Source of the DNA: Natronolimnohabitans sp. A-GB9
GTDB taxonomy: Archaea > Halobacteriota > Halobacteria > Halobacteriales > Natrialbaceae
Direction of reading: 5' to 3'
DNA length: 64,000 nucleotides
NCBI RefSeq assembly: GCF_030848565.1
Contig: NZ_JAVDDV010000005.1
Location: 186,001-250,000 of the forward strand
The notes beneath the pieces are model-generated. The model saw only the letters and a list, made by a program, of their open reading frames with translations. It did no database searches and was not told the DNA's origin. The position numbers and the translations under genes were made by a program. This document shows, piece after piece, positions 1 through 64,000 of this stretch (position 1 is the first letter of the stretch; every line of letters starts with the position of its first letter).

Positions 1-12
1 GTGTTGTGCCTC

Positions 13-98
13 TCATACGGACTACTGTAAGTCGTTACCGGCGCAACCGCAGCCCGGGTCGCGGTTGCGCCGGTAAATCGTTACAGCAATCCGTATCA
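13..98. repeat. R-family palindromic element, copy R1
   Basis: An 86-bp near-perfect palindrome. Outer ends are TCATACGG and CCGTATCA, followed inward by CTGTA/TACAG. The core is two long GC-rich arms (CCGGCGCAACCGC and its complement) around a CCCGGG centre. At least five more full-length or near full-length relatives occur in this window. The right end supplies the TGA stop of the leftward gene at 96-428. The function is unknown; a MITE-like element or a gene-end hairpin is inferred. Confidence 0.85.
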
Positions 99-428
99 CT
101 CGGTCTCTGCGTCTCGAGACCGTTCGTCGTCGTCACTTTCGGCTACGTACTCGAGGCAGTGATCTCGAGCCGTACGGACGTGGTCGGTGGTCTCGCCCGA
201 GGCTTCGTCGGCCAGTCCGTCGAGTTTCTCGGCGACCTCGGCGATGCGGTCGACTTTCGGTCCTGGCTCGGACTGCGTCAGGTCGCCCTCCTGTTCTTCG
301 AAGACGCCCGCGGTAATCGAGTTCAGTTGTGTCTGGACGGACCGATCCGCGCTTGCGGTCGCTCGCTGGAGGCGTTCGCGGACGCGTTTTAAGTGCTCTG
401 CCGGCTCGTGGCCCGCGTCGTCGGTCAT
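96..428 (-). CDS. small acidic helical protein, conserved haloarchaeal type
   Basis: 110 aa, starting at an ATG. The protein is strongly acidic and predicted to be almost entirely helical, with heptad-like Leu/Ala spacing (for example HLKRVRERLQRA near residues 12-23 and IAEVAEKLDGLADEA near 63-77). There is no signal peptide, membrane segment or catalytic motif. It resembles small haloarchaeal helical proteins of unknown function, but I cannot assign a function. Its TGA stop is formed by the last bases of repeat R1, so the C-terminal SDDDERSRDAETE tail runs right up to the repeat. Confidence 0.7.
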   Translation of the reverse strand: MTDDAGHEPAEHLKRVRERLQRATASADRSVQTQLNSITAGVFEEQEGDLTQSEPGPKVDRIAEVAEKLDGLADEASGETTDHVRTARDHCLEYVAESDDDERSRDAETE

Positions 429-618
429 ACTCGTCCATCGTCGCGCGGACGGAAGTGACCGATCCCTGAATGTGTCGCCACCGGACGGAGTTTCGAATGA
501 ATCAATACGGTCCTATTCGCGCGATATTCCTCCCTTTTGTCGTAGACAGAGGCAATATCTCCCGCTACCTCTGACGGGATCGGCAACTATTAACTGCAGT
601 CGCCTCTGGAGATCGGAT

Positions 619-759
619 ATGTCGATCGATGGATGGCGCCCGAACGTCGATACCGTAGTCGCTCGCTGGTCGGCACTCGAGCGCGACTGGAAGAGCGTCT
701 TCGTCGGAGTCGCGATCGTCGCGCTCGTCGGTGTTCTCGAACTGCAGATCCCCTGGTAG
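619..759 (+). CDS. 46-aa single-TM microprotein before the UPF0324 permease
   Basis: An ATG preceded by a GGAG motif about 6 nt upstream opens a 46-codon frame ending TAG, 4 bp before the permease start. The N-terminal half is polar (MSIDGWRPNVDTVVARW) and the C-terminal half is one hydrophobic helix (SVFVGVAIVALVGVLELQ). The tight spacing suggests translational coupling with the permease at 764. It could be a small accessory subunit, a detached N-terminal helix of the permease, or a leader peptide. No family is recognised. Confidence 0.45.
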   Translation: MSIDGWRPNVDTVVARWSALERDWKSVFVGVAIVALVGVLELQIPW

Positions 760-763
760 CGAG

Positions 764-1747
764 ATGAGCGTTCGTCGACTGCTGCCGGGCGTTCTCGCTC
801 TCTGTCTCGGTGCGATACTCGCGCGAGCGCTTGCGCTGTCGGTCGGCGTCAACCACCTCTTGCTCGCGATCGCGCTCGGATTCCTCGTTACGAACGTCGT
901 CGGAATCCCCGACCGACTCGAGCCCGGCATCGCGACCCACAAACTGTGGCTGGGGGCGGGAATCGTCCTCATGGGGGCGTCGATCTCGCTCGAGAGTGTC
1001 CTCGAGGTCGGCGGGGTCGTCTTGCTCGTCGTGGTCGGCGTCACCGCCACGACGCTGCTCGTCGTCGAACTCCTCGCACGCAACGTCTTCGGGCTCGCCG
1101 ATCGGATGGGATCGCTGCTCGCGGCCGGTGCCAGCATCTGTGGGGTCTCGGCGGTCGTCGCGGTCGCCGGCGCCATCCGTGCGCGCGAGGAACAAATTGC
1201 GTACGCCGCAGCGACGGTCCTGTTGTTCGACGCGATCACCATCGTCGTCTACCCGATCGTCGGCGACCTCTTGAACCTCTCGGGGGTGGTCTTCGGGACC
1301 TGGGCGGGTGTCAGTATGTTCTCGACGGGACCGGTCGTCGCCGTCGGCTTCGCTCACTCCGAGGTCGCCGGCCAGTGGGCGACGATGACGAAACTCGCGC
1401 GAAACGCCTTGATCGGTGCCGTCGTGCTGGCGTACGCGAGTTACTACGCCCGCGATGGCGGCGGCGGTCGCCCCTCCGTACGGACGCTCTGGGACGAGTT
1501 CCCGAAGTTCGTGCTGGGGTTTCTCGCGCTCGCCGTCGTCGCGAGTGCGGGCGTGCTCTCGTCGGCCCAACTGGACTCGATCGAGAACGCCTACAACTGG
1601 TTGTTCGTACTCGCGTTCGTCGGCCTCGGAACCGAGATCCGACTCGGTGACCTCCGCAACACCGGCGCGACGCCCGCGGTCGTCGTCCTGTTCGCGTTGC
1701 TCGTCAGTAGCGCCCTCTCGCTTGCGGTGTTACTAGCGGTCCTCTGA
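764..1747 (+). CDS. UPF0324 (YeiH-like) membrane protein, putative sulfate exporter family
   Basis: 327 aa with about ten hydrophobic helices. The segment LAAGASICGVSAVVAVAGAI (about residues 115-134) carries the family's conserved GASICGxSA motif, and the protein has the usual length for UPF0324/PSE permeases. The ATG at 764 is preferred over the upstream in-frame GTG at 731 because the extra residues are not family-like and overlap the 46-aa microprotein frame. The transported substrate of this family is not firmly established; sulfite or sulfonate export has been proposed for relatives. No adjacent sulfur gene helps to specify it here. Confidence 0.85.
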   Translation: MSVRRLLPGVLALCLGAILARALALSVGVNHLLLAIALGFLVTNVVGIPDRLEPGIATHKLWLGAGIVLMGASISLESVLEVGGVVLLVVVGVTATTLLVVELLARNVFGLADRMGSLLAAGASICGVSAVVAVAGAIRAREEQIAYAAATVLLFDAITIVVYPIVGDLLNLSGVVFGTWAGVSMFSTGPVVAVGFAHSEVAGQWATMTKLARNALIGAVVLAYASYYARDGGGGRPSVRTLWDEFPKFVLGFLALAVVASAGVLSSAQLDSIENAYNWLFVLAFVGLGTEIRLGDLRNTGATPAVVVLFALLVSSALSLAVLLAVL

Positions 1748-1867
1748 ACTGTCTCGTCTCGAGTGTGGGCGGTCCTCGACCCAGCTGTCGGTTGCCGTGC
1801 CGAGCGGACGAGACGACAGACAGCTCTCGAGTCAGTCCGACAACGACACTGTTAACATTGCTTAATT

Positions 1868-1893
1868 GACATTTGGACACATGTCCGAATGTC
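1868..1893. promoter_or_regulatory. 26-bp imperfect palindrome over a start codon
   Basis: The sequence from 1868 to 1893 reads nearly the same on both strands: outer arms GACATT/AATGTC, inner arms GGACA/TGTCC, with the ATG of the following gene (1881) at the centre. Only the central two bases and one symmetrical pair deviate. This is what an operator for a dimeric autoregulator, or an invertible or hairpin start site, would look like. The binding protein is unknown. Confidence 0.5.
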
Positions 1894-2096
1894 ACTCTCC
1901 CGACGACGGCGATGACTTAGAGCGGAGAGTCGCCGAACTGGAACGAACGGTCGATCGACAGGCCACGCAGTTGCGCCGACTCCAGTGGATGCTCCTTTCC
2001 CTTCTGGTACTGTCCTTATTGCTCGTCGTATACCCGCTCGCCGGTCTCGTTCTGTTGCTGTTCGTGGGGCTGTTTTTGGTCCTCGATCTCCTCTAA
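1881..2096 (+). CDS. small coiled-coil plus membrane-anchor protein
   Basis: 71 aa. Residues about 12-40 form a charged heptad-like helix (RRVAELERTVDRQATQLRRL), and residues about 41-71 form two back-to-back hydrophobic segments rich in Leu/Val, ending at the C-terminus. The ATG at 1881 is chosen over an upstream TTG because it lies in a palindrome and an AT-rich TATA-like stretch (GCTTAATT) precedes it. Architecture suggests a membrane-tethered oligomerisation peptide. Function unknown; no family is recognised. Confidence 0.6.
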   Translation: MSECHSPDDGDDLERRVAELERTVDRQATQLRRLQWMLLSLLVLSLLLVVYPLAGLVLLLFVGLFLVLDLL

Positions 2097-2494
2097 CGAT
2101 TCCTTCTAACGATCCCCGGAGGGGCGTCGTAGTCGTCGAAACGAGGAGTGGACTCGCCGGCCGTCGCTGCCGTCCTCGCTCGAGGCAATCCTTGCCACCG
2201 TGGGTGAAACGCGTCAGTTAGCCCGAATACGGGCGATGCACGGATCGAACCTGTCGGTCACGAGTGCTCGTGGTGTGAACCGCTGTGGACCGAGGGCCGA
2301 CTGTCACTACCAAAATGGCGTCCAGCCGATAGCGTGACGTCGTCGCCGGTGTTTCCCGTCGCCGTCGCGAACGAGTTGGGTTTCGTGTAACCGCCACCCA
2401 CGGCGTCGAGAGTTTTGCTGGTTCCCGGTTGAGGGGCAAAGAATTGCAGGGTGACGAGGGAATACAAGGGTCTAGTGAATACGGATGGGTACTC
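2097..2494. other. 398-bp intergenic region before pstS
   Basis: No convincing gene. It contains a short hairpin (GCCCG/CGGGC, about 2221-2233) just past the upstream gene and a more AT-rich stretch shortly before the PstS start. Leftward frames here (2218-2610 and 2258-2467) look non-coding: Ser/Arg-rich with no start context. This region presumably carries the phosphate-responsive promoter, but I cannot identify a specific box. Confidence 0.5.
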
Positions 2495-3502
2495 ATGGAG
2501 CGGGGATACTCACGGCGGTCGCTGTTGAGCGTTCTCGGCTCCGGGTCTACGCTCGCTCTCGCGGGATGTCTTTCCGTATCTGGATCGTCTTCCGGTTCGG
2601 ATATCCGCATCTCCGGCGGCGTCGGCCCGCTGCCGATGATGCAAGTCTGGGCCGACGAGTACGAATCCGAAACCGGCGTCGGGATCGACGTCTCCGGCGG
2701 TGGAACCGGTGTCGGCGTCTCGGACGTTCTAAACGAGCAGGTCGATATCGCGATGATGGGTCGCGAACCCGACGAGGACGAGCTCGATCAGGGTCTGTTT
2801 GCAGTCGCGATGCTCATCGACACTGTCGTCGGAACGATCAACGTCGACAATCCGGTCTACGACGAGATCCGAGAAAACGGGCTGACACGGTCGGAGTTCG
2901 AGGCCGTCTTCACGCGAGAGATCACGAACTGGGGAGAACTCGTCGACGCCGACGTCGACGAACCCATCTACGTCTACGGCCGGTCGGACTCCTCTGCAGC
3001 CTACAAGCAGTGGGGCGATTTCCTCGGCGGTGAAGACGACTTCTACACCGAGAACGAACTCGAGGACTTCGCAGACGGCAACTTCGACGGCGACCAGCAG
3101 GTCGCACAGGCGATCAACAACGACGCACTCGGGTTCTCGATGAACAACCTCAACTACGTCTACGACTACAACACCGGCGATCTCGAGATGGACATCCGTC
3201 CCGTTCCGTTAGATATCGACGGGAGCGGGACGCTGTCGCCGGCGGAAGACTTCTACGACGATCGCGACGAGTTCCTCACCGCCGTCGAGGAAGGCATCTA
3301 TCCAGCGCCGCCGGCCCGCGAGATGTTCATCGCGGCAAAGGAGGAGTTCGAAGACGAAGCCGCCGAGTTCGCCGCGTGGGTGCTTACGGAGGGCCAGCAG
3401 TACGTCCGCGAGAACGGCTACGCTCCGCTCGACGATGACCGACTCACAGAGGAGCAAGCCCGACTCGAGAAACGACACGAGCAACTCGAGGTGACGAGCT
3501 AA
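2495..3502 (+). CDS. pstS: phosphate ABC transporter substrate-binding lipoprotein
   Basis: 335 aa. The N-terminus YSRRSLLSVLGSGSTLALAGC has twin arginines and a lipobox (LAGC), so it is a Tat-exported lipoprotein anchored on the outer face of the membrane. The mature part contains PBP-like segments typical of PstS, including SGGGTGVGVSDV and an REITNWGEL motif. The ATG at 2495 is chosen because it gives a proper signal; an earlier in-frame start would add 22 residues before it. It captures phosphate and delivers it to PstC/PstA. First gene of a tight four-gene operon; the next start is 2 bp after its stop. Confidence 0.93.
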   Translation: MERGYSRRSLLSVLGSGSTLALAGCLSVSGSSSGSDIRISGGVGPLPMMQVWADEYESETGVGIDVSGGGTGVGVSDVLNEQVDIAMMGREPDEDELDQGLFAVAMLIDTVVGTINVDNPVYDEIRENGLTRSEFEAVFTREITNWGELVDADVDEPIYVYGRSDSSAAYKQWGDFLGGEDDFYTENELEDFADGNFDGDQQVAQAINNDALGFSMNNLNYVYDYNTGDLEMDIRPVPLDIDGSGTLSPAEDFYDDRDEFLTAVEEGIYPAPPAREMFIAAKEEFEDEAAEFAAWVLTEGQQYVRENGYAPLDDDRLTEEQARLEKRHEQLEVTS

Positions 3503-3504
3503 CG

Positions 3505-4452
3505 ATGGATCCAACGACAGACCACGGATCGAACGCGGAGACGACCCGTCCGGATCGTCTCGGACGGCGGCTGGTGATCGAGCGATTGAGCAGCTACTGG
3601 CTGATCGGGGCCGGGCTGTTCGCCGTCGCGCTGTTCGGGCTGATCGTGCTGACGCTCGTCCAGCAGTCGATCCCCATCGTCTCCGAACACTCCCTTCTCG
3701 AGATGCTGACCTCGGCGAACTGGGATCCAGCACAGGAAGAGTTCGGCTTCTTGCCGGCGATCCTCGGCACGATCTACGTCACCGTCCTCTCGATGGCAAT
3801 GGGGACGCCGATCGCGATTCTGGCGGCGATCTACATCGCCGAGTACGCCGAAGGACGCATGAAGGTCATCGTCTCGTCGTTTATCGACGTGCTGGCGGCG
3901 ATCCCGAGTGTCATCTTCGGGCTCGTGGGACTGGTCGTCGTCGTCCCGTTCGTCGGCGACTATCTCGCACCCGCCTTTGGTACTCACAGCATCGGACTCG
4001 GAATCGTTACGGTCAGCCTGGTGATGGCGATCATCGTCACACCGTTTATGATCTCGCTGTCGGTCGAGTCGCTCGAGGCGCTGCCCGACGAACTCCGCGA
4101 GGCGTCCCTCGGCGTCGGTGCGACGAAGTGGGAGACCATTCGCTCCGTGTTGCTTCGGGCTGCCGGACCGGGGATCTTCTCGGCGATCCTGCTCGGCTTC
4201 GGCCGGGTCTTCGGTGCGACGATCGTCCCAGCGATGCTCATCGGTGGCCAGACGGCCGTTCCCGGGTCGCCGTTCGACGCCGGCGAGACGCTGCCGTCGC
4301 TGATCGTCAACGACTTCGGCGAGCTCATGTCGATCCCGATCACCCAGTCCGCGTTGATCCTCGTCGGGCTGTTGTTGCTCGTCATCGTCTGGCTCTTTAA
4401 TTTCGGGGCGATGCTCGTTCGTCGCCGACTCCAACGGAGGTGGCAGTACTGA
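3505..4452 (+). CDS. pstC: phosphate ABC transporter permease subunit PstC
   Basis: 315 aa with six predicted membrane helices. The BPD_transp_1 loop with the EAA-type coupling motif is visible as DELREASLGVGATKWETIRS (about residues 195-214). The N-terminal cytoplasmic stretch is polar and ends in RLSSYWLIGAGLF before helix 1. With PstA it forms the membrane channel for phosphate, gated by PstB. It begins 2 bp after pstS, and its TGA overlaps the pstA start (TGATG), so translation is coupled. Confidence 0.92.
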   Translation: MDPTTDHGSNAETTRPDRLGRRLVIERLSSYWLIGAGLFAVALFGLIVLTLVQQSIPIVSEHSLLEMLTSANWDPAQEEFGFLPAILGTIYVTVLSMAMGTPIAILAAIYIAEYAEGRMKVIVSSFIDVLAAIPSVIFGLVGLVVVVPFVGDYLAPAFGTHSIGLGIVTVSLVMAIIVTPFMISLSVESLEALPDELREASLGVGATKWETIRSVLLRAAGPGIFSAILLGFGRVFGATIVPAMLIGGQTAVPGSPFDAGETLPSLIVNDFGELMSIPITQSALILVGLLLLVIVWLFNFGAMLVRRRLQRRWQY

Positions 4453-5303
4453 TGGACCGTTACACCGAACAGCGGCTCTTCGGCCTGCTGGCTCGCGCAA
4501 GCGCCGCGCTCATCATCGCGGTGTTGTTGCTTGTCGTCGGGGTTACGCTCTATCGCGGCGGCCGCGTGTTCCTTACCGATCCGACGGTCGCGATCACGCC
4601 GCCGGGGTCGCGGTACATGTTAGACGGCGGCGGTGGGTTCCTCCACGCAGTGCTCGGGAGCATCTTCATCGTCGTTCCGGCGACCGTGATCGCGACGATC
4701 ATGTCGCTCTCGACGGCCGTGTTCCTCCAGAGCGACTACTCGAGCGAGCGCACGTCGGACGTCATCAACATGTTCCTGAACGTGCTCTGGGGGACGCCGC
4801 CGATCGTCTATGGGGTGTTCGTGCTGACGGTCATTATCGCCGTCGGCGCCCAGACGAGCCTGATCTTCGGGGTCGTCGCCATCGCGATCTTCCAGTATCC
4901 GATCATGACCCGGTACGCAGACGAGGCGCTTCGCTCCGCGCCTGACGCCGTGAAAGAGGCCTCCTATGGGCTCGGCGCGACGCGGTTCGAGACGGCGCGG
5001 GTGACGGTCCGTGCCGCACTGCCGGGTGTCATCGCCGGCATCATCATGGGCTTTGCCCGTGGGATCGGCGACGCCGCAACGGTGCTCTTTACCGCGGGAC
5101 GGAGCACGCAGATGCCCGGCGGACCGTTCGAGCCGGCGACGACGCTGCCGATCCTCATCTTCGAGCAGGCGGCGTCGTTCAACGCCGAAGTTCGATCCCA
5201 CGCGTACGCGGCCTCGTTCGTGCTCATCGTGGCCGTATTGGCACTGATCGTCGCATCGAAACTACTCGCGGGTCGATACGCCCGCTTTACACCAGGAGGG
5301 TGA
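4452..5303 (+). CDS. pstA: phosphate ABC transporter permease subunit PstA
   Basis: 283 aa with six membrane helices. The EAA coupling loop reads SAPDAVKEASYGLGATRFET (about residues 159-178). The start is the ATG at 4452 sharing one base with the pstC stop. It forms the second half of the phosphate channel. A strong AGGAGGG Shine-Dalgarno motif for pstB lies in its last codons. It is a member of the pstSCAB operon. Confidence 0.92.
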   Translation: MDRYTEQRLFGLLARASAALIIAVLLLVVGVTLYRGGRVFLTDPTVAITPPGSRYMLDGGGGFLHAVLGSIFIVVPATVIATIMSLSTAVFLQSDYSSERTSDVINMFLNVLWGTPPIVYGVFVLTVIIAVGAQTSLIFGVVAIAIFQYPIMTRYADEALRSAPDAVKEASYGLGATRFETARVTVRAALPGVIAGIIMGFARGIGDAATVLFTAGRSTQMPGGPFEPATTLPILIFEQAASFNAEVRSHAYAASFVLIVAVLALIVASKLLAGRYARFTPGG

Positions 5304-5308
5304 CAGTA

Positions 5309-6154
5309 ATGACTCACGACATCGCACTCCGAACCGAAGACCTCGAAGTAACGTACACTGGAAACAGGGAAGTCACCGCGCTCAACGGCGTCAGCGTCGA
5401 CTTTGCGGCGAACAAACTGACGGCCATCATCGGCCCATCCGGCTGTGGCAAATCGACGCTGTTGAAGTCGTTGAACCGCCTCCACGAGATCCAGCCAAAC
5501 GCCGAGATCTCCGGCGACGTCTATCTCGGAGACGAGTCGGTGTACGACACCGACGAGCCACTGCCCGAGATCCGGAGACGAGTCGGCTACGTGCCACAGA
5601 AACCGACGCCGCTGCCGGTGTCGATCTACAACAACGTTGCCTACGGACCGAAGATCCACGGCGACCACTCGAAGGCCGAACTCGACGACATCGTCGAGAC
5701 ACAGCTTCGGAAAGTCAACCTCTGGGAGGAGGTCAACGACCGACTCGACGCCCCCGGCGCCGAACTCTCGACGGGACAGATCCAACGGCTCTGTCTCGCC
5801 CGGTCGCTGGCCGCCGAGCCCGAGGTGTTGCTCTGTGACGAGGTGACCTCTGCGCTCGACCCCATCTCGGCCGAACAGGTCGAGGAGACCCTCGCGGATC
5901 TCAAGTCGGAGTATACGATCGTCATGGTGACCCACAGTATGGAACAGGCCAAGCGTCTCGCCGACGACGTCGTCTTCCTCTATCTCGGCGATCTGGTCGA
6001 GCGAAACGACGCCCGATCGTTCTTCGAGAACCCACAGAACGAGCGAACGCGGGAGTTCGTCAAGGGACACACGGCCGTCGAGTACGACGACGCTGACGGC
6101 GCCGACGAGTCCGAACCCGAATCCACGACGGCACAGACTGTCTCGGCCGAGTAG
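5309..6154 (+). CDS. pstB: phosphate ABC transporter ATP-binding protein PstB
   Basis: 281 aa. Walker A is GPSGCGKST (about residues 43-51), the signature region LSTGQIQRLCLARSLA (about 151-166) and Walker B VLLCDEVTSALD (about 172-183), followed by the switch His (MVTHSMEQA). The signature reads LSTGQ rather than the canonical LSGGQ. The ATG at 5309, 8 nt after AGGAGGG, is preferred to the GTG at 5300. It hydrolyses ATP to drive phosphate import. The acidic C-terminal tail (about 25 residues) is typical of halophiles. The operon ends here; no phoU follows, and a convergent gene starts 13 bp away. Confidence 0.94.
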   Translation: MTHDIALRTEDLEVTYTGNREVTALNGVSVDFAANKLTAIIGPSGCGKSTLLKSLNRLHEIQPNAEISGDVYLGDESVYDTDEPLPEIRRRVGYVPQKPTPLPVSIYNNVAYGPKIHGDHSKAELDDIVETQLRKVNLWEEVNDRLDAPGAELSTGQIQRLCLARSLAAEPEVLLCDEVTSALDPISAEQVEETLADLKSEYTIVMVTHSMEQAKRLADDVVFLYLGDLVERNDARSFFENPQNERTREFVKGHTAVEYDDADGADESEPESTTAQTVSAE

Positions 6155-6167
6155 CGTCTCGATTCCG

Positions 6168-7601
6168 TCACAGCTCAGTTTCTGCGATCCGTTCCCACTC
6201 GATCGCGTACTCGTCGGCGATATCGTTCGTCACCGCGTCGAAGCGGTCGATCGACAGCGGCGGTAGATGCGGATGGCGGGCCTCGATCTCGTCGGGGAGA
6301 TCCCGGTGGTACCGGACGTGGGTCTCGACGTCGTAGGGGAACTCGTCGGTGTCGACTCCGACGAATCCGTGCCGGTCCCGCGCGTGGCCGAGGACCTCTT
6401 GCCACCGGTCGATCGAGGCCAGGCCCGCCGATTCGACGCCGTGGCCGAACAGCGTCGCATGAATCTCGTCGTACGGATCGGTGTTCTCGAGGTAGTCTTC
6501 GAGGTAGTCGGCGTCGGACTCGGTGTTAAACGCCGCCCAGTAGGGGACCGATCCGGTCCGCATCGTCCACCAGGGTTCGACCAGGGCGAACGACTGGACG
6601 AACAGCCGATCGACGGGCCGATTCCGATCGGCGTACCGCCGTCGGTACCAGTCGGCGATAAACGGGCTCAGATCCCGCGGATCGTCGAACGCGAGTCGAC
6701 GGACGTCGTATCCCCGTCCGTCGGCGAACCGCTCTATGTCCTCTCGAAGTGCGGGCTCGAATCCCCACTCGGACTCGGGCGTTCGGCCGTCGGGTTCGGG
6801 CGTGTCCCACTCGCGGACGTCGGCGTCCTGTCGCTCGAGGAAGGTCGCGACCGTCTCGCTGCCGTCGTAGTACTCTTCCGGCGCGAGTCCGCCGAGGCCG
6901 CCGACCTGAAAGCTGTGACGGTCGCCCAGTTCGATCGCCGGCCAGTCGAACTCACACTCGAGCGAGATGATCGTCCCGTCGGCGGCGAGGACGGTGTCGA
7001 TGAACTCCTCGTAGGCATCGCCCAGCGTCTTCGATTTCGTCCGGAAATACGCAAGCTTACGGACCATCAGCCGATCCTGGTTCGGATCGTGCATCTGGTG
7101 TAGCGAAACGTCCGGGTTCGTCTCGAGGAACGGCCCGGCGTGTTCGCGACCCCACTGGACGTCTTCGCGGATCGCGTCTGGATGGGCGTCCCGCCGAACG
7201 GGGACGAGAAAGGTCTGCGGGAGCCACGGCACGCCGAGCATGGCCGCGAGATAGACCGCTGCGCCGTTGCTCGAGCCGACGACGACGGCAGGATACCCCC
7301 GCTCGGGGTACTGGTCGACGACCCACTCGCGGAACCGCTCGACGTCGACGTCGCCGAGGTCGTCGGGCGAGACGCCCTCGTTTGCACCGCCGCGGGTGTA
7401 GAGCGTGGTGCGGGCGTTTCGTGGCAGGTGATTGATCCGCGCACCCACTGGCGTCAGTTTCGGATGGATCATCCCCAGTCCCGGGAACGTCTCGCCACGG
7501 AGATAGCGGGCCGCTGCCCGGACGAACACCGTCGTCGAGTCGAAGTTCGGCAGCGCGGGTGGTGTCGATCGTTCGCCGGCGAGCAGGCTCGAGATCCTCA
7601 C
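6168..7601 (-). CDS. uncharacterised 477-aa protein with an alpha/beta-hydrolase-like elbow
   Basis: The frame is open from 7853, but the first ~84 residues look like translated promoter DNA (Ser/Leu-rich). I place the start at a GTG at 7601 with GGTGA just upstream, giving 477 aa. Around residues 84-98 the sequence AVVVGSSNGAAVYLA has a strand-turn-helix G-S-S-N-G motif like the nucleophile elbow of alpha/beta hydrolases. Later parts are Trp/Tyr/Asp-rich, with no other motif I recognise. No signal peptide or membrane helix. It is convergent with pstB and divergent from the beta-helix gene. Function unknown. Confidence 0.75.
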   Translation of the reverse strand: MRISSLLAGERSTPPALPNFDSTTVFVRAAARYLRGETFPGLGMIHPKLTPVGARINHLPRNARTTLYTRGGANEGVSPDDLGDVDVERFREWVVDQYPERGYPAVVVGSSNGAAVYLAAMLGVPWLPQTFLVPVRRDAHPDAIREDVQWGREHAGPFLETNPDVSLHQMHDPNQDRLMVRKLAYFRTKSKTLGDAYEEFIDTVLAADGTIISLECEFDWPAIELGDRHSFQVGGLGGLAPEEYYDGSETVATFLERQDADVREWDTPEPDGRTPESEWGFEPALREDIERFADGRGYDVRRLAFDDPRDLSPFIADWYRRRYADRNRPVDRLFVQSFALVEPWWTMRTGSVPYWAAFNTESDADYLEDYLENTDPYDEIHATLFGHGVESAGLASIDRWQEVLGHARDRHGFVGVDTDEFPYDVETHVRYHRDLPDEIEARHPHLPPLSIDRFDAVTNDIADEYAIEWERIAETEL

Positions 7602-7906
7602 GACGACGTCACCTCGACCGACTGTCGGCTGGCGTACGGACTGACTCGAGACACGATAGCTAGCCGAAAACAAGCACGAACTGTCGGATAAACGTACACC
7701 CGGCAGGAGACACGAACTACCCGACACGTCGATCGACGGAAACGATCGCAAAAGCAATCGTTTCGGTATAAAGTCACTGATACGGCATTCTAACGTCATC
7801 TGAAACGATATCGAACACCTACCGCCGAACTCGAGTTCGTAATCGTATTCCACAACCTGACAATAGAGTCATAGCAAAGTTCTCCCCCTTCGTGGCTCCG
7901 CCTGTA
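7602..7906. other. 305-bp divergent intergenic region
   Basis: Relatively AT-rich sequence between two divergent genes. It holds a TATA-like GGTATAAAG (about 7765-7773), a lone TGATACGG motif (7778-7785) matching one end of the R repeats, and a 14-bp perfect palindrome CGAACTCGAGTTCG (7826-7839). TCGA-rich palindromes are common in haloarchaeal DNA, so the last one is weak evidence for an operator. No gene seen. Confidence 0.4.
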
Positions 7907-9052
7907 ATGTCAGGCGAAGACAACGATGACGGCCGGATCGATCGCCGATCGTATCTCACCGGAAGCGCTGCAGCGCTGGGGGCACTCGCCGTCGGTCCGG
8001 GAAGCGTCGTCGGCGAGAAAAAGCGAAAGCGGGCCGAGAAATACCGCGAGGAAGACCGGACGACGATCACCGAGTGTACGACGATCACCGAACCCGGCTC
8101 CTACGAACTCGCAGCCGATCTCGAGGCGACACCCGCGGAGAGCTGTCTCGAGATTCGCGCGAGTGACGTGTTGCTAGACGGCGCTGGATACACGATTTCC
8201 GGCACCGACAGCGAGGGGATCGGCGTCAGCGCCGTGGACGTTTCCGACGTTGCAGTCACGAACCTCACGCTCGAGGGACTGGCCACCGGGATCCAGTACG
8301 AGGGAGTAACCGACGGCCTCGTCGCCGATGTGACGATCGAACTCCCGTCGGTCGCTAGTAGCGGCGTCTCCCTCGTCCGATCGACGAGGTGTATCGTCAC
8401 CCAAACGGAGATGGAAGGCGACACGTTCGGGACCGGTATTCGACTCGCGGCGTCCAACGAGAACCTGCTGACGGAGAACGGTATCGGCTTGCTCAACGAC
8501 GGTATCGAACTCGTCGATTCGACGAACAACGGACTGTTCGCGAACGAGTTCGGTGGTAACGTCGGAACGAATATCCGCCTCGACGACGCCGACCGAAACG
8601 CGCTCGCTCAAAACGAAGCCAACAGCGGTGGGGAGGGAATCGTTCTCGCCGCCGCCGACGAGAACTGGGTCACCGGAAACACTGCGAACGCGAACGCCAG
8701 CTTCGGTATCGAACTCGACGGGTCGAACGGGAATCGTCTCGTCGGAAACACGACGAACGACACGACGGCCGACGGCATCGGCCTCCGGAACTCGAACGAC
8801 AACACCCTCACGGCGAATACCGCAACCGACAACGGTGCCGACGGCATCACCCTCGACGAGTCGGACGACAATCGTCTGTCGAACAACAGCGCGAACGACA
8901 ACCTGGGCGTTGGCTACGCTGTAACCGACTCGAGTCGGAACACCGGACGCGGAAATACTGCCGACGGAAACGAAGGCGGACCGATCCTGATCGAGGGTGG
9001 TCAAGAGAACGCGATCGAGGTCAACGGCGTGTTAGTCACCGAGGACACCTGA
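7907..9052 (+). CDS. secreted right-handed parallel beta-helix protein (NosD/pectate-lyase-like fold)
   Basis: 381 aa. The N-terminus DRRSYLTGSAAALGALAVG is a Tat-type signal. From about residue 110 the protein consists of about ten copies of a 22-24-residue repeat of the form N-x-L-x-x-N-x-A-x-x-N...GI-x-L, the hallmark of PbH1/NosD-type beta-helices (for example GNTTNDTTADGIGLRNSNDN). Such proteins bind or cleave carbohydrates or act as surface proteins. No catalytic residues can be assigned. It starts at the ATG at 7907, which directly precedes the acidic pre-signal stretch. Single gene, no operon partner. Confidence 0.82.
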   Translation: MSGEDNDDGRIDRRSYLTGSAAALGALAVGPGSVVGEKKRKRAEKYREEDRTTITECTTITEPGSYELAADLEATPAESCLEIRASDVLLDGAGYTISGTDSEGIGVSAVDVSDVAVTNLTLEGLATGIQYEGVTDGLVADVTIELPSVASSGVSLVRSTRCIVTQTEMEGDTFGTGIRLAASNENLLTENGIGLLNDGIELVDSTNNGLFANEFGGNVGTNIRLDDADRNALAQNEANSGGEGIVLAAADENWVTGNTANANASFGIELDGSNGNRLVGNTTNDTTADGIGLRNSNDNTLTANTATDNGADGITLDESDDNRLSNNSANDNLGVGYAVTDSSRNTGRGNTADGNEGGPILIEGGQENAIEVNGVLVTEDT

Positions 9053-9097
9053 TAACGACGCTCCGGGTGGGGTCCTCGGCGGGACGAGGGGAACAAC

Positions 9098-9104
9098 TAT
9101 ATTT
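9098..9104 (+). promoter_or_regulatory. TATA box for trpB
   Basis: TATATTT centred 27 bp before the trpB ATG, in an otherwise GC-rich region. The spacing predicts transcription starting at or within a few bases of the start codon, that is a leaderless mRNA, which is the norm in haloarchaea. Confidence 0.6.
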
Positions 9105-9127
9105 GCACTCCGTGCCGATGACGGACT

Positions 9128-10279
9128 ATGTCTAATGGTGCGTTCGAGGGTTACGGTGGACGACACGTCCCCGACCCGTTACAGGACCCGCTCGAGCAAC
9201 TCGCGACCGCCTACGACGACGTCGCCGACACCGACGCGTTCCAGTCGGAGTTTCGCGACCTACTCGAGGAATTCGCCGGTCGACCGACGCCGCTGTACTA
9301 CGCGCGCAACCTAAGCGACCGCTACGGCGCCGATATCTACCTCAAGCGAGAGGACCTGCTTCACGGCGGCGCACACAAGATCAACAACGCGCTCGGCCAG
9401 GCCCTGTTGGCCAAACAGTCCGGCCGTGACCGACTCATCGCCGAGACCGGCGCCGGACAACACGGCACCGCGACCGCGATGGTCGGTGCCCTGCTCGATC
9501 TCGAGACGGAGATCTATATGGGCCGGAAAGACGTCGAGCGCCAGGAAATGAACGTCTTCCGGATGCGCCTGATGGGCGCCGAGGTCAACGAGGTTACCCG
9601 CGGCGACGAGGGCCTCGCAGATGCCGTCGACGCCGCACTCGAGGATTTCGCCGAAAACGTCGACGACACACATTACCTCGTGGGCAGCGTCGTCGGCCCC
9701 GATCCGTTCCCGCGGATGGTCCGTGACTTCCAGTCGGTCATCGGCGACGAGGCCCGCGAACAGTTCCAGGAACGAACCGGCGACTTACCCGACGCCGCAG
9801 TCGCCTGCGTCGGCGGCGGCTCGAACGCGATCGGGCTCTTTCATGCCTTCCGCGACGACGACGTCGACTTCTACGGCGCCGAAGGCGGCGGCGAGGGCGC
9901 CGGCTCGAAGAAACACGCCGCGCCCCTGGCCAGCGGCAAAGACGACGTCATCCACGGGATGAAAACGCGCGTGATCGACGACGACGTCGAGGTCCACTCC
10001 GTCTCGGCCGGACTGGACTACCCCGGTGTCGGCCCCGAACACGCCATGTACCAGGCGATCGGGCGCTGTGAGTACACCGGGATCACCGACGAGGAAGCGC
10101 TCGCGGCGTTTCGCGAACTGAGCGAGACCGAAGGGATCGTGCCGGCCCTCGAGTCGAGCCACGGCGTCGCGCGAGCGATCCAGCTCGCGGAGGCCGGCGA
10201 ACACGAGACGATCCTCGTGAACCTCTCCGGTCGCGGTGACAAGGATATGGAGACGGCGGTCGCGAAGTTCGACCTCTAG
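9128..10279 (+). CDS. trpB: tryptophan synthase beta subunit
   Basis: 383 aa, TrpB1 type. The PLP lysine is in GGAHKINNALGQ (about residues 80-91), the catalytic glutamate in AETGAGQHG (about 103-111), the phosphate-binding loop is GGGSNAIG (about 228-235), and the C-terminal SGRGDKD motif is intact. It converts indole plus serine to tryptophan. It is not in a trp operon here: no trpA, trpC or trpD is adjacent, so it is either an extra copy or belongs to a dispersed pathway. Its TAG overlaps the stop of the convergent gene in a shared CTAG. Confidence 0.95.
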   Translation: MSNGAFEGYGGRHVPDPLQDPLEQLATAYDDVADTDAFQSEFRDLLEEFAGRPTPLYYARNLSDRYGADIYLKREDLLHGGAHKINNALGQALLAKQSGRDRLIAETGAGQHGTATAMVGALLDLETEIYMGRKDVERQEMNVFRMRLMGAEVNEVTRGDEGLADAVDAALEDFAENVDDTHYLVGSVVGPDPFPRMVRDFQSVIGDEAREQFQERTGDLPDAAVACVGGGSNAIGLFHAFRDDDVDFYGAEGGGEGAGSKKHAAPLASGKDDVIHGMKTRVIDDDVEVHSVSAGLDYPGVGPEHAMYQAIGRCEYTGITDEEALAAFRELSETEGIVPALESSHGVARAIQLAEAGEHETILVNLSGRGDKDMETAVAKFDL

Positions 10280-11004
10280 ACGACGTCGACGACCGGCTCC
10301 TCGTCGATCAATCGGGTCAGCACGACCCGGGGGACGGACCGCCGATCGAGAATCTCCGTCGCTATCTCTCGTGCCGTTTCCTCGAGTTGGGGGGTATCGA
10401 CCATATTGATCAGCGGAACGATGGTCGCGCCATCGGGAACGTCCTTGCACCCGCCCTGTTCGCTCGCCAGGACCGTCGCGACGTCGGTCGTGGAGATCCG
10501 ATCGCCGCGTTCGAGGTCCGTCAGCGCCGCGACACGGTCGGGTCGGTGGACGTGCTCGTCGGTCAGTGGCTCGCCGACGATTTTCGCGCTCGCGATCGGA
10601 ACGACCACGTCGGCCGTCGCTGGAAGTTGCGGTTCCTTCTCGTCCGGTGCCTTGAACCAGCGAGTTCTGGCGCCGTCGGCTTTGACGACCACCGAGACGT
10701 CGTCGTCGAGCGCCGGGACGAACTCGTCGACGACCTCACGATCGTAGCCGAGATATCGGTCCGATCGCTCGCGGGCGGGTACGACGCCGATCGGCCACTC
10801 CGTGGCCGACCGGATCGCCTCGAGCGGTCGTTCGGTGACGGTCACCTCGGCGACCTGGTCTTCGAACGGCGGGATGCGAACGGTTGCCGTCACGACAGCA
10901 CGCTCGAGGCGACCTGCGAGCGCGTACAGCGTCGACTTCTTGCCACCGGCACCGACGACACAGACGACGGCGCCGTCGGCGGCCAGCGCTTCGGGGAGGT
11001 CCAT
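10276..11004 (-). CDS. YqeC-like molybdenum-hydroxylase/selenium cofactor accessory protein
   Basis: 242 aa. The N-terminus has a P-loop-like CVVGAGGKKSTLYALA (about residues 15-30), followed by VTATVRIPP and VVKADGARTRWFKAPDEKEP (about 105-124), which match the YqeC family pattern. YqeC proteins are linked by genome context to maturation of molybdenum hydroxylases or selenium-dependent hydroxylases; the biochemical role is unclear. It shares a CTAG stop overlap with convergent trpB. The MOT1-type permease at 62 kb and the Mo/W oxidoreductases at 17-24 kb are possible functional relatives. Confidence 0.75.
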   Translation of the reverse strand: MDLPEALAADGAVVCVVGAGGKKSTLYALAGRLERAVVTATVRIPPFEDQVAEVTVTERPLEAIRSATEWPIGVVPARERSDRYLGYDREVVDEFVPALDDDVSVVVKADGARTRWFKAPDEKEPQLPATADVVVPIASAKIVGEPLTDEHVHRPDRVAALTDLERGDRISTTDVATVLASEQGGCKDVPDGATIVPLINMVDTPQLEETAREIATEILDRRSVPRVVLTRLIDEEPVVDVV

Positions 11005-11069
11005 GTGAGATCCACCAGACGACTTGTGGCGTGGCTACTTGTACGTTCTGACGGTCTTGCGACAGCCGG

Positions 11070-12131
11070 CTACAGCAACCCGTACTCGTCCCGGAGCCGT
11101 CGATACTGCTCGATGTACTGTTTTGCGACGACGTCTCGGTCGTAATCGGCGAACCGATCGTCGAAATCGCGGTACTCGAGGTCGCCCGCGTCGACGATAG
11201 CGTCGGCGAGTTCCGCCTCGCTGGTCGTTCGGAACCCGCGTTCCCAGCCTTCGACGAGTTCGTGGGCGCTCGAGTCGACGTGGTACTCGACGATCCCGAC
11301 ACAGCCGGCGGCCAGCCCCCAGCACATCTCCGTCGGGAACACGCAGTGTTCGGCCGTCTGGGCGAAGACGTGAGCGCCCCGGTAGACGGCGATTCGCTCC
11401 TCGAGAGGGAGGTCGCCGACGAAGGAGATCCGATCGTCGATCCGCAGGTCGCTCGCGAGGCGTTCGTAGGTCGCCCGTTCGGGGCCGTCTCCGATGACGG
11501 TCGTCGACCAGTCTCGATCGCGAAGTTCGGCCAGTGCGAGCAACAGACTCTCGAGGTTCGCATCCTCATCGAGTCGGCGAGCGTAGACCACGTCGACGCG
11601 GTCGTCAGGGGCGACCTCTCGAACCCGATCGACGTCGATGGGGTTGGGTATCGTCTCGACGACGTCGCCATCGGCGCCGCGTTCGCGGACCCACGTGGCC
11701 ACCAGTTCGGAGGGGGTAACGAGCACGTCGCCGTGTGCCGTTGCCCGTCGTGTCCGTCGGTCGTCTTCGAGGCCACCGTCGCCATACCACTCGCTTACGA
11801 GCGGTGCACGCGCGAGTTTCGCACCCCAGCCGGCGGCCCGCAGTACCGTCGGCGGACGGGCGCTGGCGTGGACGACGTCGGGACTTGCCGCCGCGAGATC
11901 GAACGGCAACCGGAGACAGAACGAGCGACGAGCCTCGACGTCGGCGGCGACGGCGTGGTATGTCACGTCGTCGCGCTCGAGCGTCGCGGTCTCGTCGCCC
12001 CAGAAGTCGGCACAGAACAGCTGGACGTCGTGTCCCCGTTCGGCGAGTAACTCGAGAATCGACTGGAGTCGTCGGTTCGCCTCGGTCTCGCGGTGATGAA
12101 CCGTCTCGATCGAGACGAACGCGACGCGCAT
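11070..12131 (-). CDS. GT4-type glycosyltransferase
   Basis: 353 aa. The Rossmann-like N-terminus MRVAFVSIETVHHRETEANR matches the sugar-acceptor domain of GT-B enzymes. The C-terminal domain has a donor-site motif: VIGDGPERATYERLA (about residues 219-233), then EHCVFPTEMCWGLAAGCVG (about 279-297) corresponding to the E-x7-E region. The first ATG that gives the family N-terminus is at 12131. It probably adds a sugar to an exopolysaccharide, glycolipid or S-layer glycan. No other glycan gene is adjacent, so the acceptor is unknown. Confidence 0.85.
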   Translation of the reverse strand: MRVAFVSIETVHHRETEANRRLQSILELLAERGHDVQLFCADFWGDETATLERDDVTYHAVAADVEARRSFCLRLPFDLAAASPDVVHASARPPTVLRAAGWGAKLARAPLVSEWYGDGGLEDDRRTRRATAHGDVLVTPSELVATWVRERGADGDVVETIPNPIDVDRVREVAPDDRVDVVYARRLDEDANLESLLLALAELRDRDWSTTVIGDGPERATYERLASDLRIDDRISFVGDLPLEERIAVYRGAHVFAQTAEHCVFPTEMCWGLAAGCVGIVEYHVDSSAHELVEGWERGFRTTSEAELADAIVDAGDLEYRDFDDRFADYDRDVVAKQYIEQYRRLRDEYGLL

Positions 12132-12229
12132 ATGCCGCGGGACGTAGCGACAGAATAAAAAGTCACTTCTTTCGGAGCGTTGACTCGCCCGGTTGTGACT
12201 GCCCAAAGAAAAGGGTGGTGCGCTCGAGG

Positions 12230-13033
12230 TTACTCCGCGGCGGGCGCAGTCGCGTCTGTTGTGTTGTCCTCGTTGGCAGTGTCTGTATCTTTCTTATCGA
12301 CTTCCACGTCGTCTTTCACATCGTTCTTCTCGTACTCGTCTTTCTTATCGACTTGCTCGTCGTCTTTCACGTCGTCCTTCTCGTGGTCGTCTTTCTTATC
12401 GACCTCTTCGTCATCTTTCACGTCGTCCTTCTCGTACTCATCTTTCTCATCAATCTTCTCGTCGTCTTTCACGTCCTTCTCGTGGTCGCCTTTCTCGTCG
12501 TCATCGACGGTCGGACCGCTCACGTGTCCGTCCATCGTCATTGCCGATTCGTCGGTCGTCTCGGTTGCACACTCGAGGGTCAGCTCGTCGGTCTCGAGAG
12601 GCACGTCGTCGCCGTCGGCAACTGCCGAAAGGTCGTAGGTGCCGTCCTCGAGGCCCTCGACAGTGATGGACTCGTCAGCGGGTACGGCCGCGGTCAGGGA
12701 GTCCGCGGTCAGTTCGGTCGCGAGCTCGAGTTTCTCAGTATCGGTCTGGACCGACTCGCTGCTTGCGGAGAGCTGGATCGATGACTGGTCGCCTTCCCAA
12801 GTCATCGTGAGTTCAGCTGGTACGTCGTTGGGGTTCGTGACCGTGACCGTGCTCGTCTCGTCCGTGCATTCGGTCGTGATCGCCAGCGGTTCGTGCTCGG
12901 TCGACTGCGACGCCGCGACGGCCCCGCCGGCAGCAACCGAGAGGCCGAGCGCGACGGCGGTCGTAAGCAGGACGACGAGCCACGTTCGCGTCGGTCTCGA
13001 TACTGTAAGACGCTGTTTCGATGGTTCACTCAT
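12230..13033 (-). CDS. secreted or membrane-anchored protein with a polyampholyte tandem repeat
   Basis: 267 aa. A hydrophobic N-terminal helix (TWLVVLLTTAVALGLSVAAG, about residues 18-37) is followed by a roughly 120-residue Ig-like region (VTVTNPNDVPAELTMTW) with two Cys (ECTDE and LECATE) that could pair. The C-terminal ~75 residues are a charge-alternating tandem repeat of about 17 residues containing EKDDVKDDEEVDKK. The repeat is balanced in D/E and K, unlike the purely acidic tails usual in halophiles. Probably an extracellular protein with a stiff linker. Function unknown. Confidence 0.72.
   Translation of the reverse strand: MSEPSKQRLTVSRPTRTWLVVLLTTAVALGLSVAAGGAVAASQSTEHEPLAITTECTDETSTVTVTNPNDVPAELTMTWEGDQSSIQLSASSESVQTDTEKLELATELTADSLTAAVPADESITVEGLEDGTYDLSAVADGDDVPLETDELTLECATETTDESAMTMDGHVSGPTVDDDEKGDHEKDVKDDEKIDEKDEYEKDDVKDDEEVDKKDDHEKDDVKDDEQVDKKDEYEKNDVKDDVEVDKKDTDTANEDNTTDATAPAAE
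12288..12500 (-). repeat. 51-bp tandem repeat inside the preceding CDS
   Basis: The motif TCTTTCTTATCGAC recurs on the plus strand at 12288, 12339 and 12390, exactly 51 bp apart, with degenerate further units to about 12500. Each unit encodes 17 residues alternating acidic and lysine runs. Tandem units at exact spacing suggest the array grows and shrinks by slippage or recombination, so its length may vary between strains. Confidence 0.75.
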
Positions 13034-13339
13034 GTCTCTCATAGCGTCGCGGTGAAACGCCATGCGAGCGACACCCTTTGTTATGGAAACCGGAACGCGG
13101 CCGGCTCAGCGGCCGTTGCTTTCCCCGAAATTCGTTCAGGTATGACGACACATCTGAACTGAACAAACGGTCGCCAATCTCCTGTTAGGCGATTGGGCCG
13201 TAGTTTTGGATGGAACAGCGACTCGTCTCATCTCGGCGCAGCCGGTGAGACATCCTGTGAACTATCATGGGTGAAACAGGACCTCGAGCGACGGATTGTG
13301 GGCGCGACGCCCTGGCTCGTGGACCACGGTTATCCGCTA
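13034..13339. other. 306-bp intergenic region
   Basis: No gene supported. It holds short hairpins only: TTCAG/CTGAA at about 13133-13158, and GCCAATC/GATTGG at about 13170-13198. Candidate frames on both strands are Arg/Ser-rich and lack start context. Confidence 0.4.
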
Positions 13340-13495
13340 TTACTGCGCTTCCACGGAACCGAACCTTGCTCCCAGCGAAGTAGAAAGCGAGGCCGTCACG
13401 CTCAGAATGCACACCCCGAACGCGGCCAGCAGACCCGCGACCGAACGCGTGTCGTCTCGAGTCGAGTCGGCCCGGAGAGACGACTTAGTCGTCAC
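13340..13495 (-). CDS. 51-aa single-TM protein overlapping the acidic anchor gene
   Basis: A GTG at 13495 lies inside the last codons of the upstream gene (stop at 13485-13487), giving an 11-bp overlap. The encoded 51 aa have one clear hydrophobic helix (SVAGLLAAFGVCILSVTASL, about residues 18-37) and a TAA stop. The overlap and the lone membrane helix next to another single-TM protein suggest a translationally coupled pair. Too short for homology judgement; function unknown. Confidence 0.4.
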   Translation of the reverse strand: MTTKSSLRADSTRDDTRSVAGLLAAFGVCILSVTASLSTSLGARFGSVEAQ

Positions 13496-14006
13496 CGAAG
13501 GTGATCGTGTCGGTGAAGAAGTCCGTGAGTCGATCTAAGACGCCATCGTCTTCGTCCGTGACGGTGTCGTCGGTCCCGTCGGTGGTGTCGCCATCGGCTT
13601 CGTCGGTGTCGTTCGCAGCGTCGTCTTCCACTTCGTCGTTCTCGCCTTCGTCGGTATCGTCCGCGTCAGCGTCGTCGTTGTCGTCGCCATCATCGTCGTC
13701 TCCATCGTCCTCGTCAGCCTCGTCGTCCTCATCGGACTCGTCTTCAGCATCTGTTTCCTCGTCAGCGTCGGTGTCGTTGAGCACTTCGGTGTCGCCATCG
13801 CTCCCGTTTCCGTCGTCCGTAGTGTCGTCCACCGGCCCGTCGATGTCGACCGACTCGTCGTCGTCGGTCTCTTCTTCGCCAGTCGAAAAGCCGATGCCGA
13901 CGGCGGCGATGGTCAGCCCGAACGCGACGAGCACGACGAGTACCATCACGAGGACCGCCGTGGTCGACACTCTTTCGTCGTCGGTTCGTCCCCCAGTATC
14001 TCGCAT
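13485..14006 (-). CDS. membrane-anchored protein with a long Asp/Glu-rich tail
   Basis: 173 aa. Residues about 13-39 form one membrane helix (STTAVLVMVLVVLVAFGLTI). The next ~110 residues are almost only D, E, G, T, N and A (for example ADEDDGDDDDGDDNDD), and the C-terminus returns to an ordinary amphipathic helix, VLDRLTDFFTDTITFGDD. The topology suggests an extracytoplasmic acidic tether ending in a short membrane- or protein-binding helix. No family is recognised. It is followed by the overlapping 51-aa TM frame and is similar in style, not sequence, to the polyampholyte protein 450 bp away. Confidence 0.65.
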   Translation of the reverse strand: MRDTGGRTDDERVSTTAVLVMVLVVLVAFGLTIAAVGIGFSTGEEETDDDESVDIDGPVDDTTDDGNGSDGDTEVLNDTDADEETDAEDESDEDDEADEDDGDDDDGDDNDDADADDTDEGENDEVEDDAANDTDEADGDTTDGTDDTVTDEDDGVLDRLTDFFTDTITFGDD

Positions 14007-14156
14007 CGTACCCCTCGCGTTCGACTCGAGGCAGTTTGTTACGCACAGCGATCAGTCGTGTGATACCGTCACACGCACCGTCGTCAGAGGGTGAGACCGA
14101 CTCGAACCGGAGGAAGGCCAGCCACGAACGGGCTCGAGTCGCCTGTAAGATCTCCC

Positions 14157-14240
14157 TATACGGATTGCTGTAACGATTTACCGGCGCAACCGCAGCCCGG
14201 GTCGCGGTTGCGCCGGTAACGACTTACAGTAGTCCGTATA
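14157..14240. repeat. R-family palindromic element, copy R2
   Basis: An 84-bp palindrome in the 326-bp gap between the acidic protein start (14006) and the S9 peptidase start (14333). Its arms match R1 in inverted orientation: it begins ATACGGATTGCTGTAACGAT, which is the reverse complement of the R1 right arm. The central loop AGCCCGGGTCG has the same orientation as in R1. The rest of the gap holds nothing recognisable. Confidence 0.85.
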
Positions 14241-14332
14241 GACATAGTGGGTCGCCGGTCCACCGTACTCGGTGTCGATGCGACTACCTCCGCAACCCAA
14301 ACGACTACCCACTCGAGCGGTCACCTGTGTAT

Positions 14333-16258
14333 ATGGGACGGTACGACATCGAACGGTACCTCAATATTCGCAGCGCCTACGGAGCTTCCTTCGGCCCCGA
14401 GGGCGAGCGACTCTCGTTTCTGATGAACACGACCGGGACGGCACAGGTCTGGACGCTCGAGGAGCCCCAAGCCTGGCCCGAGCAGCGGACGTTTTACGAC
14501 GAACGGGTCACCTTCGCCTCGTGGTCGCCCGAACGGCCGGAGCTGATCTTCGGGATGGACGAGGGCGGCAACGAGCGTGCACAACTCTTCCGGCTCGACG
14601 CCGAGACGGGCGAGATCGAGAACCTGACCGCGAAACCGGACGCGAAACATCGGTGGGGCGGCTGGAGCCACGACGGCGACCGGTTCGCGTTCGCCTCGAA
14701 CCGCCGGGACGAGTCGGTCTTCGACATCTACGTCCAGGACCGGGACGCGACGGGCGACGTCGACGGGCAGAGCCCGTCTGCTCGGGAGGCGTCGTCTCCC
14801 GCCGACGCCGAACTCGTTTACGAGGGCGACGGCTGGCTCTCCCTGTCGGGCTGGAGTCCCGACGACTCGCGCCTGCTCGTTTCCCAGGCCTACTCCAACT
14901 TCGATCAGGACCTCTACGTGCTCGACCTCGAGGCCGACGAGCCCGAACTCGAGCATCTCACGCCCCACGAGGGCGACGTCCGCTACCAGAGTGCCAGCTG
15001 GGCGCCCGATGGCACGGGGATCTACCTGGTCACCGACGATGGCGACGCTGACACGCTCTATCTCGCGTACCTCGACCTCGAGACGAAGGACATCGAGACC
15101 GTGACGGACGGAAACGGATGGAACGTCGACGGGATCGCGCTGGACGACGAGACCGGCCGGTTCGTCTACTCGCGCAACGTGGAGGGGTACACCGAACTGA
15201 CGGTCGGCGAGTTCGACGACGACGATCCCACGGCGTTCGAGACGTTCCCCGAGCCCGACCTTCCCGGTGGCGTCGCCGGTGGCGTCAGCTTCGGTCCCGA
15301 CGCCGAACGCGTCGCGCTATCGACGACCGGCGACGCCGTGAACACGAACGTCTTCGTCGTCGACATCGAGGAACTCCGTTCCTCGGGCAGTGCGACGCAG
15401 TCGCACGATATCGGGAGCGGCACGGCCGAACGCTGGACCGACGCGCCGACGGCCGGTATTCCGCGCGAGACGTTCGACGAGTCCGACCTCGTCCACGTCG
15501 AGAGCTTCGATGGCCTCGAGATTCCGGGCTTCCTGACCCTGCCGGACAAATCTGCCGACGGAAACGGCAGCGACGACGGCGCTCCCGTCGTCGTCGACAT
15601 CCACGGCGGTCCCGAGAGCCAGCGCCGCCCCTCTTTCTCGAGTGTCAAACAGTATTTCCTCGATCGCGGCTACGCCTACTTCGAACCCAACGTCCGCGGC
15701 TCCGCGGGGTACGGCGCCGAGTACGCCGCACTCGACGACGTCGAGAAACGCATGGACTCGGTTGCGGACATCAAGGCCTGTGTCGAGTGGCTCCAGGACC
15801 ATCCCGCGATCGATCCCGACCGGATCGCCGCCAAAGGTGGCTCCTACGGTGGGTTCATGGTTCTTGCCGCCCTGACCGAGTACCCCGACCTCTGGGCGGC
15901 CGGTATCGACGTCGTCGGTATCGCCAACTTCGTCACCTTCCTCGAGAACACCGGTGACTGGCGACGCGAACTCCGCGAGGCCGAGTACGGGAGCCTCGAC
16001 GACGACCGGGAGTTCCTCGAAGAGATCTCGCCGACGAACAACATCGAGAACATCGAAGCGCCGCTTTTCGTCCTCCACGGTGAGAACGATCCGCGTGTCC
16101 CCGTCGGGGAGGCCGAACAGATCGCCGAGAAGGCAGAGAAACAGGGCGTCCCGGTTCGGAAGCTGATCTTCGACGACGAGGGCCACGGCTTCTCGAAGCT
16201 CGAGAACCGCATCGAGGCGTACTCCGAGATCGCCGATTTCCTCGACGAACACGTCTGA
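14333..16258 (+). CDS. S9-family serine peptidase (acylaminoacyl-peptidase/prolyl-oligopeptidase type)
   Basis: 641 aa. The N-terminal ~380 residues are a beta-propeller with WSPDD/SWAPDG-type blades. The C-terminal alpha/beta-hydrolase domain has the nucleophile Ser504 in GGSYGGF, Asp586 in HGENDPRVP and His618 in DEGHGFSK, so the triad is complete. Length is typical for the family. It has no signal peptide, so it is a cytoplasmic enzyme cleaving short peptides or N-acylated amino acids. The start at the ATG 14333 is preferred over the GTG two codons earlier. The TGA stop is the first base triplet of a degenerate R repeat. Confidence 0.93.
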   Translation: MGRYDIERYLNIRSAYGASFGPEGERLSFLMNTTGTAQVWTLEEPQAWPEQRTFYDERVTFASWSPERPELIFGMDEGGNERAQLFRLDAETGEIENLTAKPDAKHRWGGWSHDGDRFAFASNRRDESVFDIYVQDRDATGDVDGQSPSAREASSPADAELVYEGDGWLSLSGWSPDDSRLLVSQAYSNFDQDLYVLDLEADEPELEHLTPHEGDVRYQSASWAPDGTGIYLVTDDGDADTLYLAYLDLETKDIETVTDGNGWNVDGIALDDETGRFVYSRNVEGYTELTVGEFDDDDPTAFETFPEPDLPGGVAGGVSFGPDAERVALSTTGDAVNTNVFVVDIEELRSSGSATQSHDIGSGTAERWTDAPTAGIPRETFDESDLVHVESFDGLEIPGFLTLPDKSADGNGSDDGAPVVVDIHGGPESQRRPSFSSVKQYFLDRGYAYFEPNVRGSAGYGAEYAALDDVEKRMDSVADIKACVEWLQDHPAIDPDRIAAKGGSYGGFMVLAALTEYPDLWAAGIDVVGIANFVTFLENTGDWRRELREAEYGSLDDDREFLEEISPTNNIENIEAPLFVLHGENDPRVPVGEAEQIAEKAEKQGVPVRKLIFDDEGHGFSKLENRIEAYSEIADFLDEHV

Positions 16259-16340
16259 TACGGACTGCTGTCCCGAGGTCCCGTCGATCGCCGGGGCGGG
16301 ATCGACGATCGCAGGACGTGACGACAGGAACTCGTCTGAA
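16256..16340. repeat. degenerate R-family element at the peptidase 3' end
   Basis: It begins TGATACGGACTGCTGT, matching the R left end, with the first three bases forming the peptidase stop codon. The interior contains a different inverted repeat (CCCGTCGATCG/CGATCGACG-like arms around GGGGCGGG), and the right R end is not recognisable. It lies between the convergent peptidase and torD genes and could act as a terminator hairpin. Confidence 0.5.
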
Positions 16341-16372
16341 CGAAACGACTCGAGCGTCGCTCGAGACGGGAA

Positions 16373-17029
16373 CTACTCGCCGAACAGCGACGGCGAGTCG
16401 TTGTCCTGCGACGGAGACAGGTCGTAGCCGGGCTGGAGGTCGTTGGGATCGAGACTGAGGAGATACGTGTCGGCCTCGACGGTGCCCTCGATTAGCCAGC
16501 CGACGCCCTCGTAGAAGGGGTGGTCGGCCATCTCCTGGATGTCCGTCGCGAGCTGGGGGAGCCACCAGCCGTGAGCTGCCAGGAACGCTCGGCGGAGTTC
16601 GTCGGCACCGTCGCGGGCCAGTATCTCGAGGGCGGCGAGTTCGACGGCGGCGTGGTCGGCTTCCTCGCGGAGCTGTTCGGAGGGGCGGATGCCGAGGTCG
16701 CGATAGGAGCGTTTGACCGCCGCGAGGGGTTCGCCGAGGTAGTCGTCGGCGTACCACGACTCGTGGATCTGCATCCGTGGGCGTGGCCCGACGAACAGCC
16801 GGGTGTGGACGCGTTTGAGTTCGTCGGCGGCGTCGGACGGGTCGTCGACACCGGATTGCCACGTTTGGAGCAGCCGGTAGCCGTTCGAAAGCGCCTGTGG
16901 CGAGGCCTCTCTGGGGAACTCCTCGGCGACGAGCCGTTCGACTGCCGCCTCGTCCGGTGGGTCCGCGAGCACGCCCGACAGAAAGGCGTACAGATCCGCG
17001 ATCTCGGTGGTCTCGTTCGTTCGTGTCAT
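16373..17029 (-). CDS. TorD/DmsD-family molybdoenzyme maturation chaperone
   Basis: 218 aa, all-helical, with the family's central motif HTRLFVGPRPRMQIHESWY (about residues 75-93), followed by VKRSYRDLGI and EEADHAAVELAALEIL (about 122-137), the E-x2-DH helix that typifies the family. These chaperones bind the Tat signal and help cofactor insertion into the catalytic subunit. Last gene of the fdhA-fdhB-nrfD-torD operon, 75 bp after nrfD. The client is most likely the twin-arginine FdhA. Confidence 0.9.
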   Translation of the reverse strand: MTRTNETTEIADLYAFLSGVLADPPDEAAVERLVAEEFPREASPQALSNGYRLLQTWQSGVDDPSDAADELKRVHTRLFVGPRPRMQIHESWYADDYLGEPLAAVKRSYRDLGIRPSEQLREEADHAAVELAALEILARDGADELRRAFLAAHGWWLPQLATDIQEMADHPFYEGVGWLIEGTVEADTYLLSLDPNDLQPGYDLSPSQDNDSPSLFGE

Positions 17030-17104
17030 AGTCGTTCGAGTGCGTGAAAACGGCAGATCGAGTTAAATCAGTTGATCGTGAGAGCTCGGTCGAATCGAAC
17101 CGTC

Positions 17105-18196
17105 CTACATCGGGAGCGGGAGCGGCGCGAACTCGGCGGCCATCAGGTACGCCAGCGCGAGCGCGACCTTTCCGACGACCACCAGCGCCGCCGCAGCGAC
17201 GTAGGCCCCCGTAGCCGCGGCCGGCGAGAGCGCGCCACGGCGCTGGCCGACGACAGCCCCGACCGACAGCAGGATCGGCACCACCAGTCCGCCGACGACA
17301 GCGCCGCCGACGAACAGCGTCGCGTGCGTGCTCAGCAGGTTCTCGACGGCCGGTTCGGCGGCCGGAAGCTGCTCGGGCAGCAGCGTGATCGCGGCGAGAA
17401 CCGCCACGAGCGTCGCCACCAGTAGACCGGACGCCGCCAGCGAGTAGTTCTGGATCGTCCGACCGACGGGACGGTTCGCGATCGCTGCGAACCCGACCGC
17501 GACTGTCAGCCCCGCGGCAAGTCCGCCGAGGATCTTCACCGGGAGCAGGAACGTCGGATCCCACAGCGCCACTCGTTCGGTCGGACCGGAGCCGTAGGCC
17601 ATCGCCGAGTAGACCAACACGCCGGCGGCCAAGACGCCGAAGACGGCACCGATCCCGAGTCGAACCGTCTCCGACGGGCGAGTCTTGTCCGCAAGCGTGT
17701 CGAGCAGGTCCAGAAGACCGACCCGGCTGGCAACGCCGCGGATCCCGTTTGCCGTACTATCGCCCGTGGCCGCTCGAGCGGTGCCGTGGTCGGTTCCACC
17801 GTCGGCCGCGACGGCCCGGCGGTGTGGACGCTCCGTACCGAAGGCGGTCCACCCGAACATCAGGAACGCACCCAGGACGAAGCCCGCGATCAGGTACGTG
17901 CCAAGCGCCATCCACGAGCCCAGGTTCGTCATCGTCATCGGCAACATCAGCGCCCGGAACGGCGTCGCGAGGTGGGACAGCAGGACCGGCGGACCGATCG
18001 CCATCCCGAGGATTCCGGCGAGGTAGCCATACTGGGCGACCTGGCCGTGGCTCGGTTCGTTTCGCTTCTGAGAGAGGATATCTGCGATGTACCCCATCAG
18101 ATAGGCGCCACTGGCGATACCGATCATGGCGACGTAGAAGCCGACCTTCCAGCCCCACTCGGTGTACGGTAATTCGAACGTAACTTCGACTGGCAT
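17105..18196 (-). CDS. nrfD: NrfD/PsrC-type quinone-reactive membrane anchor subunit
   Basis: 363 aa with about nine to ten hydrophobic helices; helix 1 region is KVGFYVAMIGIASGAYLMGY (about residues 17-36). The pattern matches NrfD-family subunits that pass electrons between the Fe-S subunit and the (mena)quinone pool. It starts 6 bp after fdhB. Formate dehydrogenase-N normally uses a cytochrome b anchor (FdnI); here an NrfD-type anchor takes that place. An unusually Thr/Gly/Asp-rich loop around residues 125-155 separates two halves. Confidence 0.88.
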   Translation of the reverse strand: MPVEVTFELPYTEWGWKVGFYVAMIGIASGAYLMGYIADILSQKRNEPSHGQVAQYGYLAGILGMAIGPPVLLSHLATPFRALMLPMTMTNLGSWMALGTYLIAGFVLGAFLMFGWTAFGTERPHRRAVAADGGTDHGTARAATGDSTANGIRGVASRVGLLDLLDTLADKTRPSETVRLGIGAVFGVLAAGVLVYSAMAYGSGPTERVALWDPTFLLPVKILGGLAAGLTVAVGFAAIANRPVGRTIQNYSLAASGLLVATLVAVLAAITLLPEQLPAAEPAVENLLSTHATLFVGGAVVGGLVVPILLSVGAVVGQRRGALSPAAATGAYVAAAALVVVGKVALALAYLMAAEFAPLPLPM

Positions 18197-18202
18197 CGGT
18201 GA

Positions 18203-18805
18203 TCAGTCCCCCATGACTTCGTCCGCGTCGTCTCCGAAGACGATTCCGGCCGCCTCCTCGTTGAACGGCGTCGAGACGCCGTCTTCCTGGAGCTTTTCAG
18301 AGAGTTCGTCCGGCGTACCAAACAGCAACGCGTCGGTCGGACACTCCGAAGAGCAAGCCGGCTCGAGACCCTGTTCCTGACGCGGTTCGCAGGTCGTACA
18401 CTTGTCCATCAGGCCGTCGCTCTTGGCGCCCATCGGGCTCGACTCCTCGGCCTCGGGGACCTCCGCGTCGGGGTATTGGGGTGCGCCGAACGGACAGCCG
18501 ACGCCACAGTAGTGACAGCCGATACACTCGTCGGCCGCGACGCGGACGGTTCCGTCGTTACGGAACCGAAGCGCGTTCGTCGGACAGACGTCGATACACG
18601 GGGCTTCCGAGCAGTTGTAACACTGCATCGGTTTGTTCGTCTCGTTTTCGGTCCCGTGCTCGAGTGCGACGACCTGAATGCGGTCGCTTTCCGGCGGGAG
18701 GTCCCAGGTTCGCTGACAGGCGACTTCACAGGCGCCACAGTCGATACAGGACTCCCAGTTCGGGATGACTCGTGCCGTTCCACCGTCGGATTCTTGTGTG
18801 CTCAT
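18203..18805 (-). CDS. fdhB: four-cluster ferredoxin-type electron-transfer subunit
   Basis: 200 aa with sixteen cysteines in DmsB/PsrB order: CIDCGACEVAC (about residues 20-30), CYNCSEAPCIDVC (62-74), CIGCHYCGVGC (94-104), and CTTC...CSSEC (about 136-155). These predict four [4Fe-4S] clusters forming a wire between FdhA and NrfD. No signal peptide, so it would be co-exported with the Tat-bearing FdhA. It starts 24 bp after fdhA. The symbol is by role in this operon. Confidence 0.9.
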   Translation of the reverse strand: MSTQESDGGTARVIPNWESCIDCGACEVACQRTWDLPPESDRIQVVALEHGTENETNKPMQCYNCSEAPCIDVCPTNALRFRNDGTVRVAADECIGCHYCGVGCPFGAPQYPDAEVPEAEESSPMGAKSDGLMDKCTTCEPRQEQGLEPACSSECPTDALLFGTPDELSEKLQEDGVSTPFNEEAAGIVFGDDADEVMGD

Positions 18806-18829
18806 TGGTTTTCCTCTCGAGAGAGTAGT

Positions 18830-21811
18830 CTAGCGTTTGTCTCGCTCCATGCGCTGTTCTTGCCATCGGAGCTGGCGTTCGGACAGTTCGGGGATCTCGT
18901 CGTCGTCGGCGACCCGGACGTTACACAGCGTCGTCTTCGTCTCCTGCATCTGCGTCTCGCGGTCGTATGCCGGGGCCGTCCCGCAGTTGATCGACTCACC
19001 GATCACCAGTGGCTCCATCCCGTCCGGGACGGAGTCCGTGACCTTCTCGCCCTCGAGAATGCCTGCCCAGTGGTACGGGGCGAACGCGTGGTCGGGGGCG
19101 ACTCGCTCCGTGGGTCTGGCCTGGACGAACATCTCGGCGTGGGGCGTCGTCACGGCGATCCAGTCGCCCTCCTCAACGCCGAGTTCGTCAGCCACGTCGG
19201 GGTGGATCTCGAGGTACATCATCGGCGCACGCGAGGCGGTGCCCTGCGTGCTGCGGGTCACCGAGCCGGCGCCTTTGTGCTCGACCTGGCGACCCGAGGT
19301 GAGGACCATCGGATCGACGTCGCCGGCGTCCTCGAGCTCTTCGACGGCGTCGATGTTCTCCTGCTGGACCGCTGCGTTGTCGAGTTCGACGCGCCAGTGG
19401 TCCTCGACGCGGTCGTTACATGGGTAGTCGTCGACGAGGTCCGGCCGCGGCGTGACCGCCGGTTCGCGGTGGACGGGATACTCGTCGGTGAGGTTCCAGG
19501 CGCGCATCCGGGCCCGGCCACGTCCCCACACGGAGTCGGGCTGGGGATTGTCGAACTCTGCGTACTCCTCGGGATCGATGTCGACGTCGTAGTCCCCTTC
19601 GGCCAACTCGAGTGCGGTGTCGTAGACCGACTGGGTCTCGTCTTCTGCATACTCCATCGGGAGCGTCGCGGCGGCTGGGTTCTCGGGGTCTGGAAGGACC
19701 GTCGAGTAGCCGGGGTACTGTGGGACGCCTTCGATCTCGCCGTCCCACCAGTCGGGCTCGTAGGGATCCCGAAGCAGATCCTGGTCGTCCGGCCCCTCGA
19801 CGCCCCAGCGAGCGCGGAAGTCCATCCCGCCCTCGGAGGGATGTTTCGCCGCGTCGTAGAGGATCGGTGTTCCGGGGTGGTCCTCGTGCCAGCACGGCCA
19901 CGGCAGTCCGTAGTACTCGCCGTCCTGGACGCCGTCGACCTCGTCCTCGTCGACGTCGAGGTCGTCGAAATCGACCTGCAGGTCCTCCGCGCTGAAAAGA
20001 TGGGAGTTCTCCTGGTGGGCCTTGAGCCGTTCTGGCGTGTGGCCGACGTAACCAACAGAGCGAACGCCGAGGTTGAACTCGCGAGTGACGTCCTCGACTT
20101 CGTCGTAGTCGAAGTGGTCGCCGAAGCCGAGTCGATCGGCGAACTCACACAGCAGCTTCCAGTCTTTCTTGGCGTCGTGTCGGGGCTCGATGGCCTGCGA
20201 GCGCCACTGGATCTGTCGGCCGGTGTTGACGACGCTACCGGATTCCTCGAGGTTGGTTCCGACCGGCAGCATGTAGACGTCGGTGTCGCTCTCGGCGAGT
20301 TCGGCGACCTGATTCGGGAAGACGTCGATGTTGACGATGAAGTCGAGCTCGTTGACCGCTTCGCGGACCTTCCCGTACTCGGTGAGCGAGGCGAGCCCGT
20401 GGCCCCAGAAGATCGCCGCGCGGAGGGGATCGGGCTGGTAGATCTCCCAGTCGTCGTCTAGTACGCCTTCGTACCAGCGGGCGACGGTGAAGCCGTTTTT
20501 CTCCATCAGGTCGGTCGAGTGGAACCGATCGACCAGTTCGTCGTAGCTGATCTCGCCGGAGGTACTGTTCGTCTCCGACCAGACGTTCGCCCAGTGCTCC
20601 CAGGCGCCGGGATCGAGGCCGTAGTAGCCCGGCAGGGTACTCGAGTCGACGCCGAGGTCGGTCGCCCCCTGGACGTTGTCGTGACCGCGGAAGATCGGCG
20701 TTCCGCCGCCGGGCTGGGCGGCGTGGCCGAGCGTCAGGTTCAACATCGCGTACGCCCGGACGTTGCCGGTCGCGTTGTTGTGCTGGGTGCCACCCATCGC
20801 CCACTCGACGCAGCTGACGTCTGCGTCGGCCAGCTCTTCGGCGAGTTCCATCAGCTCTTCCTCCTCGATCCCACAGATGTCCGAGACGGTCTCGAGGTCG
20901 TACTCGTGGAGGATCTCCTCGCGGAACTCCTGCCAGTCGACCACGCGGCTCTCGATGAACTCCTCGTCGTGGGCCTCGAGGTTTTCAACGATGTGGTAGA
21001 TGAGGCCGTAGATGAACGCGACGTCGGTGCCCGAGCGGAACTGGTAGTAGTCGTCGGCAGCAGCCGCGGTCTTGGTGTACCGTGGCTCGGCGACGATGTG
21101 TTTGCCGCCGTTTTGCTGGGCCTCCTGGAAGTACTGCCACGCGACTGGGTGGCTCTCGAGGGGGTTGTGCCCGATGATGAGGTTGACGTCGACGTTGCGC
21201 ATGTCGTTTGAGTTGTTCGTCATCGCGCCGACGCCCCACGTGTTCGCGATGCCCTCGACGGTCGTCGAGTGGCAGATCCGCGCCTGGTGGTCGATGTTGT
21301 TCGTCCCGTAGAACGCAGCCAGCTTGCGGATCAGGTAGGCGGCCTCGTTGCTGTGTTTCGCGGAGCCGGCCCAGAACGTCGCGTGAGGACCGGTCTCTTC
21401 GCGGATGTCGTCGAGGCGGCCGGCGATCTCGTCTAGAATCTCGTCCCAGTCCATCGCCTCCCACTCGCCGTCGACGAGTTTCAGCGGCCGTTTGAGCCGC
21501 TGCTCGGAGTTGACCGATTGGGTCAGCGATGCGCCTTTCGAACAGAGTCCGCCCTGGTTGACCGGGTTGTCTTCCCAGGGCTCCTGTCCGACGACCGCGT
21601 CCTCTTCGACACCGACCTGCAGTCCACAGCCGACCGAGCAATGTGTACAGACCGTTTTGACTAGTTCGTCGCCTGCCTCCGGCGATACGGTATCGCTGTC
21701 GTCACCACCTCGTTCGAGTAACGTTCGTCCGCCGACCGCTGCCGCGAGCGATCCGGCAGCACCGGCTTTGAGGAATCCTCGCCGGTCGAGGTCGATCGTC
21801 GACTTTGACAT
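18830..21811 (-). CDS. fdhA: molybdopterin formate dehydrogenase catalytic subunit (Cys type, Tat-exported)
   Basis: 993 aa. Tat signal DRRGFLKAGAAGSLAAAV (about residues 9-26). A [4Fe-4S] motif is formed by Cys55, Cys58, Cys62 and Cys90. The active-site segment QARICHSTTVEG has Cys180-His181 where E. coli FdnG has selenocysteine-His, and continues GVGAMTNNSNDMRN, very close to FdnG. This strongly favours formate dehydrogenase over DMSO or polysulfide reductases. It should oxidise formate to CO2 outside the cytoplasmic membrane and feed electrons to quinone via FdhB and NrfD. It binds Mo or W bis-MGD. A divergent AOR homologue starts 232 bp away. Confidence 0.88.
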   Translation of the reverse strand: MSKSTIDLDRRGFLKAGAAGSLAAAVGGRTLLERGGDDSDTVSPEAGDELVKTVCTHCSVGCGLQVGVEEDAVVGQEPWEDNPVNQGGLCSKGASLTQSVNSEQRLKRPLKLVDGEWEAMDWDEILDEIAGRLDDIREETGPHATFWAGSAKHSNEAAYLIRKLAAFYGTNNIDHQARICHSTTVEGIANTWGVGAMTNNSNDMRNVDVNLIIGHNPLESHPVAWQYFQEAQQNGGKHIVAEPRYTKTAAAADDYYQFRSGTDVAFIYGLIYHIVENLEAHDEEFIESRVVDWQEFREEILHEYDLETVSDICGIEEEELMELAEELADADVSCVEWAMGGTQHNNATGNVRAYAMLNLTLGHAAQPGGGTPIFRGHDNVQGATDLGVDSSTLPGYYGLDPGAWEHWANVWSETNSTSGEISYDELVDRFHSTDLMEKNGFTVARWYEGVLDDDWEIYQPDPLRAAIFWGHGLASLTEYGKVREAVNELDFIVNIDVFPNQVAELAESDTDVYMLPVGTNLEESGSVVNTGRQIQWRSQAIEPRHDAKKDWKLLCEFADRLGFGDHFDYDEVEDVTREFNLGVRSVGYVGHTPERLKAHQENSHLFSAEDLQVDFDDLDVDEDEVDGVQDGEYYGLPWPCWHEDHPGTPILYDAAKHPSEGGMDFRARWGVEGPDDQDLLRDPYEPDWWDGEIEGVPQYPGYSTVLPDPENPAAATLPMEYAEDETQSVYDTALELAEGDYDVDIDPEEYAEFDNPQPDSVWGRGRARMRAWNLTDEYPVHREPAVTPRPDLVDDYPCNDRVEDHWRVELDNAAVQQENIDAVEELEDAGDVDPMVLTSGRQVEHKGAGSVTRSTQGTASRAPMMYLEIHPDVADELGVEEGDWIAVTTPHAEMFVQARPTERVAPDHAFAPYHWAGILEGEKVTDSVPDGMEPLVIGESINCGTAPAYDRETQMQETKTTLCNVRVADDDEIPELSERQLRWQEQRMERDKR

Positions 21812-21836
21812 TGTTCGCCTGAATTGGCTTGTCGAT

Positions 21837-21847
21837 CATAAATATAC
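21837..21847 (-). promoter_or_regulatory. TATA box for the fdh operon
   Basis: Leftward-reading GTATATTTATG centred about 30 bp before the fdhA ATG, consistent with a leaderless or nearly leaderless transcript. Confidence 0.5.
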
Positions 21848-21974
21848 CGAAGAATGAGGGGAATCTTTGTGAGTATACCGCACATTCACTCGTCTTGCTA
21901 ACGATAGGACTCGGCATTCGGATTTATGATACCTGGCGCGTATCGCATAATGTGGTTGTTTTCGACGTTCACGT

Positions 21975-21988
21975 TTCGAATATTCGAA
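21975..21988. promoter_or_regulatory. 14-bp perfect palindrome in the fdh/aor divergent promoter
   Basis: TTCGAATATTCGAA is perfectly self-complementary and AT-rich in a GC-rich genome. It lies about 24-37 bp upstream of the AOR TATA box (22012-22018) and about 130 bp upstream of the fdh TATA box. Candidate operator for a dimeric regulator controlling one or both divergent transcripts. Confidence 0.45.
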
Positions 21989-22011
21989 CATATCGCTTCT
22001 CCCACCGTGAC

Positions 22012-22018
22012 TTTTAAT
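22012..22018 (+). promoter_or_regulatory. TATA box for the AOR-like gene
   Basis: TTTTAAT centred about 29 bp before the ATG at 22044, predicting a leaderless transcript. Confidence 0.5.
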
Positions 22019-22043
22019 CCTCCGACACCGCGAATATCCCGTC

Positions 22044-23846
22044 ATGGACAGGATGCTGCGGGTCGATCTCTCCGCAGGGAGCGTGACGAGCGAGGAGATC
22101 CCCGCACGGTGGCTCGAGAAGTACGTCGGGGGAAAAGGTGTCGGCGCTCGCTACCTCTACGAGGAACTCGAGCCCGGCACGGACGCACACGCTCCGGAGA
22201 ACGTCCTGTTGTTCATGCTGGGGCCGCTGACGGGGTATACGCCCGGTGAGCAGCGGTACGCAGCGATCACGAAGTCCCCGCTGACGGGGGCGTTTCTGGA
22301 CTCCTACAGCGGCGGCACGTTCCCCGAACGCCTGGCCGGGTCGCTCGACGGTCACATGGGCGTTCTCGTCACCGGCGAGGCCGACGACCCCGTCGTCCTC
22401 TCGGTCGACGACGGCGAGGCGACACTCGAGTCGGCCGACGACCTGTGGGGTCTCGACGCCGAGGCGACCTGCGAGCGGTTCCCCGACGCCGCGGTCGCCT
22501 GCGTCGGCCCAGCCGGGGAAAACGGCGTACAGTACGCGACGATCGCCTCCGACGGTGGCGACCACCACGCCGGCCGGGGCGGGGCCGGCACCGTAATGGG
22601 ATCGAAGAACCTGAAGGCGATCGTCGCACACGGCACTGCGCCGGAGGGACTCTCGGATCTGCGGGAGCGATACGGCGAGGCGTTTGCCGAGAGCGAGGCC
22701 GGTCGGTGGCTCGCGGCCAGCGACACCTTGGAGACGGTCGACTTCGCAAACGAGGTCGGCGTCCTCCCGACACGGGGCTGGCAGGAGAGCAGTTTCGAGG
22801 GCGTCGACGAGATCGGTATCGAACGGGTTCGTGAGGCAGCGACCGGCCGAGAGCGACCCGACGATCACGTCCCAGGCGGGTTTCGCGTCGACAGCGACGA
22901 GGGTGAAAGCGTTCCCCGCGGCGCCACACCGATCGTCCTCGGAGCCGGACTCGGCATCGACGACTTCGACGCCGTCGCGATGCTCGGGGCGATCTGCGAT
23001 CGGCTCGCGATGGACGTGATTACGGCCGGGAACGCGGTCGCGTGGGCAGTGCGGGCGAGTCAGGAAGGGCTGATCGATCGCGATCTCTCCTTTGGCGACG
23101 AGACCGCCGCACGAGAACTCATCGAGGAGATCGCCGATCGCTCGACGCCGCTTGGCGACGCGCTCGCGGACGGCGTCGACCGGGCCGCCGAGCAGTACGG
23201 CGGCGAGGACCTCATTCCGACCGTGAAAGGGATGGAACTTTCCTCGTACGATCCGCGAAATGCCGAAACGATGGCCCTCGCCTACGCCACGAGCGACCGC
23301 GGGGGCTGTCACCGCCGCGCCCGGCCGGTCGAACTCGAGCCAGTCACTAGCATGGACCGCAGCCGGGAGGCCCGGGTCACCGCCGTCGTCGAGGAACAGA
23401 ACCGGCGGGCGCTGTTGTGGAGTCTGATCGCGGACGACTTCCTAGAGGAGGTGTTGGAAGCAGGCCACGCCGCCGAGTGGTTGTCGGCCGTCGGCTACGA
23501 CCACGACCCCGAGTCGCTGTCGCGGGTCGGCGAACGGATCTGGACGCTGGTTCGGCTGTTCAACGTCCGAGAGGGGTTCTCCCGGATCGACGACGAACTC
23601 CCACCGCCGTTGACCGACCCGCTCGAGGACGCGACCGACTCGAGCGACGGAACCGGCGGCGACGGTATCGAACAGGAAGCGTTCGACGCGCTTCTCGAGG
23701 CATACTACGCGGCCAGAGACTGGGACCGACGTGGACGGCCGACCGCCGACCTCCTCCAGCGACTGGACCTGACGACCGTCCCCGACGAGTCGACGCCGGT
23801 CCCGTCGACGGCCGATGACGATCGAACAACGGACACTCGAAGATGA
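22044..23846 (+). CDS. aldehyde ferredoxin oxidoreductase family protein lacking the Fe-S ligands
   Basis: 600 aa, normal AOR length. Family landmarks are intact: GPLTGYTPGEQRYAAITKSP (about residues 60-79), AGRGGAGTVMGSKNLKAI (about 186-203), GLGIDDFDAV and YATSDRGGCHRRA. The CxxCxxxC motif that should lie near residues 275-285 is replaced by DDHVPGGFRV, and the later cluster cysteine region reads SLIADDFLEE. The whole protein has only four scattered Cys (143, 153, 318, 422). The first pterin loop is DRLAMDV rather than DxxGLD. It may bind tungsto- or molybdopterin without a cluster, or be non-enzymatic. It overlaps the next gene by ATGA. Confidence 0.85.
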   Translation: MDRMLRVDLSAGSVTSEEIPARWLEKYVGGKGVGARYLYEELEPGTDAHAPENVLLFMLGPLTGYTPGEQRYAAITKSPLTGAFLDSYSGGTFPERLAGSLDGHMGVLVTGEADDPVVLSVDDGEATLESADDLWGLDAEATCERFPDAAVACVGPAGENGVQYATIASDGGDHHAGRGGAGTVMGSKNLKAIVAHGTAPEGLSDLRERYGEAFAESEAGRWLAASDTLETVDFANEVGVLPTRGWQESSFEGVDEIGIERVREAATGRERPDDHVPGGFRVDSDEGESVPRGATPIVLGAGLGIDDFDAVAMLGAICDRLAMDVITAGNAVAWAVRASQEGLIDRDLSFGDETAARELIEEIADRSTPLGDALADGVDRAAEQYGGEDLIPTVKGMELSSYDPRNAETMALAYATSDRGGCHRRARPVELEPVTSMDRSREARVTAVVEEQNRRALLWSLIADDFLEEVLEAGHAAEWLSAVGYDHDPESLSRVGERIWTLVRLFNVREGFSRIDDELPPPLTDPLEDATDSSDGTGGDGIEQEAFDALLEAYYAARDWDRRGRPTADLLQRLDLTTVPDESTPVPSTADDDRTTDTRR

Positions 23847-24604
23847 CTGATAGTATCGATCTCGACGAGATGGACGTCGGCGACGACGACGAACAGGCGG
23901 ACGATGCGAACCACGGCGACTGGCTCTGGCGCGGTGAGGGCGATCCGGACGACGAGCCAGGGCCCCAGTGGAGCAGTGCGTCGTCGACGACCCGAAACGA
24001 GGACGAATCGACCGACTCGAGCGAACCGACGGCTGACACGAACGCAGACCCGACGGCCGAGACCGACGACGCGGAGTCGGCAACGCGACCGGCGACGCCG
24101 AAAGTGCCGGGCGATCCCACGGGTCCCGTCGGTGTCCCCGAAGAGAAAGGCGGCTCCGGCGGTGGATCGCCGTCCCAACAGGAGGGCCACGCCTCGAGTG
24201 ACGCTTCCGCTCGGACCACCGACCACGGCGAGAGCACGGAGCCCGACGACATGACGCTGGCACTGACCTACGAGGCGATCAACCGGCTCGCGGATCCACA
24301 GTTCGTGATCGCCGACGCCCGCGGCTGGGCCGACTGGATCGGCATCGTCGGCACCGTCTCCACGCCGGCGATCCGGAAGTTCCAGCGCGACGAGGGGATC
24401 GATCTCGACTTCTTCGGCGGCTCCGAAACCGGACCGGCCCAGCGGCTGGCCGACGTCACGCCGGAGTCGATGTTCTACGCCGATCGGATGGTCCTGGTCG
24501 GCGTCTCGGACGACGAGGAGATCGCCGAGGCCGCCGACTGGGAGTTCGTTCCCCTCGAGACGGCCGCCGAAAAGGCCGGCTGGGAGATCGAGTTCGCGGA
24601 GTAG
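23843..24604 (+). CDS. conserved haloarchaeal protein, disordered N-half plus globular C-half
   Basis: 253 aa. Residues 1-135 are acidic and low-complexity (Asp/Glu/Ser/Thr/Gly). Residues about 136-253 form a compact domain starting MTLALTYEAINRLADPQFVI, with RGWADWIGIVGTV and several Trp. No motif I can assign. The start overlaps the AOR-like stop by 4 bp (ATGA), so the two are co-translated and probably work together, perhaps as a scaffold or partner subunit; that is inference from context only. Confidence 0.75.
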   Translation: MTDSIDLDEMDVGDDDEQADDANHGDWLWRGEGDPDDEPGPQWSSASSTTRNEDESTDSSEPTADTNADPTAETDDAESATRPATPKVPGDPTGPVGVPEEKGGSGGGSPSQQEGHASSDASARTTDHGESTEPDDMTLALTYEAINRLADPQFVIADARGWADWIGIVGTVSTPAIRKFQRDEGIDLDFFGGSETGPAQRLADVTPESMFYADRMVLVGVSDDEEIAEAADWEFVPLETAAEKAGWEIEFAE

Positions 24605-24606
24605 TA

Positions 24607-24761
24607 TGAAAATCACTGCACACCCGATCGACAGATAGCGTCGTGATCGGTGTGTCCCTCGGTTCATACGGTTTACTGTACGTCATTGCCGGCGTAACCG
24701 CCGCCCGGGTCGCGGTTACGCCGGTACATCGGTACAGCAATCCGTATCAGTAGCTACTCTA
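24607..24761. repeat. T-family element (copy T3) split by an R element
   Basis: The left part (about 24607-24663) contains the T core hairpin CACACCCGATCG / GATCGGTGTG; the right end GTAGCTACTCTA (24750-24761) follows directly after R3. Thus R3 appears inserted in T3. The last bases (CTA) supply the TAG stop of leftward mutS. Confidence 0.6.
24664..24749. repeat. R-family palindromic element, copy R3
   Basis: An 86-bp palindrome, TCATACGG...CCGTATCA, with arms CCGGCGTAACCGC and GCGGTTACGCCGG around a CCCGGG centre. It lies between the convergent gene ending at 24604 and mutS ending at 24759, inside a T-type element. Confidence 0.85.
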
Positions 24762-27416
24762 CTCGGCGTCCTCGAGTCGCTCCTGTAGCTCCTGGATCTC
24801 CGAGACCAGTTCGATCGGCGGCGTCGTATTGACGTCGATCGACTCTAACTCCTCGAGGACGGCCTTCGCTTCGGGGTCGATCGTCTCCGTCTCGCCCTCG
24901 GGTTCGCCGCCGTCAGCGTTGGCCGGGCCGCGGAACTCGCCGCTGCCCAGATCGAAGACGGCCTGGACGGGCTCGCTCGAGGCGCCGCCTTTCGCCTCGA
25001 TGGCCTTCTCCTCCCGTAGACGCCCCAAGACGTCGCGTGCGCGGTCGACGACGGGGTCGGGGACGCCAGCGAGGTCGGCGACGTGGATCCCGTAGGATCG
25101 GTCCGTGGGGCCGTCCCGGACCGTCCGCAGGAAAGTGACGTCGCCGTCGCGTTCGTCGGCCGCGACGTGGACGTTGGCCACCCGTGGGAGCTTCTCGGCG
25201 AGGCCGGTCAGCTCGTGGTAGTGGGTCGCAAACAGGGTCTTGGCCTGGACCTCGTTGTGGAGGTACTCCGTCGCCGCCCACGCAATGGAGATACCGTCGT
25301 AGGTCGCCGTCCCGCGTCCCACCTCGTCTAAGATGACCAGCGATTCCTCGGTCGCCGTATGCAGGATATTCGAGAGCTCGCTCATCTCGACCATGAACGT
25401 CGACCGTCCCTGTGCGAGTTCGTCGAGCGCGCCGACACGGGTGAAGATACCGTCGACCACCCCGATCTCGGCGTCCTCTGCAGGGACGAAACTGCCGATT
25501 TGAGCCAGCAGAACGATGCCGGCGGCCTGGCGCATGTACGTCGACTTTCCGGACATGTTCGGCCCAGTCACGACGAGGAACCCTCGTTCCTCGTCCAGTC
25601 GCACGTCGTTGGGGACGAACTCCGTCGTCTGCTCGACGACCGGGTGCCGTCCCTGTTCGATCTCGAGGCGGTCGCCCCGATGGAGAGCCGGCTGGACCCA
25701 CCGGTTCTCCGCGGCGTGGGTCGCGAGACTGGCGAGGACGTCGATCGTCGCCAGCGTCCGGCCGACGTCCTGGAGCAACTCGGCACGGTCGGCGACGTCC
25801 TCGCGCAGGTCCTCGAACAGTTCGTACTCGAGGTCGCCCCGCCGCTCCTCGAGTCGAAGCATCTCGCGTTCTTTCTCCGCTAACTCGTCGGTCGTGAACC
25901 GCTTCGAGTTTTTCAGCGTCTTGATCTGCTCGTAGTGATCCGGGACGCCGTCGGCGGCGGACTTGCCGACCTGGATGTAGTAGCCGTCGGTCTTGTTCCG
26001 ATCGACGGTTACGTGTGAGAGTCCGTACTGTTCTTTCTCGCGTTCGGCGAGGGTATCGAGCCAGTGTTCGACCTCCTCGTACCGGTCGATAACCCCGTCG
26101 AGTTCCTCGTCGTAGCCCCGTTTGAACAGTCCGCCCTGGGTCACCGTCGACGGCGGCTCTTCGGCGATGGCATCGGCAAGCATCTCCCGCAGCGCCGCGG
26201 CGGCCGCTCGGTCCGGGCGATCGACGATCTCGGCGAGCGGCGAGTCCTCGAGGTTCGGGTTCGACGCGATGGTGTCGGCGAGCGCGGGCAATACGGCGAG
26301 AGTCTCCCGAACCGACAGCAGGTCCCGCGCGTCGGCGCTGCCGTGAGTTGCCTTCGAGGCCAGCCGCGCCAGATCGGACGCATCGCCTAACGTCTCCTGG
26401 ATCTCGTCGCGGGCCAGGGCCGCCGTCGACAGCGCTGCGACGCTTTCCTGGCGGCGCTCGAGGGTCTCGAGGGACCGTCGCGGTCGCTGGAGCCACTCTT
26501 TCAAGAGACGGCCGCCGGCGCTGGTCTCGGTGTGGTCGATCGTCTCGAACAGCGACCCCTCGCGATCGCCTTGCATCGTTTCGGTCAACTCGAGGTTGCG
26601 CTGGGTGGTCGCGTCCAGCGTCACGTGGTCGTCGCCGTGGTGAGACTGGATGCGGGTCATCGAGGCGAGCACGCCGGTTCCGGTCTCCTCGACGTAGGAG
26701 AGGATCGCGCCCGCGGCGGCGACAGTCGGCTCGCCGACCGAGAGCCGATCGACCGTCTCCGCGCCGAACTGGTCGCGGACGGCGTGGGCCGCTCGTTTGG
26801 GTGCGAAGGCTTCGGTTTCGTGGAGCGACAGCGCCGCGTCGACGCGCTCGCGGACGGTCTGTAGTAGGTCGTCGTCGGTTCTGACTCCTGGGCCGGGCAA
26901 CACCTCGACGGGATCGAACCGGTAGAGCTCCGTCAGCGCGTCGTCGACGTCCGCGGCGTCTGCGACGAGGAATCGTCCCGTCGTCACGTCGGCGAAAGCG
27001 AGCCCATAAGCGTCACTCGAGGTGCCAAACGCACTCGCGTTCCCGTCGACGACGGCCGCGAGGTACTGGGCGTCGGCGTCGCTCGTCTCGAGTAACGTTC
27101 CGGGCGTGACGACGCGTTCGATCTCGCGTGCGTGGCCAGAGTCGGTCTCGTACTGGTCGGCGACGGCCACGCGGTAGCCACGCTCAACCAGCGCTTTGAG
27201 GTAGGGTGTCAGATCGTCGACCGGCACGCCGGCCATAGGGTACGACGAGCCGTGAGAGGATTTCTGGGAGACTTTCAGATCCAGTTCGTCGGCGACGATC
27301 TCGGCGTCCTCACCGAAGAACTCGTAGAAATCGCCACACTGCATCGTCAGTAGATCGGCGTCGGTGTCCTCCTTGAGCGAGAAGAACTCCCCGACGATCC
27401 CCGTCGCCTCGGTCAT
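24759..27416 (-). CDS. mutS: DNA mismatch repair protein MutS
   Basis: 885 aa. Mismatch-recognition motif GDFYEFF near residue 27, Walker A GPNMSGKSTYMRQ (about residues 612-624), Walker B VILDEVGRGTATYDG, and the helical clamp between. The ATG at 27416 gives the conserved N-terminus MTEATGIVGEFFSLKEDTDA. The Glu/Asp-rich C-terminal segment after the ATPase is haloarchaeal. It recognises mismatches and loops and recruits MutL. No mutL next to it. Its stop codon lies in a T-repeat end. Confidence 0.96.
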   Translation of the reverse strand: MTEATGIVGEFFSLKEDTDADLLTMQCGDFYEFFGEDAEIVADELDLKVSQKSSHGSSYPMAGVPVDDLTPYLKALVERGYRVAVADQYETDSGHAREIERVVTPGTLLETSDADAQYLAAVVDGNASAFGTSSDAYGLAFADVTTGRFLVADAADVDDALTELYRFDPVEVLPGPGVRTDDDLLQTVRERVDAALSLHETEAFAPKRAAHAVRDQFGAETVDRLSVGEPTVAAAGAILSYVEETGTGVLASMTRIQSHHGDDHVTLDATTQRNLELTETMQGDREGSLFETIDHTETSAGGRLLKEWLQRPRRSLETLERRQESVAALSTAALARDEIQETLGDASDLARLASKATHGSADARDLLSVRETLAVLPALADTIASNPNLEDSPLAEIVDRPDRAAAAALREMLADAIAEEPPSTVTQGGLFKRGYDEELDGVIDRYEEVEHWLDTLAEREKEQYGLSHVTVDRNKTDGYYIQVGKSAADGVPDHYEQIKTLKNSKRFTTDELAEKEREMLRLEERRGDLEYELFEDLREDVADRAELLQDVGRTLATIDVLASLATHAAENRWVQPALHRGDRLEIEQGRHPVVEQTTEFVPNDVRLDEERGFLVVTGPNMSGKSTYMRQAAGIVLLAQIGSFVPAEDAEIGVVDGIFTRVGALDELAQGRSTFMVEMSELSNILHTATEESLVILDEVGRGTATYDGISIAWAATEYLHNEVQAKTLFATHYHELTGLAEKLPRVANVHVAADERDGDVTFLRTVRDGPTDRSYGIHVADLAGVPDPVVDRARDVLGRLREEKAIEAKGGASSEPVQAVFDLGSGEFRGPANADGGEPEGETETIDPEAKAVLEELESIDVNTTPPIELVSEIQELQERLEDAE

Positions 27417-27545
27417 GTGCGGTGACTGTCCTTCCACCGCTAAAATCCTGCGGGTTCAGCGACGGACGTCTCGTCGCGATGACAGTCATCGCCGCCGCTA
27501 CGGGAGATTATAACGCTCGATGTCGTACGCTATCACGGCCCGATC

Positions 27546-28283
27546 ATGGCTGTGTCTCGAGACCACCGTGTGCTCGTTCCGATCGACGTCTTCGGCGGCC
27601 AGGGCGTTCCAACTACGGTCATCGATGCGTTCGCATCGGTACCGGTCATCCTGCTTGGCTATCACGAACTCCCTGATCAGACTGGGACGGATCAGGCCCG
27701 GGATCAGTACGGTCTCCGTGCCAGAGCCGAACTCGACCGATACCACCAGCTGTTCGAAGACGCCGGCTGTCTCGACGTTGCGTCGCGACTCGTCTTCACA
27801 CACGATCGGCTGCAGACGTTCGAGCGAATCGCCGTCGAAACGTCGGCCGACGCGGTGTTGCTGCTCAACTCCGCACCGGTCCTCGAGTCGATACTCGTCG
27901 CCGTTCGCGGCGACGTCAACCTCGAGTACATCGTCGACTTTCTGGCGGCACTGGTAGACGGAACCGACCTCGAGGTGACGTTCTTCCGGATCGTCTCCGA
28001 CGAAGCGGATCGGGAACAGGGGAGCGAACTCCTCGAGATGGCGGCCGACGACCTCGCTACCGCCGGCGTCGACCGCGCCCGGATCGACACCTCGCTCGTC
28101 GTCGACGGCTCGCCGACGCGGGAAATCCTCGAGGCTGCAGCCGACCACGATCTGCTCGTCGTCGGCGAGAGCCGGCCGTCGATCCGTCGATTCATCTTCA
28201 AAGACCGGGCGAAGGCCCTGGCCAAGGGGACGGCCGATCCGGTGGTCGTGATCCGTGGGGAGTACCTCGAGACCGATGGCTAA
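27546..28283 (+). CDS. double-domain universal-stress-like protein
   Basis: 245 aa. The N-terminal segment HRVLVPIDVFGGQGVP begins a Usp-like beta strand, and the C-terminal part holds a Usp-type nucleotide loop, LLVVGESRPSIRRFIFKDRA (about residues 205-224). It shares the layout and several segments (GYHELPDQTGTDQAR, RLVFTHDRLQTFERIA) with the convergent gene at 28360, so the two are paralogues. Its TAA stop is the first three bases of repeat R6. Likely binds ATP/AMP; physiological role unknown. Confidence 0.8.
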   Translation: MAVSRDHRVLVPIDVFGGQGVPTTVIDAFASVPVILLGYHELPDQTGTDQARDQYGLRARAELDRYHQLFEDAGCLDVASRLVFTHDRLQTFERIAVETSADAVLLLNSAPVLESILVAVRGDVNLEYIVDFLAALVDGTDLEVTFFRIVSDEADREQGSELLEMAADDLATAGVDRARIDTSLVVDGSPTREILEAAADHDLLVVGESRPSIRRFIFKDRAKALAKGTADPVVVIRGEYLETDG

Positions 28284-28362
28284 TACGGTTCTCTGTGCTG
28301 GCGAGCCCAGACCCGGCTGTGGGCGTGGGCTCGTCGGGAGATCGGTACAGCAGTCCGTATCA
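28281..28362. repeat. R-family element, copy R6, exactly filling a convergent gene gap
   Basis: 82 bp, TAATACGG...CCGTATCA. The left three bases are the TAA of the upstream Usp gene and the right three are the complement of the TGA of the leftward Usp gene, so the whole intergenic space is this element. The interior differs from R1-R5 (GCGAGCCCA/TGGGCTCG arms) but keeps the CTGT/ACAG sub-terminal bases. Probably a bidirectional terminator. Confidence 0.75.
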
Positions 28363-29070
28363 GGCGCCGTCGTCCGTCTGCTCGTCCTCGAGACGCCGAA
28401 CGACGAGGACGGGGCCGACCGATTCGGCGGCAACGCGTTCGGCCTCCTCGCCGAAGACGAGCGTGCGCAGCGACGGCGCCTGTTCGCCCATGACGATGGC
28501 GTCGTGGTCGACCGCTGCATCGACGAGTGCCTCGAGCGGTGGCTCGTCGACCGCGAGTTCGGTGTTCACGTCGATGCCGCGATCTATGAGGGTTTCAGCG
28601 GCCGTCTCGAGTACCTCTCTCCCTCGCGTCTCGTCGTTGGTCGCGAGAAAGAGCGTGGCGCCGATCGGACGGTCGCCGACCAGTTCCGCGACGAGCGAGA
28701 CGATTCGGTCGACGGCGACGTCGCCGGTCAGCGCCACGAGCAGTCGATCGACCGGTCCGGTCGCCCCCGGGATAGCGTAGACGTCCGCGTCTGTCTCCGC
28801 GGCGATCCGGTCGAACGTCTGCTCTTCGTCGTGTGTAAAGACCAGCCGATAGTCGGCGGTCCCCTCCTCGGCCCCGAATTCGGCCGCCAGGTCCTCGAGC
28901 GCGGCAGTCGCTCGCTCTTCGTACTGTAGCCGCGCCTGGTCGGGTGGGGTCTGTTCGGGCAGAACGTGATAACCCAGGACGGTGACGTCCATCGGCTCCA
29001 ACAGCGACGCCAGGCCGCCCGAAACCGATTCTCCCTCGAGTATCGCCAGTGGAACGAGTATGCGTGTCAT
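28360..29070 (-). CDS. universal-stress-like protein paired with the permease
   Basis: 236 aa. The N-terminus [20 protein letters not shown] and the C-terminal [20 protein letters not shown] (about residues 191-210) are Usp-type strands and nucleotide loop. It is a paralogue of the convergent gene at 27546. It overlaps the upstream permease gene by ATGA, mirroring the haloarchaeal amino-acid transporters in which Usp domains are fused to or coupled with the permease; a regulatory subunit role is inferred. The TGA stop is formed by the end of R6. Confidence 0.83.
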
Positions 29071-30488
29071 AGTTTTCCTTTCAGGTCGACGTCGCGAGCG
29101 TAGTAGAGATACCAGCCGGCAGTCACGAGCATGATCGCGACGCCAACGAGCTGTGAGGTCGGTTGCATAAAGAGGATCAGCGCGAAGCTACAGATCGCGC
29201 CCAGTGCCGGAACGAGGGGATAGCCGGGTACTCGAAAGTCAGGATCGTACCACTCGGGCTCGTCTCTCCGCAGCGCGATCAACGCGACACAGATCAGCCC
29301 GTACATGAGCAGGTGCAGAAACGACGCGACCTCCGCGAGGAGTTCGACGCGCCCGGTCGCGGTCAACACGAGGATCGGGCCGCCGGCCATCCCCAGTGCG
29401 ACGTGTGGCGTGCCGTACCGGAGGTTGATCCGACTGGCCCGCTGGGGCAACAGCGCGTCCCTCGAGACGGCGTAGATCGACCGAGACGTACTCAGGACCG
29501 AGGCGTTGGCACTCGACATCGTCGCCAGCAGCCCGCCGAAGACGATCGCGACCGCGCCGGCGGTACCGAGATAGTGGCGACCGACCTCGACCATCGCCGT
29601 CTCACCGAGTTCTGCGAGCCGTTCCCCTCCGAACGCACTCGTCGCAACGAAGATCGTCACGACGTAGAGGACGCCGACGATGACCACCGAGCCGACCATC
29701 GCCAGCGGCAGGTTCCGCCCGGGGTCTTTTATCTCTCCCGCGACGGTCGCGACCTGTGCGAAGCCGAGATACGAGGTGAACACGAGCGCTGCTGTCGTGA
29801 ACACCGGCATCGCTCCAAACGGGGCGAACTGCTCAGGTGCGGCCTGATCGCCGACCAGACCGACCGCGTCGAGCCCTCCGTACCCGAGAAAGGCGACGAG
29901 AATCGACAGTAGCAGGGCGACGATTCCGTTCTGGAGTTTCGCGGCGTTTTCGGTCCCCGTGACGTTGAGGACGGTAAACCCCGCACCGAACAACACGGCG
30001 ATCGGGATGACCAGCCCCTCGCCGACCGCGATTCCGAGTTCGGCGAGCGTGTCGACGGCGTAGTAGCCGAAGCCGACGAGGTAAAACGCCGTCGCAAAGA
30101 CCAGTCCAAACCACAGCGAGAGTCCGACGACGGCGCCGGCAAGCGTCCCCAGGCCCCGCGAGATGAAGTAGTAGCCACCGCCACTCTTTGGCATCGCGGT
30201 CGCGAGCTCCGAGGCCGGCAAGGCGACCAACAGGGCGACGACGGCACCGATGGCGAACGACGCGGCCGCGGCCGGGCCGGCGCGACCGGCTGCCAGTCCC
30301 GGAAAGACGAAGATACCCGCGCCGATCATCGTCCCGATCCCGATCGCGAGCCCGCCAGTCAGGCCGAGCGTCCGCTCGAGTTCGGCGTCGTCGGTAAGCG
30401 TCGCCTCGTCGGTGTCGATCGCCGGCTCGGTCTGGGGTGTCTCGCCTTCGATGTTGGTCCCCGTTGCCGACGGCCGATCGGTGCCCAT
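29067..30488 (-). CDS. APC-family amino-acid permease
   Basis: 473 aa. After a 35-residue acidic cytoplasmic N-terminus there are about twelve helices. Helix 1 carries [14 protein letters not shown] (about residues 53-66), the APC substrate-backbone motif GAGIF; later [14 protein letters not shown] is the typical loop. The ATG at 30488 lies about 27 bp after a TATATATC box, so it is likely leaderless; a GTG two codons earlier is the alternative. Substrate probably a cationic or branched amino acid, not resolvable here. Followed by an overlapping Usp gene. Confidence 0.9.
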
Positions 30489-30511
30489 AGCCACAGTCGT
30501 TTCGCCGAAGG

Positions 30512-30519
30512 GATATATA
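30512..30519 (-). promoter_or_regulatory. TATA box for the permease-Usp operon
   Basis: Leftward GTATATATCC (complement of GGATATATAC) centred 27-28 bp before the permease ATG; spacing predicts a leaderless transcript. Confidence 0.6.
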
Positions 30520-30674
30520 CACTGCTGAATACGACTATGTGGGGACGACTCGAGACCGTCTTCGATCCGCCTGTATACGCCGCTTCCAGCCGATCACTTA
30601 CACTGTCGGACGGACGTCAGTACGACGTCGACCGCGAATCGCGACCGATCGTCGAATCGTACTCTGCGACAGTA

Positions 30675-30699
30675 TCATACGGGCTGTTGTACCGTATCA
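30675..30699. repeat. minimal R element (both ends, no core)
   Basis: TCATACGG, nine bases, then CCGTATCA: the R termini joined with nearly all of the interior missing. The final TCA is the stop codon of the leftward tRNA-binding protein gene. Looks like an internal-deletion derivative. Confidence 0.65.
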
Positions 30700-31023
30700 G
30701 AACAACAGACCGCCGAGTGGCACTTCCCCGTCGGGTTCGACGAGCACCGGAAACTCCTCCTCGTCGGGGACGCCGACGGTCAACACCTCTGACTCGAAGC
30801 CGGCGATTCGGACCGTGCCGAGGTCCATCGCACACAGAACCTGCCGCCCCTCGAGTTCAGCCGGCACGTAGTGTTTGTCGAGTTGGGCGGCGGACTGGAC
30901 CTCGCCGTACTCGCCGAGGTCGATCCACAGCTTGGTCATCTTCGGTTTCTCTGCCTCGGGAAACGCCTCGGCCTCGAGTACTTCGCCGACGCGGATCTCG
31001 ACGTCGAACGGATTCTCGACCAT
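30697..31023 (-). CDS. tRNA-binding-domain protein (CsaA/MetG C-terminal type)
   Basis: 108 aa, consisting of one OB-fold EMAP/tRNA-binding domain: VEIRVGEVLEAEAFPEAEKP (about residues 8-27), then KLWIDLGEYG, and VLCAMDLGTVRIAGFESEVL (about 63-82), which are standard signatures. The ATG at 31023 gives exactly the domain length; the upstream in-frame extension is Ser/Thr-rich and unlikely. It binds tRNA or RNA non-specifically, or assists methionyl-tRNA synthetase; in bacteria CsaA has chaperone-like activity. Stand-alone gene. Confidence 0.85.
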   Translation of the reverse strand: MVENPFDVEIRVGEVLEAEAFPEAEKPKMTKLWIDLGEYGEVQSAAQLDKHYVPAELEGRQVLCAMDLGTVRIAGFESEVLTVGVPDEEEFPVLVEPDGEVPLGGLLF

Positions 31024-31251
31024 GAGACGTGATGTCGATACACGAGAAGAAGAACGTTCGGTTTTCGGAACCGTCGTGACCGCCGTTACACTCGAGTCGT
31101 CGCGGTCGTTCACCGGTCGGTGGGAAACACGGCGTTCAGAACGCCGCCGTAACGGTTTCTGATCGTTCGCGCACAGACAGGCTGGAAATGAATCGGGACG
31201 ATCACAGGAGCCAACTCGCCGTCCTCTCCTGCGGTCAGTTCTCCGCGGCGT

Positions 31252-31337
31252 CTATAGTAACAACTGCAACGGTTTACACACTGATCGCCGATCCGTCTGG
31301 CGATCAGGTGTGCAATGACTTGCAGTGGCTACTATAG
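31252..31337. repeat. T-family palindromic element, copy T1 (intact)
   Basis: 86 bp with inverted ends CTATAGTAACAACTGCAA and TTGCAGTGGCTACTATAG, and inner arms CACACTGATCGCC / GGCGATCAGGTGTG. It lies in the 308-bp gap between the tRNA-binding protein and DUF1028 genes; its right end (CTA at 31332-31334) provides the TAG stop of the DUF1028 gene. The rest of the gap has a 7-bp hairpin CGGCGTT/AACGCCG at 31130-31146. Confidence 0.75.
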
Positions 31338-32081
31338 CGAATCCGCTTCGAACGCCTCACTGTAACGGGCCAACGTGTCCTCGTAGCCGGCCATCGCGAG
31401 ATCGTAGGTTGCACGTAGATCCGCAATCGGCGTCTCGGTCGCGTCGACCCGGAGATCGTTGTACGGTGGCACCCAGTCGTGATCCTCGGTCGTCTCGACG
31501 ACGACGGCAGCGCTCTGTACCGTGAGTTCCTCGCGTTTGTCGCCACCCTCGAGGTCGCCCGCAGCGAGGGCGTCGATCAGGCGCTTGGCAAGGGGGTCGG
31601 TCTCGACGTCCGCACACACTCCACCGGGGCCACTCGAGCGATCGACCGTCTCGTGGACGGCGTTGGCCTCGTAGTTCGCCACGGTCGCCTCGAGGACGTC
31701 CTCGCCGGTCAGCATGTTGCCGGCGACGGTGAAGTGGTCGCCCTCGATGTGGCCGAACCAGTCGACACACTCCCCACCGGAGAAAGCGAAGGTCCCCTCG
31801 CGGTCGACGCCGTGGATCTGCCGCTGTGGGGCGCCGTCGTCGGTGTTGAGCAGGGCCTCGAGTGCGTCGTCGATCGCGAGGCCGTCCTCGAGATACTCGA
31901 GGCAGCGTTCGCCGAGTTCGACGTTGACCAGGCTCTGGGTCGCGATCGCACCGTGTTCGCCGACGAACGGACAGAGGGCACCGACACCGGGGAGACGCGT
32001 CGTGACGGCGACCCCGAAGCGGTCGTGGCACTCGCCGTCTTCGGTCTCGTAAGTCTCGTGGACGCAGATGCTGAACGTCAT
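31332..32081 (-). CDS. DUF1028 (Ntn-hydrolase-like) protein
   Basis: 249 aa. The N-terminus MTFSICVHE, then FGVAVTTRLPGVGALCPFVG (about residues 23-42), ATQSLVN and GNMLTGEDVLEA (about 124-135), are the conserved positions of the DUF1028 family, which has an Ntn-hydrolase-like fold and unknown substrate. The ATG at 32081 gives the canonical N-terminus; longer in-frame starts add Ser/Arg-rich, non-family sequence. No operon partner. Confidence 0.88.
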   Translation of the reverse strand: MTFSICVHETYETEDGECHDRFGVAVTTRLPGVGALCPFVGEHGAIATQSLVNVELGERCLEYLEDGLAIDDALEALLNTDDGAPQRQIHGVDREGTFAFSGGECVDWFGHIEGDHFTVAGNMLTGEDVLEATVANYEANAVHETVDRSSGPGGVCADVETDPLAKRLIDALAAGDLEGGDKREELTVQSAAVVVETTEDHDWVPPYNDLRVDATETPIADLRATYDLAMAGYEDTLARYSEAFEADSL

Positions 32082-32369
32082 CGGTCGTGGATCGTCGCTG
32101 GCGAATACCAATCGCTGGTCGGTCTCGGGGTGCGCGATACGGAGCCGATCCGGTCGACTCGGACTCGACTCGCTGTCGGTCGATCGACGGTACGGAGGAC
32201 GGGGGCCATACGACGACCTTTCGGCTGCTCTCATACAACTTTTGAACCTAAACAGTTTGATGAACGACAGCGGGTGAGAGAATCGTCCGTCCGAACTGGT
32301 CGCATCGAGTCGATCGGTCTGAGTCACCCCGTTCAGTGTGTCCGTTCTCGTGACTTTGTCTGACGTAAG

Positions 32370-32378
32370 AACTATACT
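32370..32378 (+). promoter_or_regulatory. TATA box for sepF
   Basis: AACTATACT centred 28 bp before the sepF ATG, in a 320-bp divergent gap (32082-32401) that otherwise holds an AT-rich stretch around 32230-32265 (possible DUF1028-gene upstream region) and no gene. Confidence 0.5.
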
Positions 32379-32401
32379 GGCGGCGGCGGTGGGTTACGCC
32401 A

Positions 32402-32767
32402 ATGGGACTTATGAGCAAAATCCTCGGCGGGGGCGGCTCCCGAACGGCCGAGGACTACGTCGAACTGGATCTCGACGACGTATCGGCGAGTTCGGCCGAC
32501 GCGGCGGCGATGCAGGTACACATCGCCGAGGTCAGCAACCAGGCCGACGCCATCGATATCAAAGACGCCGTCTACGACGGCGACATCGTCATCGCCGACA
32601 TCACGCGTTTGCGGACCAACGACAGTACAGTCGAACACATCGTCGACGAACTCCGGCAGGTCGCCCACGAGGTCGACGGTGACATCGTCCGCAAGGGTGA
32701 CGACCAGATGATCATCACGCCGACCGGCGTCCGAATCAGTCGCGAGAAGCTCGGACAACGGGCCTAA
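32402..32767 (+). CDS. sepF: cell-division protein SepF (FtsZ membrane anchor)
   Basis: 121 aa. The first ~12 residues MGLMSKILGGGG form the amphipathic membrane-targeting segment, followed by an acidic linker and the SepF core with DIVIADITRLRTNDSTVEHI (about residues 61-80) and DDQMIITPTGVRISRE (about 100-115). In haloarchaea SepF recruits FtsZ to the membrane and is essential for division. The length matches archaeal SepF proteins. Two in-frame ATGs (32402, 32411) are possible; the first has the TATA spacing. Confidence 0.92.
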   Translation: MGLMSKILGGGGSRTAEDYVELDLDDVSASSADAAAMQVHIAEVSNQADAIDIKDAVYDGDIVIADITRLRTNDSTVEHIVDELRQVAHEVDGDIVRKGDDQMIITPTGVRISREKLGQRA

Positions 32768-32983
32768 GACGTAAGCACCGTCCAATCGAGACGGTGGCCG
32801 GCGAATCGATTCTCGAGCGATATCGTCTCCGTCTCGCGGTCGGCGTTCTCGCGTCGTTTTCGGCCAGGCCTCGAAAACCAGTCCTACGCCGATAGTACCT
32901 CGTTTCGGTGGCTCTCGACCGATGTTTTCACCCGGCGGGAATTCCGGTGTCGGGTTATTATATACGGGCTGGTACTGTCGCGC

Positions 32984-33631
32984 ATGACAGGGTTTCGAGC
33001 GACGATCGTCGTAAGCGATCCTACAGCGTGCCCGGTTGCAGACACGTCGACGGCTGCCGAGGAACCGATCACGTCCGTAACGCGTTCGCGTGCGTCAGCG
33101 AACGGAACGGTCGTCGAGGAGTTCGGCGTCGCTAGCGCGACGGCCGAGACTGCGAACGCGACCACAGCGGAACTGACACCGATCCAGGCCTCCGACCGAG
33201 AGACGGTGTACCGATTCGAACGCGAAGCCGACGCCGACTGTGCGTGCGAACTCGTCGAACGAAGCGGGACGCCGGTCTCCTCGGTTCGTGCGGACGACGG
33301 TTCGCTACAGCTGACGTTTCGCACTCTCGAGCTGGCAGAACTCGCCGACATCGTCGACGAACTCCGCGAGCACTTCGACGGCGTCGTCGTCGAAGAGCTG
33401 ACTCAGGACCACGACGACGAGACGTCCGATCCGGTTTTCGTCGATCGAGACTCGCTGACGACACGCCAGCGTGAAATCCTCGAGACGGCCCACGAGATGG
33501 GCTACTTCGACTATCCGAAGGGAGCGAACGCGACCGACGTCGCCGCGGAACTCGGCATTGCCCGGTCGACGTTTACCGAACACCTGGCAGCCGCACAGAC
33601 GAAGGTGCTGGATGCATTGCTCGAAAAGTAA
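32984..33631 (+). CDS. bacterio-opsin-activator-type HTH transcriptional regulator
   Basis: 215 aa. The C-terminal ~55 residues contain the HTH-10 (Bat-like) domain: LTTRQREILETAHEMGYFDY (about residues 155-174), then ATDVAAELGIARSTFTEHLA (about 181-200). The N-terminal ~140 residues resemble the divergent sensor region of this family. A TTATATA box at about 32956-32964 lies 23 bp before the ATG, so it is likely leaderless. Target genes unknown; it sits alone between sepF and citrate synthase. Confidence 0.88.
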   Translation: MTGFRATIVVSDPTACPVADTSTAAEEPITSVTRSRASANGTVVEEFGVASATAETANATTAELTPIQASDRETVYRFEREADADCACELVERSGTPVSSVRADDGSLQLTFRTLELAELADIVDELREHFDGVVVEELTQDHDDETSDPVFVDRDSLTTRQREILETAHEMGYFDYPKGANATDVAAELGIARSTFTEHLAAAQTKVLDALLEK

Positions 33632-33801
33632 TGGAAAATAATTCATATATTCGCTAATATGTGACTAAATGTCGAGTTTCTCTCCGATAAAGAGCGTTCA
33701 GTTGTTCGTTTGCTCGGAACGAAGCGGAGACATCACACGCGTTCGGCCGTGACGGCGGACAAACGACAATACTTTTCCAATGGGATGCGAAACCATCCTC
33801 T

Positions 33802-34950
33802 ATGGCTGACGATCTCAAGAAAGGACTGGAGGGAGTCCTTGTCGCAGAGTCCGGACTCAGCTCGATCGACGGTGACGAAGGCCGACTGATCTATCGGGGC
33901 TATTCGATCGAGGATCTCGCTCGTGGCGCGAGCTACGAGGAGGTCCTCTATCTCCTCTGGCACGGCGAGCTTCCGACCGCCGACGAACTCGAGGAGTTTA
34001 CCGCGGCGATCGACGAGGAACGCGAGATCTCCGACGACGTCCTCGCGACGATGGAGCGACTCGCCGACGCCGACGAGCAGCCGATGGCCGCACTCCGGAC
34101 TGCGGTCTCGATGTTCTCGGCGACTGAACCCGAGACCGACGCCGATCCCGAGGATCTCGAGGCGACCCTGCGCAAAGGACGGCGCATTACCGCCAAGATC
34201 CCGACCGCGCTTGCGGCGTTCGAGCGCTATCGACTCGGCGAAGAGCCCCTCGATCCCCACCCCGATCTGGGGCTCGCTGCCAACTTCCTGTACATGCTGA
34301 CCGGCGAGGAACCGAGCGACGTTCACGCCGAGACCTTCGATCAGGCGCTGATCCTCCACGCCGACCACGGGCTAAACGCCTCGACGTTTACGTCGATGGT
34401 GATCGGCTCGACGATGGCAGACATTTACAGCGCCGTCACCGGTGGCGTCAGTGCGCTCTCCGGTCCGCTTCACGGCGGTGCAAACCAGGACGTCATGGAG
34501 GTCCTCTTCGAGATCGACGAGAGCGACCTAGACCATCGTGAGTGGGTCGAACAGGCGACCGAGGAGGGACGGCGTATCCCCGGCTTCGGTCACCGCGTCT
34601 ACAACGTCAAAGACCCACGGGCGAAGATCCTCCAGGAACGCAGCGAGGAACTCGCCGAAGAGGGCGACGACAAGTGGTACAACTACACCACGACCATCGA
34701 ACAGTACCTCTCCGAGGAGAAAGGTCTCTCCGAGAAGGGCATCGCCCCGAACGTCGACTTCTACTCCGGGTCCGTCTACTACCAGCTCGGCATCCCGATC
34801 GATATGTACACCCCGATCTTCGCGATGAGCCGTGTCGGCGGCTGGGTCGGTCACGTCCTCGAGTACCAGGAGGACAACCGTCTGATCCGTCCGCTCTCGC
34901 GATACACCGGTCCCGAAGATCAGGAGTTCGTCCCGCTCGAGGAGCGGTAA
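33802..34950 (+). CDS. citZ: citrate synthase
   Basis: 382 aa. It begins MADDLKKGLEGVLVAESGLS, with the family motifs ADHGLNASTFTSMV (about residues 191-204), GPLHGGANQDVMEVL (about 222-236), GFGHRVYNVKDPRA (about 260-273, catalytic His) and NVDFYSG (catalytic Asp, about 316). It condenses oxaloacetate with acetyl-CoA to start the TCA cycle. Length is typical of archaeal type II citrate synthases. Single gene, with a TATA-like CAATACTTTT about 30 bp before the start. Confidence 0.96.
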   Translation: MADDLKKGLEGVLVAESGLSSIDGDEGRLIYRGYSIEDLARGASYEEVLYLLWHGELPTADELEEFTAAIDEEREISDDVLATMERLADADEQPMAALRTAVSMFSATEPETDADPEDLEATLRKGRRITAKIPTALAAFERYRLGEEPLDPHPDLGLAANFLYMLTGEEPSDVHAETFDQALILHADHGLNASTFTSMVIGSTMADIYSAVTGGVSALSGPLHGGANQDVMEVLFEIDESDLDHREWVEQATEEGRRIPGFGHRVYNVKDPRAKILQERSEELAEEGDDKWYNYTTTIEQYLSEEKGLSEKGIAPNVDFYSGSVYYQLGIPIDMYTPIFAMSRVGGWVGHVLEYQEDNRLIRPLSRYTGPEDQEFVPLEER

Positions 34951-35093
34951 CCGCACTGTTCGAACGGCAGGCACTGGCGATCGACCGAACCGATTTTTCG
35001 CGGCCATCGCGATCCCGGAAGCGACGTGAATTTCCCTCGCTCCTTGTCCCGATAGACGGTACGTGCAAGTGCCACGGCGACGACGTGATCCGT

Positions 35094-35501
35094 ATGCAAC
35101 TGTTCGTCTACGGAACGCTGACTGATCCGGCACAGATCGAAGCGATCGTAGACGCTGGGCCCGGTACGTTCGAGTTCGTCGGTCCGACCACGCTCGAGGG
35201 GTTCAGACGTGTCGACGGTCGATATCCGACGCTCGTCCCCGGCGGCAGCGTCGAGGGGCGACTGCTTGCGGTCGACAAACGGGCGCTCGAGCGACTCGAT
35301 CGATACGAGGGTGTCGATCAGGGGTTGTACGTCCGGATCGCTGTCCCGAAAGCCGACGGTGGACAGGGCTGGGTGTACGTCGGCCACCCGGATCGACTCG
35401 GTGCCGACGCCGACGCGGCCTGGCCCGACGAGCGATCGTTCCGCGAGGCGGTCGAGACCGCGGCCGCGCGCCGCGATGCCGTACTCCGAGTACACGAATG
35501 A
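35094..35501 (+). CDS. gamma-glutamylcyclotransferase-like protein
   Basis: 135 aa, AIG2/GGCT fold: MQLFVYGTLTDP (YGTL signature, residues 5-9), then FRRVDGRYPTLVPGGSVEGR (about 37-56, with the conserved YPxLVP and G-x-L strand), and RLDRYEGVDQGLYVRI (about 67-82, catalytic-region Glu). Such enzymes release 5-oxoproline from gamma-glutamyl groups or degrade related adducts. The ATG at 35094 is the family start; the longer upstream frame runs through the citrate synthase 3' region and is not used. Confidence 0.85.
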   Translation: MQLFVYGTLTDPAQIEAIVDAGPGTFEFVGPTTLEGFRRVDGRYPTLVPGGSVEGRLLAVDKRALERLDRYEGVDQGLYVRIAVPKADGGQGWVYVGHPDRLGADADAAWPDERSFREAVETAAARRDAVLRVHE

Positions 35502-35607
35502 CGACTGTCTGCCGACCGTCAGACACGGCCGACATCGCCGCTCTGTCTTGCGGTTTCACTTTCACCCCGGAGCCATGAGCTTTATATGGTCCGCGTCCCC
35601 TTCTACA

Positions 35608-35730
35608 CTCGCACGTCACACGCCGTGCATTCCCTGTATTCCCTGTCGTGTTGCCAACCAGGCAGCACAGTTCTGTCGGGGTGTCGCTACGCTGGATCGA
35701 CTGGCCGACCGGTCCCCGACAGTCTTTCAA
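35608..35730 (+). ncRNA. candidate structured small RNA or ilvA leader
   Basis: About 25 bp after a TTTATATGG box (35581-35589) come three successive inverted repeats: GCACG/CGTGC (35611-35628), GTGTTGCC/GGCAGCAC with an AACCA loop (35648-35668), and a 9-bp perfect stem CTGTCGGGG/CCCCGACAG (35673-35722) with an inner 6-bp stem, followed by TCTTTC. It could be a ~115-nt RNA with a terminator-like end, or a regulatory 5' leader of ilvA. A second TATA-like TTTCAATAC 24 bp before the ilvA ATG favours the separate-RNA reading. Unproven. Confidence 0.35.
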
Positions 35731-35752
35731 TACCCACCCCGTAGTCGACCGT

Positions 35753-36964
35753 ATGCTCGACCTCGATGACGTTCTCGAAGCCCGTAAACGGGTTCGAGAG
35801 ACGTCCAGGCACACTCCGCTGGAGAGTTCGCACACCTATTCGGCGATGACTGGCGCCGACGTGCGTCTGAAACTGGAGAACTTCCAGCGGACGGGCGCGT
35901 TCAAGATCCGCGGTGCGACAAACCGGATTGCGACCCTCTCCGAGGAACAGAAAGCGGCCGGTGTCGTCACCGCGAGCGCAGGCAACCACGCACAGGGTGT
36001 CGCGCTCGCGGCGACACGATCGGGCGTCGACGCGAAGATCGTCATGCCCGAACACGCCCCGATATCGAAGGTCAAAGCGACCAAAAACTACGGCGCGGAG
36101 GTCGTCCTCTCCGGTCGGGACTACGACGCGGCCGCAGAGCGCGCCCACGAGATCGAACGCGAGGAAGGACGGACCTACGTCCACGCCTTCGACGACGAGT
36201 ACGTGATGGCCGGCCAGGGCACCATTGGCCTCGAGATTCTCGACGACTGCCCCGAAGTCGAGACCGTCGTCGTCCCCATCGGTGGCGGCGGTCTCATCAG
36301 CGGTATCGCCACCGCGATCAAAGAACAGAAACCCGACACGCGCGTGATCGGCGTCCAGGCCGAGGGCGCCTCGAGCGCCGCCCCGTCCCTCGAGAAAGGC
36401 GAACGCGTCGCCTTGGAGGAGGTCGACACCATCGCCGACGGCATCGCGACCCGCAGCGTCGGCGAGGAGACGTTCCCCTACATCCAGGAGTACGTCGACG
36501 AGATCGTCACCGTCTCGGACCCCGAGATCGCCGTCGCCCTGGTCTATCTCCTCGAGCGCTCGAAGACGCTCGTAGAGGGTGCAGGTGCGGTTCCGCTCGC
36601 GGCGGTCCTCTTCGAGGCGTTCGACTACGGCGACGACGAGACCATCGTCACCGCCCTCTGTGGGGGCAACATCGACCTCAACACCCTGACGAACGTCATC
36701 GTCCGCGGCCTCGTCGAGACCGGCCGCTATCTGAAGATCCGAACCGTCCTCAAGGACCGTCCCGGCGCCCTCGAGGACTTGCTCGAGATCTTTACGGCCC
36801 ACCGGGCGAACATCTACGCCATCCACCACGATCGGACGTCCCGCGAGGTCGAGATGAGCGACACGGAAGTCGAGATCGAACTCGAGATGCGCGGCCCCGA
36901 CCACGTCGACGCCTTCCTCTCGGATATGCGGGAGGCGGGTTACGAGGTCGACGTGCTCGCCTGA
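35753..36964 (+). CDS. ilvA: threonine ammonia-lyase (threonine deaminase)
   Basis: 403 aa. PLP lysine in ENFQRTGAFKIRGA (about residues 43-56), ASAGNHAQG (about 77-85), the phosphate loop GGGGLISG (about 177-184), and a C-terminal ACT domain (RTVLKDRPGALEDLLEIF, about 331-348) for allosteric control. It converts threonine to 2-oxobutanoate for isoleucine synthesis, or works catabolically. The ATG at 35753 is the family start. A possible structured RNA lies just upstream. Confidence 0.94.
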   Translation: MLDLDDVLEARKRVRETSRHTPLESSHTYSAMTGADVRLKLENFQRTGAFKIRGATNRIATLSEEQKAAGVVTASAGNHAQGVALAATRSGVDAKIVMPEHAPISKVKATKNYGAEVVLSGRDYDAAAERAHEIEREEGRTYVHAFDDEYVMAGQGTIGLEILDDCPEVETVVVPIGGGGLISGIATAIKEQKPDTRVIGVQAEGASSAAPSLEKGERVALEEVDTIADGIATRSVGEETFPYIQEYVDEIVTVSDPEIAVALVYLLERSKTLVEGAGAVPLAAVLFEAFDYGDDETIVTALCGGNIDLNTLTNVIVRGLVETGRYLKIRTVLKDRPGALEDLLEIFTAHRANIYAIHHDRTSREVEMSDTEVEIELEMRGPDHVDAFLSDMREAGYEVDVLA

Positions 36965-37018
36965 TTCGTGTTTGGATGTCGGCAGGATCTTTACGGCGCT
37001 TGCCGTACCGATCGGACG

Positions 37019-37462
37019 ATGTTCGAGACGATTCTGCTTCCGACCGACGGCAGCGAGCACGCCGAGGCCGCCGCCGACACCGGCCTCGAGCTCGCGGCCG
37101 TCCACGACGCGGCCGTCCACGTCGTCTGTGTTGCCGACACCGGTCCGCTGGGTGACCTCCGGCTACCGGGCGATGCGGCAAGCGCCGAAGACGCGATGCG
37201 CGAACGCGCCCAGGAACACGTCGACGCGATTCTCGAGCGGGCCGAAGGGACCGGGCTCGACGTCGCCGGAACGGTGTTACAGGGTCCGCCAGAACACGAG
37301 ATCCTCGAGTACGCCGCGGACAACGACGTCGACCTGATCGTGATGGGGACCCGCGGCCGGGGCGGTGTCCACCGCATGGCGATGGGGAGCGTGACTGATC
37401 ACGTCATTCGGTTCGGCGAGATCCCCGTGTTCGTGGCAAACGACGGAAAAGAGTCCGACTAA
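37019..37462 (+). CDS. universal stress protein (single domain)
   Basis: 147 aa. The N-terminus MFETILLPTDGSEHAEAAAD and the C-terminal nucleotide loop LIVMGTRGRGGVHRMAMGSV (about residues 107-126), matching G-x2-G-x9-GS, make this a canonical ATP-binding UspA protein. It starts 55 bp after ilvA and may be cotranscribed. One of five Usp-type genes in the window; this one is closest to the classical form. Confidence 0.93.
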   Translation: MFETILLPTDGSEHAEAAADTGLELAAVHDAAVHVVCVADTGPLGDLRLPGDAASAEDAMRERAQEHVDAILERAEGTGLDVAGTVLQGPPEHEILEYAADNDVDLIVMGTRGRGGVHRMAMGSVTDHVIRFGEIPVFVANDGKESD

Positions 37463-37467
37463 CACCG

Positions 37468-37872
37468 TCAGCTTGCAATCTCGTTGATCGCCTCCGTCCG
37501 GCGACCGAGCGACCAGCCGAGCAACGCGAGGCCGACGTAGATTCCGATCGCGGGTACCACGTACGCCTCGAGGATCATCTCAGGGGTGAAGCCGAACGCG
37601 TCGAGTGCCGCAGCGAGCAGCGCCGAGACGAGAAAGAGCGCGATACCGATGTCGGCGGTCCGCATACTGGGCAGGTCGGTAGGCTCGGAGACGATACGTC
37701 CGACTGCGTAGAAGACGATCGTATACGTAACCCAGCCGGCGAGCAGCGCCAGTCCGGTCATGAAGACGTCACCGGGGAAGTACTCCGGAACGAACGAGAC
37801 GTGGATTATCACCGTAACGAGCAGTGCGCTCCCGAGGAGCACGAACAGCAACGGACGCCGCGTGTCACTCAT
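37468..37872 (-). CDS. four-helix integral membrane protein
   Basis: 134 aa with four hydrophobic helices: RPLLFVLLGSALLVTVII (about residues 6-23), MTGLALLAGWVTYTIVFYAV, ADIGIALFLVSALLAAAL and YVVPAIGIYVGLALLGWSLG, with short loops. An AT-rich TATTATATT box about 25 bp upstream of the ATG suggests a leaderless transcript. No family is recognised and no operon partner. Convergent with the Usp gene (5-bp gap). Confidence 0.65.
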   Translation of the reverse strand: MSDTRRPLLFVLLGSALLVTVIIHVSFVPEYFPGDVFMTGLALLAGWVTYTIVFYAVGRIVSEPTDLPSMRTADIGIALFLVSALLAAALDAFGFTPEMILEAYVVPAIGIYVGLALLGWSLGRRTEAINEIAS

Positions 37873-37914
37873 TAGTTTTCCTGCGCGTCTCGATACTCAT
37901 TATATTACTGTTAC

Positions 37915-37931
37915 GTCCCGCCTGCGGGGAC
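37915..37931 (-). terminator. hairpin after coaD
   Basis: GTCCCG/CGGGGAC-type hairpin (GTCCC gcctgc GGGGAC) 6 bp past the coaD stop on the leftward strand. It also lies upstream of the promoter of the membrane-protein gene. No U-tract is obvious, so a terminator role is only plausible. Confidence 0.35.
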
Positions 37932-37936
37932 TGCCA

Positions 37937-38401
37937 CTATTCGAGGAGCCGCCCGTGCTCGTCGATCTCCCCCTTGACGATACGCGTCGAAGAGATGCGC
38001 TCGCCGTCGTCGGCGAGAACGTAGGGCGCGACGATCCCAGAGATCGGTTCGAAGCCCCGCTCGCGGCGCCTGGCGTTGACGTCCTCGAGTTCGGGTGCGG
38101 TCTCGGGTGAGACGACCAGGGCGTCGATCGACGGCTCGTCAGCTGCGATGCCGTACTCGGTCTCGAGTCGCCGTACCTCGACCTCGCGGTTCCACTCGTC
38201 GATCGCGGCGATCTCGTCGGTTACCGCCTGGACGCGGTCGTCGAAGTCGGGAATCGGTCGCGGCTCGGTGCGGGTCTCGACGGCCAGTTCGTCGCTCGTC
38301 AGGGCGACGACGACGTGCTCGCCGAACCGGAGGGCGTGTTCGAACAGGGTTCGGTGCCCGTCGTGGATCGGTCCGAACGTGCCCGCGACTGCGACTCGCA
38401 T
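37937..38401 (-). CDS. coaD: phosphopantetheine adenylyltransferase, archaeal type
   Basis: 154 aa nucleotidyltransferase fold. The (H/T)xGH-type motif appears as GTFGPIHDGHRTLFEHAL (about residues 7-24), and the C-terminal ISSTRIV (about 138-144) is the second nucleotide-binding signature. It adenylates 4'-phosphopantetheine in CoA synthesis. The ATG at 38401 gives the exact family start. Archaeal enzymes of this class are not orthologous to bacterial CoaD but do the same step. Confidence 0.9.
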   Translation of the reverse strand: MRVAVAGTFGPIHDGHRTLFEHALRFGEHVVVALTSDELAVETRTEPRPIPDFDDRVQAVTDEIAAIDEWNREVEVRRLETEYGIAADEPSIDALVVSPETAPELEDVNARRRERGFEPISGIVAPYVLADDGERISSTRIVKGEIDEHGRLLE

Positions 38402-38468
38402 GTGGGGTGCAACGCCGAGACGACGTATAACTGTACTAGCCGGCTCTCGTCGGGTGTGATCCTCGCCC

Positions 38469-39056
38469 TCATTCACCGTCGAGCACCGCTGCAGTCGTCG
38501 CGACGGTCGCGAACTCCCCCTCGAGGTGGGCCAGCGCGGTCCGGTGGACCGTCTCCGCGTCGAAACGCTCGCCGTCGAGTTCCCGTTCGAACGTCGCGGT
38601 CGCGTCGGACACGACGATCGGCTCGAAGCCCAGGTTTTCGGCCATCCGGGTGCTCGTCGAGACGCAGTGGTCGGTGGTGAGGCCGACGACGACGACCGTC
38701 TCGACGTCACGCGCTCGGAGCCACTCCTCGAGATCGGTTCCGATGAACGCGCTGTTGACCGACTTCACCATCGTCGGTTCGTCCTCGAGCGGTTCCGTTT
38801 CGGGCTTGTACGCGAATCCGGGGCGGTCGCCACGCAGCGGGGAGTCGGGCTCGGTCGAGTCGTGACGGACGTGGACCAGCGGTCGCCCGGTCTCGCGCCA
38901 GTGCTCGAGTAAGCGTGCCGCGTTCGCCTCGGCGTCGGGATTGTTCCGTCGTCCCCACCTTTCGTCGTCGAATCCCGTCTGAAGGTCGATCAGGACGAGT
39001 GCAGCCGTCTCTGTGCGGTCGGCGATCGACCGTGCGTCGTGTCTCGCGTCGCTCAT
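38469..39056 (-). CDS. isochorismatase/nicotinamidase-family cysteine hydrolase
   Basis: 195 aa. The catalytic Asp is in [16 protein letters not shown] (about residues 20-35), the Lys in MVKSVNSAF (about 95-103), and the nucleophile Cys in [18 protein letters not shown] (about 120-137), so the D-K-C triad is present. Substrate not determinable: nicotinamide, isochorismate or N-carbamoyl compounds. Its ATG overlaps the TGA of the upstream YqcI/YcgG-type gene (ATGA), forming a two-gene operon. Confidence 0.88.
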
Positions 39057-39850
39057 GGCAGCCGTGCCGCCGGCTTTGGATGGGTTCGTGTGACAGTCAT
39101 TGGACACTCCGATGGCGCCTGGGCCTCGTCCTCCCGGAGCATGTACTGGGGCCACTCCCGGTCGCCCTCGACACCCCAGTCGCCGAGGTCGGCGTGGGGA
39201 CAGACACCGTCGTACCCCTCGAGTCGGTCCTGGATGACGTCGCGGGCGCGCTGGCCGGCCTCGGTGTCGGCCGTGACGCCGAGGTTTTCGAACAGCGCGC
39301 GTGGCTGGAACGTGATCTCGAGGCCGATCGGACAGTAGCGGCTCTTGTACTGGTCGTAAAAGGGAGCCCGGCAGGTCGGGAACATCGGCTCACCGCCGAG
39401 ACAGAACTCCCAGTAGGAGTCGTCCGGATCGGTGGGGATGTCCTCGGGCCAAGGTTCGGGATCGTGGAGGTGAAGCGTCTGGAGGATGTGCCACAGCGCG
39501 TCGTGGTACTCGCGCTCGGAGAGCGGTTCCTCGGGCGGTTTGAAGAAGGTAACCAGCGACGCCCGCTCGGCGTACTCTTCGTACACCTCGAGGTACTCGA
39601 GGATGCGATCGCGCAGCGTCAACAGCGCGTCGGCGTCGCTCATCGAGGGGACGGCCGTATACAACGGCTCGCCGCTTTCGACCGACTCGGCGCCGAAGAA
39701 ACACGGGAACGGCGTTCCGTTTCGTTCGCCGAGCAGCCCCTCCTGGAACGTCCGCCAGTGGTCGGCGACCCATGCCGGCGTCTCGCCGGCCTGGACGCGA
39801 CTATCGAGCGTTTCCTGGTCCATCAACGACTGGATGCCCGGCTCGTTCAT
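39053..39850 (-). CDS. YqcI/YcgG-family protein
   Basis: 265 aa. Matches the YqcI/YcgG family by [20 protein letters not shown] (about residues 45-64), the central [15 protein letters not shown] (about 148-162) and the C-terminal [10 protein letters not shown] (about 217-226). Biochemical function is unknown; some bacterial members have been reported as haem- or iron-dependent oxygenases. It overlaps the isochorismatase-family gene by 4 bp, so the pair is likely co-translated and may share a pathway. Confidence 0.82.
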
Positions 39851-39992
39851 CGGTGGCGCTTAGGACTTCTGGGCAATGTAGGTTTAGGTTCGGCTCTCGA
39901 ACCGCCTGTGTCGATTACGCGATCCGATCGCCGACGGTCAGGACGCCGCCCTCGAGGTATATCGATCGTCTTCGTGCCGTCTCGCCAGGTGA

Positions 39993-40685
39993 TTATCGCC
40001 AACGACGATTTCGTGAGGACGTGATGTCGACCCCGTCGCCGTAGTAACAGATCGGTGACGCCGTCGGCGTCTCGAACCCGTTGGCGGCAAAGAGCGTGTT
40101 CGTCTCGATGTCGACCGCTACCTCCCGCAGCGACCACGGTTCGTGGTCGATGTCGGCGTAGCGAAGCGTTCCGTCTCGAGCGGCCGTATAGTATCGGTAT
40201 CGCTCGGTGAGAAACGCCGCGAGTGAGTCGGGTTCGGGGACGAAGGCGTCGCCGACGGGATCGTACGTGGCCGCGAAACTGGCCGGAGCCGCACCCGGAT
40301 GTCGGCGCTCGCTCGTGAACGCGATGCCGTGATCGGTCAGATGCAGTTCGATGTCGGCGTGGTAGTAGGGGAGCCGGTGAAAGAGGCGGGCACCGACGAC
40401 GCCGAGGACGCCTTCGGCATCGAGGCTGAAGAAGTAGACCCCGGGCTCGCCGTCCCGGCTGACGTACGTCCGGAGGTTGAGTTCGGGGAGCTCGAACCCG
40501 ACGCCGCTTGGAACCCAACGCGGGCGAACGTCGACGTTTACGTACGGCACGACCGACAGCCACGCCCGGTCGTCGTACGTCTCGACGACGAGTCCATCCG
40601 GGAGCCGAGCCGCAACGACCGCTGGATCGACCGGCCAGTTAGCAAAGAGCAGGTGTCGCCACCCCATCGCGATCGGGAGGACCAT
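39993..40685 (-). CDS. DUF2071/YqjF-like protein
   Basis: 230 aa. Conserved features of DUF2071 are seen: MGWRHLLFANWPVDPAVVAA (about residues 7-26), WLSVVPY (about 42-48), FELPELNLRTYV (about 64-75) and GVYFFSLDAE (about 82-91). The family fold resembles acetoacetate decarboxylase-like proteins; function unknown. Starts at the ATG at 40685; an ATG six codons in is an alternative. No clear operon partner. Confidence 0.85.
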   Translation of the reverse strand: MVLPIAMGWRHLLFANWPVDPAVVAARLPDGLVVETYDDRAWLSVVPYVNVDVRPRWVPSGVGFELPELNLRTYVSRDGEPGVYFFSLDAEGVLGVVGARLFHRLPYYHADIELHLTDHGIAFTSERRHPGAAPASFAATYDPVGDAFVPEPDSLAAFLTERYRYYTAARDGTLRYADIDHEPWSLREVAVDIETNTLFAANGFETPTASPICYYGDGVDITSSRNRRWR

Positions 40686-40743
40686 ACCATATCCAGGCGC
40701 TGCGAACCTGAAAAACTGGAGCCAAACGCGGCCCGAAAGTGTG

Positions 40744-41484
40744 TCACACTGTCTCGGGCAGCCAGCCGCCGTCGACCTCGATGTTTTCGCCGCTGACGTA
40801 TTCGGAGTCGGGATCGAGGAAGAAGTACAGCGGCCCGACGAGGTCTTCGAAACTCGCGGGCCGACCGCGGGGGAGTTCGTCGGGGAACTCGTCGGAGTTC
40901 TCGACGACGTACGGGGAGATCGCGTTGACCGTCACGTCCGTATCCTGTGTGTCGGCCGCGAGCATCCGAGTGAACATCAACACACCGGCCTTCGCGACGA
41001 AGTACGGGAAGTTCGTCGGGTTGACCAGTCCCTTCTCGCTCGAGGCGTAGCCGATGTTGACGATCCGGCCGTAGTCACTCGTTCGCATCGCTGGAAGCGC
41101 GCGTTTCGAACAGAGGTACGTCCCGTTGACGTTCGTCTCGAGCACTCGGTTCCAGGTCTCGAACTCGAGGTCGGTCCAGTGACTCGGCGCGAAGTCGCCG
41201 ACGTTGTTCACGAGGACGTCGACGCTCCCGAGTTCCGACTCGATGGCCGCAAAGAGCCCGTCGACGCTCTCGGGATCGGTGACGTCGCCCTGGATCGGCA
41301 TGGCGTCGCTCGCTCCTCGCTCGAGTGCCTCGTCGACGACCTCGCGGGCCGCGTCGGCGCTGGTGTGGTAGTGTACGGCCGTCTTCGCGCCACAGTCGGC
41401 CGTCGCGAGCAGGAGTTCACGACCGACGCCTGCCGCACTTCCCGTGACGAGTACCGTTCGATCCGAGAGGTCCGGTCCGTCCAT
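40744..41484 (-). CDS. short-chain dehydrogenase/reductase
   Basis: 246 aa. The cofactor loop is [18 protein letters not shown] (about residues 10-27), the NNVGD structural motif (about 90-94), and catalytic Y-x3-K in FPYFVAKAG (about 158-166). The usual catalytic Ser region reads [11 protein letters not shown]. The Gly-rich loop plus HYHTS after strand 2 suggests NADP(H). It resembles beta-ketoacyl-ACP reductase-like SDRs; substrate unknown. The frame is open further upstream, but only this ATG gives an SDR N-terminus. Confidence 0.9.
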
Positions 41485-41584
41485 GTGCCGTCGGTCGACG
41501 ACGGCGGAGAAAAAACGCCCGGAACGACCGACCTGTCGCCTGCCGGAAGTGGCTTTACGGTACTGCACGGGTTTAGTCGACAGT

Positions 41585-42049
41585 ATGACGCTCGATACCG
41601 TGTTGCTCGCCGTCGGACCCGGGGATGCCGACCGCATCGAAGAGTTAGCCGAGACGGTCGCCGAAGTCGCGCAACCGGCCGACGCCACCGTCGTCCTCGC
41701 ACACGTCTTTACCCGCAGCGAGTACGACGACGTCCTCACGCGCCTCGAGTTCGATCGCGCCGAGGCGGAGATCGAACCCGACGACGTCGCCGCGCGCCAC
41801 TCGACGATCCTCGATCTCCAGGCGGCACTCGAGGAGGAGGACGTCGGGTACGAGATCCGCGGTGCGGTCGGCGAACACGGACCGACGATCGTCGATCTGG
41901 CGGGCAGCGTCGACGCCGATCGTGTCGTCGTCGGCGGCCGACGTCGCTCCCCGACCGGGAAGGCGGTCTTCGGCTCGACGGCCCAGGAGGTCCTGCTGTC
42001 GGCACCCTGTCCAGTAACCTTCGTCCGAAACGACGGGTTCAGTGACTGA
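41585..42049 (+). CDS. universal stress protein, first of a tandem pair
   Basis: 154 aa. It begins [20 protein letters not shown], with the nucleotide loop [19 protein letters not shown] (about residues 115-133) and ending [12 protein letters not shown]. It is a close paralogue of the gene at 42218: same length, same core motifs (GGRRRSP, APCPVT). This tandem subtype differs from the classical Usp at 37019. Its TGA stop opens a TGATACGG R-like end. Confidence 0.88.
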
Positions 42050-42110
42050 TACGGTCTCCTGTCGCACAACCGGGAGCCGTCTCTGGACTGTCTCCGGAAC
42101 TCGGTTTGAG
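42047..42110. repeat. degenerate left half of an R element
   Basis: TGATACGGTCTCCTGTCGCA... matches the R left end, with the TGA forming the stop of the upstream Usp gene. The interior CCGGGAGCC/ GGACTGTCTCCGG is only loosely palindromic, and no CCGTATCA end is found before the next Usp gene. Confidence 0.45.
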
Positions 42111-42217
42111 GATCGCACGACCGCCTCGGCTCCGTAACCCGTGTCGTTGACGGTACGATTTCCACACTGTCGGATCGACGAGAATACTTAAGCGGGTGGC
42201 ACGACCATTGTGTGCGT

Positions 42218-42682
42218 ATGGCGATCGATACGATACTGCTTGCCGTCGGGCCGATGGATACCGTTCGTGCCGAGGAGTTGGCCGAAACAGCTCTCGAGGT
42301 CGCCGAACCGCTCGATGCGACCGTCGTGATCGGACACGCGTTCACCGAAGACGAGTACGAAGAGATCCGTGCTGATCTCGGCTTCGACGAGCGCGTCGAC
42401 GAAGTCGATCCCGACGAGGTCGCTGCCCGTCGCTCCCCGGTTGGAGATCTCGAAAAGCGCTTCTCCGAGGCCGGCGTCGACTACGAGGTCCGCGGCGCAC
42501 TCGGCGACGTCGCCAGCAAGGTCGTCGACATGGCGATCGACGTCGACGCCGACCGCATGGTCGTCGGTGGGCGCCGGCGCTCGCCGGCAGAGAAGGCCGT
42601 GTTGGGCTCGGTCTCCCAGGAGATCATCCTGCAGGCTCCCTGTCCGGTCACCTACTTCCGCGATCTCGACGTGATGGAGTAA
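42218..42682 (+). CDS. universal stress protein, second of a tandem pair
   Basis: 154 aa, paralogue of the gene at 41585. The N-terminus is MAIDTILLAVGPMDTVRAEE, the nucleotide loop [19 protein letters not shown] (about residues 115-133), and the end ILQAPCPVTYFRDL. An AATACTTAA box about 31 bp upstream of the ATG suggests its own promoter, so the pair need not be cotranscribed. The ATG at 42218 is chosen over a GTG two codons earlier because of family fit. Confidence 0.88.
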   Translation: MAIDTILLAVGPMDTVRAEELAETALEVAEPLDATVVIGHAFTEDEYEEIRADLGFDERVDEVDPDEVAARRSPVGDLEKRFSEAGVDYEVRGALGDVASKVVDMAIDVDADRMVVGGRRRSPAEKAVLGSVSQEIILQAPCPVTYFRDLDVME

Positions 42683-42737
42683 CGACTCGATCGGGTGTTT
42701 CGTTTTGGTGGTGTCGACTCCATCCCAGCGTCTGCGT

Positions 42738-42838
42738 TATAGTAGCCACTGCCCGCCACTGCATACCCGATCGCACGACGGGGGCGCGGGATGCGTCCTG
42801 AAATCGGGAAGTCACTGACTGCTTTCGATAGTATCAGT
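42738..42838. repeat. degenerate T element followed by an S-element end
   Basis: TATAGTAGCCACTGC at 42739-42753 matches a T end, followed by CATACCCGATCGCACGACGGG like the T core. Then ACTGACTGCTttcgatAGTATCAG (about 42814-42837) matches the right end of the S elements. This last part lies inside the 3' end of the leftward gene at 42812 and encodes its last few residues. Confidence 0.5.
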
Positions 42839-43270
42839 GGTGCGATCCCGTTTTTCGGCTCGATCCTTCCATACCCGTTCCTGGCGTCGTTCCTGTACGT
42901 GTCGCTCGCCGTCGGCCAGTTCCTCGCGTACCTGCCGCTCGAGCGCCCGCGATTCGGTGAGGAAGTTCCGCTGGAAATCCTCGACGACGTCGTACGACCA
43001 GCGATCGCCGTCGACGACGCCGTGGGGTAACAGATCGTCCCGGATCGCATCGGCGAGGTCCCCGTGGCCGGCCGCTCTGAGTCGTGACTCGGCGTCACGG
43101 AGGTGATCCATCCCGTGGCCCGTCGCGTGGTGGAACGCGAGCAGTTGCCCCTGGGCGCGCTGGAACCACTCGAGGGCGAGTTCGACCTCGTGAAGCGCTT
43201 CGTACTCCGACTCGGTGAGTTCGGGTACCGCTTCCGGCGTGGTATCACCGGACGTCTCATCGGTTGCCAT
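42812..43270 (-). CDS. conserved haloarchaeal-type helical protein
   Basis: 152 aa, predicted all-helical, rich in Glu, Arg, His and Trp. A central segment FHHATGHGMDHLRDAESRLR (about residues 47-66) has four closely spaced His, suggesting a metal site or a packed four-helix bundle; the later VVEDFQRNFLTESRALE helps define a long helix. The ATG at 43270 starts a reasonable N-terminus; the earlier frame is hydrophobic noise. The C-terminal few codons are formed by an S-repeat relic. Function unknown. Confidence 0.72.
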   Translation of the reverse strand: MATDETSGDTTPEAVPELTESEYEALHEVELALEWFQRAQGQLLAFHHATGHGMDHLRDAESRLRAAGHGDLADAIRDDLLPHGVVDGDRWSYDVVEDFQRNFLTESRALERQVREELADGERHVQERRQERVWKDRAEKRDRTTDTIESSQ

Positions 43271-43412
43271 ACACAATGTTATGCTATCAAGTGTCATACT
43301 TCCATCGACGGGTAGGGCCACGTTTCCGTCTTCGAGACTGATTACAAATACTACTCGTCGTCGAGTACAATCTGTGTAGTTAAGTACGACGCCGGTCGTC
43401 TCTCCCACAAGG

Positions 43413-44390
43413 ATGGACTACTATGCGGGCGTCGATCTCGGCGCGACGAACGTTCGTGCCGTCGTCGCTGAGGACGACGGGACGACGATCGGGCTCCGCC
43501 GTCGCTCCACCCCACGTGGGCCGACGGGGATCGACGTCACGGAAGGCGTCCTGCGGACGCTTCGCGAGGCGTGTGGTGATGCCGGTATCGTCCCCGAAGA
43601 TATCGTCGCGGCAGGGATCGGTTCCATCGGACCGTTCGATCTCGCGGAAGGGGCCGTCATCGATCCCGCAAACCTGCCGGATTCGATCGACCGGATCCCC
43701 CTGACGGGACCGATCGAGAAACTGATCGACAGCGACGACGTCTACCTTCACAACGATACGACTGCCGGCGTCATCGGCGAGCGGTTCCACGCCGACCGCA
43801 ATCCCGACGACATGGTTTATATCACGATCTCCTCGGGGATCGGTGCCGGCGTCTGCTGTGACGGCGAGATCGTCAGCGGCTGGGACGGTAACGCCGGCGA
43901 GGTCGGTCACTACGTCGTCGATCCGACGGGCCGACTGACCTGTGGCTGTGGCCGCGACGGTCACTGGGAGGCCTACTGTTCGGGCAACGGCATTCCCGAC
44001 TACGCCAGGTTGCTCGCCGAGGACGACCCGACGATTTCGACGGACCTGCCGCTCGAGGGGCCCGATTTCACGGCGAAAGACGTCTTCGATCTCGCCGGCG
44101 AGGACGAACTGGCCGATTACGTGATCGAGCAACTCGCCCACTGGAACGCCATCGGCGTGACGAACGTGATCCACGCGTTCGCGCCGATCGTCGTCTCCTT
44201 CGGCGGTGCTGTCTCGTTGCACAACGAGGAACTGGTCGTCGATCCGATCCGGGAGCGTGTCGCCGAGATGGTGATGACCAACGTCCCCGAGATTCGCGTG
44301 ACGGACCTCGGTGACGACGTCGTCCTCGAGGGCGCACTCGCCAGCGCCTTGACGGAAGGAACTGGCGACCGCCAGCGCTTCCTCGAGTGA
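43413..44390 (+). CDS. ROK-family sugar kinase (glucokinase-like)
   Basis: 325 aa. ASKHA phosphate-1 motif YAGVDLGATNVRAVVAEDDG (about residues 4-23), the second loop VYITISSGIGAGVCCDGEIV (about 136-155), and the catalytic-region NDTTAGVIGE. The ROK zinc signature GHYVVDPTGRLTCGCGRDGH (about 168-187) keeps two Cys, but the usual third Cys (GC-x-E) is His (GHWE). It probably phosphorylates glucose or another hexose. Starts at the ATG at 43413, directly after the divergent helical-protein promoter region. Confidence 0.88.
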   Translation: MDYYAGVDLGATNVRAVVAEDDGTTIGLRRRSTPRGPTGIDVTEGVLRTLREACGDAGIVPEDIVAAGIGSIGPFDLAEGAVIDPANLPDSIDRIPLTGPIEKLIDSDDVYLHNDTTAGVIGERFHADRNPDDMVYITISSGIGAGVCCDGEIVSGWDGNAGEVGHYVVDPTGRLTCGCGRDGHWEAYCSGNGIPDYARLLAEDDPTISTDLPLEGPDFTAKDVFDLAGEDELADYVIEQLAHWNAIGVTNVIHAFAPIVVSFGGAVSLHNEELVVDPIRERVAEMVMTNVPEIRVTDLGDDVVLEGALASALTEGTGDRQRFLE

Positions 44391-44539
44391 GACCGGCCGC
44401 CGTCGCAGCCACGATATCGAATTCGCCCCGTGAGCCCGATTCTTTCCGCCGTTCACTATATAAACACATGCTGTTCCCGCCGAGAGGGAATCCAGTCCCT
44501 GCTTTAGGTTTCGAGGGGTCATAGACCCGAGTGAGGACC

Positions 44540-44737
44540 ATGGCCACGAACACGAGCACCGTAACCGACGTCGTGACTACTCGTGACGACGGGGCGGATA
44601 CGCCGCCGCACCCGCAGTTCGAGACGGTCGTCGCCGACGAGGCGGAGTCACAGGTCGTCTTTCGAGATCGCGAGAACGCCACGGCCTGGATCGCGATGGA
44701 CGCCGATGCGGTCCGCTCGCGTGAGGAACTGCGGTGA
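44540..44737 (+). CDS. small conserved haloarchaeal protein
   Basis: 65 aa. The C-terminal half, FETVVADEAESQVVFRDREN (about residues 28-47) then ATAWIAMDADAVRS, forms a compact beta-rich motif found in many tiny haloarchaeal proteins. A TATATAA box at 44457-44463 is about 80 bp before the ATG, implying a ~50-nt leader carrying two small hairpins (AGGGA/TCCCT and GGGTC/GACCC). Function unknown. Confidence 0.65.
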   Translation: MATNTSTVTDVVTTRDDGADTPPHPQFETVVADEAESQVVFRDRENATAWIAMDADAVRSREELR

Positions 44738-44941
44738 CGTGGCGAGGAAACCGTCCCGACTTCTCGACTCGATAGTCCTGTGTTGGACAGCGGTGGCGCC
44801 GTCGCCGACGTTACGAACCGTTGTTCGTCAGTGCCGACGAGCCTACGACCCGTCTGTGGGTTCGCCGGAATGTCGATACGGCAGACCGTAACGACGAGGC
44901 GATCGATTGGTACGACTCCGGGACGTGTTTCGACGCCTGTC

Positions 44942-45027
44942 TCATACGGTCTCCTGTACGTCATTGCCGGCGTAACCGCGACCCGGGCGGTGGTTACGCC
45001 GGTAAATCGGTACAGGGATCCGTATCA
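44942..45027. repeat. R-family palindromic element, copy R4
   Basis: 86 bp, TCATACGG...CCGTATCA, arms CCGGCGTAACCGC and GGTTACGCCGG around CCCGGG. It sits in a 557-bp gap (44738-45294) made up mostly of repeats (R4, then T2 with S1 inside). Between 44738 and 44941 there is no gene, only an S/R-like scrap (GTGTTGGACAGC near 44780). Confidence 0.85.
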
Positions 45028-45051
45028 GTCGACGGCGACTCGAGTGTCCGC

Positions 45052-45270
45052 TGGTAGCCATGCCCCGTCGTCCGCCACTGTATTATTCCTGCACCGATTC
45101 CCACACCGATCGCAACGCCCGCTGGCGATCGGGTGTGCGGTACTGTTCATACTGCCGGACAGAACGATTCACCGATCGGTCGCGCTACTGCGGCCGTCCC
45201 GCGGGTGACGGCCGCGAGTTCGCGACCGACGTGTTACTGACTGCTGTCCGGCAGTATCAGTAGCTACTAT
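45052..45270. repeat. T-family element (copy T2) split by an S element
   Basis: The left part starts GTAGCCATGCC and has the T core hairpin CACACCGATCGC / GGCGATCGGGTGTG (about 45102-45138). The right end GTAGCTACTAT (45260-45270) comes directly after S1. S1 therefore lies inside T2 at the same internal position that R3 occupies in T3. The following gene starts 25 bp later. Confidence 0.6.
45147..45259. repeat. S-family palindromic element, copy S1
   Basis: 113 bp with inverted ends TCATACTGCCGGACAG and CTGTCCGGCAGTATCA, a perfect 15-bp match after the first base pair. The interior has GATCGGTCGCG / CGCGACCGAC and CGGCCGTC / GACGGCCG arms. Two other full copies lie at 55279 and 61205. Confidence 0.85.
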
Positions 45271-45294
45271 GGCCACTCGGTCCGAATGGCCACT

Positions 45295-46539
45295 ATGCAG
45301 CGGCGAGCAGTTCTCCGGGCCGGAGGCGCCGTCGGGGCCGCCATCGGCATCGCGCAGGCGACGCGATCGCTCGTAACAGGGACCGACCGCGATGGGTTCG
45401 AACCGCTCGGCCGCGTTCCGGTTACCGGTGCCGCCGAGGCCGTCGTCGGCGACGACGGCGAGACGGCCTATCTCGCTACCACCGACGGCTTTGCGACCGT
45501 CGATATCGCTGATCCATCCGATCCGACCCTTCTCGAGGAACGATATCCACTTTCGGTCGACGACGAGCGGTTTCACCACATCCTCGACGTGAAAGTCGAC
45601 GGCGATCGACTGGCCGTCGTCGGACCGGCAGATCGGACGGCCTCGCCCGTCTTCCACGGCTTCGTCATCTACGACGTCAGCGATCCCGCCGATCCGGTCG
45701 CCGTCGGCGAGCCCTACGAGACCGGCTACCACATCCACAACTGCTTTCTCGACGGCGACGTGCTGTACGTCGTCGCCAACCAGGACGAGGAGAATCCACT
45801 CGTCGTCTTCGACGTCAGCGGCGACGGGCCGACCGAGATCGGTCGCTGGTCGCTGATCGACCGCGAACCCGAGTGGGGAGAAGTTCACTGGCTCGTCCGC
45901 TATCTCCACGACGTCTACGTCCACGACGACGTCGCTGCCCTCGCCCACTGGAACGCCGGCACCTATCTGCTCGACGTGAGCGATCCTGCCGACCCGCAAT
46001 ACATTTCACACGTGCGCGAGACCGAACTCGAGACCCACCACGACCTCGAGCGCGAGGAGGCACAGCTGGGACTGCCCGGTAACGACCACTACTCGGCGGT
46101 CGACGACACCGGTGAACTCCTCGCGGTAGGCCGAGAAGCCTGGGCGACCGGCGGTGAAGAACCCGATGGTCCGGGCGGAATCGATCTCTACGACGTCAGC
46201 GACCCCGCCGATCCCGAGAAGGCGGCGTCGATCGCTGCACCCGCAGCCGACGACGCCAGCTATCGGGGCGGCGAGTGGACGACGGCACACAACTTCGAGT
46301 TGCGCGACGGCCGGCTCTCCTCCTCGTGGTACCAGGGCGGGGTCAAGATCCACGACGTGAGCGACCCCGCCGATCCCGAAGAGCTCGCACACTGGCGGGA
46401 TACGGAGACGGCAGCGTTCTGGACCGCACGGATCGCCGGACCCGAGACGATCGTCGCGAGTTCTACGCCGCAGGTTCCAAACGCCGAGACCGACGGTGCA
46501 CTCTATACGTTTCACCGGAACCGTCAGGAACGATCCTGA
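45295..46539 (+). CDS. LVIVD-type beta-propeller protein with Tat-like N-terminus
   Basis: 414 aa. The N-terminus MQRRAVLRAGGAVGAAIGIA resembles a twin-arginine signal or anchor. Repeats of the form VYDVSDPADPVAVGEPYETG occur about seven times (DVSDPADP at several positions), the LVIVD repeat that builds beta-propellers in surface proteins. The chosen ATG at 45295 places the twin Arg at residues 3-4; an ATG three codons earlier is possible. Likely exported; function unknown. It starts just after the nested repeat cluster. Confidence 0.82.
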   Translation: MQRRAVLRAGGAVGAAIGIAQATRSLVTGTDRDGFEPLGRVPVTGAAEAVVGDDGETAYLATTDGFATVDIADPSDPTLLEERYPLSVDDERFHHILDVKVDGDRLAVVGPADRTASPVFHGFVIYDVSDPADPVAVGEPYETGYHIHNCFLDGDVLYVVANQDEENPLVVFDVSGDGPTEIGRWSLIDREPEWGEVHWLVRYLHDVYVHDDVAALAHWNAGTYLLDVSDPADPQYISHVRETELETHHDLEREEAQLGLPGNDHYSAVDDTGELLAVGREAWATGGEEPDGPGGIDLYDVSDPADPEKAASIAAPAADDASYRGGEWTTAHNFELRDGRLSSSWYQGGVKIHDVSDPADPEELAHWRDTETAAFWTARIAGPETIVASSTPQVPNAETDGALYTFHRNRQERS

Positions 46540-46594
46540 TAGACGATAACAGCCGTCAAAACCTTATTCAGCGCTCGGGTTTCTAGACCAAGTA

Positions 46595-46984
46595 ATGACT
46601 GACTCCGACGCGGTATCCGACACCGACGCCGAGGGCGAGTCGTCGCTCCGAGAGCGCGTCGAGACCTGGCTCAGCCGAGAGATGCCGATCATCCAGATGC
46701 ACGGCGGGACCAGCGCCGTCCGGGAGGCAGACCCCGAGACCGGCGAGGTAATCATCGAACTCGGCGGGGGCTGTAAAGGCTGTTCGGTCAGCGATGTTAC
46801 GACGGGAAACATCACGGCGGAACTCCTCAAGTGGCCCGAAATCGACGACGTCACCGTCCGCGTCCCCGACGCCCGCGAGAGCCTCGGCGGCCCCGACCAG
46901 GCCGAATCGATCATGGGCGTCGACCGCACCGAAGGTGGACGCGGCGACTGGGGCTCTTCGAACCCGGGGAAAGACCACCTCTGA
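46595..46984 (+). CDS. NifU C-terminal-domain protein (Nfu-type Fe-S carrier)
   Basis: 129 aa. Core motif VIIELGGGCKGCSVSDVTTG (about residues 51-70) has the C-x2-C that binds a [4Fe-4S] cluster between two monomers; the preceding helix MPIIQMHGGTSAVREADPET is typical of haloarchaeal Nfu proteins. It probably delivers clusters to apo-proteins. The acidic N- and C-terminal tails are halophilic additions. Its TGA stop is the first triplet of repeat R5. Confidence 0.9.
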   Translation: MTDSDAVSDTDAEGESSLRERVETWLSREMPIIQMHGGTSAVREADPETGEVIIELGGGCKGCSVSDVTTGNITAELLKWPEIDDVTVRVPDARESLGGPDQAESIMGVDRTEGGRGDWGSSNPGKDHL

Positions 46985-47062
46985 TACGGTCTACTGTAGT
47001 CATTGCCGGCGTAACCGCGACCCGGGCGGCGGTTACGCCGGTAATCGTTGCAGTCCGTATCA
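46982..47062. repeat. R-family palindromic element, copy R5
   Basis: 81 bp, TGATACGG...CCGTATCA, arms CCGGCGTAACCGC and GCGGTTACGCCGG. The first TGA is the stop of the NifU-type gene. Slightly shorter sub-terminal arms than R1-R4. Confidence 0.85.
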
Positions 47063-47181
47063 GCCCTACACACTCGCGGTCTGTCTTCGAATCCCCGTCT
47101 AGCCGTGCGTAACGCTAGCAGGGCCGGAGAGTTTTGGGAAGTCCTATATCCTTTTACGCTCCCATTACGGAGTCGTACACC

Positions 47182-47229
47182 ATGATGACGTGTGGACGCC
47201 TGCAAGCGGGAGGTGACGACAGTGAGTGA
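47182..47229 (+). other. possible 15-codon leader ORF before the ACT-hom operon
   Basis: ATG ATG at 47182 opens MMTCGRLQAGGDDSE and ends TGA at 47227-47229, overlapping the chosen GTG of the ACT gene. A TATA-like CCTATATCC at about 47143-47151 would start transcription just before it. It could be a leader peptide or an upstream ORF tuning ACT/homoserine dehydrogenase synthesis, or mere chance. Confidence 0.25.
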
Positions 47230-47779
47230 CGAGCCTGGAGACGAGGACGCCGAGACGGACGGCGGTGTTCGCGCCTACACCGTCCGACTCGAGCTCGTCG
47301 ACGAGCCCGGTGAACTCCTCCGCGCGCTCGAACCGATCGCGAACAACGGCGGTAATCTCCTGAGTATTCATCACGAACGCGGCAACATCACACCTCGCGG
47401 ACATATCCCCGTCGAGGTCGACCTCGAGTCGCCGCCCGACCGGTTCGACGACATCGTCGACGCACTTCGGGACGCCGGCGTGAACGTCATTCAGGCCGGC
47501 GCCGAACACTACGGCGAAGAGGTCAGCGTCGTCCTGGTCGGCGACCTCGTCGACACCGATCTCTCGGATACGCTTTCGCGAATCGAGGACGAGGCCGACG
47601 CCGTCGTCCGCGACCTCTCGTTGGCCGCGCCCGACGGAACCGACGCCGTCACGAGTGCACGCGTGCGACTCGCGATCGATTCCGGCAACGCCGACGCGGC
47701 ACTCGAGGCGATTCGATCCCTCGGTTCGAAAAAGGAGCTTACAGTCGTCGAACCACTGCTCGGAGGTGATGCCCCATGA
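47222..47779 (+). CDS. ACT-domain regulatory protein coupled to homoserine dehydrogenase
   Basis: 185 aa with ACT-like N-terminal domain: YTVRLELVDEPGELLRALEP (about residues 19-38), then NNGGNLLSIHHERG (about 41-54); a second, divergent domain follows. I choose the GTG at 47222, 6 nt after a strong GGGAGGTGA, over the in-frame GTG at 47192. It overlaps the downstream hom gene by ATGA and probably binds an amino acid (threonine or methionine) to control the enzyme. Confidence 0.85.
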   Translation: MSDEPGDEDAETDGGVRAYTVRLELVDEPGELLRALEPIANNGGNLLSIHHERGNITPRGHIPVEVDLESPPDRFDDIVDALRDAGVNVIQAGAEHYGEEVSVVLVGDLVDTDLSDTLSRIEDEADAVVRDLSLAAPDGTDAVTSARVRLAIDSGNADAALEAIRSLGSKKELTVVEPLLGGDAP

Positions 47780-48723
47780 AACTCGCAATCCTCGGTGCCG
47801 GGGACGTCGGTCGCTCCGTGGCCGACCTCGCCGGCGACTACGGCCACGATGTCGTCGCGCTCGCTGACTCTACGACCGCCGCGGTCGATCCAGACGGGAT
47901 CGACGTCGACGGCGCCCTCGAACGGAAAGTCGGCGGCCAGTCGGTCGGGTCGAACGACCCCGAAGCCGTCTTCGAAACGGAGTACGACGTCCTCGTCGAG
48001 GCGACCCCGACGACGCTCGGCGACGCCGAGCCCGGCTTCTCACACGTCGAACGCGCCCTCGAGGACGACCGCCACGCCGTGTTGGCGAACAAAGGCCCCG
48101 TCGCCGAACGGTACGAAGAACTCCGCGCACTCGAGGCCGACAGCGCGGGTTCGGTCCGATTCGAAGCGACGGTCGGCGGCGCTATTCCGATCCTCTCGAC
48201 GATCGAAGACGAGACGCCCCAGGCCGTCACCGCCGTCCGCGGTGTGCTCAACGGCACCGCGAACTTCATCCTCACGCGGATGGCTGCCGAAGGATTAGAC
48301 TACGAACACGTCCTCGCGGAGGCCCAGGATCTGGGCGTCGCCGAGGCCGACCCCACCTTCGACGTCGACGGCACCGACGCCGCGCTCAAGTTCGTCATCC
48401 TCGCAAACGTCCTCGCCGACGGCGGGTTCGCCCTCGAGGATGCGACCGTCGAGGGTATTCAGAGTATTCCCGGCAGTGCGCTCGATCTCGCGGCCGAGGA
48501 CGGCCGGACGATTCGGCTGATCGGCGAGGCAACCCGTGAGGGCGTTCGCGTCGGACCGCGTCTCGTCCCCGAAAACGGTCCGCTTGCCGTGACTGGCACG
48601 CGAAACATCGTCCAGATCGAAACTCGCAACGCCGGCTCGCTGCACTCGAGTGGCCGCGGTGCGGGCGGTCCGGAGACGGCGACGGCCGTGCTATCGGACG
48701 TCGGCCGACTCCCACCGCTGTAG
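47776..48723 (+). CDS. hom: homoserine dehydrogenase
   Basis: 315 aa. The Rossmann start is MKLAILGAGDVGRSVADLAG (residues 1-20). The family's KGPVAERYEELRAL (about 106-119), the FEATVGGAIPIL catalytic-region motif (about 131-142), and the GVLNGTANFILTRM segment (about 157-170) are conserved. It reduces aspartate semialdehyde to homoserine on the way to threonine and methionine. It lacks an own ACT domain; the overlapping upstream ACT gene probably supplies it. An Asp-rich halophilic version of the short form. Confidence 0.92.
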   Translation: MKLAILGAGDVGRSVADLAGDYGHDVVALADSTTAAVDPDGIDVDGALERKVGGQSVGSNDPEAVFETEYDVLVEATPTTLGDAEPGFSHVERALEDDRHAVLANKGPVAERYEELRALEADSAGSVRFEATVGGAIPILSTIEDETPQAVTAVRGVLNGTANFILTRMAAEGLDYEHVLAEAQDLGVAEADPTFDVDGTDAALKFVILANVLADGGFALEDATVEGIQSIPGSALDLAAEDGRTIRLIGEATREGVRVGPRLVPENGPLAVTGTRNIVQIETRNAGSLHSSGRGAGGPETATAVLSDVGRLPPL

Positions 48724-48929
48724 CCGTCTCGTTCTTATCGCGATCGATCGGGCTCTCGGGAACCGCACGGGCGGTCACTCGCCGATACCAGTCACGTCGA
48801 TTCCGATCGCCCGCCGGCCGGTCGATCGAACACCCAGTTCGTGTGAACACTCAGCAAACCGCAAGCAGGCGCCGGGTTCGACTGAATACGCTTTCGAAAT
48901 GGTTTTAACCGCAACGAGCCAAAGAGACC

Positions 48930-48938
48930 GATATAAGC
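48930..48938 (+). promoter_or_regulatory. TATA box for the EF-1alpha operon
   Basis: GATATAAGC centred 28 bp before the EF-1alpha ATG; another AT-rich GGTTTTAAC lies about 30 bp further upstream. The spacing predicts a leaderless or very short leader transcript. Confidence 0.55.
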
Positions 48939-48961
48939 GCCTCTGCGCGTGAGCTACAACA

Positions 48962-50224
48962 ATGAGCGAACAACACCAGAACCTGGCCATCATCGGCCAC
49001 GTTGACCACGGGAAGAGTACGCTCGTGGGACGACTCCTCTACGAGACGGGGAGCGTACCCGAGCACGTGATCGAACAGCACCGCGAGGAAGCCGAAGAGA
49101 AGGGTAAGGGCGGCTTCGAGTTCGCCTACGTCATGGACAACCTCGCCGAAGAGCGAGAGCGCGGTGTCACCATCGACATCGCCCACCAGGAGTTCTCCAC
49201 CGACGAGTACGACTTCACCATCGTCGACTGTCCTGGTCACCGCGACTTCGTCAAGAACATGATCACTGGCGCGAGCCAGGCCGACAACGCCGTCCTCGTC
49301 GTCGCTGCTGACGACGGCGTCGCACCCCAGACCCAGGAGCACGTCTTCCTGGCCCGCACCCTGGGTATCGACGAACTCATCATCGGCGTCAACAAGATGG
49401 ACGTCGTCGACTACAAGGAGTCGACGTTCGACGAGGTCGTCGAGGAAGTCAACCAGCTCCTCCAGCAGGTCCAGTTCAACACGGACGACGCCTCGTTCAT
49501 CCCGATCTCGGCGTTCGAAGGCGACAACATCGCCGACGCCTCCGAGAACACCGACTGGTACGACGGCGAGACCCTGCTCGAGGCCCTGAACGACCTGCCG
49601 GAGCCGGAGCCGCCGACGGACGCGTCGCTCCGACTCCCGATCCAGGACGTCTACACGATCTCGGGTATCGGTACCGTCCCTGTCGGACGTATCGAGACCG
49701 GTATCATGAACGTCGGCGACGACGTCGTCTTCCAGCCCTCGGACGTCGGTGGCGAGGTCAAGACCATCGAGATGCACCACGAAGAGGTGCCCAAGGCCGA
49801 ACCCGGCGACAACGTCGGATTCAACGTCCGCGGCATCGGTAAGGACGACATCCGACGCGGTGACGTCTGTGGCCCCGCCGACAACCCGCCGAAGGTCGCC
49901 GAGACCTTCCAGGCACAGGTCGTCGTCATGCAGCACCCCTCGGTCATCACCGCGGGTTACACGCCGGTCTTCCACGCCCACACGGCACAGGTCGCCTGTA
50001 CGATCGAATCCATCGACAAGAAGATGGACCCATCCAGCGGCGAGGTCGCCGAGGAAGACCCCGACTTCATCCAGTCGGGCGACGCTGCTGTGGTCACCAT
50101 CCGACCGCAGAAGCCCCTCAGCATCGAGCCGTCCAGCGAGATTCCCGAGCTCGGGAGCTTCGCCATCCGCGACATGGGTCAGACCATCGCGGCCGGCAAG
50201 GTTCTCGAGGTCAACGAGAAATAA
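48962..50224 (+). CDS. tuf: translation elongation factor 1-alpha (aEF1A)
   Basis: 420 aa. GTPase motifs: GHVDHGKST (about residues 13-21), DCPGHRDF (about 90-97), NKMD (about 144-147), and the effector region [11 protein letters not shown]. It carries aminoacyl-tRNA to the ribosome. Domain 2 and 3 motifs ([23 protein letters not shown]) are intact. It is followed directly by rpsJ with no gap (TAA then ATG), the usual archaeal arrangement. Codon use is very strongly biased to GC-ending codons, as expected for a highly expressed gene. Confidence 0.97.
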
Positions 50225-50533
50225 ATGCAGCAGGCACGCGTTCGACTCGCGGGCACGAGTCCAGACGACTTGGACGACATCTGCGACGACGTCCGCGAGA
50301 TCGCGAACAACACCGGCGTCAACCTCAGCGGTCCGATCCCGCTGCCGACGAAGACCCTCGAGGTGCCGACCCGGAAGTCGCCTGACGGCGAAGGCACCGC
50401 GACGTGGGAGCACTGGGAGATGCGCGTCCACAAGCGCCTGATCGATCTGGACGCCGACGAACGCGCACTCCGTCAGCTCATGCGCATTCAGGTGCCAAAC
50501 GACGTCTCGATCGAGATCGTCCTCGAGGACTGA
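50225..50533 (+). CDS. rpsJ: 30S ribosomal protein S10
   Basis: 102 aa. Motifs [20 protein letters not shown] (residues 1-20), [10 protein letters not shown]-like [20 protein letters not shown] (about 37-56) and [20 protein letters not shown] (about 68-87) match archaeal uS10. Its ATG immediately follows the EF-1alpha stop. Part of the small-subunit head and transcription-translation coupling machinery in bacteria. Confidence 0.97.
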
Positions 50534-50665
50534 CGATCCGGTTTGCGGTTGCGGTGCGTTTTTCGTTTTCTTGGAATCGCTCGATAGCACCGTCACTGTA
50601 GGTTTCGATCCCGTCGCCCGTCGTCAGCGGGTGGACTTTTTGTCGTCGCCAGCCGACTAACCGGT

Positions 50666-51358
50666 ATGGTCGATCGCTCGTCACGGTCGGAGTTTGGGAC
50701 GCGGTCGCCGTCTGGTGCCGGGCCGCAGTCGGCCGACGACGGCTCGAGCAGTCCCATCGTCGAGTTGCTCGTCGTCTTCGTCGCCGTCTACGCTCTCCAG
50801 TGGGTAACGGCACTGATCGGCGTCGGGCTCATGGCCGGGCTGTTCGTCCTCGCACCGCCGCTGTCGACGAACCCGTGGACGATCGTGACGAGCGTCTACG
50901 CTCACGGCGGCCTCGGCCACCTGCTCTCGAATAGCCTCGCGTTGATCGTCTTCGGCTGGCCCGTCGCACGGGCGACGACGCGGCTGCGGTTTCACGTCTT
51001 CTTCCTCGTGACGGGTGCGATCGCTGGCGTCTCACAGATCGTCTTTACGAACGCGGCCGCCGCGATGCCGCTGGTTGGCGTCGCCCCGACGGAGGGTGTA
51101 ATCGGTGCCAGTGGTGCCGTCTTCGCCCTGCTCGGCTACCTGATCGCCTCGAACCGGCTGTCGGCCAGCCTGGCCTCCTTCGTCGAGGTCCCGCAGTGGC
51201 TCTCGGCGCTGGTCTTTCTCGCCCTCGCCGTCGCCGTCACGCTGGCGACGGCCGCACCGGGCGTCGCGCTGCTGGCTCACTTTACCGGCTTCCTCCTCGG
51301 ACTGGTCGCCGGCCGCGTACGCCTCTTGCAGGTCGGATCCCGATCTGCGCGGCCGTGA
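50666..51358 (+). CDS. rhomboid-family intramembrane serine protease
   Basis: 230 aa. A 30-residue Ser/Gly-rich cytoplasmic tail is followed by six or seven helices. Landmarks: HGGLGHLLSNSLALIVFG (about residues 80-97, the H-x2-N-type helix 2), the catalytic Ser in GVIGASGAVFALLGYLIA (about 144-161) and the catalytic His in LLAHFTGFLLGLV (about 206-218). It cleaves transmembrane substrates within the bilayer. Substrate unknown. Single gene between rpsJ and a four-helix membrane protein. Confidence 0.9.
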   Translation: MVDRSSRSEFGTRSPSGAGPQSADDGSSSPIVELLVVFVAVYALQWVTALIGVGLMAGLFVLAPPLSTNPWTIVTSVYAHGGLGHLLSNSLALIVFGWPVARATTRLRFHVFFLVTGAIAGVSQIVFTNAAAAMPLVGVAPTEGVIGASGAVFALLGYLIASNRLSASLASFVEVPQWLSALVFLALAVAVTLATAAPGVALLAHFTGFLLGLVAGRVRLLQVGSRSARP

Positions 51359-51498
51359 GACTCCCCTCTGTCAGTTCTGATACACTCACAACCCGGCTGC
51401 AGTCGTGCCGGGACATCGGGTAACGTACAAACCCATCCGACTCGAGACGTCCTTCCGGGACCGAAACCATATTCTCCTGACTCGTTCGAACGGATCGT

Positions 51499-51855
51499 AT
51501 GGCCCCGTCACAGCTCCAGCACGCGGTCGCCCGTCTCGACGAGGAACTACACTTCTCGTGGACGATCGTCGCCGTCATCGTCGGCGCGATCGCGGTTACG
51601 TTGCTCCTCGAGGGAACTGCATCGGTCGGTGAGATCGTCCGACTCGTCGGCTACACCGCCGCTGTCGTCGCTCTTGCCGTCGACCGCATTCGGCAGTGGA
51701 GTGGCATCTGGTTCCTGTGGGCGCTGTTGTGTGTCCACTTCGCGTTGCTGTTTTCCGCAGTCGGTGGCGGTCTCGCGACGTTCCTCCTGCTGTTGGCTGC
51801 CGGAACGTTGGCCGCACTCGGGGTCCAGGATCTCCGTGGCGAACTCGAGCTGTGA
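51499..51855 (+). CDS. small four-helix membrane protein
   Basis: 118 aa with four hydrophobic segments: WTIVAVIVGAIAVTLLLEG (about residues 21-39), IVRLVGYTAAVVALAVD, GIWFLWALLCVHFALLF and LATFLLLLAAGTLAAL. The N-terminal 18 residues are an amphipathic helix. No family is recognised and no coupled partner. Confidence 0.6.
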   Translation: MAPSQLQHAVARLDEELHFSWTIVAVIVGAIAVTLLLEGTASVGEIVRLVGYTAAVVALAVDRIRQWSGIWFLWALLCVHFALLFSAVGGGLATFLLLLAAGTLAALGVQDLRGELEL

Positions 51856-51938
51856 CGTAAGCCGTTCCCGTGGTGGTCGCTGTCGTCCCGACAACGAAAC
51901 ACAAGCTACAAATAGATCTCGCGGTTATAAACGAGCGA

Positions 51939-52010
51939 GGGCTCGTAGATCAGTGGCAGATCGCTTCCTTCGCAAGGAAGAGGCCCCGGGTTCAAATCCC
52001 GGCGAGTCCA
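51939..52010 (+). tRNA. tRNA-Ala (anticodon CGC)
   Basis: 72 nt, full cloverleaf: acceptor GGGCTCG/CGAGTCC with the G3-U70 wobble that identifies alanine tRNAs, D arm GATC/GATC, anticodon stem CTTCC/GGAAG with loop TTCGCAA (anticodon CGC), T arm CCGGG/CCCGG with TTCAAAT, discriminator A. No CCA encoded, no intron. A TATA-like TACAAATAG at 51906-51914 precedes it. Its 3' end is duplicated downstream, typical of an integrase target. Confidence 0.95.
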
Positions 52011-52061
52011 TGATTTCTGCGTCGCGAGCAAATCCGCGAGCGACGCGAATCGTCGTCGAAG

Positions 52062-52223
52062 CCCGGATTTGAACCCCTGGAAGTCGCAGCGCGAGCGAAG
52101 CGTGCGACCGTCTTCCAACGGTTCAAATCCCGGCGAGTCCACTTCTTCACGTCGCTTCACTCGTTCAGTCGTGGACTCGCCGTAGTCACACTCGCTTCGC
52201 TCGCGTGACTCCCGGCGAGTCCA
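52062..52223. repeat. duplicated and inverted copies of the tRNA-Ala 3' end (att-like sites)
   Basis: Direct copies of the tRNA 3' end at 52120-52141 (22 nt, GGTTCAAATCCCGGCGAGTC and CA) and 52210-52223 (14 nt). Inverted partial copies at about 52063-52078 (CCGGATTTGAACCC) and 52172-52182 (TGGACTCGCCG). Integrases that use tRNA genes leave such duplications; several nested copies suggest repeated integration and excision. No integrase gene is seen here. Confidence 0.75.
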
Positions 52224-52400
52224 CTATGCTGAAACGGGTCGAAGTATTAGCGAGTGGTCTCAACAGCGTTGAGTGGACGTTTCCCGTGATTTCGCTGGAG
52301 GTGTAGCGCATCGGTGAAGGCACATGCCTCGTCTGCGTAGGTGAAGTGAAGTCATTCTATCGATAGCAGAAACCGATATGTAGCCGAACAAGAGGGGATG
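52224..52400. other. accessory-type intergenic stretch with a possible coding relic
   Basis: Together with the att-like copies this makes a 390-bp gene-free stretch after the tRNA (52011-52400). On the minus strand about 52247-52354 there is a stop-bounded frame, 35 codons, reading TYADEACAFTDALHLQRN and HGKRPLNAVETTR, which looks like a fragment of a real protein rather than random DNA. No start and no family assigned; a broken mobile-element gene is possible. Confidence 0.25.
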
Positions 52401-52946
52401 TTAATTCCCCACTGTGCGTGGTACCTGTTCTGGTCGCGCAATTGTGGTGCTGACAACCCTCGAGACTGTCTCCGCGAACTCGAGTTGGTCCTCTTCGAGT
52501 TCGATTTTCTTAATTACCGATCCGGATTCGTGTTGCAATTCGAGAGTGACATTCCCGCTTTCAGGATTGTAGCCCTCAATTAGCAGAATTAGGCCCATGA
52601 TCCCAACGCCGAGACCTACGAGTACGGTCAATCCCAGTACTGCACCATCGACAAAGGCCGATATCCCTAGAGCGAAAAGTGCAACGAGAAGCGATATCGC
52701 TCCGGATATGACCGTGTCTTCGTCGTAATCAGGTGATCGCTCGTGCCTGATCTTCGTGCCGCCAACAAGCGGTAGCTGAAGCGTATCGACGACCGTCTTT
52801 TCTCCACTCCTCCCTTGCGTTTTGATCGAGAAAAACCGCTTATCAGTTAGAAAATGACTTTCGTGGCCGGTTGACACCATTTCAATCGCAGTTTCATTTT
52901 CTCCGAGAAGTGGTTTGACCGTCTCTGCATGTTCCTTCGGAGGCAT
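52401..52946 (-). CDS. accessory membrane protein with PH-like N-terminal region
   Basis: 181 aa. Residues about 10-70 (AIEMVSTGHESHFLTDKRFF, then SIKTQGRSG) resemble bacterial-type PH-like domains that follow the pattern 'signal-loop-T-xx-R'. Two helices follow (VISGAISLLVALFALGISAF, and VLGLTVLVGLGVGIMGLILL), then a charged C-terminal domain ending EQVPRTVGN. Base composition is visibly more AT-rich than its neighbours, with AAA, AAT, TTT codons, consistent with recent arrival. ATG at 52946 preferred over a TTG upstream. Confidence 0.65.
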   Translation of the reverse strand: MPPKEHAETVKPLLGENETAIEMVSTGHESHFLTDKRFFSIKTQGRSGEKTVVDTLQLPLVGGTKIRHERSPDYDEDTVISGAISLLVALFALGISAFVDGAVLGLTVLVGLGVGIMGLILLIEGYNPESGNVTLELQHESGSVIKKIELEEDQLEFAETVSRVVSTTIARPEQVPRTVGN

Positions 52947-53200
52947 TGACAGATAACCATCCAACTAGAGAGTGTTGATACTTTCGCCGAGTATCGGTTT
53001 TGATAATTACGATTGGGGATCAGTACTGGTAGCTTCTATTCCGGGTTGCGCTCAGATGTGTTGGGAGACCTCGATGTCTGTAACTTCTCGTGGGTGATGG
53101 GCCGCACGGATGCATAGCAGGAGACTGCCGGACAGTATTACCCTCACAGCCCAGCATGTTTACGAAACCAGCCGGTTCGACCGACGGTCGACAGATCCCC

Positions 53201-53338
53201 TCACTCGAGCAGAACCGCGAGTGACAGTGCGACTGCGACGATCACGACCACCGCGAGCACTCCAATCGCGAGGTAGAGCCACGGAGAGGCGCCGGCAAGC
53301 ACTCCAACAGCCAGAGACAGGATCGGAGGTGTGGCCAT
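53201..53338 (-). CDS. 45-aa single-TM microprotein
   Basis: An ATG at 53338 opens MATPPILSLAVGVLAGASPW and continues through one long hydrophobic helix (LYLAIGVLAVVVIVAVALSL) to a TGA at 53201, 45 codons. Upstream (minus strand) a TACGTATTTGC stretch could be a TATA box for a leaderless transcript. No homology can be judged at this length. It lies in the accessory patch downstream of the tRNA. Confidence 0.45.
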   Translation of the reverse strand: MATPPILSLAVGVLAGASPWLYLAIGVLAVVVIVAVALSLAVLLE

Positions 53339-53464
53339 AGTCGACGGTAGTAGTTCCGAGAGCAAATACGTACTGTTACGCCGACCGTCGGCCCTGGTAG
53401 TGTCACAGCCGCCCGTTCGACACGAAGCCGTGGAGTTATTGTCTCGGAAGTCAACCGTTCTCGT

Positions 53465-53641
53465 ATGGTGTCAGCAGCCGTTTCCTGTCCATACTGTGGA
53501 GCCGAAAACACGGCGTCGCTCCCCGACCAGACCGACGTGAAAGAGGTAACACAGTCGTATCGGACGGGGCTTCGGGGCAAACAAAATCTGGTCGAACTTA
53601 CGTGTTCGTGTGGGAGCCACTTCGGCGTCACGTACGAGTAA
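53465..53641 (+). CDS. 58-aa zinc-ribbon protein
   Basis: An ATG at 53465 opens 58 codons: MVSAAVSCPYCGAENTASLP, then a linker, then LVELTCSCGSHFGVTYE ending TAA. The two Cys pairs (C-P-Y-C and C-S-C) form a zinc ribbon. Many such haloarchaeal microproteins exist; some bind nucleic acids or proteins. Function unknown. Divergent from the 45-aa membrane microprotein. Confidence 0.6.
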   Translation: MVSAAVSCPYCGAENTASLPDQTDVKEVTQSYRTGLRGKQNLVELTCSCGSHFGVTYE

Positions 53642-53766
53642 CTCGAACGCCTCGCAGAGGAAGCCCGTCGGTCGATTTCTCGAAGCCGACACCGTTTCAC
53701 TCTCGAGTCAGGAGTAGAGTCGTGTGACCGGTCGCACCCGACTCGAGAGCCGGTGACGGTGCCCCA

Positions 53767-54081
53767 TTACGTGGATCGGTCGCGCTCGAGCCACGTCACG
53801 AGCCGCTCGACGGCGGCCTCGGCGACGGCGTCGGCGATCCGGTCGGGCGACTCGGTGAGATCCCAGACGTACTCGCCGTCGCGGGTGACGGTCACCCACT
53901 CGACGTAGTCGCCACGATCGAGTTCGAGCAGGAGGGCTTCGAGAATGTCTTCGTCGAGTCGACAGTCGAGTGTCTTTTCGATGTGGCCGACGAGCTGGGA
54001 CGTAGTCACACGGATTCGCTCGTCGTCGACTGGCTGTGAGACACTGGAGGGGGTAGGTGGGGACGGCGGCTGTTCGGACAT
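53767..54081 (-). CDS. small uncharacterised haloarchaeal-type protein
   Basis: 104 aa starting at the ATG at 54081 (an in-frame ATG at 54162 would add 27 Ser/Thr-rich residues). Core: RVTTSQLVGHIEKTLDCRLD (about residues 24-43), DILEALLLELDRGDYVEWVT (about 45-64), and a final helix ADAVAEAAVERLVTWLERDR. The pattern is helix-helix-strand, reminiscent of a winged-helix or dimerisation module, but not assignable. It diverges from the BNR-repeat gene. Confidence 0.6.
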   Translation of the reverse strand: MSEQPPSPPTPSSVSQPVDDERIRVTTSQLVGHIEKTLDCRLDEDILEALLLELDRGDYVEWVTVTRDGEYVWDLTESPDRIADAVAEAAVERLVTWLERDRST

Positions 54082-54222
54082 CGTCGAGCCAGTGGTTGGA
54101 AGTTGACCCGTATTAGTTCTGGTGGAACTCCGATCCCCGTGACTATCGACATCGTCGGTCACCTACTAGCGAGGATCGTCCCTTGCCCCGAGTCTTAGAG
54201 GCTGGCTCCCGTATGCAAGCGT

Positions 54223-55251
54223 ATGGATACCGTCTACGTGGCGCTGCGGGATCGGCTGCTCGCGTCCTCGAGTTCCCGAGACGGTGCCGACTCGAGCCGG
54301 ACGACGACCCGGCTCGAGGGGTGCGATCTCGAATGTCTCGCCGGGACGGCAACACGTCCGGAACAGAAACGAGTGTTCGTCGGCACGTTCGAGGACGGCC
54401 TGTTTCGGGTTCGCGGACGGAAACCGTCCGATCTGACCGTCGAACGTCTCGAGACCGACTTCGTCAGCGAGGCCGTGACGGCGGTGGCGGTCAGTCCACA
54501 CGATCCGGACGTCGTCTACGCCGGGACGGAGCCGAGTCGCGTCTATCGCTCGACCGACGGGGGCGACTCCTGGCGTCAGCTCACGGGACTGACCGACCTC
54601 CCGTCCGCCGAAGAGTGGGCGTTCCCGCCGCGACCCCACACCCACCACGTCCGCTGTCTCGCGGTCGATCCCGGCGATCCGGATCGACTCTACGTGGGGA
54701 TCGAGGCCGGCGCGTTCGTCTACAGCGACGACGGCGGCGAGACGTGGCACGAACGCCCCGACGGATCGCGCCGGGACAACCACACGCTCGCGACACATCC
54801 CGACCGCGAAGGTCGCGTCTACACTGCTGCGGGCGACGGCTACGCTGTAAGCGACGACGGTGGCGAGCACTGGGACCTCCCTCAGCGCGGACTCGAGCAC
54901 ACCTACTGCTGGGGACTGGCCGTCGATCCTGCCGATCCCGAGTCAGTCATCGTCTCGAGCGCCAGCGGCGCCTCAAGGGCCCACACGGCCGAGCGGGCCG
55001 AGTCGTACGTCTACCGCCGAACGGACGACGAGTCCTGGGACCGGCTCGAACGTGGCGGGCTCCCGACGGGCGAGGGCGTCGTCCGCGCGGTCTTCGACAC
55101 GACCGACGAAGACGGCGTCGTCTACGCCGTGAACAACCGCGGTCTGTTCGTCACCGACGACTTCGGCGACTCGTGGGAGTGTGTCGGGATCGAGTGGGAC
55201 GAGAGCCTCGAGGCACAGACTCCTCGAGGGGTACTCGCGTTGCCGAGATAG
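54223..55251 (+). CDS. BNR/Asp-box beta-propeller protein
   Basis: 342 aa. Four or more Asp-box repeats are visible: RSTDGGDSWRQL, YSDDGGETWHER, VSDDGGEHWDLP and VTDDFGDSWECV, each capping a blade as in sialidase/photosystem-assembly-type propellers. No signal peptide is seen, so it is probably cytoplasmic; the catalytic Arg triad of sialidases is not recognisable. Function unknown, perhaps a binding scaffold. Ends 27 bp before repeat S2. Confidence 0.82.
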   Translation: MDTVYVALRDRLLASSSSRDGADSSRTTTRLEGCDLECLAGTATRPEQKRVFVGTFEDGLFRVRGRKPSDLTVERLETDFVSEAVTAVAVSPHDPDVVYAGTEPSRVYRSTDGGDSWRQLTGLTDLPSAEEWAFPPRPHTHHVRCLAVDPGDPDRLYVGIEAGAFVYSDDGGETWHERPDGSRRDNHTLATHPDREGRVYTAAGDGYAVSDDGGEHWDLPQRGLEHTYCWGLAVDPADPESVIVSSASGASRAHTAERAESYVYRRTDDESWDRLERGGLPTGEGVVRAVFDTTDEDGVVYAVNNRGLFVTDDFGDSWECVGIEWDESLEAQTPRGVLALPR

Positions 55252-55278
55252 ATGAACGGACCGCCGTCCCGTCGAGAC

Positions 55279-55391
55279 TCATACTGTTGGACAGCACGAT
55301 TCGACGATCGGTCGCGCGACTGCGGCCATCCCGCGGGTGACGGCCGCGCGTTCGCGACCGACGGCTCACTGACTGCTGTCCGACAGTATCA
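55279..55391. repeat. S-family palindromic element, copy S2
   Basis: 113 bp, ends TCATACTGTTGGACAG and CTGTCCGACAGTATCA, interior as in S1. It lies between the convergent propeller gene and the membrane-protein gene at 55389, whose TGA stop is formed by the last three bases. Confidence 0.85.
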
Positions 55392-56189
55392 CCGGCCGCG
55401 ATGCTGCTCGAGCGGTCGGAGAACGACTGCGATCGCGACGGCGTGAACGGGCGCGACGAGCGCTGTACTGAGTACCGTTCCGACGACGGGTGCCGGAACG
55501 CTCGCCAGTAGCCACGCCGCGAGGCCGAGAACGAGCACGACGCCGAACAGCCGCCACCCGCGGCCGTGCGTTAGCCGATTGCTCACCCGCAGGGCCTCGC
55601 CCGGCGCGTAGCCGGCGACTAGCAGGCCCGGGACCGCGAAGAGTCGGATCAGGACGAAGAAATAGATCACGAGGGCGAGGAGTCCGAACAGCAAGCTTTG
55701 CAGGAGTTCGATCGACCCCAGCAGGCGCTGGAGCAGGTCCATCGCGAGGACGAACCCGAACAGCGGAGTGATCGAACCGACCCACGAGTCGGTCTCGGAT
55801 CGGCGGTCGACCCCGATCGCTCGGTCGAGCACGTACGCGCCTGCGCCGGCAACCGCCAGCAGCGGGAGGACGTAGGAAACGATCCCCCACGCCAGGTAGC
55901 CGAGGCGAAGCCCGACGAACGACTCGAGCAGGACGGACGTCTGCGGGACGCCGGTCGGGTAGCCGACGAACTCGACGGTGACGCTGATCCCGTTGTTCGC
56001 ACCCAGGGATTCGAACTCGAGGGCCGGGAGCGGATCGCGGCGACGCACCCAGTCCAGCACTGCAAAGAGGAACCCGACCGCGAGGTACGGGACGAGGAGG
56101 GACGGATCGCGTCGCAGGCGGCCGATCGCGGCCGTAAGCGGGTTCGGATCGCCCGAATCGGGCGGTGACGGATTCCCGGCCACGCTCAC
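55389..56189 (-). CDS. multi-helix membrane protein coupled to a PQQ-like propeller
   Basis: 266 aa with about six helices (for example LLVPYLAVGFLFAVLDWVRR near residue 31, GYLAWGIVSYVLPLLAVAGA near 97 and LFGVVLVLGLAAWLLASVPA near 224). The pattern, with an AGYAPGEALRVSNRLTHGRG loop, is common in haloarchaeal membrane proteins of unknown function. It starts inside the 3' end of the upstream propeller gene (4-bp ATGA overlap), so the two are co-translated. Its stop is provided by repeat S2. Confidence 0.75.
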   Translation of the reverse strand: MSVAGNPSPPDSGDPNPLTAAIGRLRRDPSLLVPYLAVGFLFAVLDWVRRRDPLPALEFESLGANNGISVTVEFVGYPTGVPQTSVLLESFVGLRLGYLAWGIVSYVLPLLAVAGAGAYVLDRAIGVDRRSETDSWVGSITPLFGFVLAMDLLQRLLGSIELLQSLLFGLLALVIYFFVLIRLFAVPGLLVAGYAPGEALRVSNRLTHGRGWRLFGVVLVLGLAAWLLASVPAPVVGTVLSTALVAPVHAVAIAVVLRPLEQHRGR

Positions 56190-57463
56190 TCACCCCCTTC
56201 GCCGTCCCCGCCGTCCCCACCGTCCTCGAGTGCGGTGACGCCTTCGTGGCCGGCGAAGTAGAGCACGCCGTCGCCGACGATCGGCTGCGACGGGCCGGCG
56301 CCTATCTCTCGTTCCCACAGCCGCTCGCCGTTTTCGACGTCTACGGCGATCAGGTCGTCGAGCCACGAGTAGGTGAGGTAGATGACGTCGCCTGCGACCA
56401 CAGGATGGGCGTCGAGCCCGTACTCGGTCGTCCACACTTCCTGTCCGGTCTCGAGGTCGATCGCGTGGAGGTCGTCTCTCCCGTCGGGAGCGAAGACGGT
56501 GCCGTCGGCCACGGCGACGCTGCCGTCGGTCACGCGGCCGCCGTGTTCGTACTCCCAGATGCGGCTCCCGTCGGCGGGGTCAAGCAGGGAGACGGCTCGG
56601 CGACTTGGAACGACGAGGCCCGCCTCAGTCGCCGTCGGTGCGACGAGTTCGCGGTAGTCGTGTTCGTCTTCCGGTTCCGCGGGCTCGAGTTCGATCTCCC
56701 AGTGGACGTCACCGGTCCCGGCGTCGATCGCTGCGACGACGTCGGGCCGGAAAGTGGCGTAGACCGTCCCGTCGCGAACCGCCGGCCGGTTCGGCTCGCC
56801 CGGCCAGACGAGGTCGGGTTCGTAGCTCCACTCGAGACGGCCACTGCTGGCGTCGACGGCGACGAGTCGATCGAGGTCCGGCAGGGCGGCGTAGACGGTT
56901 CCGTCTGCCGCGACCGGCGAGGGAGGAACTGGGTTCGCAAACGTTCGGGTCGGGGGCTCCTCGCCGGGTCCGTACCAGCGCTCGAGGCCGATTCCGCGGC
57001 CAGCGAGGGCATATCCGCCGCTGGCGCTCAACCCGAGGACGCCTTCGTTTCCTCTGACAGCGAGTGTCGGGCTCCGGTAGGCGTCGGCCGACGCGACCGT
57101 CGGCGACGAGAGATACGAGTAGCCGGTGCGCTCGAACCGAATGCGGCCGTCCTCACGCTCGAGGGCGTACAGAGAACTGCGGCCGACGACAAAGACGGCG
57201 TCGCCGTACAGCGTCGGCGGTGCAGGCATCGGTCCCTGCAAGTCCCTGAGGTCTCGTTCCCAGCGGATCGTCGGATCCTCTCTCGGCCCCGTCGCGTCCG
57301 GGTTGGCGCCGGTTCCGGCGGGGTCGTAACGGGGCATCGGCCAGTCGATGGCGGATTCGACTTCGTGATCGAGCGGTATCGGCCGTTCGACGAAGCGAAC
57401 ACTACCGACGACTCCTGCAAGTCCGAGGCCGCCGCCGGCGAGTACGCGGCGTCTGGAGGGCAT
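56186..57463 (-). CDS. PQQ-binding-like beta-propeller protein, twin-arginine N-terminus
   Basis: 425 aa. N-terminus MPSRRRVLAGGGLGLAGVVG is a Tat-type signal without a lipobox Cys. About seven blades of the PQQ-like type follow, each with A-x-D-x-x-T/S-G-x-x-x-W: for example VAVDASSGRLEWSYEPD, AAIDAGTGDVHWEIELEPA, HAIDLETGQEVWTTEYGLDA and IAVDVENGERLWEREIGA. It resembles the BamB/PQQ-dependent dehydrogenase fold, but true PQQ ligands cannot be verified. Exported, probably a binding or scaffold protein. Co-translated with the downstream membrane protein. Confidence 0.85.
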   Translation of the reverse strand: MPSRRRVLAGGGLGLAGVVGSVRFVERPIPLDHEVESAIDWPMPRYDPAGTGANPDATGPREDPTIRWERDLRDLQGPMPAPPTLYGDAVFVVGRSSLYALEREDGRIRFERTGYSYLSSPTVASADAYRSPTLAVRGNEGVLGLSASGGYALAGRGIGLERWYGPGEEPPTRTFANPVPPSPVAADGTVYAALPDLDRLVAVDASSGRLEWSYEPDLVWPGEPNRPAVRDGTVYATFRPDVVAAIDAGTGDVHWEIELEPAEPEDEHDYRELVAPTATEAGLVVPSRRAVSLLDPADGSRIWEYEHGGRVTDGSVAVADGTVFAPDGRDDLHAIDLETGQEVWTTEYGLDAHPVVAGDVIYLTYSWLDDLIAVDVENGERLWEREIGAGPSQPIVGDGVLYFAGHEGVTALEDGGDGGDGEGGE

Positions 57464-57619
57464 CTATTCGACCTCTCGTAACGGTCGTGTAAACCCTTTT
57501 ATCACTCACTGTCCGGAGACGAAATGTCGACGACCGAACGACAGGCCGCGAGCGACGGGTGGCGGCTTCGAAATCCTTTTAGTCGCGACACGGGCATAGT
57601 AGGGTAACTGAGTGATATC

Positions 57620-57937
57620 ATGGACGTCGACATCATCTCCGAAAAGGAGAACCCCATGTTGCATCGCACGGACGTCACCTTCGAACTGACCCACGAGGAC
57701 GCCACGCCAGAGCGCCTGCAGGTGCGTGACAGCCTCGCGGCGAAGCTGAACAAAGACGCCGACGAGGTCGTCGTCCGCAAGCTCGACACCAAGTTCGGGA
57801 TGCGAAAGACCGTCGGCGAGGCCAAAGTCTACGACAGCGCCGACGCCGCCCGCGACGTCGAACAGGACCACATGCTCGAGCGCAACAAGATCGGCGCCGA
57901 CGAGGCCGACGCGGACGCCGAGGCGGAGGAGGCATAA
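57620..57937 (+). CDS. rps24e: 30S ribosomal protein S24e
   Basis: 105 aa. [20 protein letters not shown] (residues 1-20), then [20 protein letters not shown] (about 45-64) and [10 protein letters not shown] match eS24; the C-terminal ~20 residues are an acidic haloarchaeal extension. An AATCCTTTTAG stretch about 45 bp upstream may be its promoter. It is followed 1 bp later by S27ae and then by the Kae1-Bud32 gene, the conserved archaeal order. Confidence 0.95.
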
Positions 57938-57938
57938 C

Positions 57939-58073
57939 ATGAGCCGACACGAACTCTACAGCGACGACGGCGACACGGAGCGCGAACAGTGTCCTCGCTG
58001 TGGGGACGCCTTCCTCGCCGACCACGGCGACCGAAAGCACTGTGGCAAGTGCAGCTACACCGAGTTGGAGTAG
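57939..58073 (+). CDS. rps27ae: 30S ribosomal protein S27ae
   Basis: 44 aa. [20 protein letters not shown] (residues 1-20), then the zinc ribbon with C-x2-C (CPRCG, about 18-22) and C-x2-C (CGKCSY, about 35-40). Its ATG is 1 bp after the S24e stop. Too short for most length cut-offs, but the eS31-type zinc ribbon and operon position make it secure. Confidence 0.93.
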
Positions 58074-58199
58074 CGATGGGTCGAGCGGAGCGAGGTATCG
58101 ACACACGGACGCGGGGACCGAACTGCCCCGTGAACGAATAACAATCACCGTTTTGCTGTCCGCCGTCGTTCGATCGTGCGGACACGACGATCAGTACAC

Positions 58200-59828
58200 G
58201 TGAGTTCCCACACCCGAATCCTCGGAATCGAAGGCACCGCCTGGGCGGCGAGTGCGGCGGTGTACGACGCCGGGACCGACGACGTCGTCATCGAGAGCGA
58301 CGCCTACCAGCCCGAAAGCGGCGGTATTCACCCGCGTGAGGCCGCCGAGCACATGCACGACGCGATCCCTCGCGTCGTCGAGACCGCACTCGAGTACGCC
58401 CGCGAGACCCACGACGGCCCTCGGTCGGAGCCACCGGTAGACGCGGTCGCCTTCTCGCGGGGGCCGGGACTTGGACCCTGCCTGCGCATCGTCGGAACCG
58501 CGGCGCGGGCGCTCGCCCAGTCGCTTTCGGTTCCCCTCGTCGGCGTCAACCACATGGTCGCCCACCTCGAGATCGGGCGCCACACCGCCGACTTCGACTC
58601 GCCGGTCTGTCTGAACGCAAGCGGCGCCAATGCCCATCTACTCGCCTATCGCAACGGTCGCTATCGGGTGCTTGGCGAGACGATGGACACCGGCGTCGGC
58701 AACGCGATCGATAAGTTTACCCGCCACGTCGGCTGGTCTCACCCCGGCGGGCCGAAGGTCGAGGCGGCCGCCGAGGACGGCGAGTACGTCGACCTTCCCT
58801 ACGTCGTCAAAGGGATGGACTTCTCGTTTTCGGGGATTATGAGCGCCGCGAAGCAGGCATACGACGATGGCACACCTGTCGAAGATATTTGCTTTTCCCT
58901 GCAGGAGAACGTCTTCGGCATGCTCACCGAAGTCACAGAGCGTGCGCTCTCGCTTACGGGCAGCGACGAACTCGTCCTCGGCGGTGGTGTCGGACAGAAC
59001 GAACGCTTACGTGAGATGCTCGCGGAGATGTGCACCCAGCGTGGTGCCGACTTCCACGCCCCCGAGCCTCGGTTCCTGCGCGACAACGCGGGGATGATCG
59101 CCGTACTGGGTGCGAAGATGTACGATGCCGGCGACACGCTGGCGCTTTCCGAGTCGCACGTCGATCCGAACTACCGCCCCGATCAGGTCCCCGTGACGTG
59201 GCGCTCCGACGAACCGGACCTCGAGCTCGGCCGCGACGACGGAACCGTCCAGGGCGCAGAGGCGATCGTCGACCTCGAGCCCGAAGCCGGCGGCGTCACG
59301 AAACACCGGGCGTCGAAGAGCTATCGCCATCCGGAACTGGACGAGCGACTCCGCCGCGAACGAACGACCCTCGAGGCCCGGCTGACCAGCCTCGCCCGCC
59401 GTGAAGGCGTCCCGACGCCGGTGCTCGTCGACGTCGATCCTCTCGAGGCCCGCCTGGAACTCGAGTACGTCGGTGAGACGGATCTCCGGGCGGCGTTGAC
59501 TGCCGACCGCGTCCGCGACGTCGGACGGCATCTCGCGCGACTGCACCGGGCGGGCTTCGTCCACGGAGACCCGACGACGCGAAACGTGCGCGTGAACGCG
59601 GAGCGGACGTATCTCATCGACTTCGGACTGGGCTATCACACCGACCACGTCGAGGACTACGCGATGGACCTCCACGTCTTCGATCAGAGCCTCGTCGGGA
59701 CCGCTTCCGATCCCGAGCCGTTACGACGGGCGCTCCGAGCGGGGTATCGCGAGGTCGGCGACGAGGCCGTTCTCGAGCGCCTGCGGGACGTAGAGGGACG
59801 CGGTCGATACGTCGACGGAGAGGCGTAA
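58200..59828 (+). CDS. Kae1-Bud32 fusion: tRNA N6-threonylcarbamoyladenosine transferase plus atypical kinase
   Basis: 542 aa. N-terminal Kae1 (about residues 1-325): ILGIEGTAWAASAAVYDAGT, metal site HMVAHLEIGRH, and VKGMDFSFSGIMSAAK. C-terminal Bud32 (about 340-542): KSYRHPELDERLRRERT, then HGDPTTRNVRVN (catalytic Asp) and IDFGLGYHTDHVEDYAMDLH. This KEOPS-complex pair makes t6A37 in tRNAs that read ANN codons. The GTG at 58200 gives the family start; an in-frame GTG eight codons upstream is possible. It follows S24e-S27ae, as in many archaea. Confidence 0.95.
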   Translation: MSSHTRILGIEGTAWAASAAVYDAGTDDVVIESDAYQPESGGIHPREAAEHMHDAIPRVVETALEYARETHDGPRSEPPVDAVAFSRGPGLGPCLRIVGTAARALAQSLSVPLVGVNHMVAHLEIGRHTADFDSPVCLNASGANAHLLAYRNGRYRVLGETMDTGVGNAIDKFTRHVGWSHPGGPKVEAAAEDGEYVDLPYVVKGMDFSFSGIMSAAKQAYDDGTPVEDICFSLQENVFGMLTEVTERALSLTGSDELVLGGGVGQNERLREMLAEMCTQRGADFHAPEPRFLRDNAGMIAVLGAKMYDAGDTLALSESHVDPNYRPDQVPVTWRSDEPDLELGRDDGTVQGAEAIVDLEPEAGGVTKHRASKSYRHPELDERLRRERTTLEARLTSLARREGVPTPVLVDVDPLEARLELEYVGETDLRAALTADRVRDVGRHLARLHRAGFVHGDPTTRNVRVNAERTYLIDFGLGYHTDHVEDYAMDLHVFDQSLVGTASDPEPLRRALRAGYREVGDEAVLERLRDVEGRGRYVDGEA

Positions 59829-59844
59829 GCCGTTCTCGAGGCAC

Positions 59845-60078
59845 TCAACTCGAGTCTCCCGAACGGGTGTGGGTGCTCCCGGTCGTATCGACTCCGAGCA
59901 GATAGTTGCCGCCGCAGAAACAGGTTACCGCGTTCCAGAGGAGTCCTGCGCCGGCGATGCCGGCGACCGCGGCGCGCTCGGGCCGATCGTCCCAGTACGC
60001 TGCGGCTGCCATCACCAGCAGCCAGATTCCGAGTACCCCGCGCACGATTCGGTCGATACCACCGACGTTTCGTTGCAT
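59845..60078 (-). CDS. DUF2892 small membrane protein
   Basis: 77 aa. MQRNVGGIDRIVRGVLGIWL (residues 1-20) and the GNAVTCFCGGN-like WNAVTCFCGGNYLLGVDTTG (about 48-67) are typical of DUF2892/YgaP-like two-helix proteins (R-x-x-G; CPL/F-like Cys). Two helices: LGIWLLVMAAAAYW and AGIAGAGLLWNAVTCF. Function unknown; some relatives are fused to rhodanese domains. Start chosen at the ATG at 60078; the upstream extension is basic noise. Convergent with the Kae1-Bud32 gene. Confidence 0.82.
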   Translation of the reverse strand: MQRNVGGIDRIVRGVLGIWLLVMAAAAYWDDRPERAAVAGIAGAGLLWNAVTCFCGGNYLLGVDTTGSTHTRSGDSS

Positions 60079-60246
60079 ACGCGAACCGACGACTGACTGG
60101 GTAAAAAAGCTATAATGCCATCGATACGATAGCGACGGCGTCGAGTGGCGTTCGCCGTGACTGTCCTCGATCCCGTTTCGGGTGTCGATTTCAGTTCCGA
60201 AGACGAGCACCAAATACTCATATCATGGGAGACCGTACGGTCGCCC

Positions 60247-60537
60247 ATGGCAGACAAACCGACCTCCGGAGAGATTCTCGGGGTACCGTATAACTTCGAA
60301 CGACCCAGCCTGGGCCGCATGATCTCCGCGTACTGGCAGCCCGGCGAAGGGATGCTCGTCGAGAAGCCCTTCGGCGTTGGCTACACGCTGAACCTCGCAA
60401 ACTGGCGCTCGTGGGTCGTCGTGCTCGTCGCCGGTGCGCTCCTCTGGCACCAGGAACAGCGTTCCTCGAGCGGAGAGCAAGAGCCCGAGGACGAACCCGT
60501 AGAGGTCATCGTCGACGACGACGAGTCGGCTGACTAA
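60247..60537 (+). CDS. DUF5808-type small membrane protein
   Basis: 96 aa. MADKPTSGEILGVPYNFERP (residues 1-20) then GYTLNLANWRSWVVVLVAGA (about 45-64) is the haloarchaeal pattern where a DUF5808-like 'GVPYNFERPS' start precedes a single helix. The C-terminus is an acidic tail. Function unknown. Divergent from the DUF2892 gene, with a possible TATA region CAAATACTCATATC about 40 bp upstream. Confidence 0.78.
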   Translation: MADKPTSGEILGVPYNFERPSLGRMISAYWQPGEGMLVEKPFGVGYTLNLANWRSWVVVLVAGALLWHQEQRSSSGEQEPEDEPVEVIVDDDESAD

Positions 60538-60642
60538 CCCTTTCGGACACGCCGTTTTCGACGGGTTCTGGTATCGACGAGAGTGATCAGTCGATCACGC
60601 GGGATCGACGACGCTTTCCCGTCGCCGCGACGTCTCCCGCAC

Positions 60643-61194
60643 ATGGCCATCCGATTCGTCACGAGCAACGAAGGGAAAGTCCGTGAGGCACGGGAGTATC
60701 TCGCCGATATCGAGCCCGTCGAACAGGTCCAGTACGACTACACGGAGATCCAGAGCGACTCGCTCGAGGAGATCGCCACCCACGGCGCTCGCGAAACGTT
60801 CGACGCACTCGAGGACGACGACCCGGTGATCGTCGACGACACGGGACTGTTCGTCGACGCACTGGGGGGGTTTCCGGGACCGTACTCGGCGTACGTCGAG
60901 GACACCGTCGGGGTCGACCGGCTCTGGCGACTCGCAAGCGAAGAGGAGGACAAACGGGCCCGTTTCACGACCGTGCTCGCCTACGCCGACGAAACCGGCA
61001 CGGAGACGTTTACGGGGTCGGTCGCCGGAACCCTCGTCGCTCCCCGCGGTGAAGGTGGCTTCGGCTACGACCCGATCTTCGAGTACAACGGGCAGACACT
61101 GGCCGAGATGGACACCGAAGAGAAAAACGCCATCTCCCACCGTGGACGCGCCCTCGCCGCGTTCGCGGAGTGGTACGCCGACCGCGAGGCGTAG
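60643..61194 (+). CDS. non-canonical purine NTP pyrophosphatase (RdgB/HAM1 family)
   Basis: 183 aa. N-terminus MAIRFVTSNEGKVREAREYL (the S/T-N-x-x-K motif, residues 7-12), catalytic acidic pair VIVDDTGLFVDALGGFPGPY (about 62-81) and GGFGYDPIFEYNGQTLAEM (about 137-155) followed by ISHRGRAL. It hydrolyses ITP, dITP and XTP to protect DNA and RNA from deaminated purines. ATG at 60643. Single gene. Confidence 0.94.
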   Translation: MAIRFVTSNEGKVREAREYLADIEPVEQVQYDYTEIQSDSLEEIATHGARETFDALEDDDPVIVDDTGLFVDALGGFPGPYSAYVEDTVGVDRLWRLASEEEDKRARFTTVLAYADETGTETFTGSVAGTLVAPRGEGGFGYDPIFEYNGQTLAEMDTEEKNAISHRGRALAAFAEWYADREA

Positions 61195-61204
61195 TTCTCC
61201 CGAC

Positions 61205-61318
61205 TCATACTGCCGGACAGAACTATTCAACGATCGGTCGCGATACTGCGGCCGTCCCAACGGGTGACGGCCGCGAGTTCGCGACCGACGTGTTACTGAC
61301 TGCTGTCCGGTAGTATCA
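61205..61318. repeat. S-family palindromic element, copy S3
   Basis: 114 bp, ends TCATACTGCCGGACAG and CTGTCCGGTAGTATCA, interior arms as in S1 and S2. It lies between the pyrophosphatase gene (ends 61194) and the leftward PIN-like gene (ends 61411). Confidence 0.85.
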
Positions 61319-61410
61319 CCTGTGGTTCTCGTAGAGACCGCTATCAGTCGGTGTCGGCGACACCACGACCAGCCTGTGGGGTCGTCCGGAGGTCGACGCC
61401 GGGGACCGTC

Positions 61411-61884
61411 TCACGTACGGGGATCCTGGTCCGGTCCAGGGTACTCGCCGCCTTCGGCCGCCTCGTAGAGGCTCTCGGCATCGAACAGCTTCGTGAACGC
61501 ATCCGGCGGACGGACGCTGACCGACACGCGTGGCTGCAATGAGAGTCCGGCCTGTGCGGAGCCGAGTGCCTCGTCGTAAGAGAGGACGTGGGCTGCCTGC
61601 CCCCGGTAGGCCGACGCCAGCGCCGGGTGGTCGTCCTCGGGGTGCTCGACGGCGACCCGTTCGTCCCCGAGTCGCCGTCGGTGAGCAGCCGCGAGGTCGG
61701 CGTCGGCGAGTTCCGTGACCAGCCGTTCCGTTCGATCGAGCAACTCCTCGCTTGCGACCAGCTCGACCCAGGAGTGGCGACGGACGTGATCGAGGGCGTC
61801 GCGTGCGTCGCCACCGACGAGCAGGTCGGCCGCGAGCACCTCGCTGTCGGCGACGACGCGTGCGGGGTTTGGCTGCTCAGCCAT
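61411..61884 (-). CDS. PIN-domain-like protein
   Basis: 157 aa. VVADSEVLAADLLVGGDARD (about residues 10-29) places an Asp in a strand-loop like the first PIN acidic residue; later HPEDDHPALASAYRGQAAHV (about 81-100) and LSYDEALG supply further acidic positions in PIN order. If catalytic, it would be a Mg-dependent RNase or VapC-like toxin; the full acidic quartet cannot be confirmed. Its ATG overlaps the 38-aa upstream gene by 8 bp, the tight coupling typical of antitoxin-toxin pairs. Confidence 0.62.
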   Translation of the reverse strand: MAEQPNPARVVADSEVLAADLLVGGDARDALDHVRRHSWVELVASEELLDRTERLVTELADADLAAAHRRRLGDERVAVEHPEDDHPALASAYRGQAAHVLSYDEALGSAQAGLSLQPRVSVSVRPPDAFTKLFDAESLYEAAEGGEYPGPDQDPRT

Positions 61885-61993
61885 CGTCTTCCTCCGTGTT
61901 CTCCGGTAAGCCGTCTGCTGCCCTCCGGATGGCCTCGAGGTCGACGTCGTACGCTGCCCCGCGTTCGAAGAGTTCGGCCCAGCTCGCTGTCAT
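61877..61993 (-). CDS. 38-aa protein, possible partner of the PIN-like gene
   Basis: An ATG at 61993 opens MTASWAELFERGAAYDVDLE, then AIRRAADGLPENTEEDDG, 38 codons ending TGA 6 bp inside the PIN-like gene. A more upstream in-frame start (62137) is possible but adds a non-conserved stretch. The pattern 'SWxxLFERGxxYDV' recurs in small haloarchaeal proteins. It could be an antitoxin-like peptide or a conserved microprotein. A GCCGTTTTTCTTC stretch about 25 bp upstream may be its promoter. Confidence 0.5.
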   Translation of the reverse strand: MTASWAELFERGAAYDVDLEAIRRAADGLPENTEEDDG

Positions 61994-62143
61994 CAGCGGC
62001 TCTTCGATGGCCGGGAAGAAAAACGGCGTGTCTCCGGTATTGAGCGAATTTCGTATAGCGATAATCGGTACATTCAGGATCACGATACCCGATTCGTCGG
62101 TTCGCTCGTTCGTGACACACCGCCCGACAAGCGCCATCTCGAG

Positions 62144-63247
62144 CTATGCCCGACGCGAGAGCAGCCAGAACGCGACGGTGCCGAGGACGAACGCGACGCC
62201 GACGTTGACCGCGAGGCCGACGACCCCGACGCCGAGGACGACCGCGAGCGAACGATGGCCGGAGACGGGTTCGAACGCCGCGCGGGCCAACTCGATGGAG
62301 ACGACCACGAGCAGGACGCCGAGGACGGCAAGCGGGAAGGCGGCGAGTAAGGCGCCGGTAGCCACGAGCGCGAGCGCGAGGTAGCCGATCCCCAACAGGA
62401 CGTTCGCACCGCCGGTTCGAGCGCCGAAGGCGTACTTGCCCGCGAGTCCGCCACTGCCGTGACACATCGGGACGCCGCCGATCGGGATCGCCGCGAGACA
62501 GGTCGCACCCATACTGCTCGACAGTTCGTCCGGCGAGACGTCCCGATCGTAGAGATCGCCACAGAGCAACGCGGTCGCGATCGCCGCGTTCCCGATCGTC
62601 ATTCCCAACTGTGCGACGGTCCCTTCTATGGCCGCCCCGGATAGCGACGGTGTTCCAGCGGGAAAGAGGGCGAATTCGGGCGCTCGAGGCGTCGGGACAC
62701 CCGCCGTCGCGACGGCTGCGATCCCTCCCAGACCGAGGACGACCAGAACGCTTGCCTGTCGATAGCCGACCATCGCCAACAGTCCGACGATCGCCAGACC
62801 GGCGACGGCTACCGGGAGGTTGCCAGTCGAGAGGCCGACGGCTGCCTCGAGCAACAGCAAGGCGACGGCAAACTGGACGCCACGGATCACGGGTTCACCG
62901 ACGATACGCTGGAGCCGACCGATCAGTCCCAGTCGTCCGACGACGAGCAAGACCCCGCCTGCGAGTAGGCCCGCCGCGGCGAATTCGGGATAGGACAGCG
63001 AGCCGACGATCGCCAGACCGATCAGTGCCTTCATCGGCTCGACCGATAACGGCATTCCGTAGTACAGCCCCCAAACGATCTGGAAGACACCGAAGCCAAC
63101 CAAGACGTGAGGCAGGGAGACGCTGGTCGTCGCCGCCAGTGCGACCAACAGGGGAAGTACCGTAACCGAATCCCCTAGCGCACCCGTCAGTTCAGATATC
63201 GAGAACTCGAGTTCGGAATCAGACGTGAAACTGTACGAGTGCGCCAC
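62144..63247 (-). CDS. MOT1/SulP-like molybdate (or sulfate) permease
   Basis: 367 aa with about ten to eleven helices. The MOT1 marks are MPLSVEPMKALIGLAIVGSL (about residues 64-83) and PMCHGSGGLAGKYAFGARTG (about 261-280). These are the two anion-binding loops of MOT1-type molybdate transporters, a branch of the SulP superfamily lacking the STAS domain. Import of molybdate (or tungstate) would serve the formate dehydrogenase, AOR-like and YqeC-linked enzymes elsewhere in the window. GTG start at 63247; no better ATG gives a full protein. Confidence 0.85.
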   Translation of the reverse strand: MAHSYSFTSDSELEFSISELTGALGDSVTVLPLLVALAATTSVSLPHVLVGFGVFQIVWGLYYGMPLSVEPMKALIGLAIVGSLSYPEFAAAGLLAGGVLLVVGRLGLIGRLQRIVGEPVIRGVQFAVALLLLEAAVGLSTGNLPVAVAGLAIVGLLAMVGYRQASVLVVLGLGGIAAVATAGVPTPRAPEFALFPAGTPSLSGAAIEGTVAQLGMTIGNAAIATALLCGDLYDRDVSPDELSSSMGATCLAAIPIGGVPMCHGSGGLAGKYAFGARTGGANVLLGIGYLALALVATGALLAAFPLAVLGVLLVVVSIELARAAFEPVSGHRSLAVVLGVGVVGLAVNVGVAFVLGTVAFWLLSRRA

Positions 63248-63353
63248 TAACGGGAGTTTAAGCCGGTGCTCACTTCATTGTTTTCAGTAACCGTTTCCGG
63301 TTCCTGAGCCCGTTATTTGTTGGGTCGTACGGTTACGGGGTCCGGCTGACCGA

Positions 63354-64000
63354 CTACGACGTGGTCGTCGACTCCAGGGTGGCCTGAAGCACTGACTCGA
63401 GTGTCGCCCGGTCCTCGGCGTCGAGTGGCCGTAACGGTCGTCGGAGGGTGCCGGCCGGTTGGCCACGCATCTCGAGGGCCGTCTTGACGCCGGGAACGCC
63501 GTACTCTGACGTGATGGCGCGGTTGAGTTCGACGAGCGCGGCATTTCGCTCGCGTGCGTCGGCGGTCCGGCCCGTCTCCTGGAGGCGATAGATCTCGCTC
63601 GCGCGAGCGGGCGCGACGTTGCCAAGCGCGAGGACGCCGCCGTCGGCGCCGACAGCAAGTCCCGCTGCATAGGTGCTGCCGCTCCCGACCAGCACTGAAA
63701 ACGCCTCGTCGGCGGTCAGCTCGACGAGACGTTGGATCGACTCGAGACTGCCACTCGAGTCCTTGATACCGACGACGTTGTCGTGGGCAGCGAGCGATGC
63801 GGCCGTCTCGGGGGCGAGTTGCTGGTCGGTAAACTTCGGAACGCTATACAGAACGATCGGAACCGGGGACTCGTCGGCGAGGTCGCGGTAGTACGACTCG
63901 AGTGTGTCGTCGTCGGCACCGTAGTAGGAGGGGGTAACCACGAGCGCCGCGTCGGCGCCCGCTTCGGCGGCGCGTTCGGTGGTCTCGAGAGTCGGTTCGT
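63354..64000 (-). CDS. DapA/NanA-family aldolase, 3' part (cut by window edge)
   Basis: The visible C-terminal ~215 residues contain ALVVTPSYYG, VPIVLYSVPKFTDQQL and the Schiff-base lysine in NVVGIKDSSGSLESIQ, typical of the dihydrodipicolinate synthase/KDG-aldolase superfamily. The reading frame runs unbroken to base 64000 (LETTERAAEAGADA...), so the N-terminus and start lie outside the window. The VLYSVP (not VLYNVP) variant and lack of neighbours leave the substrate open: KDG aldolase, DapA or a sugar-acid aldolase. Confidence 0.88.
   Translation of the reverse strand, partial: EPTLETTERAAEAGADAALVVTPSYYGADDDTLESYYRDLADESPVPIVLYSVPKFTDQQLAPETAASLAAHDNVVGIKDSSGSLESIQRLVELTADEAFSVLVGSGSTYAAGLAVGADGGVLALGNVAPARASEIYRLQETGRTADARERNAALVELNRAITSEYGVPGVKTALEMRGQPAGTLRRPLRPLDAEDRATLESVLQATLESTTTS

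Follow-up and report, generated by a model that had tools for sequence, protein, structure and literature searches.

To our knowledge, all characterised enzymes of the AOR family pass electrons through a [4Fe-4S] cluster. A 2026 classification of tungsten oxidoreductases reported that the ligands of the cluster and of the pterin vary very little, defined class I by the cluster, and counted Glu313, Thr243, Tyr427 and His448 among the highly conserved residues (PMC13328260). The counterpart of Glu313 in the Aromatoleum enzyme, Glu331, is the proposed catalytic acid/base (PMC10413684). The activity of formate dehydrogenases (FDHs) depends on a sulfido ligand, which is essential (PMC12140954). FdhD, which binds sulfurated bis-MGD, takes part in maturing each of the three FDHs of E. 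coli (PMC6239281); in Methylorubrum, FDH cannot do without it (PMC13197769). YqeC is described as accessory to the selenium-dependent molybdenum hydroxylases (PMC2276186), and growth on formate, with several FDHs, has been described for Halodesulfurarchaeum (PMC5437934).

The window analysed here, 64,000 nucleotides from Natronolimnohabitans sp. A-GB9, encodes an AOR-like protein in an intact open frame (Table 1). Its two Pfam matches lie far above the gathering scores and together cover the full length (AFOR_N, residues 3-198, E 4e-65; AFOR_C, residues 208-576, E 7e-93); AFOR domains were the only ones that Pfam found in it, with no PF02634 (FdhD) and no DNA-binding or other effector domain. 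Solved AORs align with it from end to end (phmmer). Structure prediction had been suggested as a check by the first-pass annotation of this DNA, and the AlphaFold2 model (pLDDT 90, pTM 0.92) retained the AOR fold, with TM-scores for the predicted structure of 0.90 and 0.89 to P. furiosus FOR and AOR (1B25 and 1AOR). Sequence and fold place the protein in the AOR family. A working AOR is defined by its cluster and its catalytic glutamate, and the protein, judged by its sequence, has neither.

Table 1. Features of the window, with positions counted from its first nucleotide
Feature	Position	Strand	Remarks
YqeC, cofactor maturation protein	10276..11004	-	TIGR03172, 170 bits; 11 kb from the AOR-like gene
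TorD/DmsD-like molybdoenzyme chaperone	16373..17029	-	
NrfD-like membrane subunit	17105..18196	-	weak match, TIGR03148, E 8e-5
FdhB-like 4Fe-4S ferredoxin subunit	18203..18805	-	
FdhA, Tat-exported formate dehydrogenase catalytic subunit	18830..21811	-	HQARICHST active-site Cys; TIGR01591 462 bits, under the equivalog cut-off
Intergenic, 232 bases between the divergent fdhA and AOR-like genes	21812..22043	.	possible shared promoter region, inferred
Cluster-less AOR-family protein, P0001, 600 aa	22044..23846	+	intact open frame
Residues 269-282 RERPDDHVPGGFRV	22848..22889	+	replaces the CxxCxxxC cluster loop (alignment)
Residues 292-294 RGA	22917..22925	+	replace Glu311-Tyr312-Glu313; catalytic Glu lost
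Residues 319-324 DRLAMD	22998..23015	+	first DxxGLD pterin motif, largely kept; D343 equivalent in 124/124
Residues 419-428 RGGCHRRARP	23298..23327	+	H423 is the His448 equivalent, kept in 124/124; R424 clade-specific
Residues 455-469 RALLWSLIADDFLEE	23406..23450	+	second pterin/cluster motif lost (alignment)
DUF7124 protein, 253 aa, no cysteine	23843..24604	+	ATGA overlap with the AOR-like stop

The first-pass annotation had reported that the CxxCxxxC motif and the later ligand cysteine were gone and that only four cysteines remained, and our alignments bear this out. Residues 269-282 lie at the position of the P. furiosus AOR loop, and in the segment SLIADDFLEE (residues 460-469) Asp464 stands in the place of Cys494. 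The cysteines left in the whole protein are residues 143, 153, 318 and 422. Of these, C318 and C422 correspond to P. furiosus C337 and C447, which are cysteines in cluster-bearing homologues too and are not known cluster ligands.

To place these changes in the family, we aligned 124 members of the clade to which the protein belongs with 28 cluster-bearing AORs, some rows of this joint alignment being one gene from two collections. Fifty columns were invariant, defined as at least 93% among the cluster-bearing AORs. The clade lost exactly seven of them (C288, C291, C295, C494, E311, E313 and T344 in P. furiosus numbering) and kept the other 43, including T243, D343 and H448. All six functional positions fell among the seven losses, an outcome with a chance of about 4e-7 under random column loss. 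The cluster ligands (CxxCxxxC and C494) were replaced by gaps or residues other than cysteine in 124/124 clade sequences, the catalytic E313 was likewise gone from all 124, and E311 had become arginine in 122 of them.

That the family's motifs were kept, as had also been claimed, holds for the first pterin motif, where the loop reads D319-RLAM-D324 as described; the disappearance of the catalytic Glu313 and of Asp489 had been overlooked. One pterin motif of the clade (D338-D343) is kept and the other (D489-C494) is lost, with D489 changed to tryptophan and C494 to aspartate in every one of the 124 sequences. The cluster-bearing sister clade has Tyr or Phe at the position of D489 and is also without the aspartate there. 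Because half of the second motif is gone, binding of two pterins by the AOR-like protein is uncertain. R76 (119/124), G95 (124/124) and Y427 (123/124) are kept, and new residues have become fixed that are specific to the clade, including R269 and E270 in the former cluster loop (123/124), R292, G293, R424, W459 and D464. Read directly, this pattern points to a removal of redox function that left the family fold, and the cofactor pocket for the most part, in place. In five genomes (G130, G131, G154, G252 and G281) the clade gene matched in two pieces within one open frame, with the break near model positions 270-294, apparently a long insertion at the old cysteine loop.

We then asked how widely the cluster-less form occurs. 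The source genome has five AOR genes, and the other four all encode CxxCxxxC. The motif was missing from all 46 Natrialbaceae orthologues (~56-84% identity), and the next-closest homologues (39-47% identity) retain it. A scan of named genomes found 80 clade loci in Natrialbaceae, Haloferacaceae, Haloarculaceae, Haladaptataceae, Halobacteriaceae and other families, with orthologues in Haloferax gibbonsii, Haloferax massiliensis and Haloarcula japonica, and the protein was present in 133 of 242 Halobacteria genomes, set off by a clear score gap (6 of the 133 had split or partial matches and were assigned by score density). Among 197 genomes of the phylum outside Halobacteria we found no cluster-less form; the best score was 413 bits, versus at least 757 for intact clade genes. 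In a maximum-likelihood tree the cluster-less clade was monophyletic (100/100) and sister to a cluster-bearing clade (100/99), so that a single loss is the simplest history. The conserved cluster-less subfamily that the first-pass annotation proposed to look for therefore exists, Halobacteria-wide, but the same downstream gene, also expected there, accompanies it at only 28 of the 80 loci. In the literature searched, which comprised open-licence papers only, we found no description of such a clade; it represents an AOR-family variant with, possibly, a new role.

Another AOR locus of the source genome (L156:7902-12134) carries a cluster-bearing AOR gene 162 bases upstream of a second FdhA gene, in the same direction; this pair would fit an oxidation of formaldehyde to formate to CO2.

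The strongest clue to function is the genomic context of FDH, YqeC and MobA genes, which went unnoticed in the earlier analysis. In the window, the AOR-like gene and a Tat-type FDH operon (fdhA, fdhB, nrfD-like, torD-like) are divergently oriented. An adjacent 4Fe-4S small subunit (WorS), which marks the operons of the multi-subunit WORs (classes II-IV), is absent here: the FdhB ferredoxin gene sits in the divergent operon and not with the AOR-like gene, and the sole co-directional partner encodes the cysteine-free DUF7124 protein. Across the clade, FdhA, YqeC or MobA was encoded within 10 kb at 68 of 80 loci, compared with 3 of 32 cluster-bearing AOR loci (Fisher p 4e-14, which overstates independence because the genomes are phylogenetically related). 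The remaining 12 clade loci, some of them on short contigs, showed none of the three.

The FdhA-bearing clade loci fall into four FDH architectures, Tat-exported and cytoplasmic types among them, plus one unclassified locus. One of the 80 loci resembles the window; FdhA is accompanied by an HdrA-like protein and TorD at 24, by a NuoF-like subunit at 14, and by an uncharacterised 199-aa protein at 11. No redox partner gene was found to be constant across these four contexts. SAMP1 occurs among the neighbours at some clade loci. Other neighbours at some loci we take, by sequence recognition, to be FTHFS, FolD, MetF, EtfAB, a dimethylglycine-dehydrogenase-like protein and MoaA; two loci (L202 and L148) presumably combine a cluster-less AOR with FolD, MetF, FTHFS and the dimethylglycine-dehydrogenase-like protein, with EtfAB also in L148. 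The MoaD/SAMP1 neighbours (L106, L112, L133) were left out as evidence, since MoaD-family genes adjoin archaeal AOR genes in general (PMC2948915). At two further loci, L176 (G037) and L177 (G116), an AOR of another, cluster-bearing kind (CLGCPLEC or CHGCPLEC) lies beside Tat-type FdhA, FdhB, TorD and an HdrA-like protein.

The link to FDH raises the question of how Halobacteria mature formate dehydrogenases without FdhD. FdhD (PF02634) was detected in 0 of 242 Halobacteria genomes, of which 172 by our tally, or 174 as counted by the search tool, had FdhA above the TIGR01591 cut-off and 169 had YqeC. In the FdhA-positive genomes elsewhere in the phylum, FdhD was present in 61/61 and YqeC, above its cut-off, in none. 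All 133 genomes with the cluster-less AOR encode YqeC, and 126 of them FdhA above the cut-off; G125 and G129, for example, encode YqeC as well as FdhA in addition to the cluster-less AOR, but no FdhD. YqeC was found in 159 of the 172 FdhA-positive Halobacteria, making it a strong candidate for FDH maturation in this class, beyond the link already known with selenium-dependent molybdenum hydroxylases. The cluster-less AOR was absent from 46 of the 172, and is therefore not required for every FDH. Since 33 of those 46 genomes have YqeC, replacement of FdhD by the AOR-like protein alone is not supported. YqeC tracks FDH more closely than the AOR-like protein does and, taken alone, makes the better candidate for a substitute of FdhD.

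The DUF7124 protein follows a different pattern. It was encoded at 25/25 loci with Tat-type FDH (the first two architectures above) versus 0/26 of the others, and thus tracks Tat-type FDH rather than the AOR-like protein; this strict tie suggests that it is probably an FDH accessory protein. Where it adjoins the AOR-like gene it usually overlaps the AOR stop by four bases, so for these loci the coupling is real. Its model has a disordered N-terminus and an alpha/beta C-terminal domain, and no significant fold match was found for it, redox proteins included.

An altered form of the protein is thus conserved beside FDH and cofactor genes, so that the cluster-less protein is probably no longer an aldehyde oxidiser itself and probably helps FDH. 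We tentatively favour a redox-dead accessory factor for FDH maturation that binds a pterin cofactor; from its sequence and context we infer both the cofactor binding and the role in maturation or delivery. In one event in Halobacteria, the [4Fe-4S] ligands and the catalytic glutamate would have been lost from a protein whose fold and, for the most part, metallopterin pocket were retained, and the redox-disabled AOR would have been recruited by metal-dependent formate dehydrogenases. It may bind a W/Mo-pterin cofactor, either bis-MPT or MobA's guanylylated product, and, with YqeC, may hold, protect or pass on this cofactor during FDH maturation. The AOR-like protein would then take over some of the work done in other organisms by FdhD, a proposal prompted by the presence of FDHs in Halobacteria with no detectable FdhD. 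The four FDH architectures fit such a shared factor, as FdhD likewise serves all three E. coli FDHs (PMC6239281). Our commitment stops at tentative because 46 FdhA-positive genomes do without the protein and the substrate-side residues are kept (T243, Y427 and H448, for which a pure carrier has no obvious use). The fuller statement, that in Halobacteria an AOR fold became a cofactor-handling protein which matures FDHs with YqeC and MobA in FdhD's place, is one we advance with more reserve still.

Those same conserved residues, together with most of the cofactor contacts, are what one would expect if the protein were still a W/Mo enzyme in the formate/one-carbon pathway that FDH serves, working by non-redox chemistry (hydration, lyase-type or transfer reactions of a one-carbon compound) or by redox chemistry with electrons leaving through contact with a partner. 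We regard this main rival as rather unlikely, though by no means fanciful. Benzoyl-CoA reductase offers a precedent for non-aldehyde chemistry in the AOR family (PMC13328260). The complete loss of Glu313, the proposed proton acceptor, and the arginine at Glu311 in 122 sequences tell against it, as does the lack of a redox partner gene constant across the four FDH contexts. One-carbon genes that we take to be FTHFS, FolD, MetF, dimethylglycine-dehydrogenase-like and EtfAB, not all of them named by profile, lie beside some loci and would suit such an enzyme; one-carbon enzymes would leave the recurrent MobA and YqeC neighbours unexplained. A structural or regulatory pseudoenzyme, which would either form part of the FDH complex or stabilise it, or else control FDH by sensing formate, aldehyde or the status of the W/Mo cofactor, would account for the tight genomic link, the divergent fdhA of the window and a fold and pocket conserved with the redox parts gone. 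It seems improbable to us, since a fixed structural contact is hard to reconcile with four FDH architectures, Tat-exported and cytoplasmic, and no DNA-binding or effector domain is attached.

The first-pass annotation had offered three outcomes for a cluster-less AOR: electrons could take another route, the protein could depend on its co-translated partner, or its role could lie outside redox chemistry. The last is best supported, because the catalytic glutamate vanished with the four cysteines across the clade; another electron route is possible. Dependence on DUF7124 is weakened, and a two-component enzyme in which that protein supplies the missing electron path now appears very unlikely. 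The ATGA overlap in the window, and at most loci with an adjacent DUF7124 gene, would suit it; the window protein contains no cysteine and has no significant match to a redox-protein fold, and DUF7124 occurs at 28/80 loci, with Tat-type FDH wherever an FdhA lies within reach, and at 0/26 with the cytoplasmic type of FdhA. The annotation had further allowed that a sequencing error or shifted cysteines might hide the motif. This fails against the absence of CxxCxxxC from all 46 Natrialbaceae orthologues and the loss of the same positions in 124/124 sequences, while the four paralogues and the sister clade keep the motif. Missing ancestral catalytic residues could also mark a decaying pseudogene, but losses fixed in 124/124 clade sequences across the class, the open frame and a dN/dS of 0.17-0.21 between the window gene and its orthologues rule out decay, and leave artefact or pseudogene with a negligible likelihood. 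Redox chemistry was removed selectively, in a gene that is under purifying selection.

A whole clade in which fold and most of the pocket persist without cluster or catalytic glutamate suggests that the scaffold is usable without redox chemistry. Comparison with described systems sets out what is shared. The AOR-like protein has the full-length fold (AFOR_N plus AFOR_C) of P. furiosus AOR and FOR (class I WOR), with equivalents of Arg76, Gly95, Thr243, Asp338/Asp343, Tyr427 and His448. Unlike them, it lacks the [4Fe-4S] ligands, Glu313 and Asp489, has arginine at 311, and has genes for FDH, YqeC and MobA as neighbours. The cluster-bearing Natrialbaceae sister clade (L052-L059), 39-47% identical, shares with it Tyr93, His182, His183, Cys447, Arg450 and an aromatic residue at 489, but keeps CxxCxxxC, C494, E311 and E313; no FDH, YqeC or MobA genes were found near sister-clade AORs in the control loci (L169-L175, L193, L194). 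BamB, the benzoyl-CoA reductase of the family, resembles the model with a TM-score of 0.80 and acts in a multi-subunit redox complex, whereas nothing comparable is encoded beside the AOR-like gene. YqeC (TIGR03172), encoded by all genomes that have the cluster-less protein and often near it, is not homologous to it and is a possible partner. If our favoured maturation role is true, a metallopterin enzyme would have become a carrier for the type of cofactor on which its own family relies. The proposed functional analogue is then FdhD/FdsC (PF02634), the FDH sulfurtransferase-chaperone, which is unrelated in sequence to the AOR-like protein, serves several FDH types and binds the pterin cofactor (PMC6239281).

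Follow-up and report, generated by a model that had tools for sequence, protein, structure and literature searches.

Two very small, recurrent DNA units lie behind the tRNA-Ala(CGC) gene in the 64,000-nucleotide stretch that we analysed (the window; positions 186001-250000 of contig C45 in a 4.3-Mb haloarchaeal draft genome). We read this array as a pair of cargo-less, non-autonomous cassettes that recombination at the tRNA tail may add, remove and reorder, and we give this reading about an even chance. The units have a defined architecture, are attached to tRNA genes, are precisely present or absent from one site to another, and have boundaries in common with elements that encode integrases. 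The features of the array are listed in the table.

Table. Components of the array behind tRNA-Ala(CGC), in window coordinates
Feature	Position	Strand	Basis and remarks
tRNA-Ala(CGC) gene	51939-52010	+	ARAGORN; Rfam tRNA, 68.8 bits; repeat table
Unit I (131 bp), made up of hairpins A and B and a tail copy	52011-52141	+	Sequence and repeat table; layout recurs at other tRNAs
Hairpin A (GCGTCGC..GCGACGC)	52019-52046	+	Kin to the motif GCGAACAAnTCCGTGAGCG found behind many tRNAs
Left arm of hairpin B, an inverted copy of the T-arm	52061-52076	-	15/16 nt
Core of hairpin B, with AGTCGCAGC..CGTCT conserved inside covarying stems	52065-52130	+	Model R1, 86.9 bits; covariation
First direct copy of the tRNA 3' end	52120-52141	+	22/22 nt; last base is the discriminator base
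Unit II, 82 bp: tail/inverted-copy hairpin, second hairpin and third tail	52142-52223	+	Sequence and repeat table
Inverted copy of the tRNA 3' end within unit II	52171-52182	-	12 nt; fully complementary to 52213-52224
Second hairpin of unit II (GTCACACTCGCTTCGCTCGCGTGAC)	52185-52209	+	Sequence
Second direct copy of the tRNA 3' end	52210-52223	+	14 nt identical; repeat table

The source of the tail copies is the last 22 nt of tRNA-Ala(CGC) (51989-52010), the only tRNA that ARAGORN predicts in the window. Unit I runs from hairpin A through the inverted T-arm, a variable stem, the AGTCGCAGC..CGTCT interior and the second stem half to the tail copy. Unit II, also a double hairpin, is shorter and includes an inverted acceptor end. 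An earlier note on this DNA had described two direct and two inverted pieces of the tRNA 3' end, and all four are present; the inverted T-arm piece, at 52061-52076, had been placed at about 52063-52078. The note had suggested that the inverted pieces could be hybrid att sites. They are instead arms of conserved hairpins in the two recurrent units. The repeats go far beyond what shuffled sequence produces: with up to 3 mismatches allowed, the window contains the tail 22-mer two times against 0.00 expected from 100 dinucleotide shuffles, and the 11-mer CGGCGAGTCCA occurs five times against 0.14 expected, with four of the five in the array. The fifth exact CGGCGAGTCCA lies on the minus strand at 2149-2159 and is probably there by chance, since the window's only tRNA is at 51939. 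To the right of the array, GC content falls as low as 0.49 in a patch (52224-54160) that finds no match in the flank of the sister species. A 187-aa ORF in this patch (52401-52964, minus strand) has only weak, sub-threshold Pfam matches (bPH_1 and Borrelia_P13), and an ORF at 54223-55251 matches BNR and Sortilin-Vps10 repeats and likely encodes a beta-propeller protein.

A query of 821 bp around this site revealed that the 170 bp downstream of tRNA-Ala(CGC) recur behind other tRNA genes. In the same genome they are found at 90% identity behind tRNA-Ala(GGC), and behind the tRNA-Ala genes of other genera identity is mostly 80-88%. More diverged copies, also in this genome of the window, follow tRNA-Gly(GCC) (twice), tRNA-Leu(TAA) and tRNA-Gly(TCC), each closed by the 3' end of its own tRNA. 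A hand count that excludes a pair of tRNA-Asp genes in tandem, one spurious Cys call and one duplicate Ala call gave about 19 of 44 tRNAs in this genome with a unit bearing the tail of its own tRNA, and decayed units are present at several others. Unit II has only a partial second copy in the genome, at tRNA-Ala(GGC); the same unit type occurs in other species.

We built a covariance model of hairpin B (R1) from 15 sequences. R1 matched all 121 genomes of the host's family (E ≤ 0.01) and 178 of the 195 genomes of its order, usually in many copies. Family genomes had from 1 to 34 matches, counts that may include a few antisense palindrome matches and tandem copies. A phylum-level sample gave matches in 21 of 148 genomes (E ≤ 1e-4), all of them in the host's order, and at least three order members had no match among the genomes listed, a list that omits 107 of those without a match. 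A strict unit pattern found nothing in viral contigs, and a search of phage sequences with the unit was also negative. We rejected a viral origin: a loose pattern picked out 120 viral stretches, and R1 matched none of the 80 that were tested. The plasmid search returned nine records, of which only the 827-kb replicon of Natronorubrum bangense appeared related, and the annotated neighbourhood of that match shows no integrase.

The tRNA genes that precede unit I cover almost every isotype. Among the first 67 R1 matches that we checked, 65 lie downstream of a tRNA on the same strand. In four complete genomes of one genus, each of the 96 matches (E ≤ 1e-4) follows either a tRNA or the tail of one. 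These comprise 89 behind an ARAGORN tRNA (median 63 nt), one behind a tRNA missed by ARAGORN (L482, read by eye as Gln-like with an intron), and six behind a tail situated at the boundary or end of another gene or element. Five of the six tail-only matches, from four events (L384 with two, L452, L458 and L480), adjoin a tyrosine integrase that is a relative of the L122 integrase. The sixth, L467, follows the end of a different gene, and a search for an integrase there found none. The other two of the 67 looked like free copies, a reading that we rejected: L101 has been displaced from its tRNA by an integrase element, and L118 follows an intron-bearing tRNA-Trp that ARAGORN misses by default and an intron search recovers.

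The units also carry the tail of the particular tRNA that they follow. In a set of 199 tRNAs enriched for units, 138 have a copy of their own tail (last 15 nt, up to 2 mismatches) within 500 nt, compared with 16 of 3067 tail swaps, and 77 of 131 first tail copies match at 20/20 nt. For 51 of 61 units, the inverted T-arm fits the unit's own tRNA more closely than it fits other tRNAs on average. Because T-loops are nearly universal, however, one third of the other tRNAs fit equally well in the median unit.

Hairpin B is a conserved imperfect hairpin, and its folding in vivo is a prediction. In an alignment of 64 B hairpins, of which 63 are distinct, 95.2% of cells are paired compared with 84.6% after shuffling; the alignment was fitted to the model and is biased towards it. 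The covariation score is 0.322 compared with 0.138, none of 500 shuffles scored as high, and the signal is lost on sliding the partners. Covariation of this strength is one of several points in favour of a structured RNA, in which the units would be trailers co-transcribed with the tRNA and the hairpins would serve 3' processing, folding protection or transcription termination. The units always lie downstream of the tRNA on the same strand, and one study (PMC7237163) reports hairpins able to terminate transcription in Haloferax volcanii. The T-loop stem of the units contains 39 G-U and 7 A-C mismatches, and the sense strand folds lower than the antisense strand in 90 of 131 units and in 41 of 61 non-redundant units. 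This G-U excess and the slightly lower sense folding give some indication of RNA. Other strand comparisons point away from it. A strand-neutral palindrome search gave 63 G-T and 49 A-C mismatches in the units, a difference that is not significant, whereas tRNAs gave 33 and 8. The share of G-U in the folded units is lower in sense (0.050) than in antisense (0.073), the opposite of tRNAs, and the energy-based strand comparison is thus mixed, as energy favours the sense strand but G-U share does not. The two most variable pairs of hairpin B take all four Watson-Crick types with zero G-U in 64 rows each. Orthologous tRNAs in many species have no units, and an Rfam 15 search of the tRNA-Ala(CGC) stretch returned the tRNA alone above the gathering score, with no known RNA family for the units. 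The mismatch pattern favours palindromes at the DNA level or arms copied from each other, and we consider an RNA function unlikely as the explanation for the units.

Compensated stems that lack G-U intermediates are also expected of strand switching, as are loop inversions, and by hand count 2 of the 22 type II units have a loop that is inverted precisely between the inverted tails. The units might then be by-products of replication or repair, made, perfected and duplicated without a dedicated enzyme by palindrome-driven template switching and by recombination between short repeats. The tandem copies and precise losses are compatible with recombination between 22-bp repeats. However, units at unrelated tRNAs have the AGTCGCAGC..CGTCT interior in common, usually with its mismatch retained, and R1 has no match outside the order among the genomes listed. 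A general mutational process would not yield units with a conserved interior at unrelated tRNAs and a distribution restricted to one order among those genomes, and we regard this origin as quite unlikely.

Comparison of tRNA-Ala(CGC) across the first 80 records revealed empty sites, sites with either unit alone, and sites with both units or with units in tandem. The earlier note had held that a single identical scar in all strains, with no element ever found at this tRNA, would speak against its account, and the relatives instead differ in both the content and the order of the units, which is I-II in the window and II-I in L250 and L267. One record, from Halorubrum sp. Atlit-26R (L323), has four tail copies behind tRNA-Ala(CGC) with an exact period of 87 bp. 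Beyond their final tail, several filled loci carry the sequence found directly 3' of the tRNA in empty loci. The filled/empty pair of Natrinema zhouii (L261) and Natrialba sp. SSL1 (L281) scored 44.5 against a shuffle maximum of 14, and a pair from two metagenome genomes (L246 and L247) scored 42 against 15. Further pairs are Halovenus salina (L313) with Haloparvum sedimenti (L308), L004 with L292 and, more weakly, L009 with L280, in a set that contains duplicates (such as L083/L259 and L010/L257) and in which some of the 51 "empty" loci retain decayed units. Filled and empty sites differ by the unit and nothing else, so each gain or loss falls right at the end of the tRNA. The site is empty in the sister species (L253). 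The outer flank of the window's array found no matching empty site, with a score of 12.5 against a shuffle maximum of 13.5, and the window's own event is thus undated. Within one genus, mean unit identity is 0.718 at the same tRNA in another species and 0.624 otherwise. Since identity is higher at the same tRNA across genomes, the units are largely inherited vertically, with turnover. The nearest neighbours of 60 units were at the same tRNA in another genome in 18 cases, at another tRNA in the same genome in 12, and at a different tRNA in a different genome in 30.

We compared the units with large integrase elements that use the same boundaries. As the earlier note had stated, no such element is present in the window today: the genome has 17 Phage_integrase matches, none of them on contig C45, and the L122 integrase used as a tblastn query gave no match in the window. 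The note had proposed looking in related strains for integrative elements at this tRNA and for an integrase with a matching core, and an element with such a core exists at another tRNA-Ala in a relative. In genome G268, a 44-kb element with a matching core separates tRNA-Ala(GGC) from unit I and encodes a 335-aa tyrosine integrase (PF00589). A relative of the element's left end, about 185 bp long, lies shortly behind the tail of this unit I, as though this tail had served a second element as its landing site. This is a single case, and a search of the next 60 kb for a second intact tail found none. Elsewhere in the genome that contains the window, a GGTTCAAATCCGGG tail is found 8.7 kb from a tRNA-Phe bearing the same motif (L068 and L375; C56:72720-81514). 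Close to this tail is an integrase with 46% identity to the L122 integrase, and the region is likely an integrated element.

The earlier note had explained the array by repeated integrase-mediated insertion and excision. Ordinary integrative elements with the same core are present at these tRNAs, and the tails are direct repeats (22/22 nt), both of which fit scars of such events. What survives of that account is a recombination-prone tRNA 3' end; a random pile of scars does not describe pieces that form two recurrent units. The units are uniform in length, with conserved, covarying content across many isotypes and genera. The ends of the G268 element are also unlike them: neither hairpin A nor hairpin B was found there, and the units are therefore not simple deletion forms of that element. 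The scar explanation is disfavoured, and we consider it very improbable.

If the units are cassettes, they would be gained, lost and reordered through recombination at the tail copies. The actors would most likely be tyrosine recombinases of resident integrative elements working in trans, which would recognise the tail together with the folded hairpins. Repeated recombination or conversion would keep each tail copy identical to its tRNA. The inverted unit II loops and the DNA-like pairing at the two most variable pairs of hairpin B count in favour of this reading. A simple site-specific crossover leaves the recipient's tail on a moved unit unexplained, which weighs against the cassette reading. 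So do the G268 element ends with neither hairpin A nor B, the large share of vertical inheritance, the negative viral and phage searches, the failure of the window's array to find a matching empty site, and a strand asymmetry that hints at RNA. We propose more tentatively, and with more doubt than belief, that the units represent a new class of recombination cassette. Its members would link a strand-specific folded DNA hairpin to the T-loop and tail of a tRNA, each with the tail of its host tRNA, and their arrays at about half of tRNA genes would act as shared landing platforms for haloarchaeal integrative elements. We found no description of the unit I repeat family in the open-access literature, a search whose coverage takes in few subscription papers.

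The 3' ends of tRNA genes are main entry doors for mobile DNA into archaeal genomes. Hairpin cassettes that occur across an order, rebuild the tail of each tRNA and have integrase elements landing beside them offer a testable system for how these doors are kept, multiplied and shared. They also carry a warning, as tail copies near haloarchaeal tRNAs are poor evidence for an excised element.

Several known systems resemble the units in part. Integron arrays consist of exchangeable units punctuated by a recombination core, and their attC sites are imperfect hairpins with conserved bulges. The units described here are likewise arrayed and core-punctuated with a conserved imperfect hairpin, but they carry no cargo and their core is a tRNA end; a search with the general Phage_integrase profile found no linked integron integrase at the window. 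REP and BIME sequences are conserved imperfect palindromes present many times per genome. The units share these properties, but they are fixed behind tRNA genes, with a tail copy and an inverted T-arm fitted to the tRNA. MITEs and the PATE and SMR repeats of Haloquadratum are described (PMC3119063) as short, non-coding, multi-copy and hairpin-bearing, and all of this applies to the units. Unlike those repeats, the units are tied to tRNA genes and flanked by a long tail copy derived from the target; a target-derived duplication is thus present, and in four complete genomes the units occur only at tRNAs. Haloarchaeal integrative elements of the SNJ2 type and others with tyrosine integrases use the tRNA 3' end as core, and the direct repeat restores the gene, according to a review of archaeal tyrosine recombinases (PMC8371274). 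The units differ in being small (about 82-170 bp) and gene-free, and the ends of the G268 element lack the hairpins that the units carry, but units and elements alike have the tRNA 3' end as core and meet at the same boundaries.
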